NCBI GenBank assembly: GCA_021787335.1
Contig: JAJYMC010000053.1
Coordinates: 1-37,363, forward strand
DNA length: 37,363 bases
Reading direction: 5' to 3'
Origin: Bacillota bacterium
GTDB taxonomy: Bacteria > Bacillota > Sulfobacillia > JAJYWN01 > JAJZPE01
Positions 1 through 37,363 of the stretch are shown in pieces; positions within the stretch are counted from its first letter, which is position 1, and each line of letters opens with the position of its first letter. The notes below the pieces were generated by a model. The model was not told where the DNA came from, searched no databases, and saw nothing but the letters and a program-made list of their open reading frames with translations. The position numbers and the translations under genes are program-made.

Positions 1-1041
1 GATCTCGCGCTTGAGGCCGCTCTCCTTGCCCTTGGGGACGGTCACCGAGAAGCCCGCCTCGGGCACGACCTCGACCTTGTCGGCCAGGCCGCGCTGCACC
101 GGCACCTCGCCGACCTTCTCGTCGGCCTTGGCCACCGGGACCCCGGTGTAGTTGGCGAAGCCGAAGTTCAGGAGCTTGCCGGCCTCATCGAAGCGCTGCT
201 TGCCTTCGGGGAGGCCCATGACCACGGCGATGAGCCGGAGGTCGCCGCGCTTCATCGTCGCGGTCAGGCAGTACTGCGACTGATTGGTGAAGCCGGTCTT
301 CAGACCGTCGACCCCGGGCATCGAGACCAGGAGCCGGTTCGTGTTGACCAGCCAGGTCTTCCCCTTGCCGGTGGTCGGGTCGACCCTGAGGTAATACTGC
401 CACGTCTTGGTGAACTCGAGGAGCTTGGGGTACCTGACCGCCTCGCGGCCGAGGACGGCCATGTCATAGGCCGAGCTGTAGTGGTCCGGCTCGTCGAGGC
501 CGTGCGGGTTCATGTAGTGCGTGTCGACCATCCCCAGCTCCTTGGCGCGCTGGTTCATCAGGGCGACGAAGTTCTCGACGCTCCCGGCGATGTACTCGCC
601 CACGGCCACCGCGCCATCGTTGGCCGACTGCATGGCGACCGCCCGAAGCATGTCTTCCAACGGCATGACCTCACCGGGGGCCAACCAGATCTGGGCCCCG
701 CCCAGCCTATAGGCGTTCGTGCTGGCCGTCACCTTGTCCTGGAGGGCGACCTTGCCGGCTTCGATGGCCTCGAAGGCCAGGACGAGCGTCATCAGCTTGG
801 TCATGCTGGCGATGGCCCGCCGCTCGTGGCTGTTCCTTTCTAGCAGGACCTGTCCGCTGCCGGCGTCGATGAGGACCGCCGACGGGGCCTTTATGTCCAG
901 GCTGGCCGCCGTCGAGGCCATCGCCGCCGTCGGCTGGACCAGCGGGGCCGCCCCGGCCGCCGCCGCCATGGCCACCCCCGGCCAGAGTAACCCGGTGACC
1001 AGCACCGCGGCCACCCAGCGGGTCGACGCGCAAGTCCGCAT
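1..1041 (-). CDS. dacF: D-alanyl-D-alanine carboxypeptidase DacF, 3' end outside window
   Basis: Penicillin-binding-protein-type DD-carboxypeptidase that trims the terminal D-Ala of peptidoglycan stem peptides outside the membrane. The 347 residues in the window start at ATG 1041, with a ribosome site TGGAGGTG at 1047-1054. An N-terminal hydrophobic segment (about residues 9-27) looks like a signal peptide. All three catalytic motifs of peptidase family S11 are visible: SMTK (Ser nucleophile), SAN, and KTG within LKTGFTNQSQYC. The C-terminal PBP5-associated domain begins before the window edge cuts it off. In Bacillus, dacF lies directly upstream of the spoIIA operon and after deoB and punA, the same order as here, which supports dacF over the other paralogues. 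A hairpin separates it from pdp, so it probably has its own promoter. I could not identify one. Confidence 0.93.
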   Translation of the reverse strand, partial: MRTCASTRWVAAVLVTGLLWPGVAMAAAAGAAPLVQPTAAMASTAASLDIKAPSAVLIDAGSGQVLLERNSHERRAIASMTKLMTLVLAFEAIEAGKVALQDKVTASTNAYRLGGAQIWLAPGEVMPLEDMLRAVAMQSANDGAVAVGEYIAGSVENFVALMNQRAKELGMVDTHYMNPHGLDEPDHYSSAYDMAVLGREAVRYPKLLEFTKTWQYYLRVDPTTGKGKTWLVNTNRLLVSMPGVDGLKTGFTNQSQYCLTATMKRGDLRLIAVVMGLPEGKQRFDEAGKLLNFGFANYTGVPVAKADEKVGEVPVQRGLADKVEVVPEAGFSVTVPKGKESGLKREI

Positions 1042-1130
1042 GAGCCCACCTCCATCGGATGCACGGGCGTTATCGTTAATTCATATTTGGACTGGTTCGT
1101 GCTCATGACCGTCAGGGGGACGGGTGGGCA

Positions 1131-1159
1131 TGAAAAGGCCGCCCCGAAGAGCGGCCTTT
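1131..1159 (-). terminator. Hairpin terminator after pdp
   Basis: The inverted repeat AAAGGCCGC (1134-1142) and GCGGCCTTT (1151-1159) has an 8-base loop. On the minus strand the stem ends in a short T run. It lies between the pdp stop (1195) and the dacF start (1041). The T tract is short, so termination may be partial. Confidence 0.6.
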
Positions 1160-1194
1160 GTTCCACTCGCTGATTTCTCGATTCCGTGTGGCCC

Positions 1195-2534
1195 TCATTC
1201 CCTGATGACGTCTTCGATGAGCGGTCGCGGCGCGGGCGGCCGCGGCCCGAGGCGATAGGCGGCCTTGACCCGGTCGACGGCCGCCGGGATGGTCTCGGTC
1301 TTGTTGGCCAGGGCCACGGCCAGGGGCTCGCCGGTCCGCACGCGGTCGCCGACCTTCTTCCGCAGGAGGACGCCGACGGCCAGGTCGATGGGGTCGCCCT
1401 TGCGCGCCCGCCCGGCCCCCAGGTGCATCGCCGCCACGCCGATCTCGCGGGCCTCGATGGCCTGCACGAAACCGTCCACCGGGGCCTCCACCGGGACCTG
1501 GTGGGCCGCCTTCGGAAGGCGCTCCGGGTCGTCGACCAGGCTCGCGTCGCCGCCCTGGGCCTCGACCATGGCCCGGAAACGGCGCAGGGCCTCGCGGGAA
1601 GCGAGGGCCTCCTCCAGCCGCCGGCGCGCCTCGCCGGCCTCGCCGGCCTTCCCGGCCAGGATCAGCATCTCAGTGCCGAGGGCCAGGCACAGGCGACGGA
1701 GGTCATCCGGCCCCCGGCCGGCCAGGGTGTCCAGGGCCTCGCGGACCTCGATGGCGTTGCCCACGGCCAGACCCAGCGGTTCGTCCATGTTGGAGATGAC
1801 GGCGACGGCCCGGCGCCCGACCGAACGGCCGATGCCGACCATCGTCCGGGCCAGCGTCCGCGCCCGGTCCAGGGTGTCCATGAAGGCGCCGCTGCCGACC
1901 TTGACGTCGAGGACGATGCCGTGCGCCCCGCCGGCGATCTTCTTGCTCATGATGCTCGAGGCGATGAGCGGGATGCAGTCCACGGTGGCGGTCACGTCGC
2001 GCAGCGCATAGAGCTTGGCGTCGGCCGGGGCCAGTTCGCCGGTCTGCCCGTTGATGGCCGCCCCGGCGCGGGTCACGCACTCGAGGAAACGCTCACGGGT
2101 CAGGGACGTGTTGAAGCCGGGGAACGACTCCAGCTTGTCGATGGTCCCGCCGGTGTGGCCGAGGCCGCGGCCGGACATCTTGGCCACGCGCACGCCGCAG
2201 GCGGCGACGAGCGGGATGAGGACCAGCGAGGTCTTGTCGCCGACCCCGCCGGTGCTGTGCTTGTCGACGGCCTCGGGGGCGATGTCGCGGAGGTCGAGGA
2301 CCTGCCCGGACTCGGCCATGGCCATGGTCAAAGCGGCCGTCTCGGCCTCGTCCATGCCCCGGAAGAAGACGGCCATCAGGAACGCGGATACCTGGTAATC
2401 GGGGATCTCGCCGCTGACGAACCCGTCGACGAGGTACCTCAGCTCGTCGGCGTCGAGGGTGCCGCCGTTGCGCTTCTTGAGGATGAGGTCATAGGGACGG
2501 TAGACGTTGGGTCGCGCGTCTGGTCTGTTTATGG

Positions 2535-2538
<4 letters not shown>
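1195..2538 (-). CDS. pdp: Pyrimidine-nucleoside phosphorylase
   Basis: Splits uridine, thymidine or deoxyuridine with phosphate into base and (deoxy)ribose-1-phosphate, a cytoplasmic salvage step. The 447 residues match the usual family length. The phosphate and substrate motif KHSTGGVGDKTSL lies near residues 92-104, followed by SGRGLGHTGGT and the KVGSGAFM motif. The start is TTG 2538, overlapping the punA stop as TTGA, with GGGAGGGGAG just upstream; the first 12 or so residues before YDLILKKRNGG are longer than usual. The operon is xerD-deoB-punA-pdp. The ribose-1-phosphate formed here and by PunA is the substrate of DeoB. A run of AG/EA codons around 1620-1660 (about residues 293-306) makes a low-complexity helical stretch. 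Confidence 0.95.
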
Positions 2539-3416
<878 letters not shown>

Positions 3417-3440
3417 CCCCCCGAGCCTGTCAACCCTTGA

Positions 3441-4625
3441 TCAGTTCCTACCCTTGATCAGTTCCTTAGCGAAGCTCGTCCCCACGCCCAGGGGCTTGGA
3501 CCCCAGCAGCTCGGCGATGGTCGCCCCGAGGTCGGCCATGGTCGACCGGGTCCCGATGTCCGTCCCCGCCCGCACCGGTCGGCCGGTGGCCAGGAGCGGC
3601 ACGTACTCGCGGGAGTGGTCGGTGCTCGGGGTGGTCGGGTCGCAACCGTGGTCGGCGACGATGAAGAGGACGTCGTCCGGCCGCATGGTCCCGGTCAAGG
3701 TCGGCAGGGCGCGGTCGAACTCCTCCAGCGCCTTGGCGTAGCCCTCCGGGTCGTTGCGGTGACCGTAGAGCATGTCGAAGTCGACCAGGTTGGTGAAGAT
3801 GAGCCCGTGGCCGCCCTCGGCGATGAAGTCGCGGGTGGCCTCGATGCCCTCGGCGTTGTTGCCGGTGTGACGGGCGGCGGTGATGCCGTGCCCGGCGAAG
3901 ACGTCGATGATCTTGCCCACGCTGAGCACCGGCTGGCCGGTGTCGAAGAGATCGTCGAGGAGGGTGGCGTGCGGCGGGGTCAGGGAATAGTCGTGGCGGT
4001 TCTCGGTGCGGTAGAAGCTCCCGGGCCGGCCCAGGAAGGGCCGGGCGATGACCCGTCCGACCACGTGGTCCCCCGTGAGCTGCGCGCGGGCCGTCTCACA
4101 CCAGTGATAGAGCATCTCGAGGGGGACGACTTCCTCGTGGGCGGCGATCTGGAAGACGCTGTCGGCCGAGGTGTAGACGATGGGCCGGCCGGTCTTCATG
4201 TGCTCCTCGCCGAGCTGTTTGATGATCTCGGTACCTGAGGCGACGATGTTGCCGAGGATCTTGCGCCCGATGGCCTTCTCGAAGGGATCGATGACCTCCG
4301 GCGGAAAGCCGTGCGGGTAGGTCTTGATGGCCTTGTCGAGGATGACCCCGGTCATCTCCCAGTGCCCGGTGATGGTGTCCTTGCCCCGGGAGCGCTCGGC
4401 CATCCGGCCGAAGGCGCCGGTGGCCCGGGCCGGCTCGACCGGGGGCACGCCGGCCACCGTGGTCAGCCGGCCGATGCCCATGGCCCCGAGGTTGGGCAGG
4501 TTCACCCCGCCGCGGGCCCGGGCGAGGTTGCCGAGGGTGTTCGAGCCCTCATCGCCGTATTCGGCGGCGTCGGGGAGAGCCCCGATACCGCAACTGTCGA
4601 GGACGATCAGGATGACCCGGTTCAC
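3441..4625 (-). CDS. deoB: Phosphopentomutase
   Basis: Interconverts (deoxy)ribose-1-phosphate and -5-phosphate, linking nucleoside breakdown to the pentose phosphate pathway. It belongs to the alkaline-phosphatase superfamily. The N-terminal metal site is [12 protein letters not shown] (Asp about residue 10). The phospho-acceptor Thr lies in [11 protein letters not shown]. The C-terminal metal ligands are in VADHGCDPT and [10 protein letters not shown]. Its 394 residues are typical for the family. The start is GTG 4625, with a weak upstream purine tract. It follows xerD after about 100 bases and precedes punA. This gene order is conserved in many spore-formers. Confidence 0.96.
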
Positions 4626-4729
4626 TCGGACCGCTTCGCCTTCCGTGGACGATTCCCCCCGACGTTAAAAGACTTCCGTGGCCGTTAGGCCAGGAAGTCA
4701 GAGACTCCAAGCGGTCTGCGCCCGCGCCT

Positions 4730-5617
4730 TCAGGCCCGCGGGTGCGTCTTCGCGTACACTTCCTTGAGCCGGCCCTTGGTGATGTGGGTATAGATCTGGG
4801 TCGTGGAGATGTCGGCGTGGCCCAGCATCTCCTGGACGGACCGCAGGTCGGCCCCGTTCTCCAGGAGGTGGGTGGCGAAGGAATGCCTCAGGGTGTGCGG
4901 CGTTATCTCCTTGTCGATACGGGCATCAGCGGCGTACTTCTTGACGATCTTCCAGAAGCCCTGCCGGGTCAGGCGCCGTCCATGGTGATTGACGAAGAGG
5001 GCCTGCTCCTCGGCGTTCTTGACCAGGCGGGACCGCCCGCGCTGCAGGAACTCCTGGACGCTCCGCTGGGCCACCGAGCCGAGCGGGACGATGCGCTCCT
5101 TGGACCCCTTGCCGGTGCAGCGGACGTAGCCCATCTCGAGGTTGATGTCGACCAGGTTCAGGTTGACCAGCTCCGAGACGCGGATGCCGGTGGCGTAGAG
5201 CAACTCCAGCATGGCCCGGTCGCGCAGCCCGGCCGGGGTGACCGGGTTGGGCTGGCGGAGGAGCTGATCGACTTCCTTCACCGACAGGACCCGCGGCAGC
5301 CGCTTTTCGAGCTTCGGCGACTCCAGGTTGGCGGTCGGGTCGCGCTCGAGGATCTTCTCCCTGACGAGGAACTGGTAGAACGACTTCAGGGCGGCCAGCC
5401 GTCTGGCGATGGTCGCCGTCGCCTTGCCCTGCTTTTCCAGGTGCAGGAGGTAGGAGATGATCGTGGCCCGGGTGGCCTGCTCGATGCTGGAGAACCGGCC
5501 CTTGTCCAGGAAGTCCGAGTACTGCCGCAGGTCGCGGCCGTAGGACTCCAGCGTGTTGAGGGCCAGCCCACGCTCGACGCTCAGGTAATCGATGAAGTCA
5601 CCGATCAGCTTCTTCAC
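4730..5617 (-). CDS. xerD: Site-specific tyrosine recombinase XerD
   Basis: Resolves chromosome dimers at dif together with XerC. The frame is open to 5674, but GTG 5617 is preferred. It has AGAAGGAGAG seven bases upstream and gives 295 residues beginning VKKLIGDFIDYLSVERGL, as in XerD. The N-terminal SAM-like core-binding domain covers about residues 1-85. The catalytic set is complete: Arg in ATGIRVSEL, Lys in GKGSKERIVPLG, HTLRHSFATHLL, His in LGHADISTTQ, and Tyr in QIYTH. XerD is favoured over XerC by the deoB-punA-dacF neighbourhood. Confidence 0.94.
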   Translation of the reverse strand: MKKLIGDFIDYLSVERGLALNTLESYGRDLRQYSDFLDKGRFSSIEQATRATIISYLLHLEKQGKATATIARRLAALKSFYQFLVREKILERDPTANLESPKLEKRLPRVLSVKEVDQLLRQPNPVTPAGLRDRAMLELLYATGIRVSELVNLNLVDINLEMGYVRCTGKGSKERIVPLGSVAQRSVQEFLQRGRSRLVKNAEEQALFVNHHGRRLTRQGFWKIVKKYAADARIDKEITPHTLRHSFATHLLENGADLRSVQEMLGHADISTTQIYTHITKGRLKEVYAKTHPRA

Positions 5618-5791
5618 CTGGGACTCTCCTTCTCCGGGTTTCCCGCGCGGGATGTGACGCCGGTCAAGGCTCAAACTTCCCTCAACCCCGGCCCTTTATG
5701 CAAACACCCTGGGGCCGACCCCTCCGGACAATCGACCCGGCTCCCAACCGCATGACCCCAGGCAGGGCCCTAACGGTGGGCAGCCGGGCTA

Positions 5792-5800
5792 TTCGACATA
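5792..5800 (-). promoter_or_regulatory. Spo0A-box-like site upstream of xerD
   Basis: Minus-strand TATGTCGAA matches 8 of 9 positions of the Spo0A box TTTGTCRAA. It lies just downstream of the candidate SigH -10 element, near the expected transcription start. Such a short match may be chance. It is recorded because the window encodes Spo0A and the operon leads into dacF. Confidence 0.25.
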
Positions 5801-5804
5801 ACTC

Positions 5805-5831
5805 ATTCTACATAATTCCTTAAACTCCTTT
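5805..5831 (-). promoter_or_regulatory. Candidate SigH-type promoter for xerD-deoB-punA-pdp
   Basis: On the minus strand, AAAGGAGTT (5823-5831), 11 bases, then GTAGAAT (5805-5811). This fits the SigH consensus RNAGGAWWW-N11/12-RNNGAAT with one mismatch. It lies in an AT-rich gap about 190 bases upstream of the xerD start. SigH is a known early-sporulation sigma factor in Bacillus; its use here is inferred from the motif only. Confidence 0.4.
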
Positions 5832-5866
5832 TGGCGGTGTAAATTTCTAAGTGAGGAAGGCCGAAC

Positions 5867-6121
5867 CTACTCTCGGTCTCGTTGTAGACTCAGCCACCAG
5901 GCCACCAGAGCGGCCAGCCAGGTCTGGTAGACCGCCCGTTCCGGGACGACGCCCGGGCTGAGGGCCGGCTGGGCGGCGCCGAGTTCAGGTAACGGGAACA
6001 GGTAGTCGGTCACCGCCCCGAGCAGCCTTGGCAGGACCAGCCCCACGACGATCAGGACGATGAGGACCCACAGCCAGGACCAACCGGCGGACCTGCTCTG
6101 GGCCGGGCGCCTGGCGCGCAT
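5867..6121 (-). CDS. Small membrane protein of unknown function
   Basis: An 84-residue frame between ald and xerD. ATG 6121 is preferred because GGGGAGGGGC lies a few bases upstream; an upstream in-frame GTG (6136) would fall within that ribosome site. Residues about 14-35 form a strong transmembrane segment (WSWLWVLIVLIVVGLVLP). A second, weaker hydrophobic segment lies near the C-terminus (TWLAALVAWWL). The N-terminus is basic. I do not recognise a family. It has its own space between the ald terminator and xerD, so it could be transcribed with the xerD operon. Confidence 0.5.
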   Translation of the reverse strand: MRARRPAQSRSAGWSWLWVLIVLIVVGLVLPRLLGAVTDYLFPLPELGAAQPALSPGVVPERAVYQTWLAALVAWWLSLQRDRE

Positions 6122-6180
6122 GCCGCCCCTCCCCACCCCGCAGACTTCCGTTAAAGACTTATGGAACCACCGGGCCCTTA

Positions 6181-6220
6181 GAACAACAAAACGGGCCTCC
6201 CCGGTATTCGGGGAGGCCCG
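6181..6220 (-). terminator. Rho-independent terminator of ald
   Basis: A perfect 12-bp stem, CGGGCCTCCCCG (6192-6203) with its complement (6209-6220), and a 5-base loop. On the minus strand it is followed by TTTTGTTGTTC. It starts 14 bases past the ald stop. Confidence 0.92.
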
Positions 6221-6233
6221 CGGTGAGGTCCGG

Positions 6234-7352
6234 TCAGTTCAGGACGGACTCCAGCGGGTGGTACTCGAGGTTGTGGGCCGTGGCCACGGCCTGATAGGTG
6301 ATCTTGCCGTTGAGGACGTTGACCCCCTTGGCCAGGGCCGGGTTGTCCTTGGCCGCCTTCTTCAGGCCCTTGGTGGCCAGCTGGAGGGCGTACGGCAGGG
6401 TCGCGTTGGTCAGGGCGAAGGTCGAGGTCCGGGCGACCGCCCCGGGCATGTTGGCCACGGAGTAGTGGACCACACCATGCTTGACGTAGGTCGGGTCGGA
6501 GTGGGTCGTCACCCGGTCGATGGTCTCGATCGAGCCGCCCTGGTCGATGGCTACGTCGACGATGACCGAGCCGGGCTTCATCGTCTTGACCATGTCCTCG
6601 GTGACCAGCCGCGGAGCCCGGGCCCCCGGGACGAGCACCGCGCCGACGAGGAGATCGGCCCGCTTGACCGCCGAGGCGATGTTATAGTGGTTGGACATGA
6701 GCGTCGCCAGCTGCCCGTGGAAGATGTCATCGAGGTAACGGAGGCGGTTGGTGTTGATGTCGAGCAGGGTGACCCGGGCCCCGAGGCCCAGGGCGATCTT
6801 GGCTGCGTTGGTGCCGACGATGCCGCCGCCGACGATGACCGCTTCACCCTGGGGCACGCCGGGTACGCCGGCCAGGAGCACGCCCCGGCCGCCCTGCGGC
6901 TTCTCCAGGAAATGGGCCCCGATCTGGGGCGCCATCCGCCCGGCGATCTCGCTCATCGGGCTGAGGAGCGGCAGTGAGCCGTCGGCCAGCTGCACGGTCT
7001 CGTAGGCCACCGAGGCGACCTGCTTCTTCATCAGGGCCTTGGTCAGCTCCGGCTCCGGCGCCAGGTGCAGGTAGGTGAAGAGGATCTGGTCCTCATGGAA
7101 CAGGTCGTACTCAGGAGCCAGGGGCTCCTTGACCTTCATGATCATCTCGGCGTCGGCGCAGATCTTCTTGCTGCTGTCCCAGATCTCCGCCCCGGCCTCG
7201 CTGTAGTCCTTGTCCGTGATACCGCTGCCCGCGCCGGCCTCTTTCTCGACGACGACCTTATGGCCAGCCTTCACCAGCGCCGAAACCCCGGCAGGGGTGA
7301 TGGCCACGCGGTTTTCGTTGTTCTTGATCTCCTTCAAGACCCCAACAAGCAT
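6234..7352 (-). CDS. ald: Alanine dehydrogenase
   Basis: NAD-dependent oxidative deamination of L-alanine to pyruvate and ammonium, and the reverse. The frame is open to 7574, but ATG 7352 has AGGAGG nine bases upstream and gives 372 residues beginning [17 protein letters not shown], the family N-terminus. Also visible are KVKEPL (Lys of the substrate site), YLHLAP (catalytic His), the Rossmann motif [19 protein letters not shown] near residue 172, and DVAIDQGGS with the catalytic Asp. It is flanked by terminators, so it is a single-gene unit. Ald supports both amino-acid catabolism and spore germination or sporulation in Bacillus. Confidence 0.96.
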
Positions 7353-7462
7353 GTCTTCAGGCCTCCTGTGGACGTCTGTTGTGTGATTGCGGCGACCAAA
7401 CCTCTTACTTATCCGCCCACGTGGAAAATCCTTCTCCGGGCCATAGCTTGTCCAGGCGCCGT

Positions 7463-7494
7463 CCCCAATAGGAATCCCGCCGCGGGCGGCGGGA
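7463..7494 (-). terminator. Probable terminator after spoIIM
   Basis: A palindromic TCCCGCC/GGCGGGA hairpin (7475-7494) lies about 35 bases past the spoIIM stop. Its tail, TTCCTATT, is only moderately T-rich. Confidence 0.45.
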
Positions 7495-7527
7495 CGGCCG
7501 GCGAAGGCGGCCGGGAGCGAGGTTGTG

Positions 7528-8181
7528 TCAGCCCAGGAGCTGATTGACCAGGCGCATGAGGACCGGCGTGACATAGCCCTCGAGGAGGCCGGCGACCATC
7601 AGGAAGGCGGTCATCGCCACGCAGAGGACCGTGTACGAGGTGAACTCCTCGACCCAATGGGTCTTGCGGCCGGCGAGCCGGTTCAGCAGGAGCATCCAGG
7701 AGAAGGAGACGGACGACGCCGCCACGATCAGGAAGGCCGGCACGGCGACCAGGTTCTGCGGCCAGATGGAGAAGATCGAGAAGATGAGCCCGGAGAAGCC
7801 CATCTGTTCGACCAGGAACCCGACGGAGAAGCCGATGACGAAACCCTTGACGAAGATGATGCCGGCGATGAGCGGCAGCCCGATGATGGTGACGCCGAGG
7901 ACCCACAGGGCGACCGCCGTCTTCAGGTGGACCGAATCGGCCCGCTGCATGACGACCCGCGGGTCGACCGTCTCCCCGCTTTGGCCGAGGCCGCGGAGGA
8001 AGACCTGGAGGTGGTCGACGAGTTCCTGTTTCTGGTCGGCGCCGAGGGCCCGCACGGTCACCGCCCCGGCCACGACGCCGAGCACGAAGAGGAGGAGGAC
8101 AAAGAAATAGAGGGTCCAGTTCTTGCGGAAATAGTTGAAGATACCGTCCCGGAACTGCCCGATGAAGGACAAGCCGCTCAC
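7528..8181 (-). CDS. spoIIM: Stage II sporulation protein M
   Basis: Membrane subunit of the SpoIID-SpoIIM-SpoIIP machine, which remodels septal peptidoglycan for forespore engulfment. It has 217 residues with an N-terminal cytoplasmic stretch ([19 protein letters not shown]) running into the first membrane segment (about 23-45). Further hydrophobic segments lie around 93-125, 132-160 and 180-205. It starts at GTG 8181 and ends the DUF3866-Nudix-EndoQ-spoIIM series. In many Bacillota spoIIM sits close to xerD and a Nudix gene, as here. Confidence 0.92.
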
Positions 8182-8225
8182 CTCGCAGGAGCTTCTCCTC
8201 CATCCTTATTTTTCCGGGGCGCCGG

Positions 8226-9428
8226 TTATGTCCGGACCCGGCCGTAGCGGCCGCCACCCCCGACGGACAGGGACAGTTCGCCGCGACGGCCTCGGATGAC
8301 GGTCTCGGCCACCCGCTCCCCCACCACCTCGGCCAGGTCCTCGCGGCCGGTCCGGTGCAGGACGGCCATCTCGCTGCCGAAGGCGGCGACGAGGCGGTCG
8401 AGGGTCTTGGGGCCGACCCCCGGCAGGTACTCCAGGGGCACCTGGCAGTGATATGGCGGCCGGTGGGCCGGGCTGTGCCCGGGCTCCTGGTCGGCGATCT
8501 CGGTCAGGCGGTCGAGGACGCCGAAGGTCACCCGCCGGCTCCCGCAGCGCGGGCAGGTCCGCACGGGCGGAGGGCCCTCGACCGTCAGCTCGCAGGCGTC
8601 GCAATGGGTCCGGTGGTACTTGCCGAGCCTTGGGTCGAGGCCGTAGTTGGCGACGACCCGCCGCCCGTCCTCGCGCCGCAGGGCCTTGACCACCTCGCCG
8701 TAGGTCGGCGCGGCCAGGGCCAGGACGTTGTACTCGCGGGCGATCTTCGGCAGTGAGTGGGCGTCGGAGTCACTGATGAAGGTCATCCCGGCCAGCTCGG
8801 AGAGAAGGTCGGCCATCCCGGTGTCGGCCGACAGGCCGAGTTCCACGGCCGGGACGCGGTCCTTCAGGCCGCCCGGGAAGAGTTCGGTCAGGGAGTCGGC
8901 GCAGTTGCCGTAGAGGCTCTTGAACGGGGTGAAGACGTGGGCCGGGATGAGCTGCCCGTCAAGCCCGGCGACGATGTCCAGGAGGCGGCTGGGGGTGAGG
9001 TCAAGCCGCTGTGTGCTGAGGTCGGGGTTGGAGACATGGCCGCGCATCTCGCCGGCCAGGCCCTCGACCTGCTCGATGGTCCCGAAGAGGGCCAGGAAAT
9101 GGGCCGAGCCGGCCGGTTGGCCGGGCACGAAGGGCCGCCCGCAACCGACTTCCAGCTCGGCCATGGGAAGGATGGTCAGACGCCCGTCGTACCTGAGCCC
9201 GCCGTCCTTCAGGGGCACCAGACGGCCGTCGGCGGCCAGGGCCCTCAGGTCCCTAAGGGCCGGGCCGGTCTGGCAGTCGACCAGGCCGACCAGGTCCAAA
9301 CCCTTGCGCCCGGCGGCTTCCCGGGCGATGTTCTCGACGGTCAGGTCGGCGGCCGAGGAGACCTTGATCCAGCGGCCGTTCGAGGCGCGGCCGATGTGGA
9401 CGTGGAAGTCGGCGTAGTAGTCGTTCAA
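8226..9428 (-). CDS. Endonuclease Q-like DNA repair nuclease (PHP-type)
   Basis: About 400 residues. The N-terminal PHP-like metal domain begins DFHVHIG (His at about residues 9 and 11) and continues with LVDCQTGP and DSDAHSLPKIARE. It is followed by a zinc ribbon (CDACELT...CPRCGS) and a C-terminal helix-hairpin-helix segment (LEYLPGVGPKTLDRLVAAFG). This order is that of the EndoQ family, which nicks DNA 5' of deaminated bases (uracil, hypoxanthine) and abasic sites. The frame is open far upstream, but TTG 9428 overlaps the Nudix stop as TTGA and begins just before the conserved domain. The substrate is inferred from the family. The product would be soluble and act on DNA. Confidence 0.87.
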   Translation of the reverse strand: MNDYYADFHVHIGRASNGRWIKVSSAADLTVENIAREAAGRKGLDLVGLVDCQTGPALRDLRALAADGRLVPLKDGGLRYDGRLTILPMAELEVGCGRPFVPGQPAGSAHFLALFGTIEQVEGLAGEMRGHVSNPDLSTQRLDLTPSRLLDIVAGLDGQLIPAHVFTPFKSLYGNCADSLTELFPGGLKDRVPAVELGLSADTGMADLLSELAGMTFISDSDAHSLPKIAREYNVLALAAPTYGEVVKALRREDGRRVVANYGLDPRLGKYHRTHCDACELTVEGPPPVRTCPRCGSRRVTFGVLDRLTEIADQEPGHSPAHRPPYHCQVPLEYLPGVGPKTLDRLVAAFGSEMAVLHRTGREDLAEVVGERVAETVIRGRRGELSLSVGGGGRYGRVRT

Positions 9429-10516
9429 GGAATGTCGAACAGCCTCCCCTGGTCGGGTTCGCGGTCGTACGGGCGGCGGAGAAGGGGCGCCGGCGCGGGC
9501 AGGTCGCCGTGGGTCGGAGCCCAGAGGACCTGCTCCAGCTGGGCGATGAAGGCCGGGCTGAACAACCGCTCGGCTTCGACCCGCGCTTCCTCGACGCCCA
9601 GCCGGCGGAGCTCCAGTTGAGCCAGGTCGAGGACCCTGGCGACCTCCAGGAAGCGGCGGTCGCGTGGGTTGGCCTCGGCCCCCAGTTTCAGTTGTTTGGA
9701 GGCGTTGCGAAGGAGGAAGGTCAGCATCCGCCGGTTCAGCCGGCCGCGGGACGGGCGATGCGGTTGGTTGCTGCGGTCGTCGCGGTTGAGGTTGCTGCGG
9801 CGGGGTTTGTGCCGGTGTTCGACCTCGGCGGCATAGGCCTTCAGGCGCTCCCAGACGTCGTCGTGCCGCTCCAGCAGGGCGAGGACGAGGTAAGGGACGG
9901 TGGCGGCGTACCGGGCGGCGTCCACCATGGACCCGCGGAGGGCCAGGTAGTGCAGGCCGGCCAGGGTCTTGGCGTCGCGGATGCGGCCCTCCTCGACCCA
10001 CTGCGCGGCCTCACCTGGCGTGGCCCAGAGGACCTCGATGCGCTCGTCCTCGTCCGGCTCGGCCTGGGCCGGGGTCAGCCGGGTGGCCAAAAAGAGGTGC
10101 AGGCGCTCGTCGCAGAAGCCCGGGGCGCTGAAGAACTCGCCGAGCTTCTCGAGGCGCTTGGGGGCCAGACCGACCTCCTCGGTCAGCTCGCGGGCGGCCG
10201 CGGCGGCCGGCTCCTCCCCCGCTTCGAGCGTCCCGGCGGGCAGCTCGATGAGGGCTTCGCCGACCGGGTGCCGGTACTGCCGGACGAAGGCCACCCGCCC
10301 GCCGCGGTCGACGGCCAGGATGACCACGGCCCCGCGATGCTCGACGACCTCCCGTGAGGTCTCCCGCCCGCCGGGCAACCGGACCCGGTCGACACGGAGG
10401 TTGACGATCCGGCCCTGGTAGATGTCGGTGGTCTCGAGACGCTTCTCAGACCTGATGATCCGCCCTCGGCCCACCCGCCCTCGGCCCACGGGCGACACCC
10501 CTTTCCCGCAAGACAA
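9425..10516 (-). CDS. Nudix hydrolase (ADP-ribose pyrophosphatase type) with long C-terminal extension
   Basis: The N-terminal half (to about residue 195) is a standard ADP-ribose pyrophosphatase: IYQGRIVNLRVD, VRQYRHPV, then a perfect Nudix box spanning about 95-117 (G-x5-E-x7-REL-x-EE-x-GL). It ends in DAKTLAGLHYLALRG, where most homologues stop. Here about 165 more residues follow: a helical segment (LLERHDDVWERLKAY), a basic Asn/Arg-rich linker (RSNLNRDDRSNQ) and another helical region ending in GRLFDIP. I do not recognise the extension. The start is uncertain. TTG 10516 is the longest; a GTG near IIRSEK would remove a 15-bp tandem repeat from the coding region. It is coupled to EndoQ by TTGA. 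Confidence 0.85.
   Translation of the reverse strand: MSCGKGVSPVGRGRVGRGRIIRSEKRLETTDIYQGRIVNLRVDRVRLPGGRETSREVVEHRGAVVILAVDRGGRVAFVRQYRHPVGEALIELPAGTLEAGEEPAAAAARELTEEVGLAPKRLEKLGEFFSAPGFCDERLHLFLATRLTPAQAEPDEDERIEVLWATPGEAAQWVEEGRIRDAKTLAGLHYLALRGSMVDAARYAATVPYLVLALLERHDDVWERLKAYAAEVEHRHKPRRSNLNRDDRSNQPHRPSRGRLNRRMLTFLLRNASKQLKLGAEANPRDRRFLEVARVLDLAQLELRRLGVEEARVEAERLFSPAFIAQLEQVLWAPTHGDLPAPAPLLRRPYDREPDQGRLFDIP
10460..10489. repeat. Perfect 15-bp tandem duplication
   Basis: CCGCCCTCGGCCCAC occurs twice head-to-tail (10460-10474 and 10475-10489). It falls in the first codons, or the leader, of the Nudix gene, where it encodes the GRGRV/GRGRI repeat. Depending on the true start it either adds five residues or changes the leader. 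Confidence 0.9.
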
Positions 10517-10578
10517 ATAATCCGGTCTTATGTGGCATAGAATAGGCGCGCTTCCCGAGAGAGATGGAGGGACGCGCC

Positions 10579-10809
10579 TTGTTCATCGTCGTTGCTCGTC
10601 CGGACGGCCTCGTCTTCCGCGGTCGCGTGGCCGATCTCCGCGGTTGGCTGGCGGACTTGGCCCAGTCTTGGCGGGCCGCTTCAGAGGGTCAGGCGAGACC
10701 CGGCGGCGCTGGGCCGACCCTCGCCGAGGCCCTGTCCGTCTGGCTTTCCGCCGGTGAGCCTGGGGGCACCACGGGTGAGCCCAGGGACACCGCCGGCGAC
10801 CGGAGCTGA
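10579..10809 (+). CDS. Small conserved-looking ORF, divergent from the Nudix gene and convergent with DUF3866
   Basis: 76 residues from TTG 10579, with GGAGGG (10567-10572) six bases upstream; the in-frame ATG 10564 has no such site. The product begins MFIVVARPDGLVFRGRVADL, then a Trp-rich helix (RGWLADLAQSWRAA) and LAEALSVWLSAGE. The tail is low-complexity and built from a 21-bp repeat. It overlaps the 3' end of the DUF3866 gene by about 120 bases on the opposite strand. The globular first 55 residues do not look like random high-GC translation, but I do not recognise the family. Confidence 0.45.
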   Translation: MFIVVARPDGLVFRGRVADLRGWLADLAQSWRAASEGQARPGGAGPTLAEALSVWLSAGEPGGTTGEPRDTAGDRS

Positions 10810-11993
10810 GCCGTGGCCGACGCCAGGCGGGCCGCGTGGACCCCGGCCGCGCCGGCGGCCAGGAAGAAGTACGGGTCGGCCTCGGGGCCGCGGCCCATGG
10901 TGGTCACCCTGAGCCCGATTCGATCCAGGTGATCGAGGGCGGGCCGGCCCGAGGCGACGACCGTCCGGTGCCGTGGCGGCAGGCCCTCCAGTTGCCGCCG
11001 GACCTCGCCGAGCATGGGCTCGGGTAGCTCCGGCAGGACCAGGGTCGACGGGGCCAGGGCGCCGACCTGCAAGACGGTCAGGGTGTGATGGCTCAGCCCG
11101 CGGTGTCTCGGCCGCGGATCGGCCCAACTCATCCTGGCCGCGGCCACCGGGGTCCCGCCGAGGGCCCAGGCGGCGTTGAGGGCCTCCCCCTGAGACAGAC
11201 CCGAGAAGCCCAAGCGGGTGCCCGTCCCGGCCTCCCCCGGCCCCATGGCGACGATGACCGCGTCGGCCCCGAGGTGGGCGCGGGCGGCGGCCAGGGCCGA
11301 GTGGAGCGTGACCGCCTCTGTGTCGCCCCCAAAAGCTTGGCCGGCCGTGACCACCGCGTCGATGAGGCCGGCCTCTTTCATCGCCGGGATGAGCCGGCTG
11401 AACCTGGCGGCCAAGGCCCCCGCGTCGGTCATGATGTAGACGACCCTGGGGTGATGACCGCTGCCGTGGCCGCCGCCGTCTCCGGGGCGACCATCCCAGG
11501 CCGCCCGCAGGCCGGCCGCGACGATGGGCACCTGGCTGTGAAGTTCGGCCGCCACCACCGGGATACCTGCCAGCACGGCAAAGTCCCGGACCGCCTCCGC
11601 CCCCGGGTGCTGGGGCTCCTCCGCTGAGAGGCAGGCCACCTGGGACGGGGTGTAGCGCCATTTCATCACGCGGCCCGGCGAAGGCGGGGCGCCCGAAGGC
11701 GGGCCGCCCCCCGCCCCGGCCTCCAGCGCCTCCGCCTCCTCCCCCGCCCCGCCGCCGGCGCGCACGTTCACCGCGGCGACGACGAAGTCGAAGCCGCCCG
11801 TGCCCAGCCCAAGGTCGACCGCGGTGGTGTTGAGGACGACCAGGTCGCCGGGGCGGATGCCGCCGACCACCTCAGGATAGGCCACGGCCGGCGTCGAACG
11901 GCCCTCGACGGTGACCAGGTCGACCCCCGGCCACCCCCGCTCCACCTTGGTCACGCGCCCCGCGCTCAGCTCGGCCCCGTACAACGCGCCCAC
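10689..11993 (-). CDS. DUF3866 family protein
   Basis: 434 residues. It opens with a beta-rich region (VDLVTVEGRSTPAVAYPEV), then GDLVVLNTTAVDLGLGTGG, MKWRYTPSQ, and later AVIVAMGPGEAGTGTRLGFSGL, LSHHTLTVL and TTMGRGPEADPYFFLAAGAAG. These are features of the DUF3866 family, found near steA or sporulation genes in actinobacteria and Bacillota; its function is not established. It starts at GTG 11993 with only a weak ribosome site. The last 45 or so residues (SPAVSLGSPVVPPGSPAES) are low-complexity, contain a duplicated 21-bp unit and overlap an opposite-strand ORF. It is the first gene of the series leading to spoIIM. Confidence 0.8.
   Translation of the reverse strand: MGALYGAELSAGRVTKVERGWPGVDLVTVEGRSTPAVAYPEVVGGIRPGDLVVLNTTAVDLGLGTGGFDFVVAAVNVRAGGGAGEEAEALEAGAGGGPPSGAPPSPGRVMKWRYTPSQVACLSAEEPQHPGAEAVRDFAVLAGIPVVAAELHSQVPIVAAGLRAAWDGRPGDGGGHGSGHHPRVVYIMTDAGALAARFSRLIPAMKEAGLIDAVVTAGQAFGGDTEAVTLHSALAAARAHLGADAVIVAMGPGEAGTGTRLGFSGLSQGEALNAAWALGGTPVAAARMSWADPRPRHRGLSHHTLTVLQVGALAPSTLVLPELPEPMLGEVRRQLEGLPPRHRTVVASGRPALDHLDRIGLRVTTMGRGPEADPYFFLAAGAAGVHAARLASATAQLRSPAVSLGSPVVPPGSPAESQTDRASARVGPAPPGLA
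10750..10791. repeat. Two imperfect 21-bp tandem copies in overlapping gene ends
   Basis: Units 10750-10770 and 10771-10791 share the GGTGAGCC...GG.CACC pattern. A 21-bp unit keeps frame on both strands. It gives GEP-G/R-x-T on the plus strand and a repeated SLGSP/PPGSP-type segment in the DUF3866 tail. Confidence 0.7.
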
Positions 11994-12071
11994 CCCCGGC
12001 GCGGCCGCTCGTCTCAGCGGCGGCCGGCCGGGTTATTGTTTCCCGCCGGGCAGCGGGCACTTCGTGGAGGG

Positions 12072-12095
12072 TTCCATAGAGTCTTCCCTAGAGTC
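12072..12095. repeat. 12-bp tandem repeat upstream of the DUF3866 gene
   Basis: TTCCATAGAGTC (12072-12083) is followed directly by TTCCCTAGAGTC (12084-12095), one mismatch. It lies about 80-100 bases upstream of the DUF3866 start, where a promoter or operator would be expected. Confidence 0.6.
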
Positions 12096-12152
12096 CCTGA
12101 CTGAGCAAGACCATGACACAAGGTGCCCAATCTGAAGGCCTTGTCGCATTAG

Positions 12153-12202
12153 GACAAGAACAAAGCGCCAGGCGGCCCTGGGAGGGGCGCTCACCTGGCG
12201 CT
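12153..12202 (-). terminator. Terminator of the three-gene cassette
   Basis: AGCGCCAGG (12164-12172) pairs with CCTGGCGCT (12194-12202). On the minus strand the stem is followed by TTTGTTCTTGTCC. It lies about 30 bases past the retropepsin-like stop. Confidence 0.8.
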
Positions 12203-12234
12203 AAACAGATAAGGGGTCTCCACGCGAATCAATG

Positions 12235-12651
12235 TTAGGGCGAAAAAGCAAAATAGACCTTCTTCCTGGCCTCGCGAAAAGCAACCTGGACTAGCGGGAA
12301 GAACCCTTCGCGCCCAAGGAGACCGAAATCCTCAGACGCCGTCTCGGTAATTCGTATGGGAACTGTGTACAAATGGCGATTGATCTCAATCTTAACCGCT
12401 GAGATTGCCAAGGCCTTAACGTCCCCACCGGCGGTCCCCAAAACCACTTCTTTGGCGTTACTCATGTCAAGATCTACTCCATCAACAATGGAGGGATGGA
12501 CAGTAGTGACCGAAGCCCCTGAGTCAACAAGAAAGGGCACGGTCGACTGCAGAGTCTTGCCGTTTATCGTTACAGGCACTATTGGGTGGCCTACAACGCT
12601 GTTAAAGTTGAAGCTGTAGTCGAAAGCAACCTCATATTTAGCCTTGGGCAT
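12235..12651 (-). CDS. Retropepsin-like aspartic protease
   Basis: 138 residues from ATG 12651 (a TTG at 12675 is possible). The single-domain clan AA fold is signalled by the active site VDSGASVTTV (Asp about residue 44) and the distal LLGREGFF, which matches the hydrophobic-hydrophobic-Gly motif of retropepsins. The N-terminal FDYSFNFNSV and PIVPVTINGK strands fit the same fold. There is no signal peptide or membrane segment, so it is probably cytoplasmic and active as a dimer. It overlaps the DUF5678-like gene by 14 bases and ends the cassette. Base composition is visibly lower in GC than the flanks. The target is unknown. Confidence 0.82.
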   Translation of the reverse strand: MPKAKYEVAFDYSFNFNSVVGHPIVPVTINGKTLQSTVPFLVDSGASVTTVHPSIVDGVDLDMSNAKEVVLGTAGGDVKALAISAVKIEINRHLYTVPIRITETASEDFGLLGREGFFPLVQVAFREARKKVYFAFSP

Positions 12652-13063
12652 AGGCGTAATCCTTAAGCTTCCCAAGATTGATCTTCATGATGAACGGGTT
12701 CTGAATCCCGCGTTCTTTCGCCAGCTTTGCCAGCTCTGCAGTGCTTTTCGAAACCCCGATTAGACTTGACCCTTTGACGGCGATCCACTGCCCTTCGTAA
12801 GGTCTAAGTCTTGATTGGTTTTCTCGAACCCATCTTAGTTCGCGCACACCAGGAACCTCATCCGAAGGCGGCATGGGCTCCTCATCTCCCGTATCGTCGA
12901 CCATAGTGATGCGGAAAACCTTCGGGGCATTGCTCAGTAGGTCTGCTCGCTGCATTCTACGTAGAACATTCGGGGGAATGCTCTCCACAGCAAAATCGTT
13001 CCCCAGAAAAAGGTCATCTATGCAAGGGGCTTGCGTGCTGGCTGCTAGAGCCAATGACTTCAT
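12638..13063 (-). CDS. DUF5678-like protein
   Basis: 141 residues from ATG 13063, which overlaps the preceding stop as ATGA. The C-terminal part (about residues 88-131) reads YEGQWIAVKGSSLIGVSK, then STAELAKLAKERG and PFIMKINLG. This is the pattern of small DUF5678 domains (a Trp-Ile/Val-Ala strand, a Gly-Val turn, a helix, then a strand). The N-terminal 85 residues are acidic and unfamiliar (MVDDTGDEEPMPPSDEVPG looks disordered). It is translationally coupled on both sides. Domain assignment is by eye and moderate. Confidence 0.7.
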   Translation of the reverse strand: MKSLALAASTQAPCIDDLFLGNDFAVESIPPNVLRRMQRADLLSNAPKVFRITMVDDTGDEEPMPPSDEVPGVRELRWVRENQSRLRPYEGQWIAVKGSSLIGVSKSTAELAKLAKERGIQNPFIMKINLGKLKDYAYAQG

Positions 13064-13386
13064 CCAACAAATCCCTTCTTCCTTAGCTGGTTCACGACTC
13101 TCTCGAACATTGCGTGAGTCCTTAGGAAGTGCGGCCAGGAAAAGGCTAGTCTAACGACCAGGCGGGTTTCAAGGGGTTCAGGCGAAGAACCTTTAACACC
13201 GGTGTATACCGTCTGCCAGAAGCTAAGTACTGGCCCCTCCCCATTGGTCGCCAAGGTAATATAGTCCACGTAACTGGCCTCTCGCCGACCTTCAGGCTCC
13301 ACAAAAACCCTCTGCTTAGGGGTCTGACGTCGGGCCTTAGTACCCGTCTTAGTCTCGGCCTTGGTCTCGATGGCCCGTACTGCCAT
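13060..13386 (-). CDS. DUF3467-like small protein, first gene of the cassette
   Basis: 108 residues from ATG 13386, with GGGAGGGTGG upstream. The basic N-terminus (KAETKTGTKARRQTPKQR) is followed by SYVDYITLATNGEGPVLSF and RLVVRLAFSWPHFLRTHAMF. The strand-strand-helix plan, with an R-[IL]-x-[FM]-S-x-x-H-type motif, resembles DUF3467. The function of such proteins is unknown. It is coupled to the next gene by ATGA. The lower GC matches the rest of the cassette. Confidence 0.7.
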   Translation of the reverse strand: MAVRAIETKAETKTGTKARRQTPKQRVFVEPEGRREASYVDYITLATNGEGPVLSFWQTVYTGVKGSSPEPLETRLVVRLAFSWPHFLRTHAMFERVVNQLRKKGFVG

Positions 13387-13743
13387 GTCCCCACCCTCCC
13401 ACCCGTATTATCGTATTTTGCGCTCCTCGTCTTTGGGGTTCAGTCACAGCCCGGTGCGGACTCCTCCTGGAGCCCTTTCCGGGGACTTCTTCGCTTTGGT
13501 TCGACATTCCTCTTTTTCCACCTTCATCCTCTTTTCTTTGACCACACCTGTCCCTACCCCCCTGGACCGGGACTTTCTCCACGGAATGCTTGCGACCGGC
13601 GCTGAACAATGGCATGGCGGGGCCACCCTCCGCTATGGACAGGACCCTTTCGGAAGGCCGAGGTTAGCAGAGCCTTGTCGCCGACCATTCCTTTGAGCGG
13701 CTGGCGCTCTTCGTGCTGCGCCCTCGCCAAGCCCTAGGGAAAG
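13387..13743. other. Intergenic stretch without a supported gene
   Basis: Purine-rich on the minus strand and lower in GC than the flanks. It must carry the promoter of the three-gene cassette. CGATAATAC (about 13403-13411, minus strand) could be a -10 element, but I see no matching -35. Short frames on both strands lack convincing ribosome sites or composition. Confidence 0.6.
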
Positions 13744-13778
13744 CAAAAGACCCGGGAGCCGCCGGGCTTCCCGGGTCT
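13744..13778 (-). terminator. Terminator at the end of the kor operon
   Basis: On the minus strand, AGACCCGGG-A-AGCC, a CGGC loop, and GGCTCCCGGGTCT, with one bulged A, followed by TTTTGC. It lies about 80 bases past the korC stop and closes the fermentation operon. Confidence 0.88.
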
Positions 13779-13856
13779 GCCTGAGCTGCAGGCACGCACG
13801 GGCGCCCGCCCTCGACCGCCCCGATGCGGCCGCTCCCATACGGGCCGCCCCTGCCC

Positions 13857-14411
13857 TCACTTGCCGTTCTTGCGGACGATCTCGGCCCCGCGGTCGAGGG
13901 CCATCCGGTTGAGCGGGATGAGGTTGTGGCGGTGCGCCGGGAGGGCCTTCTTGAGGGACTCGACGATGGAGTCCATCTTGACCACCTCGGTCGCCTCGAC
14001 CAGGGCGCCCAGGGCGACCATGTTGGCCACCCGGTCGTTGCCGAGTTCGGTGGCGATCTCGTTGGCCGGGACGTAGTAGACGTGGATGTCGCTGCGCTTG
14101 GCCTTGATCCCGATGAGCGACGAGTTGACGATGAGGACCCCGCCCTCACGGACCGTGGGCTCGAACTTCTCCAGGGACGGCTGGTTCATGACGACGGCGG
14201 CGTCGGGGTCGGTGACGACCGGCGAGCCGACGTTCTCGGCGGCGATGACCACCGTGCAGTTGGCCGTGCCGCCGCGCATCTCCGGTCCGTACGACGGCAT
14301 GTAACTGACCTTCTTACCCTCGACCATGCCGGCGGCGTAGGTCAGGAGCTGACCCATCATCATCACGCCCTGACCGCCGAAGCCGGCGAAGATGCATTCG
14401 AGATCGGTCAC
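13857..14411 (-). CDS. korC: 2-oxoacid:ferredoxin oxidoreductase, gamma subunit
   Basis: 184 residues from GTG 14411. It begins VTDLECIFAGFGGQGVMMMG, the conserved N-terminus of gamma subunits of the Kor/Vor class, then MPSYGPEMRGGTANCTVV (CoA/TPP interface region) and a Rossmann-like remainder. Length is typical. The upstream open frame to 14651 belongs to the inserted element and is not native. Directly upstream lies the left end of a TnpB element, so the gene has no recognisable ribosome site of its own. In my reconstruction, its original site is the GGGAGGTG at the end of korB, now 1.36 kb away. The enzyme may therefore be made at reduced level or need re-initiation. Confidence 0.93.
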   Translation of the reverse strand: MTDLECIFAGFGGQGVMMMGQLLTYAAGMVEGKKVSYMPSYGPEMRGGTANCTVVIAAENVGSPVVTDPDAAVVMNQPSLEKFEPTVREGGVLIVNSSLIGIKAKRSDIHVYYVPANEIATELGNDRVANMVALGALVEATEVVKMDSIVESLKKALPAHRHNLIPLNRMALDRGAEIVRKNGK

Positions 14412-14417
14412 TTTGTC

Positions 14418-14467
14418 GCCGCCAGGAAGCCCAGGGCTTTGGTCCTGGGAGGAAATGGCGGCTTCCC
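14418..14467 (+). other. Left-end imperfect hairpin of the IS
   Basis: GCCGCC (14418-14423) can pair with GGCGGC (14457-14462), with inner CCCAGG (14430-14435) and CCTGGG (14444-14449). An alternative pairing is GGAAGCC/GGCTTCC. IS200/IS605 left ends carry such subterminal hairpins for TnpA recognition. In the kor transcript it would fold just upstream of korC. Confidence 0.55.
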
Positions 14468-14478
14468 CCCTTTTCCGT

Positions 14479-14508
14479 TTGACGAACATGTGTTCGGTGA
14501 TATACAAT
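14479..14508 (+). promoter_or_regulatory. SigA-type promoter of tnpB
   Basis: TTGACG (14479-14484), an 18-base spacer, then TACAAT (14503-14508): each element matches 5 of 6. The expected start is at about 14515, which is the first base of the GTG chosen for tnpB, suggesting a leaderless or nearly leaderless message. Confidence 0.6.
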
Positions 14509-14514
14509 GGAAAC

Positions 14515-15708
14515 GTGGAAAACGACGTTTCGCTCAAGGTTAGGCTTCTTGAGCCAACCACCAGGAAGGTGCGGGCGCTTTCGGCCATGCAGGAGCAGTA
14601 TACGAAAGCCCTGTCATTGCTGGTGGAGAAGGCAATGGAACTGAACACCACCTCCCTGGGGCGGTTGCATCGGGAGGCTTACCATCAGATCAAGGGCGAA
14701 GTCTCGTTGCCTTCCGAATCACTACGGGTAGCGTTGAATCAGACGTGCCACATCATGCGGTCCTGGAAGGCCCGGCGGGAAAGGGGGTCGAAGAACGGAT
14801 CGCCGGTTATCAAGAGACTTCAGCCAACCGGGGTGGGCACTCGCGGATACCGGATCATTCAGGATGGAGATAGGTTTGTGCTGCGCCTGACCACAAGCGG
14901 CGGGTTCCTGTGGCTTCCGCTCAAGAATGAGCCGTACTACCGTGCGCCCCTGAAAGCTATCGCTACCGGGAAGGGGCATCAGGGAGACGCCAAACTCATT
15001 CAGGAGAATGGTTGGTGGTACCTGCTTTTGCCCACGCAGGAGAAAGTGCCCGAACCCGCCGGAACGAATGTAATCGGTGTTGACCTCGGGGTCGCAAATC
15101 TTGCAGTTGTCTCCTCTCCTGACGGTAAGGTGAACCGCTTCCTCTCCGGCCGTGCTGTCCAGGCAAAGCGGAATCGGTTCTTCGGCCGCCGCTACTCCCT
15201 GTCGTGCGCCAAGAAACCTCACATCATCAACCGAGACCGGGACAAGGAACATCGTTGGATGAAAGACGTGAATCATAAGGTTTCGCGGGCCATCATCCGA
15301 GAAGCGCAGAAGGCGGTGAACCCGGTAATCGCCCTGGAGGAACTACGAGGAATCCGAGAGCGGGTCAAGGCTACCAAGAAGGTTAACCGGATGCTCCACT
15401 CCTGGGCGTTCGCCCAACTAATCGGCTTCATCGAGTACAAGGCCGCACGGGCTGGTATCCCCGTTGTACGGGTGGACCCTCGTAAGACCAGCCAGACCTA
15501 TTCCAGGTGCGGCCACGCGGAGCGGGCAAATCGGAGTACGCAAGCCCTATTCAGGTGTAAGCGATGTGGGTTCGAGATTCACGCCGATTTGCAGGCCGCT
15601 CGGAACATTGCCGTTAAGGCACAATCGTTCGTATCAGGCTATATGTCTGGTACGATGGGCCTCCTGACAAGGCCCTCAAGCCCGGCAACTCTACTCCCTT
15701 GGGAGTAA
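14515..15708 (+). CDS. tnpB: TnpB, RNA-guided nuclease of an IS200/IS605-type element
   Basis: 397 residues from GTG 14515. TnpB is an omega-RNA-guided DNA endonuclease related to Cas12 that promotes retention of the element. The RuvC triad is intact: Asp190 in GVDLGVANLAVV, Glu275 in ALEELRG, and Asp358 in HADLQAARN. The zinc ribbon is altered. Where TnpB proteins normally have C-x2-C, this one has Tyr329-Ser-Arg-Cys332, paired with Cys348 and Cys351. A single G-to-A change (TGT to TAT) would explain it. The frame is open upstream to 14392, but that part lies in the IS end. A GTG at 14497 is an alternative start, though it would sit within the promoter. There is no tnpA nearby, so mobility would need a TnpA in trans. 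Confidence 0.9.
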   Translation: MENDVSLKVRLLEPTTRKVRALSAMQEQYTKALSLLVEKAMELNTTSLGRLHREAYHQIKGEVSLPSESLRVALNQTCHIMRSWKARRERGSKNGSPVIKRLQPTGVGTRGYRIIQDGDRFVLRLTTSGGFLWLPLKNEPYYRAPLKAIATGKGHQGDAKLIQENGWWYLLLPTQEKVPEPAGTNVIGVDLGVANLAVVSSPDGKVNRFLSGRAVQAKRNRFFGRRYSLSCAKKPHIINRDRDKEHRWMKDVNHKVSRAIIREAQKAVNPVIALEELRGIRERVKATKKVNRMLHSWAFAQLIGFIEYKAARAGIPVVRVDPRKTSQTYSRCGHAERANRSTQALFRCKRCGFEIHADLQAARNIAVKAQSFVSGYMSGTMGLLTRPSSPATLLPWE

Positions 15709-15776
15709 ATCCCGACCGGGCAATCTGGCAACTTCCCTTCGGGAATCCCACCCCTTGAGGGGTGGGAGGATGTCAA
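15620..15776 (+). ncRNA. Predicted omega RNA (reRNA) of the TnpB element
   Basis: In this family the guide RNA scaffold comes from the 3' end of tnpB and the right end. Here 15660-15776 is rich in short hairpins: GGGCC/GGCCC near 15657-15674, CTCCC/GGGAG around 15702-15709, CCCTTCGGG, and the terminal CCCACCCC hairpin. The 5' limit is a guess. The guide would be the flanking bases from 15777 onward, the antisense of the korB 3' end. Confidence 0.45.
15743..15776 (+). other. IS right end: guide GAAT, hairpin, cleavage site TCAA
   Basis: GAAT sits immediately 5' of the 8-bp stem with a TTGA loop, and TCAA closes the element. These tetranucleotides are those of the IS608 right end. Read on the minus strand, the terminal TTGA contains the TGA that now stops korB. 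Confidence 0.75.
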
Positions 15777-16573
15777 TCGGTCTTCACCTCCCGAGTCGGG
15801 ACGGTCGTCTTGGCCGCCGAGGGACCGGGCAGGCCGGGTTCGGTCTTGAACTCACCCAGCGGGTAGACCGGGAGCATGTTCTCCTCGAGCCACTTGAGGG
15901 CCTCGTTGGGGGTCATCCCCCAGTTGGTCGGGCAGGTCGAGAGGACCTCGACCATGGAGAAGCCCTTCTTGTCGACCTGGGCCTGGAAGGCCTTCTTGAC
16001 GGCCTGCTTGGCCCGGGCCACCTGGGCCGCGTTGTGGGTCGAGACCCGGGCGATGTAGGCGGGTCCCTCGAGCTGCGAGAGCATCTCGGACATGCGGATG
16101 GGGCGGCCGGCCCGCTCGGGCTTACGCCCGCCTGGGCTGGTCGTCGTGTTCTGGCCGAGGAGAGTCGTCGGGGCCATCTGTCCGCCGGTCATCCCGTAGA
16201 TGGCGTTGTTGACGAAGATGACGGTGATGTTCTCCCCGCGCATGGCGGCGTGGACGATCTCGGCCGTGCCGATGGAGGCCAGGTCGCCGTCACCCTGATA
16301 GGTGAAGACGGTGCGGTCGGGCAGGCAGCGCTTGATGCCCGTGGCCACGGCCGGCGCCCGCCCGTGGGCGGCCTGCTGGAAGTCGACGTTGAAGTAGTTG
16401 TAGGCGAGCACTGAGCAGCCGACCGAGGCCACGCCGATGGTCTTGCCCTGGACCCCGAACTCATCGATGGCTTCGGCGACGAGCCGGTGGATGATCCCGT
16501 GCGTGCAGCCCGGGCAGTAGTGGAAGATGACGCTGGACAGCGCCTTGGGGCGCTCGAAGACCTTCACACTCAT
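15773..16573 (-). CDS. korB: 2-oxoacid:ferredoxin oxidoreductase, beta subunit
   Basis: 266 residues from ATG 16573, overlapping the korA stop as ATGA. Thiamine-diphosphate subunit: HYCPGCTHG near residue 20, [11 protein letters not shown], the TPP/Mg motif [17 protein letters not shown] and [11 protein letters not shown]. With KorA it oxidises a 2-oxoacid to acyl-CoA and reduces ferredoxin. The last codon (GAT) and the stop TGA are formed partly by the inserted IS right end. The presumed native end was ACC-GAG-TGA, so the protein differs by only its last residue. Its final codons contain GGGAGGTG, apparently the old korC ribosome site. Confidence 0.95.
15785..15792 (-). promoter_or_regulatory. 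Orphaned ribosome-binding site for korC inside the korB 3' end
   Basis: GGGAGGTG on the minus strand. In the reconstructed uninterrupted sequence it would lie 8 bases before the korC GTG. It now precedes the korB stop and the IS end. Confidence 0.5.
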
Positions 16574-17667
16574 ACGCCCAACCTCCCCCCGAGCTTGTCA
16601 CGCTTCAGCGAGTGGTCGATCTTGTGCAGCTCTTCCAGGACCGCCTTGGGGGTCGGGACCATGCCACCCATGCGGTTGTAGAAGAAGATCGGCGCCCGGT
16701 CCTGGACGGCCAGGCGGACGTCCTCGATCATCTGACCGGCCGACATCTCCACGTCGAGGAAGGCCCTGACGCGTTCGGAGGCCTTGCGGAAGGGCTCGTA
16801 TGGGAACGGCCAGGCGGTGATGGGCCTGATCATCCCGACCTTCAGCCCTTCCGAGCGGGCCCGCTTCATGGCCGAGATGGCCACGCGGGCCGAGGTGCCA
16901 TAGGCGGTCAGGACGATCTCGGCGTCGTCCATGTTCAGTTCCTCGAAGCGCACCTCGCGCTCGGTCATCTGGCGATACTTCTCCTGGAGCTTGAAGTTGT
17001 GCTTCTCGCACAGCTCGGCGTCCAGGTAGAGGGAGTTGACGACGTTGGGCTTGCGGGTGCCCCCGGTGCCCGTGGTCGCCCAGGACTTCTGCGGGAGTTT
17101 GGCCAGGTCGACCGGCTCGGGCAGGACGACCGGCTCCATCATCTGGCCGAGGACCGCGTCGCCGAGGATCATCACCGGGTTGCGGTAGTGCTCGGCCAGT
17201 TCGAAGGCCTGGCCGACGAGGTCGATGGCCTCCTGGACCGAGGCCGGGACGAAGACGAGCAGCCGGTAGTCCCCGTGGCCACCGCCCTTGGTGGCCTGGA
17301 ACCAGTCGCCCTGCGCGGGCTGGATGCCGCCGAGCCCCGGGCCCGCCCGGACCATGTTGACGACCAGGGCCGGCAGTTCCGCCCCGGCGATGTAGGAGAT
17401 GCCCTCCTGCTTCAGGCTGATGCCCGGGCTCGACGACGAGGTCATCGACCGCGTGCCCGTGCCGGCCCCGCCGTAGACCATGTTGATGGCCGACACTTCG
17501 CTCTCGGCCTGGATGAACGTCCCGCCGACCTCGAACAATTTCCTGGCCATGTACTCCGGGATCTCGTTCTGCGGTGTTATCGGATACCCGGCGAAGAAGC
17601 GGCAGCCGGCCCGGATGGCGGCTTCAGCGACCGCTTCGTTGCCTTTCATCAGGATCTGTTCGGCCAA
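16570..17667 (-). CDS. korA: 2-oxoacid:ferredoxin oxidoreductase, alpha subunit
   Basis: 365 residues from TTG 17667, chosen because GGGAGGGG lies six bases upstream and it yields the family N-terminus [20 protein letters not shown]. The pyrimidine-binding domain motifs are visible: [53 protein letters not shown], and the transketolase C-terminal-like part ([12 protein letters not shown]). The frame upstream of 17667 is non-native. It lies between korD (13 bases away) and korB (4-base overlap). Substrate class is uncertain from sequence alone. The dehydrogenase-ptb-buk context favours branched-chain 2-oxoacids (Vor) over 2-oxoglutarate. Confidence 0.95.
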
Positions 17668-17680
17668 TCCGTTCCCCTCC

Positions 17681-17911
17681 CTACCTTGCCACCCTCTCCG
17701 GGCGGAAGATCTCAATCACCGTGTCGGGGCACATCCGGGCGCACAGCAGGCAAGTGGTGCACTTGGCCTGCTCTTCGTCGGTGACGGCGGCCGGATGGAA
17801 GCCCTTGGAGTTGAAATGGTCCGCCAGATGGATGATCCCTTTGGGGCAAGCCTCGATGCAAAGCTCGCAACCCTTGCACCTTTCCTCGTCGAACGAGACT
17901 TTCTTATCCAA
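17681..17911 (-). CDS. korD: 2x[4Fe-4S] ferredoxin subunit (delta)
   Basis: 76 residues from TTG 17911, with AAAGGGGGAA upstream. Two clusters of the bacterial ferredoxin type, CKGCELCIEACP (about residues 12-23) and CTTCLLCARMCP (about 51-62), carry electrons from the TPP/Kor core to external ferredoxin. It immediately precedes korA. Confidence 0.95.
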   Translation of the reverse strand: MDKKVSFDEERCKGCELCIEACPKGIIHLADHFNSKGFHPAAVTDEEQAKCTTCLLCARMCPDTVIEIFRPERVAR

Positions 17912-17935
17912 ACTGGTTCCCCCTTTGAGAACGCA

Positions 17936-18636
17936 TCAGTCCTCCTCCTCGACTTCCCACGGAGGCAGGAGGTAACGGCGGACGGGCAGCACGGGTAATG
18001 GGAAGTCGTCCGGGGATAGCCTGTCCATCAGCCCCTCATCCAAGGCCACGAACTTGACCGGTACGCCGAGTCGCCGGGCGGCCTCGGCGGCCAACTGGTA
18101 GCCCTCGCGGGCCACCTCGATGGTGGAGGCCGGCCCCAGGTTCGTGTTGGCGGCCAGGCCGGCCACCGGCAGGCGGGAGATGGCCTTCATCCGCTCGGCC
18201 GCGTCGACGAGGGCGTCGGCGGTGCGGGCATCGGGGCGCCGGGTGTTCACCACCAGCAGGGTCTCGTACGAACCCGGCCGGAACCGCCCCGCCAGGGCCC
18301 CGAGGACGCGCGCGCCGGTCTCGCCCCCGACGTCGAAGACGACGTTCGGCCCGGTCTCAATGACCCCGTAGATCTCCGGTGGCAGCGCGGTGACGTCGGC
18401 GTGAGCCAGCTCCCCGGGCGGGAGGATGACGCGGATGCCGCGCTTCTCGAGGGGGTTCTTGAAGCCCCCCGAGCGGAACAGCGGCTTGTAGTAGTCCGCG
18501 TCGACCAGGGCCGTGTCGTGGCCCTGGGCCCGCAGGCGATGGGCCAGGTTCAAGGCGATCTCGCTCTTCCCGCTCCCGAAGGCGCCGAAGAGGACGATGA
18601 CCCGCGCGAACTCGATCTCGCGGTCGAAGGCGACTC

Positions 18637-18640
<4 letters not shown>
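17936..18640 (-). CDS. P-loop ATPase of unknown role in the Kor operon
   Basis: 234 residues from TTG 18640, which overlaps the leucine dehydrogenase stop as TTGA. Walker A is [16 protein letters not shown] (about residues 17-32). [14 protein letters not shown] follows, reminiscent of SIMIBI-class NTPases (a second Asp after the P-loop), with a Walker B-like [15 protein letters not shown]. The nucleotide-base motif VVNTRRPD and TNLGPAS come later. There are no membrane segments. The ORF extends upstream to 18997, but that part overlaps the dehydrogenase and is not coding. It is flanked by the dehydrogenase and korD, so a role in assembling or controlling the oxidoreductase is possible but unproven. 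Confidence 0.85.
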
Positions 18641-19707
<1,067 letters not shown>

Positions 19708-19882
19708 GGTAGTCCTCCTCCCACGAGGGGATCTGTCTATCGCTCCGTTCCGTTAGGTCGGGTCCGGGGCATCTGTTCATGCGTCTGAGCGTTCATCCCC
19801 CCCGTGGGTCCGCGTCCCGTCGGGATTCTCGCCCATCCGGGACGACGGCCCTTACATCATATTTGCCTTGAAGGGCCTTAGC

Positions 19883-20785
19883 TCATGCCAGAAGCGAGCC
19901 GATGGCCAGCGAATTGAGGCGGGTGTCCGGCGTATCGGCCCGGGACAGCATGACGACCGGTGATGACGCGCCGACCACGACCCCCGCCGCCCGCGCCCCC
20001 GCCAGGTAGATGAGACCCTTGACGAGGATGTTGGCGACCTCCATATACGGGGCCAGGAGGATGTCGGTGTCACCGGCGATACGCGAAGTGATGTCCTTGG
20101 CGGTGGCCGCCGCGGGTGAGAGGGCGACGTCCAGGGCCACCGGGCCCTCGACGACCGCCGGGGCGAACTCGCCGTGCGCGGCCCGTTCGGTCAGGGCGGC
20201 GGCGTCGACCGTGGCCGGGATGTCCGGGCTGACCTCTTCGGCCGCCGTCAGGAGGGCCGCCCGGGGCTCCGCCGTACCCAGCCGGACCAGCGCGTCCACG
20301 GCGTTCCTGAGGATGGCCGCCTTGCGCTCCCGGTCCGGGTCGATGTTGAGCCCGCCGTCGGTCACCAAAAGGAGCTTGGGATATGAGGCCAGCCCGACCA
20401 CGGCGATGTGGCTGAGGAAGTTGCCGCGACGCAGTCCGGCCGCCGGGTCGAGGACCGCCCGGAGGAAGTCGCTGGTCGGCAGGTGCCCCTTCATCAGCAT
20501 GTCGGCCTCGCCCCGGCCGGTCATCGCCGCCGCTTCCCTGGCCGCTTCGCGCGGGTCTGGGCGGTCGACGACGGTCGGCTCCCGGCCGGCCCAGGCCGGG
20601 TCGGCGGCCACCAGGCCGCGGATGGCCTCGGCCCTTCCGATCAGGACGGGCGACACGAAGCCGAGCCGCATCGCCTGCCCGAGGGCTTCGATGACGACCG
20701 GGTCGTCGGCGGCGGCGACGGCCACGCGCTTGGGTCCGCGTCCCGCGGCCCTCTGGATGGCTTCGTCGAAAGTGTGGATGGTCAT
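19883..20785 (-). CDS. ptb: Phosphate butyryltransferase-type phosphotransacylase
   Basis: 300 residues from ATG 20785, overlapping the buk stop as ATGA. It converts butyryl-CoA or branched acyl-CoA plus phosphate to acyl phosphate and CoA. Typical motifs: AAADDPVVIEAL at the N-terminus, FVSPVLIG, ADMLMKGHLPTSDFLRAVL, LLVTDGGLNIDPD, and DILLAPYMEVANILVKGLIY near the C-terminus. In Bacillus the bkd operon has the same ptb, dehydrogenase and buk set for branched-chain amino acids. Confidence 0.94.
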   Translation of the reverse strand: MTIHTFDEAIQRAAGRGPKRVAVAAADDPVVIEALGQAMRLGFVSPVLIGRAEAIRGLVAADPAWAGREPTVVDRPDPREAAREAAAMTGRGEADMLMKGHLPTSDFLRAVLDPAAGLRRGNFLSHIAVVGLASYPKLLLVTDGGLNIDPDRERKAAILRNAVDALVRLGTAEPRAALLTAAEEVSPDIPATVDAAALTERAAHGEFAPAVVEGPVALDVALSPAAATAKDITSRIAGDTDILLAPYMEVANILVKGLIYLAGARAAGVVVGASSPVVMLSRADTPDTRLNSLAIGSLLA

Positions 20786-21882
20786 GAGTAGTCTTTCACC
20801 GATTCCTCGCCGTCCAGAGCCCGACGCGCTCCGGCCGCCAGGGCGGCCATCTCGTCCTCGCCCGGATAGACGAGGACCGGGGCGATGAAGGCCACGCGGG
20901 CCCTTATCAGGTCGGTGAACTCGGCCGAACGGGCCAGCCCACCCGCGATGACGACGGCGTCGACCCGGCCCCTGAGGACGGTGGCCATCGCCCCGATCTC
21001 CTTGGCGATCTGGTAAGCCATGGCCTCGATAACCAGGCCGGCCTGGTGGTCGCCGCTCCGGGCGCGGCCGAGGGCCTCCTTGAGGTCATTGGTCCCGAGG
21101 TAGGCGACCATGCCGCCGCGGCTGTTCAGCCGGCGGAGCAGTTCGTCCTGGTCGTAGCGGCCGGAGAAGCACAGCCGCGCCAGCGAGGCCGCCGGCAGGC
21201 CGCCGGCGCGCTCGGGCGAGAACGGCCCCTCCTCATTGGCGTTGTTCACGTCGACCATCCGTCCCCCGGCCAGCGGGCAGACGGAGATGCCGCCGCCCAG
21301 GTGGGCGACGATAAGATTCAATTCCGACAGGGGTTTGCCGAGTTCGGCCGCGGCCCGGCGGGCGCCGGCTCTGATGTTCAGGGCATGGAGCAGGCTCCGG
21401 CGCTCGATCTCGGGGAGCCCCGAGAGGCGGGCGACCGGCTCGAACTCATCGACCGAGACCGGGTCGACGACCAGGGCCGGTACCCCCAGGCCAGCGGCGA
21501 TCTCCGCCGCGATGAGCCCTCCGAGGTTGGCCGCGTGCTCGCCCCGCTCGGCCCGCCGAAGGTCGGCCAACATCGCCGGGTTGACCCGGTAGACGCCGGC
21601 GCCCACCGGCTTGAGGAGGCCCCCCCGCCCGACCACGGCGGCCATGCCGGCCAGGTCCAGACGGGCCCCGGCCAACAGGTCGAGGACGGCCCTGCGCCGC
21701 AGGGGCTCCTGGGCGGCGACGCTCCCCAGGGCGGCCAGCTCCGCCGCCGAGTGCTCGACCTGGCCCGTGAAAAGGGGGCGGTCGTCTTCATAAACGGCCA
21801 CCTTGGTGCTGGTCGAGCCAGGGTTGATGACGAGGATGCGGCGGCCTGGAACGCGGTCAGCGGGGACGCCGTGGCTGGCCAT
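20782..21882 (-). CDS. buk: Butyrate (branched-chain fatty acid) kinase
   Basis: 366 residues from ATG 21882. Acetokinase-family enzyme that makes ATP from acyl phosphate. The N-terminal ILVINPGSTSTKVAVY is the phosphate-binding motif; VAHLGGGISVC, GPFSPERAGGLP and VDAVVIAGGLARS are the other family signatures. It lies 10 bases after the dehydrogenase 2 stop and is coupled to ptb, so it closes the substrate-level phosphorylation route. The first 14 residues before GRRILVINP are extra. Confidence 0.95.
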   Translation of the reverse strand: MASHGVPADRVPGRRILVINPGSTSTKVAVYEDDRPLFTGQVEHSAAELAALGSVAAQEPLRRRAVLDLLAGARLDLAGMAAVVGRGGLLKPVGAGVYRVNPAMLADLRRAERGEHAANLGGLIAAEIAAGLGVPALVVDPVSVDEFEPVARLSGLPEIERRSLLHALNIRAGARRAAAELGKPLSELNLIVAHLGGGISVCPLAGGRMVDVNNANEEGPFSPERAGGLPAASLARLCFSGRYDQDELLRRLNSRGGMVAYLGTNDLKEALGRARSGDHQAGLVIEAMAYQIAKEIGAMATVLRGRVDAVVIAGGLARSAEFTDLIRARVAFIAPVLVYPGEDEMAALAAGARRALDGEESVKDYS

Positions 21883-21892
21883 GGCCAGGCCC

Positions 21893-22963
21893 CTAACGGG
21901 GCAGGTACATGGTCTTCAGTTGGCCGCGCTGCCGCAGCTTCTCCTGGACCATGACGTCGGCCGCCTCGGCCGACGGGATCTTCTTCTCCCGGGAGATGGC
22001 GTAGATCTGGCTGAGGGCGTCGTAGATGCCGGCCGTCTTGCGGTAGGCCCGGTCGCGGTTGAAGCCCTCGAGTTCATCGGCGGCCTGGATGATCCCGCCG
22101 GCGTTGATGATGTAGTCTGGAGCGTAGACGATGCCCTTCTCCCAGAGGACCGTGCCGTGCCTGGGCTCGGCCAGCTGGTTGTTGGCCGCGCCGGCCACCA
22201 CCTTGGCCTTCAGCCGGGGGATGGTCTGGTCGTTGATGGCCCCGCCGAGGGCGTTCGGCGAGAAGACGTCGCACTGGACGTCGAAGATCTCCTCCGGCTT
22301 GACGGCCCGGGCCCTGACCGTCTTCGTCAGTTCGGCCACGTTGGCCGGGTTGACGTCGCAGACCACCAGTTCGGCCCCGTCGTCGGCGAGGTACTTCGCC
22401 AGGTGTGAACCGACCTTGCCGGCCCCCTGGATGGCGACCGTCCGCCCCCGCAGGGAGTCGCTGCCGAAGGCCTCCTTGACCGAGGCCTTGATCCCCTTCC
22501 AGACCCCGAAGGCGGTGATGATGGAGGTGTCCCCGCTCCCACCGTACTCCTCGGGGACGGCCACGACGTGGTCGGTCTCGGCCATCGCCCAGACGAAGTC
22601 GGGAGACTTCGTCCCCACGTCCGTGCCCGTTATAAAGCGCCCATTCAAGGCTTCGACGTAAAGCCCGAGGGCGCGGAATAGTTCTTCGCTCTTGTCGGTG
22701 GCCGGGTCGGCCCAGATGACCGACTTCCCACCACCGTAGTCACAACCGGAAGCCGCTGACTTATAGGTCATCCCGCGGGACAACCGCAAGGCGTCCTGCC
22801 AGGCGTCCTCTTCCTTAAGGTACGGCCACATCCGGCAACCGCCTAGGGCGGGGCCGAGGGTCGTGTCGTGGATCGCAATGAGGGCTTTCAGTCTTGAGGT
22901 GCGGTCATAGCAGAAGATGAGCTGTTCGTGCCCGAGTTCCTGCATTCGATCGAAGATCCCCAT
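21893..22963 (-). CDS. Leucine/branched-chain amino acid dehydrogenase (copy 2)
   Basis: 356 residues from ATG 22963, with AAGGGGGGAAG upstream; the frame stays open to 23020 without support. Same fold as copy 1, with Lys residues in MTYKSAASGCDYGGGKSVI, Rossmann AIQGAGKVGSHLAKYL and DYIINAGG. It differs in the substrate loop (TGTDVGTKSPDF instead of [11 protein letters not shown]) and in the Gly-rich loop preceding the second Lys (GCDYGGG instead of GLNLGGG). It may prefer a different amino acid, perhaps aromatic, but I cannot tell. It is the first gene of the fermentation operon. Confidence 0.9.
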   Translation of the reverse strand: MGIFDRMQELGHEQLIFCYDRTSRLKALIAIHDTTLGPALGGCRMWPYLKEEDAWQDALRLSRGMTYKSAASGCDYGGGKSVIWADPATDKSEELFRALGLYVEALNGRFITGTDVGTKSPDFVWAMAETDHVVAVPEEYGGSGDTSIITAFGVWKGIKASVKEAFGSDSLRGRTVAIQGAGKVGSHLAKYLADDGAELVVCDVNPANVAELTKTVRARAVKPEEIFDVQCDVFSPNALGGAINDQTIPRLKAKVVAGAANNQLAEPRHGTVLWEKGIVYAPDYIINAGGIIQAADELEGFNRDRAYRKTAGIYDALSQIYAISREKKIPSAEAADVMVQEKLRQRGQLKTMYLPR

Positions 22964-23027
22964 CCGCTTCCCCCCTTCAGACTTAGGTGGGGCCGGGCGA
23001 CGCCAAAACGCCGCCAACACACGGATA

Positions 23028-23052
23028 AAGCCCAGCTAGACATAGTGGGCTT
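23028..23052 (-). terminator. Weak terminator or attenuator before the fermentation operon
   Basis: AAGCCCA (23028-23034) and TGGGCTT (23046-23052) form a 7-bp stem. On the minus strand it is followed by TATCC only. It may end the steA operon or attenuate dehydrogenase 2, 65 bases downstream. Confidence 0.35.
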
Positions 23053-23147
23053 CGACCGGCGCGCCTTGACGTGGTGGTCTGACACCGGCTCCCATACAGT
23101 ATTCTCCACCCCCTCTGGTAATCCTCCGGCCCCCCGGAAGAAAAGTC

Positions 23148-24170
23148 TTAACGCTCCGGGCGCCGGCCCAGGCGGTCGAGGAAACCGGTGACGGCGTTGG
23201 CTTCGATGAGCCGTCCCAGGGAGACCCGCTCGGCGGCCAGGTTGGCCAGGACGACCGCGACGGCGTAGAGCAGTTTCGGGGCAATCGGAAGGTCGAAGGC
23301 GACCGCCGCCCCCAGGACGAAGCCGAGGAAGTTGGCCCCCACGTCGCCGAGCATGGCCCGCTCGCCCAGCTCGGCCGGGAGGACGGCGATGGCCGCCCCG
23401 AGGGGCGCGGCCAGGAAGTAGCCGTGGACCGGCGACCGGGCCAGGCCGAAGTACATCAGACCCAGGGCCAGGAAGGCCTTGATCGACCGTCCCGGGCGCA
23501 GGTCGAGGAGATTCATCAGGTTGGCCGTCCCGGCGATGGCCACCGCGTTCGCCGTGGCCACCAGGCCGGGCCAGTATGGTCCGAGGTAGGGGTTGGCGCC
23601 GGCGCTGAACCGGGCGGCCACCGAACCCACCGCGATCGCCGCCAGAGCGATGAAGAGCAGCTTCAGGAGCCCCGTGGTGACGCGCCCGGAGCCGAGCTGT
23701 CGCAGGTGGCCGGAGAGGCCGCGGGTGGTCCCGTCGCCGGCCAGGTCGTCGAGGAGGCCGACCACCCCGACCAACGAGGCCCCGAACAGGAAGACGTAGA
23801 GGTCGGCGCCGTCGGGCGCCCCCGGGACCGGGGTTCGGCCCATCAGCCCCGGCAGGCCCGGGATGGCCGCGGCGGCCAGTGAGGCCAGGAGGACGGCCAG
23901 TCCGGCGCCCCGGGTCAGAGGGTGGCCGCGGTAGTTGGCCCGGGTCAGGCCGGGCCGCTCGAGGACGCCGACGGTGGCCGGCAGCAGGAGCCAGGCGAGG
24001 AGAAAGGCCGCCGCCGCGGTCATCAGGGGCAGCCAGCCGAGGCCGTACCCGCGCAGCGTGATGCCGAAGCCGCCGGGGATCCAGGACGGCCCGGGGATGA
24101 CCAACGCGGTCGCGGCCAGAATGGCCGTCATCGAGACCACTGATGCCTTCCGCCGTTCCCCACTCTTCAT
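23148..24170 (-). CDS. MraY/WecA-like polyprenyl-phosphate sugar-1-phosphate transferase (GT4)
   Basis: 340 residues, multi-pass membrane protein. It starts at ATG 24170, overlapping the GT2 stop as ATGA, with GGAGGTGG upstream. Catalytic-type motifs: VGLLDDLAGD (the Mg-binding DD), NLMNLLDLRPGRSIKAF in place of the usual N-x2-N-x2-DG-x-DG, and ERAMLGDVGANFLGF. The C-terminus reads ERVSLGRLIEANAV, then FLDRLGRRP, without the His-rich loop of true MraY. It therefore belongs to a divergent clade, probably making a lipid-linked sugar for an envelope or spore polymer. The substrate is unknown. Confidence 0.85.
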   Translation of the reverse strand: MKSGERRKASVVSMTAILAATALVIPGPSWIPGGFGITLRGYGLGWLPLMTAAAAFLLAWLLLPATVGVLERPGLTRANYRGHPLTRGAGLAVLLASLAAAAIPGLPGLMGRTPVPGAPDGADLYVFLFGASLVGVVGLLDDLAGDGTTRGLSGHLRQLGSGRVTTGLLKLLFIALAAIAVGSVAARFSAGANPYLGPYWPGLVATANAVAIAGTANLMNLLDLRPGRSIKAFLALGLMYFGLARSPVHGYFLAAPLGAAIAVLPAELGERAMLGDVGANFLGFVLGAAVAFDLPIAPKLLYAVAVVLANLAAERVSLGRLIEANAVTGFLDRLGRRPER

Positions 24171-24907
24171 CCGTGCCACCTCCATCTGACGACCAGGGCC
24201 GCCGCCACGTCCACCAGCTGCCGGAAGCGGTGCCGGACGTCGCCCAGCGACCGGCCGGTCAGACGATGGGTCATCTTCGTCGGCACTTCTCGGACCCGGT
24301 AGCCCCGGGTGATGGCGTCGATGGTCATCGCCACCTCGGCCCCAAAGCCGTCCTCCACCCCGCCGATCTCCTCGAGCAGACGGCGGGACACCGCGCGCTG
24401 GCCGCACAGCGGGTCGGCCGCCTCCCACCCGGCCAACCTGGCCAGGCCCAGCCGGGCCAGACCGACGACGAGACCCAGGCCCCCGGCGTTGGGTCCCCGC
24501 GGTAGGGTGGCGATGGTCAGGTCGGCTCGTCCGGCCACGACCGGCTCGATGAGGGCCGCGGCCTCGGCCGCGCTGTCTTCGAGGTCGGCGTCGAGGAAGA
24601 GGATGGCCTCCCCCTCCGCCGAGCGCCAGCCCCGTTCCATCGCCCAGCCCTTGCCGCGGTTCCGGCGCGCCCGGATGACCTTGGCTCCGGCCAGGAGGGC
24701 CCGGCCCGAGGTCTGGTCCCGCGAGCCGTCGTCGACCACCAGGACCTCGGTCACGCCGGGCAGGCCCTTGGCCGCCCGGACCGTCGCGGCCACGCGCTCC
24801 TGCTCGTTGTGGGCCGGGATGACCACGGTCACCGAGCGGCCGCCGGCGGAAGGCTCCGCGGCACCGCCGGCCGGCACCTCAGCGTCCAAGTTCAGGCACC
24901 ACCTCAC
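24167..24907 (-). CDS. Family 2 glycosyltransferase
   Basis: 246 residues from GTG 24907; starts at TTG 24889 or later are possible, since the first 25 residues overlap the previous gene and are not conserved-looking. GT-A fold: VTVVIPAHNEQERVAATV, VVDDGSRDQTS (nucleotide Asp), RNRGKGWAMERG, and LDADLEDS with the metal-binding DxD-type site. DPLCGQRAVSRRL and GFGAEVAMTIDA resemble the dolichyl-phosphate-glucose or glucosyl-3-phosphoglycerate synthase branch. There is no membrane segment. It is coupled to the downstream GT4. Confidence 0.88.
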   Translation of the reverse strand: MRWCLNLDAEVPAGGAAEPSAGGRSVTVVIPAHNEQERVAATVRAAKGLPGVTEVLVVDDGSRDQTSGRALLAGAKVIRARRNRGKGWAMERGWRSAEGEAILFLDADLEDSAAEAAALIEPVVAGRADLTIATLPRGPNAGGLGLVVGLARLGLARLAGWEAADPLCGQRAVSRRLLEEIGGVEDGFGAEVAMTIDAITRGYRVREVPTKMTHRLTGRSLGDVRHRFRQLVDVAAALVVRWRWHG

Positions 24908-25769
24908 GGGCCGTCGCCTTCTGGCCGAAATCGCCGGTCTCCCCGGCCAGGGCGTAGACCAGCGCCGCCTGCCCGGGGGCCGTGTCGAGGTTGTCGATGG
25001 TCGGCACGCCCCGCTTCTGCCCGACGACGATCGTCGAGACGCGGGAGTCGGACCGCTCGGCCAGGACGACCCTCACGCCCTCGGCGGTGAACGCGGCCAG
25101 CAGACGGTCGTCGACGAGGGCCGTGTTCCTCTCCCCGCCGTGGTCACCGCCGACGACCAGGACCACCGCCGGGCGGCGGTCGTACCGCCCCGCGCGGTGG
25201 ATGAGCCCGGCGTCCTCGAGGAACGCGAGGTCGGGCCCCGCCGTCGCCGACCCGGTGGCCGAGGACCCGATGACGGCCGTCGCCAGGGCGTCGACGAGGC
25301 GGCCGACCAACTGGTCCTGGGAGGCCCCCGTCAACTCGAGATAGTCCGTCGCCGCCGACCGCCGATCGGCCGGGCGAAGGTCGAACCCGTCGGTCAGGGT
25401 GGTCACCGAGAGGATGTCGGCCCCGGCCTGCCTGATGGCGGCCACGGCCTGATCGATGATGGCGTCGCTGTCGAGGGAGACGATGGCCACGGTCCGCCCG
25501 GCCAACCGGCCGTCGATCAGGCGTGGCAGGGCCTTGCGCCCGAACTCGCGGTAGACGCGGAGGGCGTTCTCCGACTCGACCAGGCGGGCCCCGAAGAGGT
25601 GGTTCTCCTCGGACAGCCTGGCCGAGTCCCCCTCGAGGCGGGCGATGACCTGGCGCTGCTGGCTGACCACGGCCCCTTCCCCGAGCATCGTCCCGCCGAG
25701 GAGGAGGCCCAGGCCGAGGGCCAAGAAGACGGCGCTGATGGTGATGACGAGGGAACGCTGGTCGACCAT
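24879..25769 (-). CDS. SteB/MctB-like membrane protein (DUF3186)
   Basis: 296 residues from ATG 25769 (GGTGAGG upstream); a GTG at 25778 is possible. One N-terminal membrane segment (about residues 7-28, LVITISAVFLALGLGLLLGG), then a coiled coil (QRQVIARLEGDSARLSEEN), and an extracytoplasmic Rossmann-like domain (GRTVAIVSLDSDAIIDQAV; AVVLVVGG). This layout matches the family first named copper transporter MctB in mycobacteria and SteB in corynebacteria, where it pairs with SteA in cell separation. Its position directly after steA supports SteB. Copper transport is not indicated here. Confidence 0.82.
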   Translation of the reverse strand: MVDQRSLVITISAVFLALGLGLLLGGTMLGEGAVVSQQRQVIARLEGDSARLSEENHLFGARLVESENALRVYREFGRKALPRLIDGRLAGRTVAIVSLDSDAIIDQAVAAIRQAGADILSVTTLTDGFDLRPADRRSAATDYLELTGASQDQLVGRLVDALATAVIGSSATGSATAGPDLAFLEDAGLIHRAGRYDRRPAVVLVVGGDHGGERNTALVDDRLLAAFTAEGVRVVLAERSDSRVSTIVVGQKRGVPTIDNLDTAPGQAALVYALAGETGDFGQKATAREVVPELGR

Positions 25770-25808
25770 GGACCTCACCGCCGTGATGGGGCCGGATTCA
25801 ATGACGGG

Positions 25809-26933
25809 TCAGAATCCGAGGATGGACCGGAGGTGCGAACCCATGACGTGGATGGCCGAGCGGGCGGCCGGCGAGAGGGTCGCCACGACCAGGGCCGGGA
25901 ACAGCCCGGCCAGGACCAGGGCGGCCAGGTAGCCGGCCGGCACCCGCCCGCCCTGACCGAGCCGAGACAGGCCTCGCGCGTCCACCAGGTCGGGCCCGAC
26001 GCGCATCCGGACCAGGAACGTGCTGGCCATGCCGGGACGGCCCTTGTCGAGAAAGTCGACCGGGTTGGAGTGGGTCCCGACCGTCACGATGAGCGCGGCG
26101 CCGGCCTCGTGGGCCAGGAGGAGGGCCGCGTCCTCGCTCGTCCCCGGGACGGCGAAGACGGCCGGCTCCAGGCCCAGCCGGCGGACGCGGCCCAGCCCGG
26201 GCGCGCGGCCGTCGCTGTAGGCGTGGACCACCAGCTCCGCCCCGCAGGACAGGGCGCCGTCGCTGACGCTGTCCATGTCGCCGAGGATGACCGCCGGTCG
26301 GATGCCCTCGGCCAGAAGGGCGTCGGCGGCCCCGTCGACGGCCACGACCACCGGCCGCGCGTCCTTGAGATAGGGGCGGATGGCCCTCAGGTCCTCCAGG
26401 TATCCCGCGCCGCGGGCGACGACCACGGTGTGACGGCGGCGGAAGTCCGTGGCCAGCGGCGGCAGGGTGACGTCCCCGAGGAAGAGGTCGCGTTCCTTGA
26501 CCACCCGGTCCGCCGTGTTCAGGACGAAGCGCTCGAGCATCGGTCGGAGGTGGCGCCGCGACTCGGCGGCGGTCCTGGCGACGGACTCCTGGGACACCGG
26601 GGTCCCGGCGGCGATGACCTCGTCGCCGCGAATTATCTCATCACCGACGATCTCGATGACGTCACCGTCGGCCAGGCGGTCCATGAGGGTCGGGTCCGGG
26701 CAGTCGAGGACCGGGATGCCCTGTCGCACAAGGAGTTCCGGACCCCGGTTGGGGTAACGCCCAGTCGCCGACGGGCAGGTGTTGACCACGGCCGCGGCCG
26801 GCAGCGCGGCCAGCGACGCCGCCGCCACCGGGTCCAGGTCGGGGTGGGCGATGACGGCGATCTCCCTGGGCCTCATCCTCCTGACGAGTTCCTTGGTCCG
26901 GCGCCCGACGCGGGCCACGCCCTTGATTGCCAT
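25809..26933 (-). CDS. steA: SteA-like cytokinetic protein
   Basis: 374 residues from ATG 26933. The N-terminal part (RRMRPREIAVIAHPDLDPVA, then AAVVNTCPSATGRYPNRGP) is followed by a thiamin-pyrophosphokinase-like domain (AVDGAADALLAEGIRPAVI, LGDMDSVSD). Two hydrophobic stretches near the C-terminus (VPAGYLAALVLAGLFPALVV) give a membrane anchor. SteA of Corynebacterium acts with SteB in peptidoglycan hydrolase control at the septum. In Bacillota it often lies next to spo0A, as here, but its role is not worked out. Weak ribosome site (TAGGCGC). Confidence 0.85.
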   Translation of the reverse strand: MAIKGVARVGRRTKELVRRMRPREIAVIAHPDLDPVAAASLAALPAAAVVNTCPSATGRYPNRGPELLVRQGIPVLDCPDPTLMDRLADGDVIEIVGDEIIRGDEVIAAGTPVSQESVARTAAESRRHLRPMLERFVLNTADRVVKERDLFLGDVTLPPLATDFRRRHTVVVARGAGYLEDLRAIRPYLKDARPVVVAVDGAADALLAEGIRPAVILGDMDSVSDGALSCGAELVVHAYSDGRAPGLGRVRRLGLEPAVFAVPGTSEDAALLLAHEAGAALIVTVGTHSNPVDFLDKGRPGMASTFLVRMRVGPDLVDARGLSRLGQGGRVPAGYLAALVLAGLFPALVVATLSPAARSAIHVMGSHLRSILGF

Positions 26934-26970
26934 GCGCCTAGTATGCCCGCCCGGCTGGAAGCGGGCGGGC

Positions 26971-27003
26971 ACAAATACAACAGCCCCGGGAGCGCCGGGG
27001 CTG
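26971..27003 (-). terminator. Terminator of spo0A
   Basis: CAGCCCCGG (26981-26989) and CCGGGGCTG (26995-27003) form a 9-bp stem. On the minus strand TTGTATTTGTG follows. A second stem (GCCCGCCCG/CGGGCGGGC, 26945-26970) lies immediately beyond. Confidence 0.82.
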
Positions 27004-27056
27004 CGGTTGGCGAATGGAGTTTCGGACCTGGACCGAAGGAAGTGGGCGGCGGTGGC

Positions 27057-27878
27057 TCAGGAGGCCTTGCTCTCCATACGGAGCTTGTCCGCGACCATGG
27101 CGATGAACTCGGAGTTGGTCGGCTTGCCGCGGTCGTGGTTGACGGTGTAGCCGAAGAGGTTGTTGATGACGTCGAAGTTCCCGCGGTTCCAGGCGACCTC
27201 GATGGCGTGGCGGATGGCCCGCTCGACGCGGCTGGGGGTGGTGTCGTGCTTGTTGGCGATGGACGGGTAGAGTTCCTTGGTGACCGCGCCGAGCAGCTCG
27301 ACCCGGGAGATGACCATCAGGATGGCCTCACGGAGATAGAGGTAACCCTTGATATGGGCCGGGATGCCGATCTCGTGGATGACGTTGGTGACCTCGAGGT
27401 CCATGCTCTTGCCGCGGGGCAGGGGCAGCGGGGTGGCACTGTGGCCGTTGGCCAGCTGCCGGATGCGGTTGATGAGGACGTCCAGGTTGAACGGCTTCAG
27501 GACGTAATAGTCGGCGCCGAGCTGAACCACCTTCTGGGTGATGTTCTCCTGGCCGAAGGCCGTCAGCATCAGGACCTTGGGCCGCTTGGCCAGACCGAGG
27601 CCGTTCAGCCGCTCAAGCACGCCGATGCCGTCAAGATGAGGCATGATGATGTCCAAGACGATGACATCGGGCGTGGCCTTGGTGACCTGGTCGATGACCT
27701 CGAGGCCATTGTAGGCCACGCCGGTCAGCTCCATGTCGCTCTGCTTCTCGATCAATTCCTTCAGCAGCTCGCAGAAATCCCGGTTGTCGTCGGCCAGCAG
27801 GACTTTGATTTTTTCCTTCACAACTATACCCCCATCCTGTCCTTCAGGTAATGGGGGAAATTCGGCGGAGGCTTCCAT
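27057..27878 (-). CDS. spo0A: Sporulation master regulator Spo0A
   Basis: 273 residues from ATG 27878, with AGGAGG only three bases upstream. GTG 27821, with GGGGG seven bases upstream, would give a more usual N-terminus ([13 protein letters not shown]) and 254 residues. Receiver domain: acidic pair in LLADDNRDF, phospho-acceptor Asp in [13 protein letters not shown], Thr in MLTAFGQE, Lys in YYVLKPFN. The DNA-binding domain includes [13 protein letters not shown] and the recognition-helix region [16 protein letters not shown]. It activates early sporulation genes when phosphorylated and directly follows spoIVB, as in most spore-formers. Confidence 0.96.
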
Positions 27879-27892
27879 TATCCTCCTGTAAT

Positions 27893-27926
27893 ACCAAAAA
27901 AACAAACCCCGCACTACCAGGGGTTA
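27893..27926 (-). terminator. Terminator between spoIVB and spo0A
   Basis: AACCCC and GGGGTT form a 6-bp stem with a 9-base loop, and the minus-strand tail is TGTTTTTTTGG. The spoIVB TAA stop lies inside the stem. Confidence 0.75.
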
Positions 27927-29348
27927 TATGGGTCCCAAAGCCAACCGTGGCGCGGGTTTGAGGAGGTCGAGGAGCCCCGCGAGGCCGAGCCGTTCGGCCC
28001 TCCGACCGTCGCGGACCGACCGCTCGTTGGCCATCAGGCCACTCTCGATGAGCATCCACTCGGCGAACACGCCGTAGCCGCGGGTCGGGTCGTTGACGAA
28101 GACGTGGGTGACCGCTCCGACAAGGCGCCCATCCTGCACGATGGGGCTGCCGCTCATCCCCTGGACGATGCCGCCGGTCTTGCGCAGCAGCCGCGGGTCG
28201 GTCACGCGGATGATGAGTCCCTTGGTGTCCGGGCGGTCCTGGGTCGAGACCCGCTCGATCTCCACGGTGAAGCGCTCGACCCGCTGGCCTTCGATGACCG
28301 TATAGATCTCGGCCGGGCCGCGCCGCACCTCACGCATGAGGGCCATCGGGATAACCCCGTTGTCCGCCCCGGGCTTGATGTTGAGCTTGCCGAAGATGCC
28401 GAACTCGGTGTTCTTGCCGATGGTCCCGATGACGTCGGATTCGTCAGTGAACGTGCCGACCTTCTCGCCTGGCCGCCCGGAGCGACCGGGTTGGACGCCG
28501 GTGACGTTGGCCATGACGATACGGCCGTCGCTGATGTTCAGCGGGCGGTTGGACTCGGTGTCCGTGATGACGTGGCCGAGGGCCCCGAAGGTGCCGCTGA
28601 CGATGTCATAGAAGGTCAGGGTGCCGACGCCGGCGGCGACGTCGCGGATATAGAGACCGATACGGTAGCGGCCGGTGTCGCGGCACAGGACCGGCGAGAC
28701 CGACCGCTGGAGGACACGATTGCCCCGCTTGACCTCGAGGACCACCGGTTCGCCCTGACGACCGAAGTAATCGATGAGCTGAACGGCGCCATCCTCGTCG
28801 CCGACCTTGCGGCCGTTGACCTTGAGGATGAGGTCGCCCTTCTCGATGCCGCCCTCACGGGCCGGGTAGAAGACGTCGCCGTTGTCGGCCACGACCGGGG
28901 CGAAGCCGACGACCATCACCCCTTCGGCGTGAAGCAGGACGCCGATGGACTGGCCGCCCAGGGAGACGTTGACCTCAGGGACGACGTCGACCGCCAGGTG
29001 CTTGATGGGGACGAGTCCGAATAATAGGAAGTCCAAGGAGACGTGGCCCTCACGGACGGCGTCGATCCCCACCGAGCCGCCGGGGCCCACGCGCCAGTAG
29101 TTCTCCTTGCCGGCGACGGCGTTGGCCAGGATCCTGACGACGTCGGCGCGGTCCGAGCGGACGTAGACGCCGAGCGGCAGGCCGAGGCGGACCGACTGCT
29201 GTTGGCCGAGGGTGACCCGGAGGTGGGTCGGAAAGCCCGTGAACCACCGGAATTGCGGTGAGGCCGCGACGACTACAATGAGGGCCACGAGGACCAGCCC
29301 GAGCATCCTTCTCCGCCGTTCGCGGCGGCCCGACGGGACATCGCGCAT
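27924..29348 (-). CDS. spoIVB: SpoIVB serine peptidase
   Basis: 474 residues from ATG 29348. Forespore-secreted peptidase that triggers pro-SigK processing. N-terminal membrane anchor (about 15-30), PDZ domain near 140-200 (PAREGGIEKGDLILKVNGR), and the catalytic part: His in GALGHVITD, Asp region VTDPRLL, and nucleophile Ser in QGMSGSPIVQDGRLVGAVTH. The C-terminal GYGVFAEWML is conserved. The length is somewhat above the Bacillus protein. It lies between recN and spo0A, as in Bacillus. Confidence 0.96.
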   Translation of the reverse strand: MRDVPSGRRERRRRMLGLVLVALIVVVAASPQFRWFTGFPTHLRVTLGQQQSVRLGLPLGVYVRSDRADVVRILANAVAGKENYWRVGPGGSVGIDAVREGHVSLDFLLFGLVPIKHLAVDVVPEVNVSLGGQSIGVLLHAEGVMVVGFAPVVADNGDVFYPAREGGIEKGDLILKVNGRKVGDEDGAVQLIDYFGRQGEPVVLEVKRGNRVLQRSVSPVLCRDTGRYRIGLYIRDVAAGVGTLTFYDIVSGTFGALGHVITDTESNRPLNISDGRIVMANVTGVQPGRSGRPGEKVGTFTDESDVIGTIGKNTEFGIFGKLNIKPGADNGVIPMALMREVRRGPAEIYTVIEGQRVERFTVEIERVSTQDRPDTKGLIIRVTDPRLLRKTGGIVQGMSGSPIVQDGRLVGAVTHVFVNDPTRGYGVFAEWMLIESGLMANERSVRDGRRAERLGLAGLLDLLKPAPRLALGPI

Positions 29349-29505
29349 CTGATCACGCTCCCACGCTGTGGCTGTCCCGCGCGGCGAGTGGCACGCGTCG
29401 CGGGCACGTCTGACGCGCCTTATCCTGCTCGTAGCTGGGCTTTTTTATTCGCCCGCGGACCCGCGTCAGAGCGCGACGCGGGCCTTGTCGGCGGTCTCGG
29501 CGGGC

Positions 29506-29544
29506 ACAAAAAAAACGGGCCCCGGTCCGGGTGGACCGGGGCCC
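29506..29544 (-). terminator. Strong terminator of recN
   Basis: A perfect 12-bp stem, GGGCCCCGGTCC (29517-29528) and its complement (29533-29544), loop of 4. On the minus strand it is followed by G then TTTTTTTT. It isolates spoIVB from nadK-argR-recN. Confidence 0.95.
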
Positions 29545-29583
29545 TCGAATCTCAGCGTCTTCGGCGAAGAGCGCGGAGCCGGA

Positions 29584-31332
29584 TCATTTCTTGGCCCGCG
29601 CTGCCTTCGGCCGCCTGGCCTGCGCGGCCGCCAGCAATTCCAGGGCGTGTTCGCGGGTGGCCCGGCTGTCGGCCGTGCCGCCGAGCATGCGGGTTATCTC
29701 GTCGACGCGTTCCTGGCCGTCGAGGCGCCGCACCGCGGTCGTCGTCCGCTCACCCTGGACCGTCTTGGTGATGGCGAAATGACGGTCGGCGACGGCGGCG
29801 ATCTGCGGCAGATGGGTCACGCAGAGCACCTGCCGCACCTGGCCCAGGCGGGCCAGCTTATCGGCGACGCTGTGGGCGGCCAAGCCGCCGATGCCGGCGT
29901 CGATCTCATCGAAAATGAGCGTCGGCACCTGGTCGACGCGGGCCAGGATGGCCTTGAGGGCGAGCATGACCCGAGCCATCTCACCGCCGGAGATGATCCG
30001 CGCCAGCGGCCGCGGCGGTTCACCGGGGTTGGCCGAGAACAGGAACTCGACCTCGTCCGTGCCCTTGGCACCGGCGGCCAGCGCGCGGGCGCCGACCGGC
30101 ACGCCGTCCGGGTCTTCGCTCTCGGCGAACTGCACCCTGAAGATGGTCCGCTCCATGCCGAGCCCGGCCAGTTCCTCGCCGACGGCGCCCTCGAGGTCGC
30201 GGGCGACCTCGCGACGGATCCGGCCGAGTTCCTCGCAGAGCCGGCCAAGCTCGACCCTGGCCGTGGCGATGTCCTCGCGCAGGCGGGCGATGTGCCCTTC
30301 GGCGTTGGCCAGCCGTTCGAGTTCGGCGGCGACCTCGTCGCGGTACTTCAGGACCTCGGCGATGGTGTTGCCGTATTTGCGCTTCAACTGACCGATGAGG
30401 TCCAGGCGGCGCTCGATCTCGTCGAGCCGCGCCGGGTTGAACTCCACGCCGTCGCGGTAGCGTCCGATCTCGCGGGCGGCCTCTTCGATCTGGAAGCGGG
30501 CCGCCTCGACCGCCTCGAACAGCGGCCGGAGGTTACGGTCGATGCCGGCCGCCTCCTCGAGCGGCGACAGGACCTTGGCCAGTCTATCGACGACCGGGTC
30601 GCCGCCGCGGTCCTCGCCTTCATAAAGGATGGCGTAGGCCTCGGCGGCCGTCTGGAAGAGCTTCTCCGCGGCCGCCAGGACGCGGCGCTCCGCGTCGAGA
30701 TCCTCTTCCTCGGTCGGGCCCAGCTTCGCCCCGTCGATCTCCTGCCATTGGAACTGGAGGATGTCTTGCCGGCGGGCCTTGTCCTTCTCGTCGCCGACGA
30801 AGCCGGCCAGCTCGCGGACGAGCCGGCGCCATTCCTGGTGCTGGGCCGCGACCCGGTCGCGAAGGGCCGTCAATTGCGCGCCGCCGAAGCTGTCGAGGAG
30901 GTCGATGTGACGCTCCGACCGCAGCAGCGACTGGTGTTCGTGCTGGCCGTGCAGGTCGACCAGGCACTGGGCGACTTCCTTGACCATCTGCGCGGTGGCG
31001 AGGCGGCCGTTGAGCCGGTTGGTGCTGCGGCCGCCGGCCGGCAGTTCGCGGGCGAGGATGAGCGTCCCGTCCTCGACCGGCGCGCCGACCTCGTCGGCGG
31101 CCGCGCGAGCCGGACCGTCGCCGGCCTCGAAGAGGGCCTCGATGAGGGCGCGGTCGGCCCCCGTGCGGACGGCCTCGGCCGAGGCCCGCCCGCCGAGGAC
31201 CATCTCCACGGCGTCGATGATGATGGACTTGCCGGCGCCCGTCTCGCCCGTCAGGACGTTGAGCCCGGGGCCGAATTCCAGCCTCAGCTTCTCGATGAGG
31301 GCGAAGTTCTCAATCGACAGCTCCAGGAGCAC
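29584..31332 (-). CDS. recN: DNA repair protein RecN
   Basis: 582 residues from GTG 31332. SMC-like ATPase for double-strand break repair. Walker A is GETGAGKSIIIDAV near residue 30; long coiled-coil arms fill about 150-370; the C-terminal half has RIISGGEMARVMLALK (signature) and Walker B TLIFDEIDAGIGG. Full family length. It follows argR after about 35 bases, the same order as in Bacillus. The C-terminus is Lys/Arg/Ala-rich (AQARRPKAARAKK). Confidence 0.96.
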   Translation of the reverse strand: MLLELSIENFALIEKLRLEFGPGLNVLTGETGAGKSIIIDAVEMVLGGRASAEAVRTGADRALIEALFEAGDGPARAAADEVGAPVEDGTLILARELPAGGRSTNRLNGRLATAQMVKEVAQCLVDLHGQHEHQSLLRSERHIDLLDSFGGAQLTALRDRVAAQHQEWRRLVRELAGFVGDEKDKARRQDILQFQWQEIDGAKLGPTEEEDLDAERRVLAAAEKLFQTAAEAYAILYEGEDRGGDPVVDRLAKVLSPLEEAAGIDRNLRPLFEAVEAARFQIEEAAREIGRYRDGVEFNPARLDEIERRLDLIGQLKRKYGNTIAEVLKYRDEVAAELERLANAEGHIARLREDIATARVELGRLCEELGRIRREVARDLEGAVGEELAGLGMERTIFRVQFAESEDPDGVPVGARALAAGAKGTDEVEFLFSANPGEPPRPLARIISGGEMARVMLALKAILARVDQVPTLIFDEIDAGIGGLAAHSVADKLARLGQVRQVLCVTHLPQIAAVADRHFAITKTVQGERTTTAVRRLDGQERVDEITRMLGGTADSRATREHALELLAAAQARRPKAARAKK

Positions 31333-31368
31333 GGGGCAAAACCTCCATCTGCGGGGCTTTGCGCTCCG

Positions 31369-31827
31369 CTACTCGCTTTTCGTCTCGCGAGTCAGGCGAC
31401 GCAGGCGCTCGACGACCTCGGGGGCCACCTCGCGGCCGCGGGTGACGACCAGGATGGTGTCGTCGCCGGCCACCGTGCCGACGATGTCCGGCCAGCCCAG
31501 CGAGTCCACCGTGGAGCCGACCGCCGGGGCCGTGCCCGGCAGGCACTTGAGGACGACGATGTTCTCCGAGTAGTCGAGGTTGAGGAGCGAGTCGCGGAAG
31601 TAGCGGCGCATCCGGTTCAGCGGCGACGGGTCGGCCGGCATGATGTAGCGGTACTTGCCCCGCCCGTTCGGCGCCCGAATCAGCCGCAGCTCGCGGATGT
31701 CCCGTGAGACCGTCGCCTGGGTGGCCTCGATGCCCGCCGAGCGCAGCCTCTCGGCCAGCTGCTCCTGGGTCTCGACGCTCTCGTTCCGGATGATCTCCAG
31801 GATCTTCATCTGCCGGAGAGTCTTCAA
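31369..31827 (-). CDS. argR: Arginine repressor ArgR
   Basis: 152 residues from TTG 31827, which overlaps the nadK stop as TTGA and has GGAGGGCGG upstream; the in-frame ATG six codons later lacks that spacing. Winged-helix domain: QEQLAERLRSAGIEATQATV, SRDIRELRLIR. C-terminal hexamerisation and arginine site: GTVAGDDTILVVTRG (the Asp pair binds arginine). Regulates arginine biosynthesis and catabolism. Position between nadK and recN is standard for Bacillota. Confidence 0.96.
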   Translation of the reverse strand: MKTLRQMKILEIIRNESVETQEQLAERLRSAGIEATQATVSRDIRELRLIRAPNGRGKYRYIMPADPSPLNRMRRYFRDSLLNLDYSENIVVLKCLPGTAPAVGSTVDSLGWPDIVGTVAGDDTILVVTRGREVAPEVVERLRRLTRETKSE

Positions 31828-32684
31828 CGATAACCGCCCTCCTGAAGCTTGCGGCGGAGGACTTCATAGAAGCTCCAGCCCTCGAGCCGCATCAGTTTGG
31901 TCGTCTCGCGCGCCCGGCGGACCTCGATGGTGTCGCCGTTGAAAATGCGATAGCCGCGTTGCCCGTCGATGGTCAGGGCGTTGTCCTGGTGCTCGGCGAT
32001 GACCCGGACCCGGACCGTCTCGTCCTGGGAGACGATGAGGGCCCGGGCGTACAGGGTGTGCGGGCAGATCGGGGTGATGACGATGACCCCGACGTTGGGG
32101 TTGACGATGGGGCCGCCGGCCGACAGCGAATAGGCCGTGGAGCCGGTGGGCGTGGCGACGATCAGGCCGTCCGCCGGGTAGGTGGCCACCAGGCGGTCGC
32201 CGACGTAGGTTTCCAGCTGGATGAGCCGGGCGAAGGAGCCCTTGGTCGCGACGACCTCGTTGAGGGCCAGGAAGCGGCGGGTCTCGTTGTCGTCGCGGAT
32301 GACCCGGGCCTCGAGCATTATCCGTTCCTCGACCTGGTAGCGCCCGGCGAGGACGTCAGGCAGGGCCTTGTATAGGTCAGGCAGCTCGATCTCGGTCAGA
32401 AAGCCCAGGTGGCCCAGGTTGACGCCGAGGATGGGCTTGCCGGCCGGGGCCAGGAGCTTGGCCGCGCCGAGGAGGGTGCCGTCGCCGCCGAGGACGATGG
32501 CGAAGTCGATCTCGCGGACGAGTTCGTCGACGGGCACGCCCAGGGCCGGCAGGCCGGCTGAGGCGGCGTGCTCTTCGGACAGGCGCGGTTCGGCACCGTT
32601 GGCCTCGAGCCAGGCCGCAAGCTCGGTGGTGACCCGCTTGGCGTCGGGTTTGTCCAGGTTAGGGATGATTCCGACTCTGGCCAT
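31824..32684 (-). CDS. nadK: NAD kinase
   Basis: 286 residues from ATG 32684, with AGGAGGAAAC upstream; the open frame to 33599 is antisense to tlyA and not coding. Phosphorylates NAD to NADP. Motifs: FAIVLGGDGTLLGAAKL (GGDG, catalytic), NLGHLGFLTE, NEVVATKGS, PADGLIVATPTGSTAYSLSA, and the C-terminal DGQRGYRI. Divergent from tlyA, with a 165-base gap holding both promoters. Confidence 0.96.
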   Translation of the reverse strand: MARVGIIPNLDKPDAKRVTTELAAWLEANGAEPRLSEEHAASAGLPALGVPVDELVREIDFAIVLGGDGTLLGAAKLLAPAGKPILGVNLGHLGFLTEIELPDLYKALPDVLAGRYQVEERIMLEARVIRDDNETRRFLALNEVVATKGSFARLIQLETYVGDRLVATYPADGLIVATPTGSTAYSLSAGGPIVNPNVGVIVITPICPHTLYARALIVSQDETVRVRVIAEHQDNALTIDGQRGYRIFNGDTIEVRRARETTKLMRLEGWSFYEVLRRKLQEGGYR

Positions 32685-32800
32685 GTTTCCTCCTCGCATC
32701 GACACGGTTGGACGGCAGGCTACGGCGGCACGAGCGGCACGGTTATCTTGGGGGATTCGCCGGGTATCCGCCTCTATCCTTTCCGTCCATCGGGCAGACT

Positions 32801-32830
32801 TTGTCCCGGGGCAGGAAAGCATGGTAGAGT
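32801..32830 (+). promoter_or_regulatory. Possible promoter of tlyA
   Basis: TTGTCC (32801-32806), 18 bases, TAGAGT (32825-32830): 4 of 6 matches in each box. The message would start only about 13 bases before the ATG, so this is tentative. Confidence 0.28.
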
Positions 32831-32849
32831 CATGGAAGAAAGGGGAACC

Positions 32850-33737
32850 ATGAGCGGAAAGAAGCGCCCGCGGCTCGATCGGCTGCTCGTCGAACGCGGG
32901 CTTTTCGAGGACGAAACGGAAGCGGCCCGGTGGGTCCTGGCCGGCAAGGTCATCGTCGACGGCCAACGCGTCGACAAGCCGGGCACGGCGGTGGCCACCG
33001 AGGCCGAGGTCAGGGTGAAGGGGCTGGAGAACCCCTACGTCGGGCGCGGCGGGCTGAAACTGGCCGGGGCTCTGGCCGACTTCGCCGTCGACGTGCGCGG
33101 CCGCGTCTGCCTGGACGCCGGGGCCTCCACGGGGGGCTTCACCGACTGCCTGCTCCAGCACGGAGCGGCCCGAGTCTACGCCGTCGACGTCGGCCACGGG
33201 CAGCTCGACTGGAAGCTGAGGACCGACCCACGGGTCGTCGACATGGAGCGAACCAACCTCGGGGATGTCTCCCCCGCCGCCCTCCCCCAGCTCCCCTCGC
33301 TGGTCACGCTGGACCTTTCCTATCTGTCCCTGCGGGTCGGGGTGCCCACCGTCGCCGCACTGCTGGCCCCCTGGCCGGAGGGGGACGGGCCGGAGGGGGC
33401 CATCGTCGCCCTGGTCAAGCCGCTGTTCGAGTTGAGGGCCAACGCCGTCGACCGGTTCGAGCAACACCGCGAGGTCCTCGAGGGGCTCATCGACTTCCTC
33501 TCCCACGGCGACTTCGGCGGCCGGGGCCCGCTGCCGGTACTCGACGTGACGGCCTCGCCCATCCTCGGCTCGGGCAAGACCATCGAGTTCTTCCTGCACG
33601 TCGGCAGGTTCTCGGGCGACAGCTCATCGGCCGCGCCCGCCGACGTCCACCCGGGCCTCGGCGCCCACGCCGCCCTTGGCGCCCGCCTGGACCGTGCCCT
33701 GGAACTGGCCTTTCGTCTGAAAGGGGGACAACCTTGA
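32850..33737 (+). CDS. tlyA: TlyA family rRNA 2'-O-methyltransferase / hemolysin-like
   Basis: 295 residues from ATG 32850, with AAAGGGGAACC upstream; the frame is open to 32568 but that part is antisense to nadK. N-terminal S4 RNA-binding domain (RLDRLLVERGLFEDETEAAR to about residue 65), then an FtsJ/RrmJ-type methyltransferase: YVGRGGLKLAGAL, SAM motif DAGASTGGFTDCLL, and ALVKPLFE. Methylates 16S/23S rRNA ribose in Mycobacterium. Usually co-directional with argR and recN in Bacillota; here it is divergent, which suggests a local inversion. Its stop overlaps the next start as TTGA. Confidence 0.93.
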   Translation: MSGKKRPRLDRLLVERGLFEDETEAARWVLAGKVIVDGQRVDKPGTAVATEAEVRVKGLENPYVGRGGLKLAGALADFAVDVRGRVCLDAGASTGGFTDCLLQHGAARVYAVDVGHGQLDWKLRTDPRVVDMERTNLGDVSPAALPQLPSLVTLDLSYLSLRVGVPTVAALLAPWPEGDGPEGAIVALVKPLFELRANAVDRFEQHREVLEGLIDFLSHGDFGGRGPLPVLDVTASPILGSGKTIEFFLHVGRFSGDSSSAAPADVHPGLGAHAALGARLDRALELAFRLKGGQP

Positions 33738-34240
33738 GCGAACCACGACCACTCCCCAGCGTCCTCAAGCAGATCCGGCGGGGAAGCGACCGCGACTGGC
33801 CGGCCATCATCGACATCGCCTTCGCCCCCGAAGCCATGGCCGCCCAGCTCTCACCGTACCGGAACTGGACTACGGACCACGTCCTAGCCATCAAACGGCA
33901 AATCGTCGACGCCTGGAAGGACCGGCTGCGCGAGGCCGTGGCCCACGTCGTCTATGTGGCCGAAGGCCAGCCCGACGGGCGGGTCATCGGCTACGTCATG
34001 GTGACCATCTCGGATACCCCCGCCGGCCGCCAGGGCTGGATCATGGAGTTGGGGGTCGACAAGGGCCTCTGGGGCCAGGGCCTGGGGACGATCCTCCTCG
34101 AGCAGGCCGAGGATTACTGCCGCGACAACGGTGCCCGTTACATCGGCCTCGGCGTCTCATCCTTCAACGAGCGGGCCCTCCGGCTTTACGACCAACTGGG
34201 CTACCACGAGGAACGACGGCACCTGGTGAAGGTGCTGTAG
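33734..34240 (+). CDS. GNAT family N-acetyltransferase
   Basis: 168 residues from TTG 33734, overlapping the tlyA stop as TTGA, with AAAGGGGG six bases upstream. The acetyl-CoA site is MELGVDKGLWGQGLGTILL (the Q-x-x-G-x-G-type motif A), followed by GLGVSSFNERALRLYDQLGY (motif B). The substrate is unknown; the general fold and the late Tyr/Asn fit small-molecule or ribosomal-protein acetyltransferases. It forms a two-gene operon with tlyA that ends at the terminator 70 bases later. Confidence 0.88.
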   Translation: MSEPRPLPSVLKQIRRGSDRDWPAIIDIAFAPEAMAAQLSPYRNWTTDHVLAIKRQIVDAWKDRLREAVAHVVYVAEGQPDGRVIGYVMVTISDTPAGRQGWIMELGVDKGLWGQGLGTILLEQAEDYCRDNGARYIGLGVSSFNERALRLYDQLGYHEERRHLVKVL

Positions 34241-34312
34241 GTGCTTGCGGTTCTGGCAGGAAACCCCAGGGTGCCCGGCGAATCCACGACAACACCATAG
34301 CTCACACAACAA

Positions 34313-34346
34313 GGGAGGCAGCCGCTAGGGGCGCCTCCTTTTTTTT
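34313..34346 (+). terminator. Terminator of tlyA-GNAT
   Basis: GGAGGC (34314-34319) and GCCTCC (34333-34338), followed by eight T residues. Confidence 0.85.
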
Positions 34347-34403
34347 GCTAGCAAGTTGCCTGGCGTGCCTGAAGACCAGCTAGGAAAGCGAGGAGTCACC
34401 GTC

Positions 34404-35402
34404 GTGGTGATCATCAAGGCCGAAAACCTTTCCAAGGAGTTCAGCGTCAGGGCAAAGCCCACGGGGGGCGGTCTGCGCGAGACCATCGGCGCGGTCCTCA
34501 AGCCCCGCCATGACGTCATCATGGCGGTGAAGGACGTTTCCTTTTCGGTCTCAGCGGGAGAAGCCGTCGCCTATATGGGACCCAATGGCGCCGGCAAATC
34601 CACGACGATAAAACTGCTGACCGGCATCCTTACCCCCACTCGCGGAGCAGTGAGCGTATGCGGCCTGACCCCGTGGAAGCAGCGGACCCGTCTCGCTGCT
34701 CGGATCGGGGCGGTCTTCGGGCAGAGGAGTCAGCTCCTGTGGGACCTGCCGGTGCGGGAGAGTTTCCGCTTCCTCGGGACCATGTATGACATTCCGGGCG
34801 GGGAGTTTGTCAAGAGGCTGAACTTTTCCGTGGAGATGTTGGACATCGGCGAGTTACTTCACCAGCCGGTGAGGGAGCTGAGCCTGGGCCAGAAGATGAA
34901 ATGCGAAATGGCGGCGGTTCTCCTTCACCGACCGGCCCTCCTTCTGCTGGACGAACCAACCATCGGACTGGATCTGATGGCCAAGGACCGGCTGAGGGAC
35001 ACCTTGCGCTACGCCCAGAAGGAGCTTGGTATGACCATCCTGTTGGCCTCACACGACTTCGGGGACGTCGAGGCCATCTGTGAAAGGGCCGTCCTGCTTG
35101 TGAACGGGACGGTCAAGTACGACGGGAGCCTTGACGTTCTCCGGGGGATGGCGGGAACGACGAGGGTCATCCAGTTCACCCTGGCCTCGGCCGCCGACCC
35201 GGGGTCTCTGGGTTCGCTGCCCGAGGTCGACGCGGAACTGGACGGCGACACCCTAACCGTCTCCTTTGATCGCGACAGGTTTACCAGCGCCGAAGTCCTG
35301 ACCCACGTATTGAGCCGATTCGACGCCACAGATGTGCGGGTTCAGGAGCCAACCCTCGAGAACGCGATTCGGAAACTGTACGCCTCGGGCGGGGAGGTAT
35401 GA
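34404..35402 (+). CDS. ABC transporter ATP-binding protein (ABC-2 exporter)
   Basis: 332 residues from GTG 34404 (GAGGAG upstream; GTG 34407 is equally possible). Walker A GPNGAGKSTTIKLL near residue 60; Q-loop VFGQRSQLLWDLPV; signature LSLGQKMKCEMA; Walker B LLLLDEPTIGLD; His switch LLASHDF. A C-terminal 80-residue domain (after about residue 250) with TRVIQFTLA is typical of drug, peptide or NodI-type exporters. It powers the two downstream permeases. Start overlaps none; the stop overlaps permease 1 as ATGA. Confidence 0.93.
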   Translation: MVIIKAENLSKEFSVRAKPTGGGLRETIGAVLKPRHDVIMAVKDVSFSVSAGEAVAYMGPNGAGKSTTIKLLTGILTPTRGAVSVCGLTPWKQRTRLAARIGAVFGQRSQLLWDLPVRESFRFLGTMYDIPGGEFVKRLNFSVEMLDIGELLHQPVRELSLGQKMKCEMAAVLLHRPALLLLDEPTIGLDLMAKDRLRDTLRYAQKELGMTILLASHDFGDVEAICERAVLLVNGTVKYDGSLDVLRGMAGTTRVIQFTLASAADPGSLGSLPEVDAELDGDTLTVSFDRDRFTSAEVLTHVLSRFDATDVRVQEPTLENAIRKLYASGGEV

Positions 35403-36214
35403 GCGTGGGCGTCCTCAGAACCGCCCTCAGGGGCCCCTTCGTGGTTGCCGGGGCCCACCTCCGGGTCAGGATCCTCACCCTCTCCGCCTATCGCCTCGTC
35501 CTCCTGTCGCAATTGGCCGAACCCATCACCAGGGCGTCCATCCTCTCCTTCTTGCTTCGGGCAATCTACAGCCCCGCAGCTGAACGAGTCCTGCCTGTTC
35601 CGATGACGCGGGCCGTAAGCTATGTCGCCTTGGCGGCCTTCCTCGGTGTCTTCGCCGGGTTCAACAACGCGGCTTCAATGGCGGAGCGGGTGAAATCCGG
35701 GGACGTCGTCTTTGACCTTCTACGGCCCTGGTCCTGGTTTGGGCTGACCCTTGGCGAGTACATGGGGACCAGACTTCCGTTCGCCCTTTGGCCCTTCCTG
35801 GCCCTCCTCGGCCTGACCCTCGGCCTTGGACTTGGGCTGGCATGGAGCCAGTATCTCACGCTCCTGTTGCTCTTGCCAGGTGTCTTCATCCTGGAGTTCA
35901 GTCTGAGCTTCAATATCGGCACCGCCACGTTGTGGACCCAGAATTCGTGGGGGCTTGGGCTTTCCTTTGCCTGGCTTCAGCAGCTGTTTTCCGGGCTTCT
36001 CGTCCCGATCATCCTGTTGCCCGAAAGCCTCGGCCGAGTGGCCTATCTGACGCCATTCCCCTACTTGGTCGACGCACCTGTCAGGGCGGTCCTGGGGTTG
36101 GCGGATATCCCCGGTGTCCTGCTGGGCCAGGCGGCCTGGGCCGCCGCCCTGATGACCATTGGGGCCTTCTTGCATCTCGCGGCCATCTCAAAGCTGCGGG
36201 TTAACGGTGGCTAA
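35399..36214 (+). CDS. ABC-2 permease subunit 1
   Basis: 271 residues from ATG 35399, with GGGGAGGT upstream. About six hydrophobic segments: around residues 27-50, 72-90, 115-145, 150-172, 190-210 and 230-258. SGDVVFDLLRPWSWFGLTLG resembles the cytoplasmic loop of ABC-2/DUF990 permeases. The substrate is unknown. Confidence 0.88.
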   Translation: MSVGVLRTALRGPFVVAGAHLRVRILTLSAYRLVLLSQLAEPITRASILSFLLRAIYSPAAERVLPVPMTRAVSYVALAAFLGVFAGFNNAASMAERVKSGDVVFDLLRPWSWFGLTLGEYMGTRLPFALWPFLALLGLTLGLGLGLAWSQYLTLLLLLPGVFILEFSLSFNIGTATLWTQNSWGLGLSFAWLQQLFSGLLVPIILLPESLGRVAYLTPFPYLVDAPVRAVLGLADIPGVLLGQAAWAAALMTIGAFLHLAAISKLRVNGG

Positions 36215-36228
36215 GGGAGGAGAAAGCG

Positions 36229-37011
36229 ATGGCCAAGTTTCGCCAAATCGCCTCGATGATGTCCCTGTCAACCAAGTCAATGCTCTCCTATCGAAGCGAT
36301 TTTCTGATCGGAGCCATTGGCGTCCTACTCTTTCATGTCACCAACCTGGCTGCCCTCTATCTGGTCTTCTCCATCGGCGGCTCGATCCGGGGCTGGACGC
36401 CGGCTCAGGCCGTCTTCATGGGAGCCATAAGCAACCTACGGTTTGCCATGGGTGGCCTCTTCTTCTGGGGGTTGAATCAGTTGCCGGAGTTCATCAGGAA
36501 TGGCAAACTGGACAGAGTGCTTATCTACCCCATTTCGCCAGTCGTGACGCTCTTAAGTACCGGAGTTGACCCGGTCGGCGTGGTTGACCTGGCCTGCTTG
36601 CTGGGCGCGGTCTTCTGGTCCCTCCACTCCTTTCCCCCTCTGGGGCTGGTCAACGTGATGGCATTTCTTGCCCTCATGGTCATCGGGCTTCTCGCGACTC
36701 TGGGTTTCACCTTATTGACAGTGAGCCCTTCCTTCTGGGCGCCCAGCCAGAATGGCTTTCCTAACGCCTTCAGACTGATGTGGGAGTTTCAGCCCTATCC
36801 GGCCAACCTTTTTCCCGGGAGTGTTCGATTTTTGCTCACTTGGATGTTCCCGGTGGCCGTCGCCGTCTCAGTCCCGGCCAATGTGCTGTTCGGGCAAACC
36901 TCTTTGGGCCAAGGCTTCGCCATTGTGGTCTTGGTCACCATCGTTGACCTGGTGGCGGGGTTCACCGCCTTCCATGCTGGTCTGAGAAGATATCAGAGCG
37001 TCGGACATTGA
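36229..37011 (+). CDS. ABC-2 permease subunit 2 (DUF990-type)
   Basis: 260 residues from ATG 36229, with GGAGGAGAAAG upstream. Six-segment membrane protein; FIRNGKLDRVLIYPISPV is the loop motif that pairs with FDLLRPWSW of permease 1, a hallmark of DUF990-type two-permease exporters. Its stop overlaps a following TTG as TTGA, but the next gene seems to start further on. Codon use in these three ABC genes is less GC-rich than the sporulation genes. Confidence 0.89.
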   Translation: MAKFRQIASMMSLSTKSMLSYRSDFLIGAIGVLLFHVTNLAALYLVFSIGGSIRGWTPAQAVFMGAISNLRFAMGGLFFWGLNQLPEFIRNGKLDRVLIYPISPVVTLLSTGVDPVGVVDLACLLGAVFWSLHSFPPLGLVNVMAFLALMVIGLLATLGFTLLTVSPSFWAPSQNGFPNAFRLMWEFQPYPANLFPGSVRFLLTWMFPVAVAVSVPANVLFGQTSLGQGFAIVVLVTIVDLVAGFTAFHAGLRRYQSVGH

Positions 37012-37049
37012 CTCCTGATAGCTTCACAAACTCCGGGAGGTGGTCACAA

Positions 37050-37322
37050 GTGACGCATGGTCTCGAATCCATCATCCGCAAGGTTGAAAGCTTAAGCTGG
37101 CCCAAGTTCCTCTTGCTGGCGTTCGGAACTACAACCCTGTTGAAGGTATTAATCCTACCTCCCGTTGGCGCCCTGACCGGTCAGGAGGCAAGGGCGGCCA
37201 ACGTGCAGGTCTTGAACGACCTCAGCACCGGCCAAATGTCACCCATCGGGGCGATTCTCACGCTGGCCGTTCTGGTGCCTCTGATTGAGACTGTCATTGG
37301 TAAAGAGTCTGAACCCGGTTGA
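37050..37322 (+). CDS. CPBP-like membrane protease fragment, probably frameshifted
   Basis: 90 residues from GTG 37050, with GGGAGGTGG upstream; a TTG at 37008 overlaps the permease stop but has no such site. WPKFLLLAFGTTTLLKVLIL is a membrane segment. The C-terminal AILTLAVLVPLIETVIG resembles the first motif of CPBP intramembrane proteases (P-x-x-E-[ET]), but the frame stops 8 codons later. The next frame continues without a stop to the window end as KSLNPVDFLTGFIGGVIF, a plausible continuation of the same fold. A one-base indel near 37300 would join them. It may be a broken gene, a sequencing error or a partial one at the edge. Confidence 0.45.
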   Translation: MTHGLESIIRKVESLSWPKFLLLAFGTTTLLKVLILPPVGALTGQEARAANVQVLNDLSTGQMSPIGAILTLAVLVPLIETVIGKESEPG

Positions 37323-37363
37323 TTTCCTGACCGGTTTCATCGGAGGTGTCATCTTCTCTTACA

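Follow-up and report, generated by a model that had tools for sequence, protein, structure and literature searches.

A recurrent DUF5678–retropepsin gene pair in an AT-richer cassette of a Bacillota genome

A three-gene cassette and its surroundings

Three small genes lie on the minus strand of the window (the whole stretch of 37,363 nucleotides that we analysed), gene 1 overlapping gene 2 by 4 nt (ATGA) and gene 2 overlapping gene 3 by 14 nt, as an earlier note made from the sequence alone had described. The cassette and its probable boundaries comprise the following features:

13386..13060, minus strand: gene 1, a 108-amino-acid ORFan with a basic, probably disordered N terminus followed by a predicted strand-strand-strand-helix order
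13063..12638, minus strand: gene 2, 141 amino acids, with an N-terminal extension (residues ~1–70) and a C-terminal DUF5678 domain (~87–128); the proposed antitoxin or partner
ATG at 12651, stop at 12235, minus strand: gene 3, a single-domain retropepsin of 138 amino acids with the motifs VDSGAS and GLLGR; the proposed effector
12160..12205, minus strand: intrinsic-terminator-like hairpin at the 3′ end of the cassette (−34.2 kcal/mol, z −5.5), followed by a run rich in T
13750..13767, minus strand: terminator-like hairpin between the gene for the gamma subunit of a 2-oxoacid:ferredoxin oxidoreductase and the cassette, a 6-pair stem (5 G–C) followed by CTTTTGCTTT

The second hairpin separates the cassette from the oxidoreductase gene, and the cassette is therefore probably transcribed on its own. 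Its G+C content is 52.2%, compared with 73% in the left flank and 69% in the right, and falls to 26 of 60 positions in the line 12361–12420. Third-position G+C (GC3) is 0.54–0.59 in the cassette genes versus 0.88–0.95 in the checked host genes of the window, a comparison that leaves out the oxidoreductase gamma-subunit gene owing to its rough start coordinate. Both the AT-richer island and the downstream terminator that the earlier note had reported are thus confirmed.

The gene directly downstream of the cassette (10689–11993, minus strand) encodes a conserved, uncharacterised DUF3866 protein (1.6e-105). A stand-alone IS605-type TnpB gene (14500–15708, plus strand; PF07282 3.5e-23, also PF01385) sits about 1 kb from the cassette, on the opposite strand between the minus-strand gamma-subunit (13857–14414) and beta-subunit (15773–17715) genes of the oxidoreductase operon. 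No TnpA gene was noticed near this TnpB gene, which is itself mobile and has a GC3 of 0.68.

Genes 2 and 3 were absent from the genomes of the same genus, family and order that we searched. Elsewhere in the class, an N-terminally extended DUF5678 protein is encoded in just one genome, G102 (a ‘Bacillota bacterium’ metagenome-assembled genome (MAG); loci L004, L016 and L017). By eye, a frame-broken retropepsin lies 3′ of the gene for this protein, and the gene upstream is unrelated to gene 1. The absence from near relatives, together with the foreign composition, points to lateral acquisition of the cassette.

The encoded proteins

Retropepsins are common in bacteria, and a role is known for few of them. 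Gene 3 belongs to the PF13650 family (E = 3e-11, 44.3 bits against a gathering cut-off of 24.3; PF13975, E = 3e-10), as the earlier reading of a retropepsin-like gene had anticipated. Its product carries the catalytic D[ST]G motif as VDSGAS and the hydrophobic-hydrophobic-glycine motif as GLLGR. Its closest relatives among all fetched open reading frames are retropepsins linked to DUF5678 genes (L032, 1e-10; L076, 2e-9; L034, 1e-8), a ranking to be read against a set in which most fetched retropepsins are DUF5678-linked anyway; its place in a retropepsin tree was not resolved. A profile of the partner-linked retropepsins matched ApRick, Ddi1 and viral retropepsins in the PDB. Collection scans queried with the window retropepsin gave no match, nor did plasmid and phage searches with the proteins of the window. 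The same genome encodes a second retropepsin-like protein (L025; G000:C44:127395-127559) of ~332 amino acids with a lipoprotein-like N terminus, beside which no DUF5678 partner was seen.

Gene 2 was also correctly named DUF5678-like: its residues 87–128 match PF18929 (E = 6.4e-6, 26.3 bits against a gathering cut-off of 23.2). The domain is modelled with pLDDT values of 79–90 as helix-helix-strand-strand-helix-strand, and the acidic N terminus as poorly structured (pLDDT ~30). The N-terminal ~70 residues matched no family and had no relatives among the fetched sequences; over the whole of gene 2, the Pfam search returned DUF5678 and, below threshold, Rho_N, but no antitoxin or other DNA-binding domain. 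Searches by sequence found no solved DUF5678 structure, and the domain model had no Foldseek match in the PDB at E ≤ 0.001 (best VIA Z 2.5, a value that allows no interpretation).

The proposal that gene 1 is DUF3467-like did not hold. We found no match to PF11950 up to E = 10, and a score of 0.3 bits against a hidden Markov model (HMM) built from fetched DUF3467 proteins, well within the range of 1,000 shuffled sequences (best 4–8 bits). The likeness is confined to a similar strand-strand-strand-helix order in a low-confidence predicted model (three strands and a helix, pLDDT 55), which had no significant match in the PDB; moreover, DUF3467 loci have neither retropepsin nor DUF5678 neighbours. 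Gene 1 matched no convincing family in Pfam, NCBIfam, PHROGs or PADLOC, and relatives were found neither in 154 genomes of the class nor beside any other fetched DUF5678 or retropepsin gene. It appears to have been added locally and may act as a regulator or as a second partner.

Genes 2 and 3 form a conserved two-gene unit

The first search for the pair used a DUF5678 alignment headed by a purpose-written, consensus-like sequence. In a ‘Deltaproteobacteria’ MAG (L019), a DUF5678 gene and a retropepsin gene overlap in the same order as in the window; in a Chloracidobacterium MAG (L018), the two genes are adjacent and convergent. Searching 198 genomes of the phylum of the former and 297 of the phylum of the latter for DUF5678 gave loci at 57 distinct places. 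A retropepsin lies directly downstream on the same strand in 45 of these, across the two phyla (42 recognised by HMM, and L044, L058 and L064 by tblastn), and a retropepsin fragment occupies the same place in a further three (L056, L082 and L087). As a control, no retropepsin was found near any of 30 DUF3467 loci. Gaps between the two genes are mostly −28 to +6 nt, so that most pairs overlap or nearly touch. The catalytic aspartate is present in all 34 of the longer, full-length partner retropepsins and the D[TS]G motif in 31, the canonical motif being lost in the other three. Eight of the 42 partner reading frames are shorter than 120 amino acids and are probably truncated; so many short copies could reflect weak selection. 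The earlier note had envisaged a cassette of three families kept together as neighbours: the DUF5678–retropepsin pair does recur, overlapping, in distant phyla, whereas the full trio was not found elsewhere.

Neither family is confined to the pair. In genome G537, three stand-alone single-domain retropepsins (L023, L027 and L029) have no obvious small partner; as the loci were collected through DUF5678, the frequency of such retropepsins rests on few genomes. Several DUF5678 genes in Bacillota adjoin UbiD-type decarboxylase genes (recognised by eye) and no retropepsin, so DUF5678 is not solely a protease partner. One of these genomes (G428; L005, L008, L009 and L011) has five DUF5678 genes, several directly beside UbiD-type genes, which suggests that the domain has a distinct role in metabolism as well. 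We also observed some proteins with two DUF5678 domains (L065; L065/L078) and, at one locus, two adjoining DUF5678 genes (L070).

The DUF5678 partners differ in what precedes the domain. In the phylum of G537 they are mostly 63–80 amino acids long, with little outside DUF5678; in other genomes, variable N termini are joined to the domain by linkers. Antitoxin-type N-terminal domains are present on some partners only. Three DUF5678 proteins from the acidobacterial side (L074, L080 and L081) have a RelB-like PF18506 N terminus above the Pfam cut-off (3e-11, 6e-11 and 1e-9, respectively) and weaker Phd/YefM matches. In a fourth (L084), a match to a FitA-like ribbon-helix-helix domain stays under the cut-off (1.6e-4), and a fifth (L073) is AbrB-like by eye only.

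The pair also moves between contexts: near-identical modules (85–98% identity) sit in otherwise unrelated flanks. Two loci (L047 and L048) have 406 bp in common at 97.3% identity and nothing else in 3 kb, and two others (L032 and L035) have 584 bp in common at 85%. Some copies adjoin HicB–HicA, PIN, DUF4258 or MqsA-like genes.

Proposed function of the pair and comparison with known systems

Because the pair recurs in two other phyla, with some partners fused to antitoxin DNA-binding domains, we consider it probably a toxin–antitoxin-like or defence unit. The ‘toxin-antidote-like’ and ‘immunity’ options raised by the earlier note are accordingly favoured for this recurrent, overlapping pair and not for the trio. 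Our specific proposal, to which we give roughly an even chance, is that genes 2 and 3 were acquired laterally as a two-gene module and follow toxin–antitoxin-like logic, with DUF5678 restraining or directing a proteolytic effector. It is built on the observed pairing, gene order, overlap, conservation of the catalytic motif, antitoxin-type N termini on some partners, movement between contexts and the foreign composition in the window.

The DUF5678 protein, encoded upstream, would use its DUF5678 domain to bind the retropepsin translated along with it, and would either keep the protease inactive or target it; in several relatives, the added DNA-binding antitoxin domain may serve autoregulation. 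Stress, loss of the element or phage infection could remove or displace the partner, on which the released retropepsin would dimerise through its DSG motif and might cut cellular or invader proteins, with toxic effect. Counting against this proposal are the UbiD-linked DUF5678 genes, the missing antitoxin domain in gene 2 of the window, the lack of a counterpart to gene 1, the loss of D[TS]G in 3 of 34 partners and the convergent pair in L018.

The main rival is a regulated, non-toxic housekeeping or stress protease, for which DUF5678 would be an adaptor, chaperone or prodomain-like cofactor presenting substrates, by analogy with RimB–RimK. The characterised bacterial retropepsin-like enzymes RimB (PMC11957791) and RloA (PMC12239564) act in regulation and osmotic stress, not killing, and the company that DUF5678 keeps with metabolic UbiD-type genes fits such a role; however, the patchy distribution, the mobility and the antitoxin-type DNA-binding N termini would be odd for a housekeeping adaptor, and we regard this alternative as rather unlikely. 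As a special case of the toxin–antitoxin-like proposal, the pair may act in anti-phage abortive infection, with phage unleashing the retropepsin and DUF5678 serving as sensor and inhibitor. The patchy distribution would suit this role. Among the phage defence candidates in PADLOC, moreover, are two pairs with this layout, one of them matched by P0001 (PDC-M52A, 5e-6) and P0002 (PDC-M52B, 1e-44). We nevertheless judge abortive infection improbable: the PADLOC entries are predictions, DUF5678 matches no PADLOC model, the window retropepsin reaches E = 0.017–0.019 at best, and no defence genes were recognised near the cassette in the window. That gene 2, or its acidic N terminus, mainly serves the protease as substrate and is a regulator activated by cleavage would suit its N-terminal extension (poorly structured in the model) and the variable, linker-joined N termini elsewhere, but it is very unlikely, as partners of 63–80 amino acids in the phylum of G537 leave little to cleave.

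Beyond the window, and more tentatively than for the pair itself, single-domain retropepsins may act across bacteria as proteolytic toxins or abortive-infection effectors with interchangeable small inhibitors of the DUF5678, PDC-M52A and PDC-M08A types. If this were true, there would be a widespread protease-based class of toxin–antitoxin systems on the HIV protease fold. A recurrent mobile pair, with antitoxin DNA-binding domains on the partner in relatives, offers a direct hypothesis, open to experiment, about the DUF5678 family and about the many retropepsins that are orphans. The pairing could also connect conflict systems of bacteria with the fold of retroviral proteases.

Among characterised proteins, RimB, RloA and ApRick are likewise single-domain clan AA enzymes, and the accounts consulted describe none of them with a DUF5678 partner; RimB works with its operon partner RimK, and RloA is secreted (PMC12239564). 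The open-access literature yielded nothing relevant on DUF5678, on retropepsins in combination with toxin–antitoxin systems, or on PDC-M52 and PDC-M08.

The pair resembles type II toxin–antitoxin systems in its small upstream gene and overlapping downstream effector, in being kept together across distant genomes, and in the swapped antitoxin DNA-binding N termini of relatives, the mobility and the toxin–antitoxin genes nearby. It differs in that its proposed effector is, as judged from sequence, an aspartic protease, and in that gene 2 of the window itself is without an antitoxin DNA-binding domain. The 2009 survey of type II systems by Makarova is silent on aspartic and pepsin-type proteases (PMC2701414).

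The PADLOC candidates PDC-M52 and PDC-M08 share with our pair a small partner A encoded first and an overlapping single-domain retropepsin B encoded second; the difference lies in the partner, which here is DUF5678. Gene 3 resembles PDC-M08B only at the E values given above, and genes 1 and 2 match no PADLOC model. The PDC entries of PADLOC are predicted systems, most of them not validated by experiment (PMC12988326). In the cyanobacterial plasmids that encode P0001 and P0002, the retropepsin overlaps a small gene other than DUF5678; this PDC-M52-like pair (L061 2284-2890; H4/H7 NC_011721.1) is 82% identical between Pseudanabaena and Rippkaea. We tried and rejected a relationship between PDC-M52A (P0001) and an acidobacterial N-terminal helical segment, which scored no higher than shuffled sequences. 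Another small partner, in G537, weakly resembles PDC-M08A. As a small partner with a retropepsin is already among the PADLOC candidates, the general kind of system is known, although uncharacterised, and the DUF5678–retropepsin pair is a variant of it.
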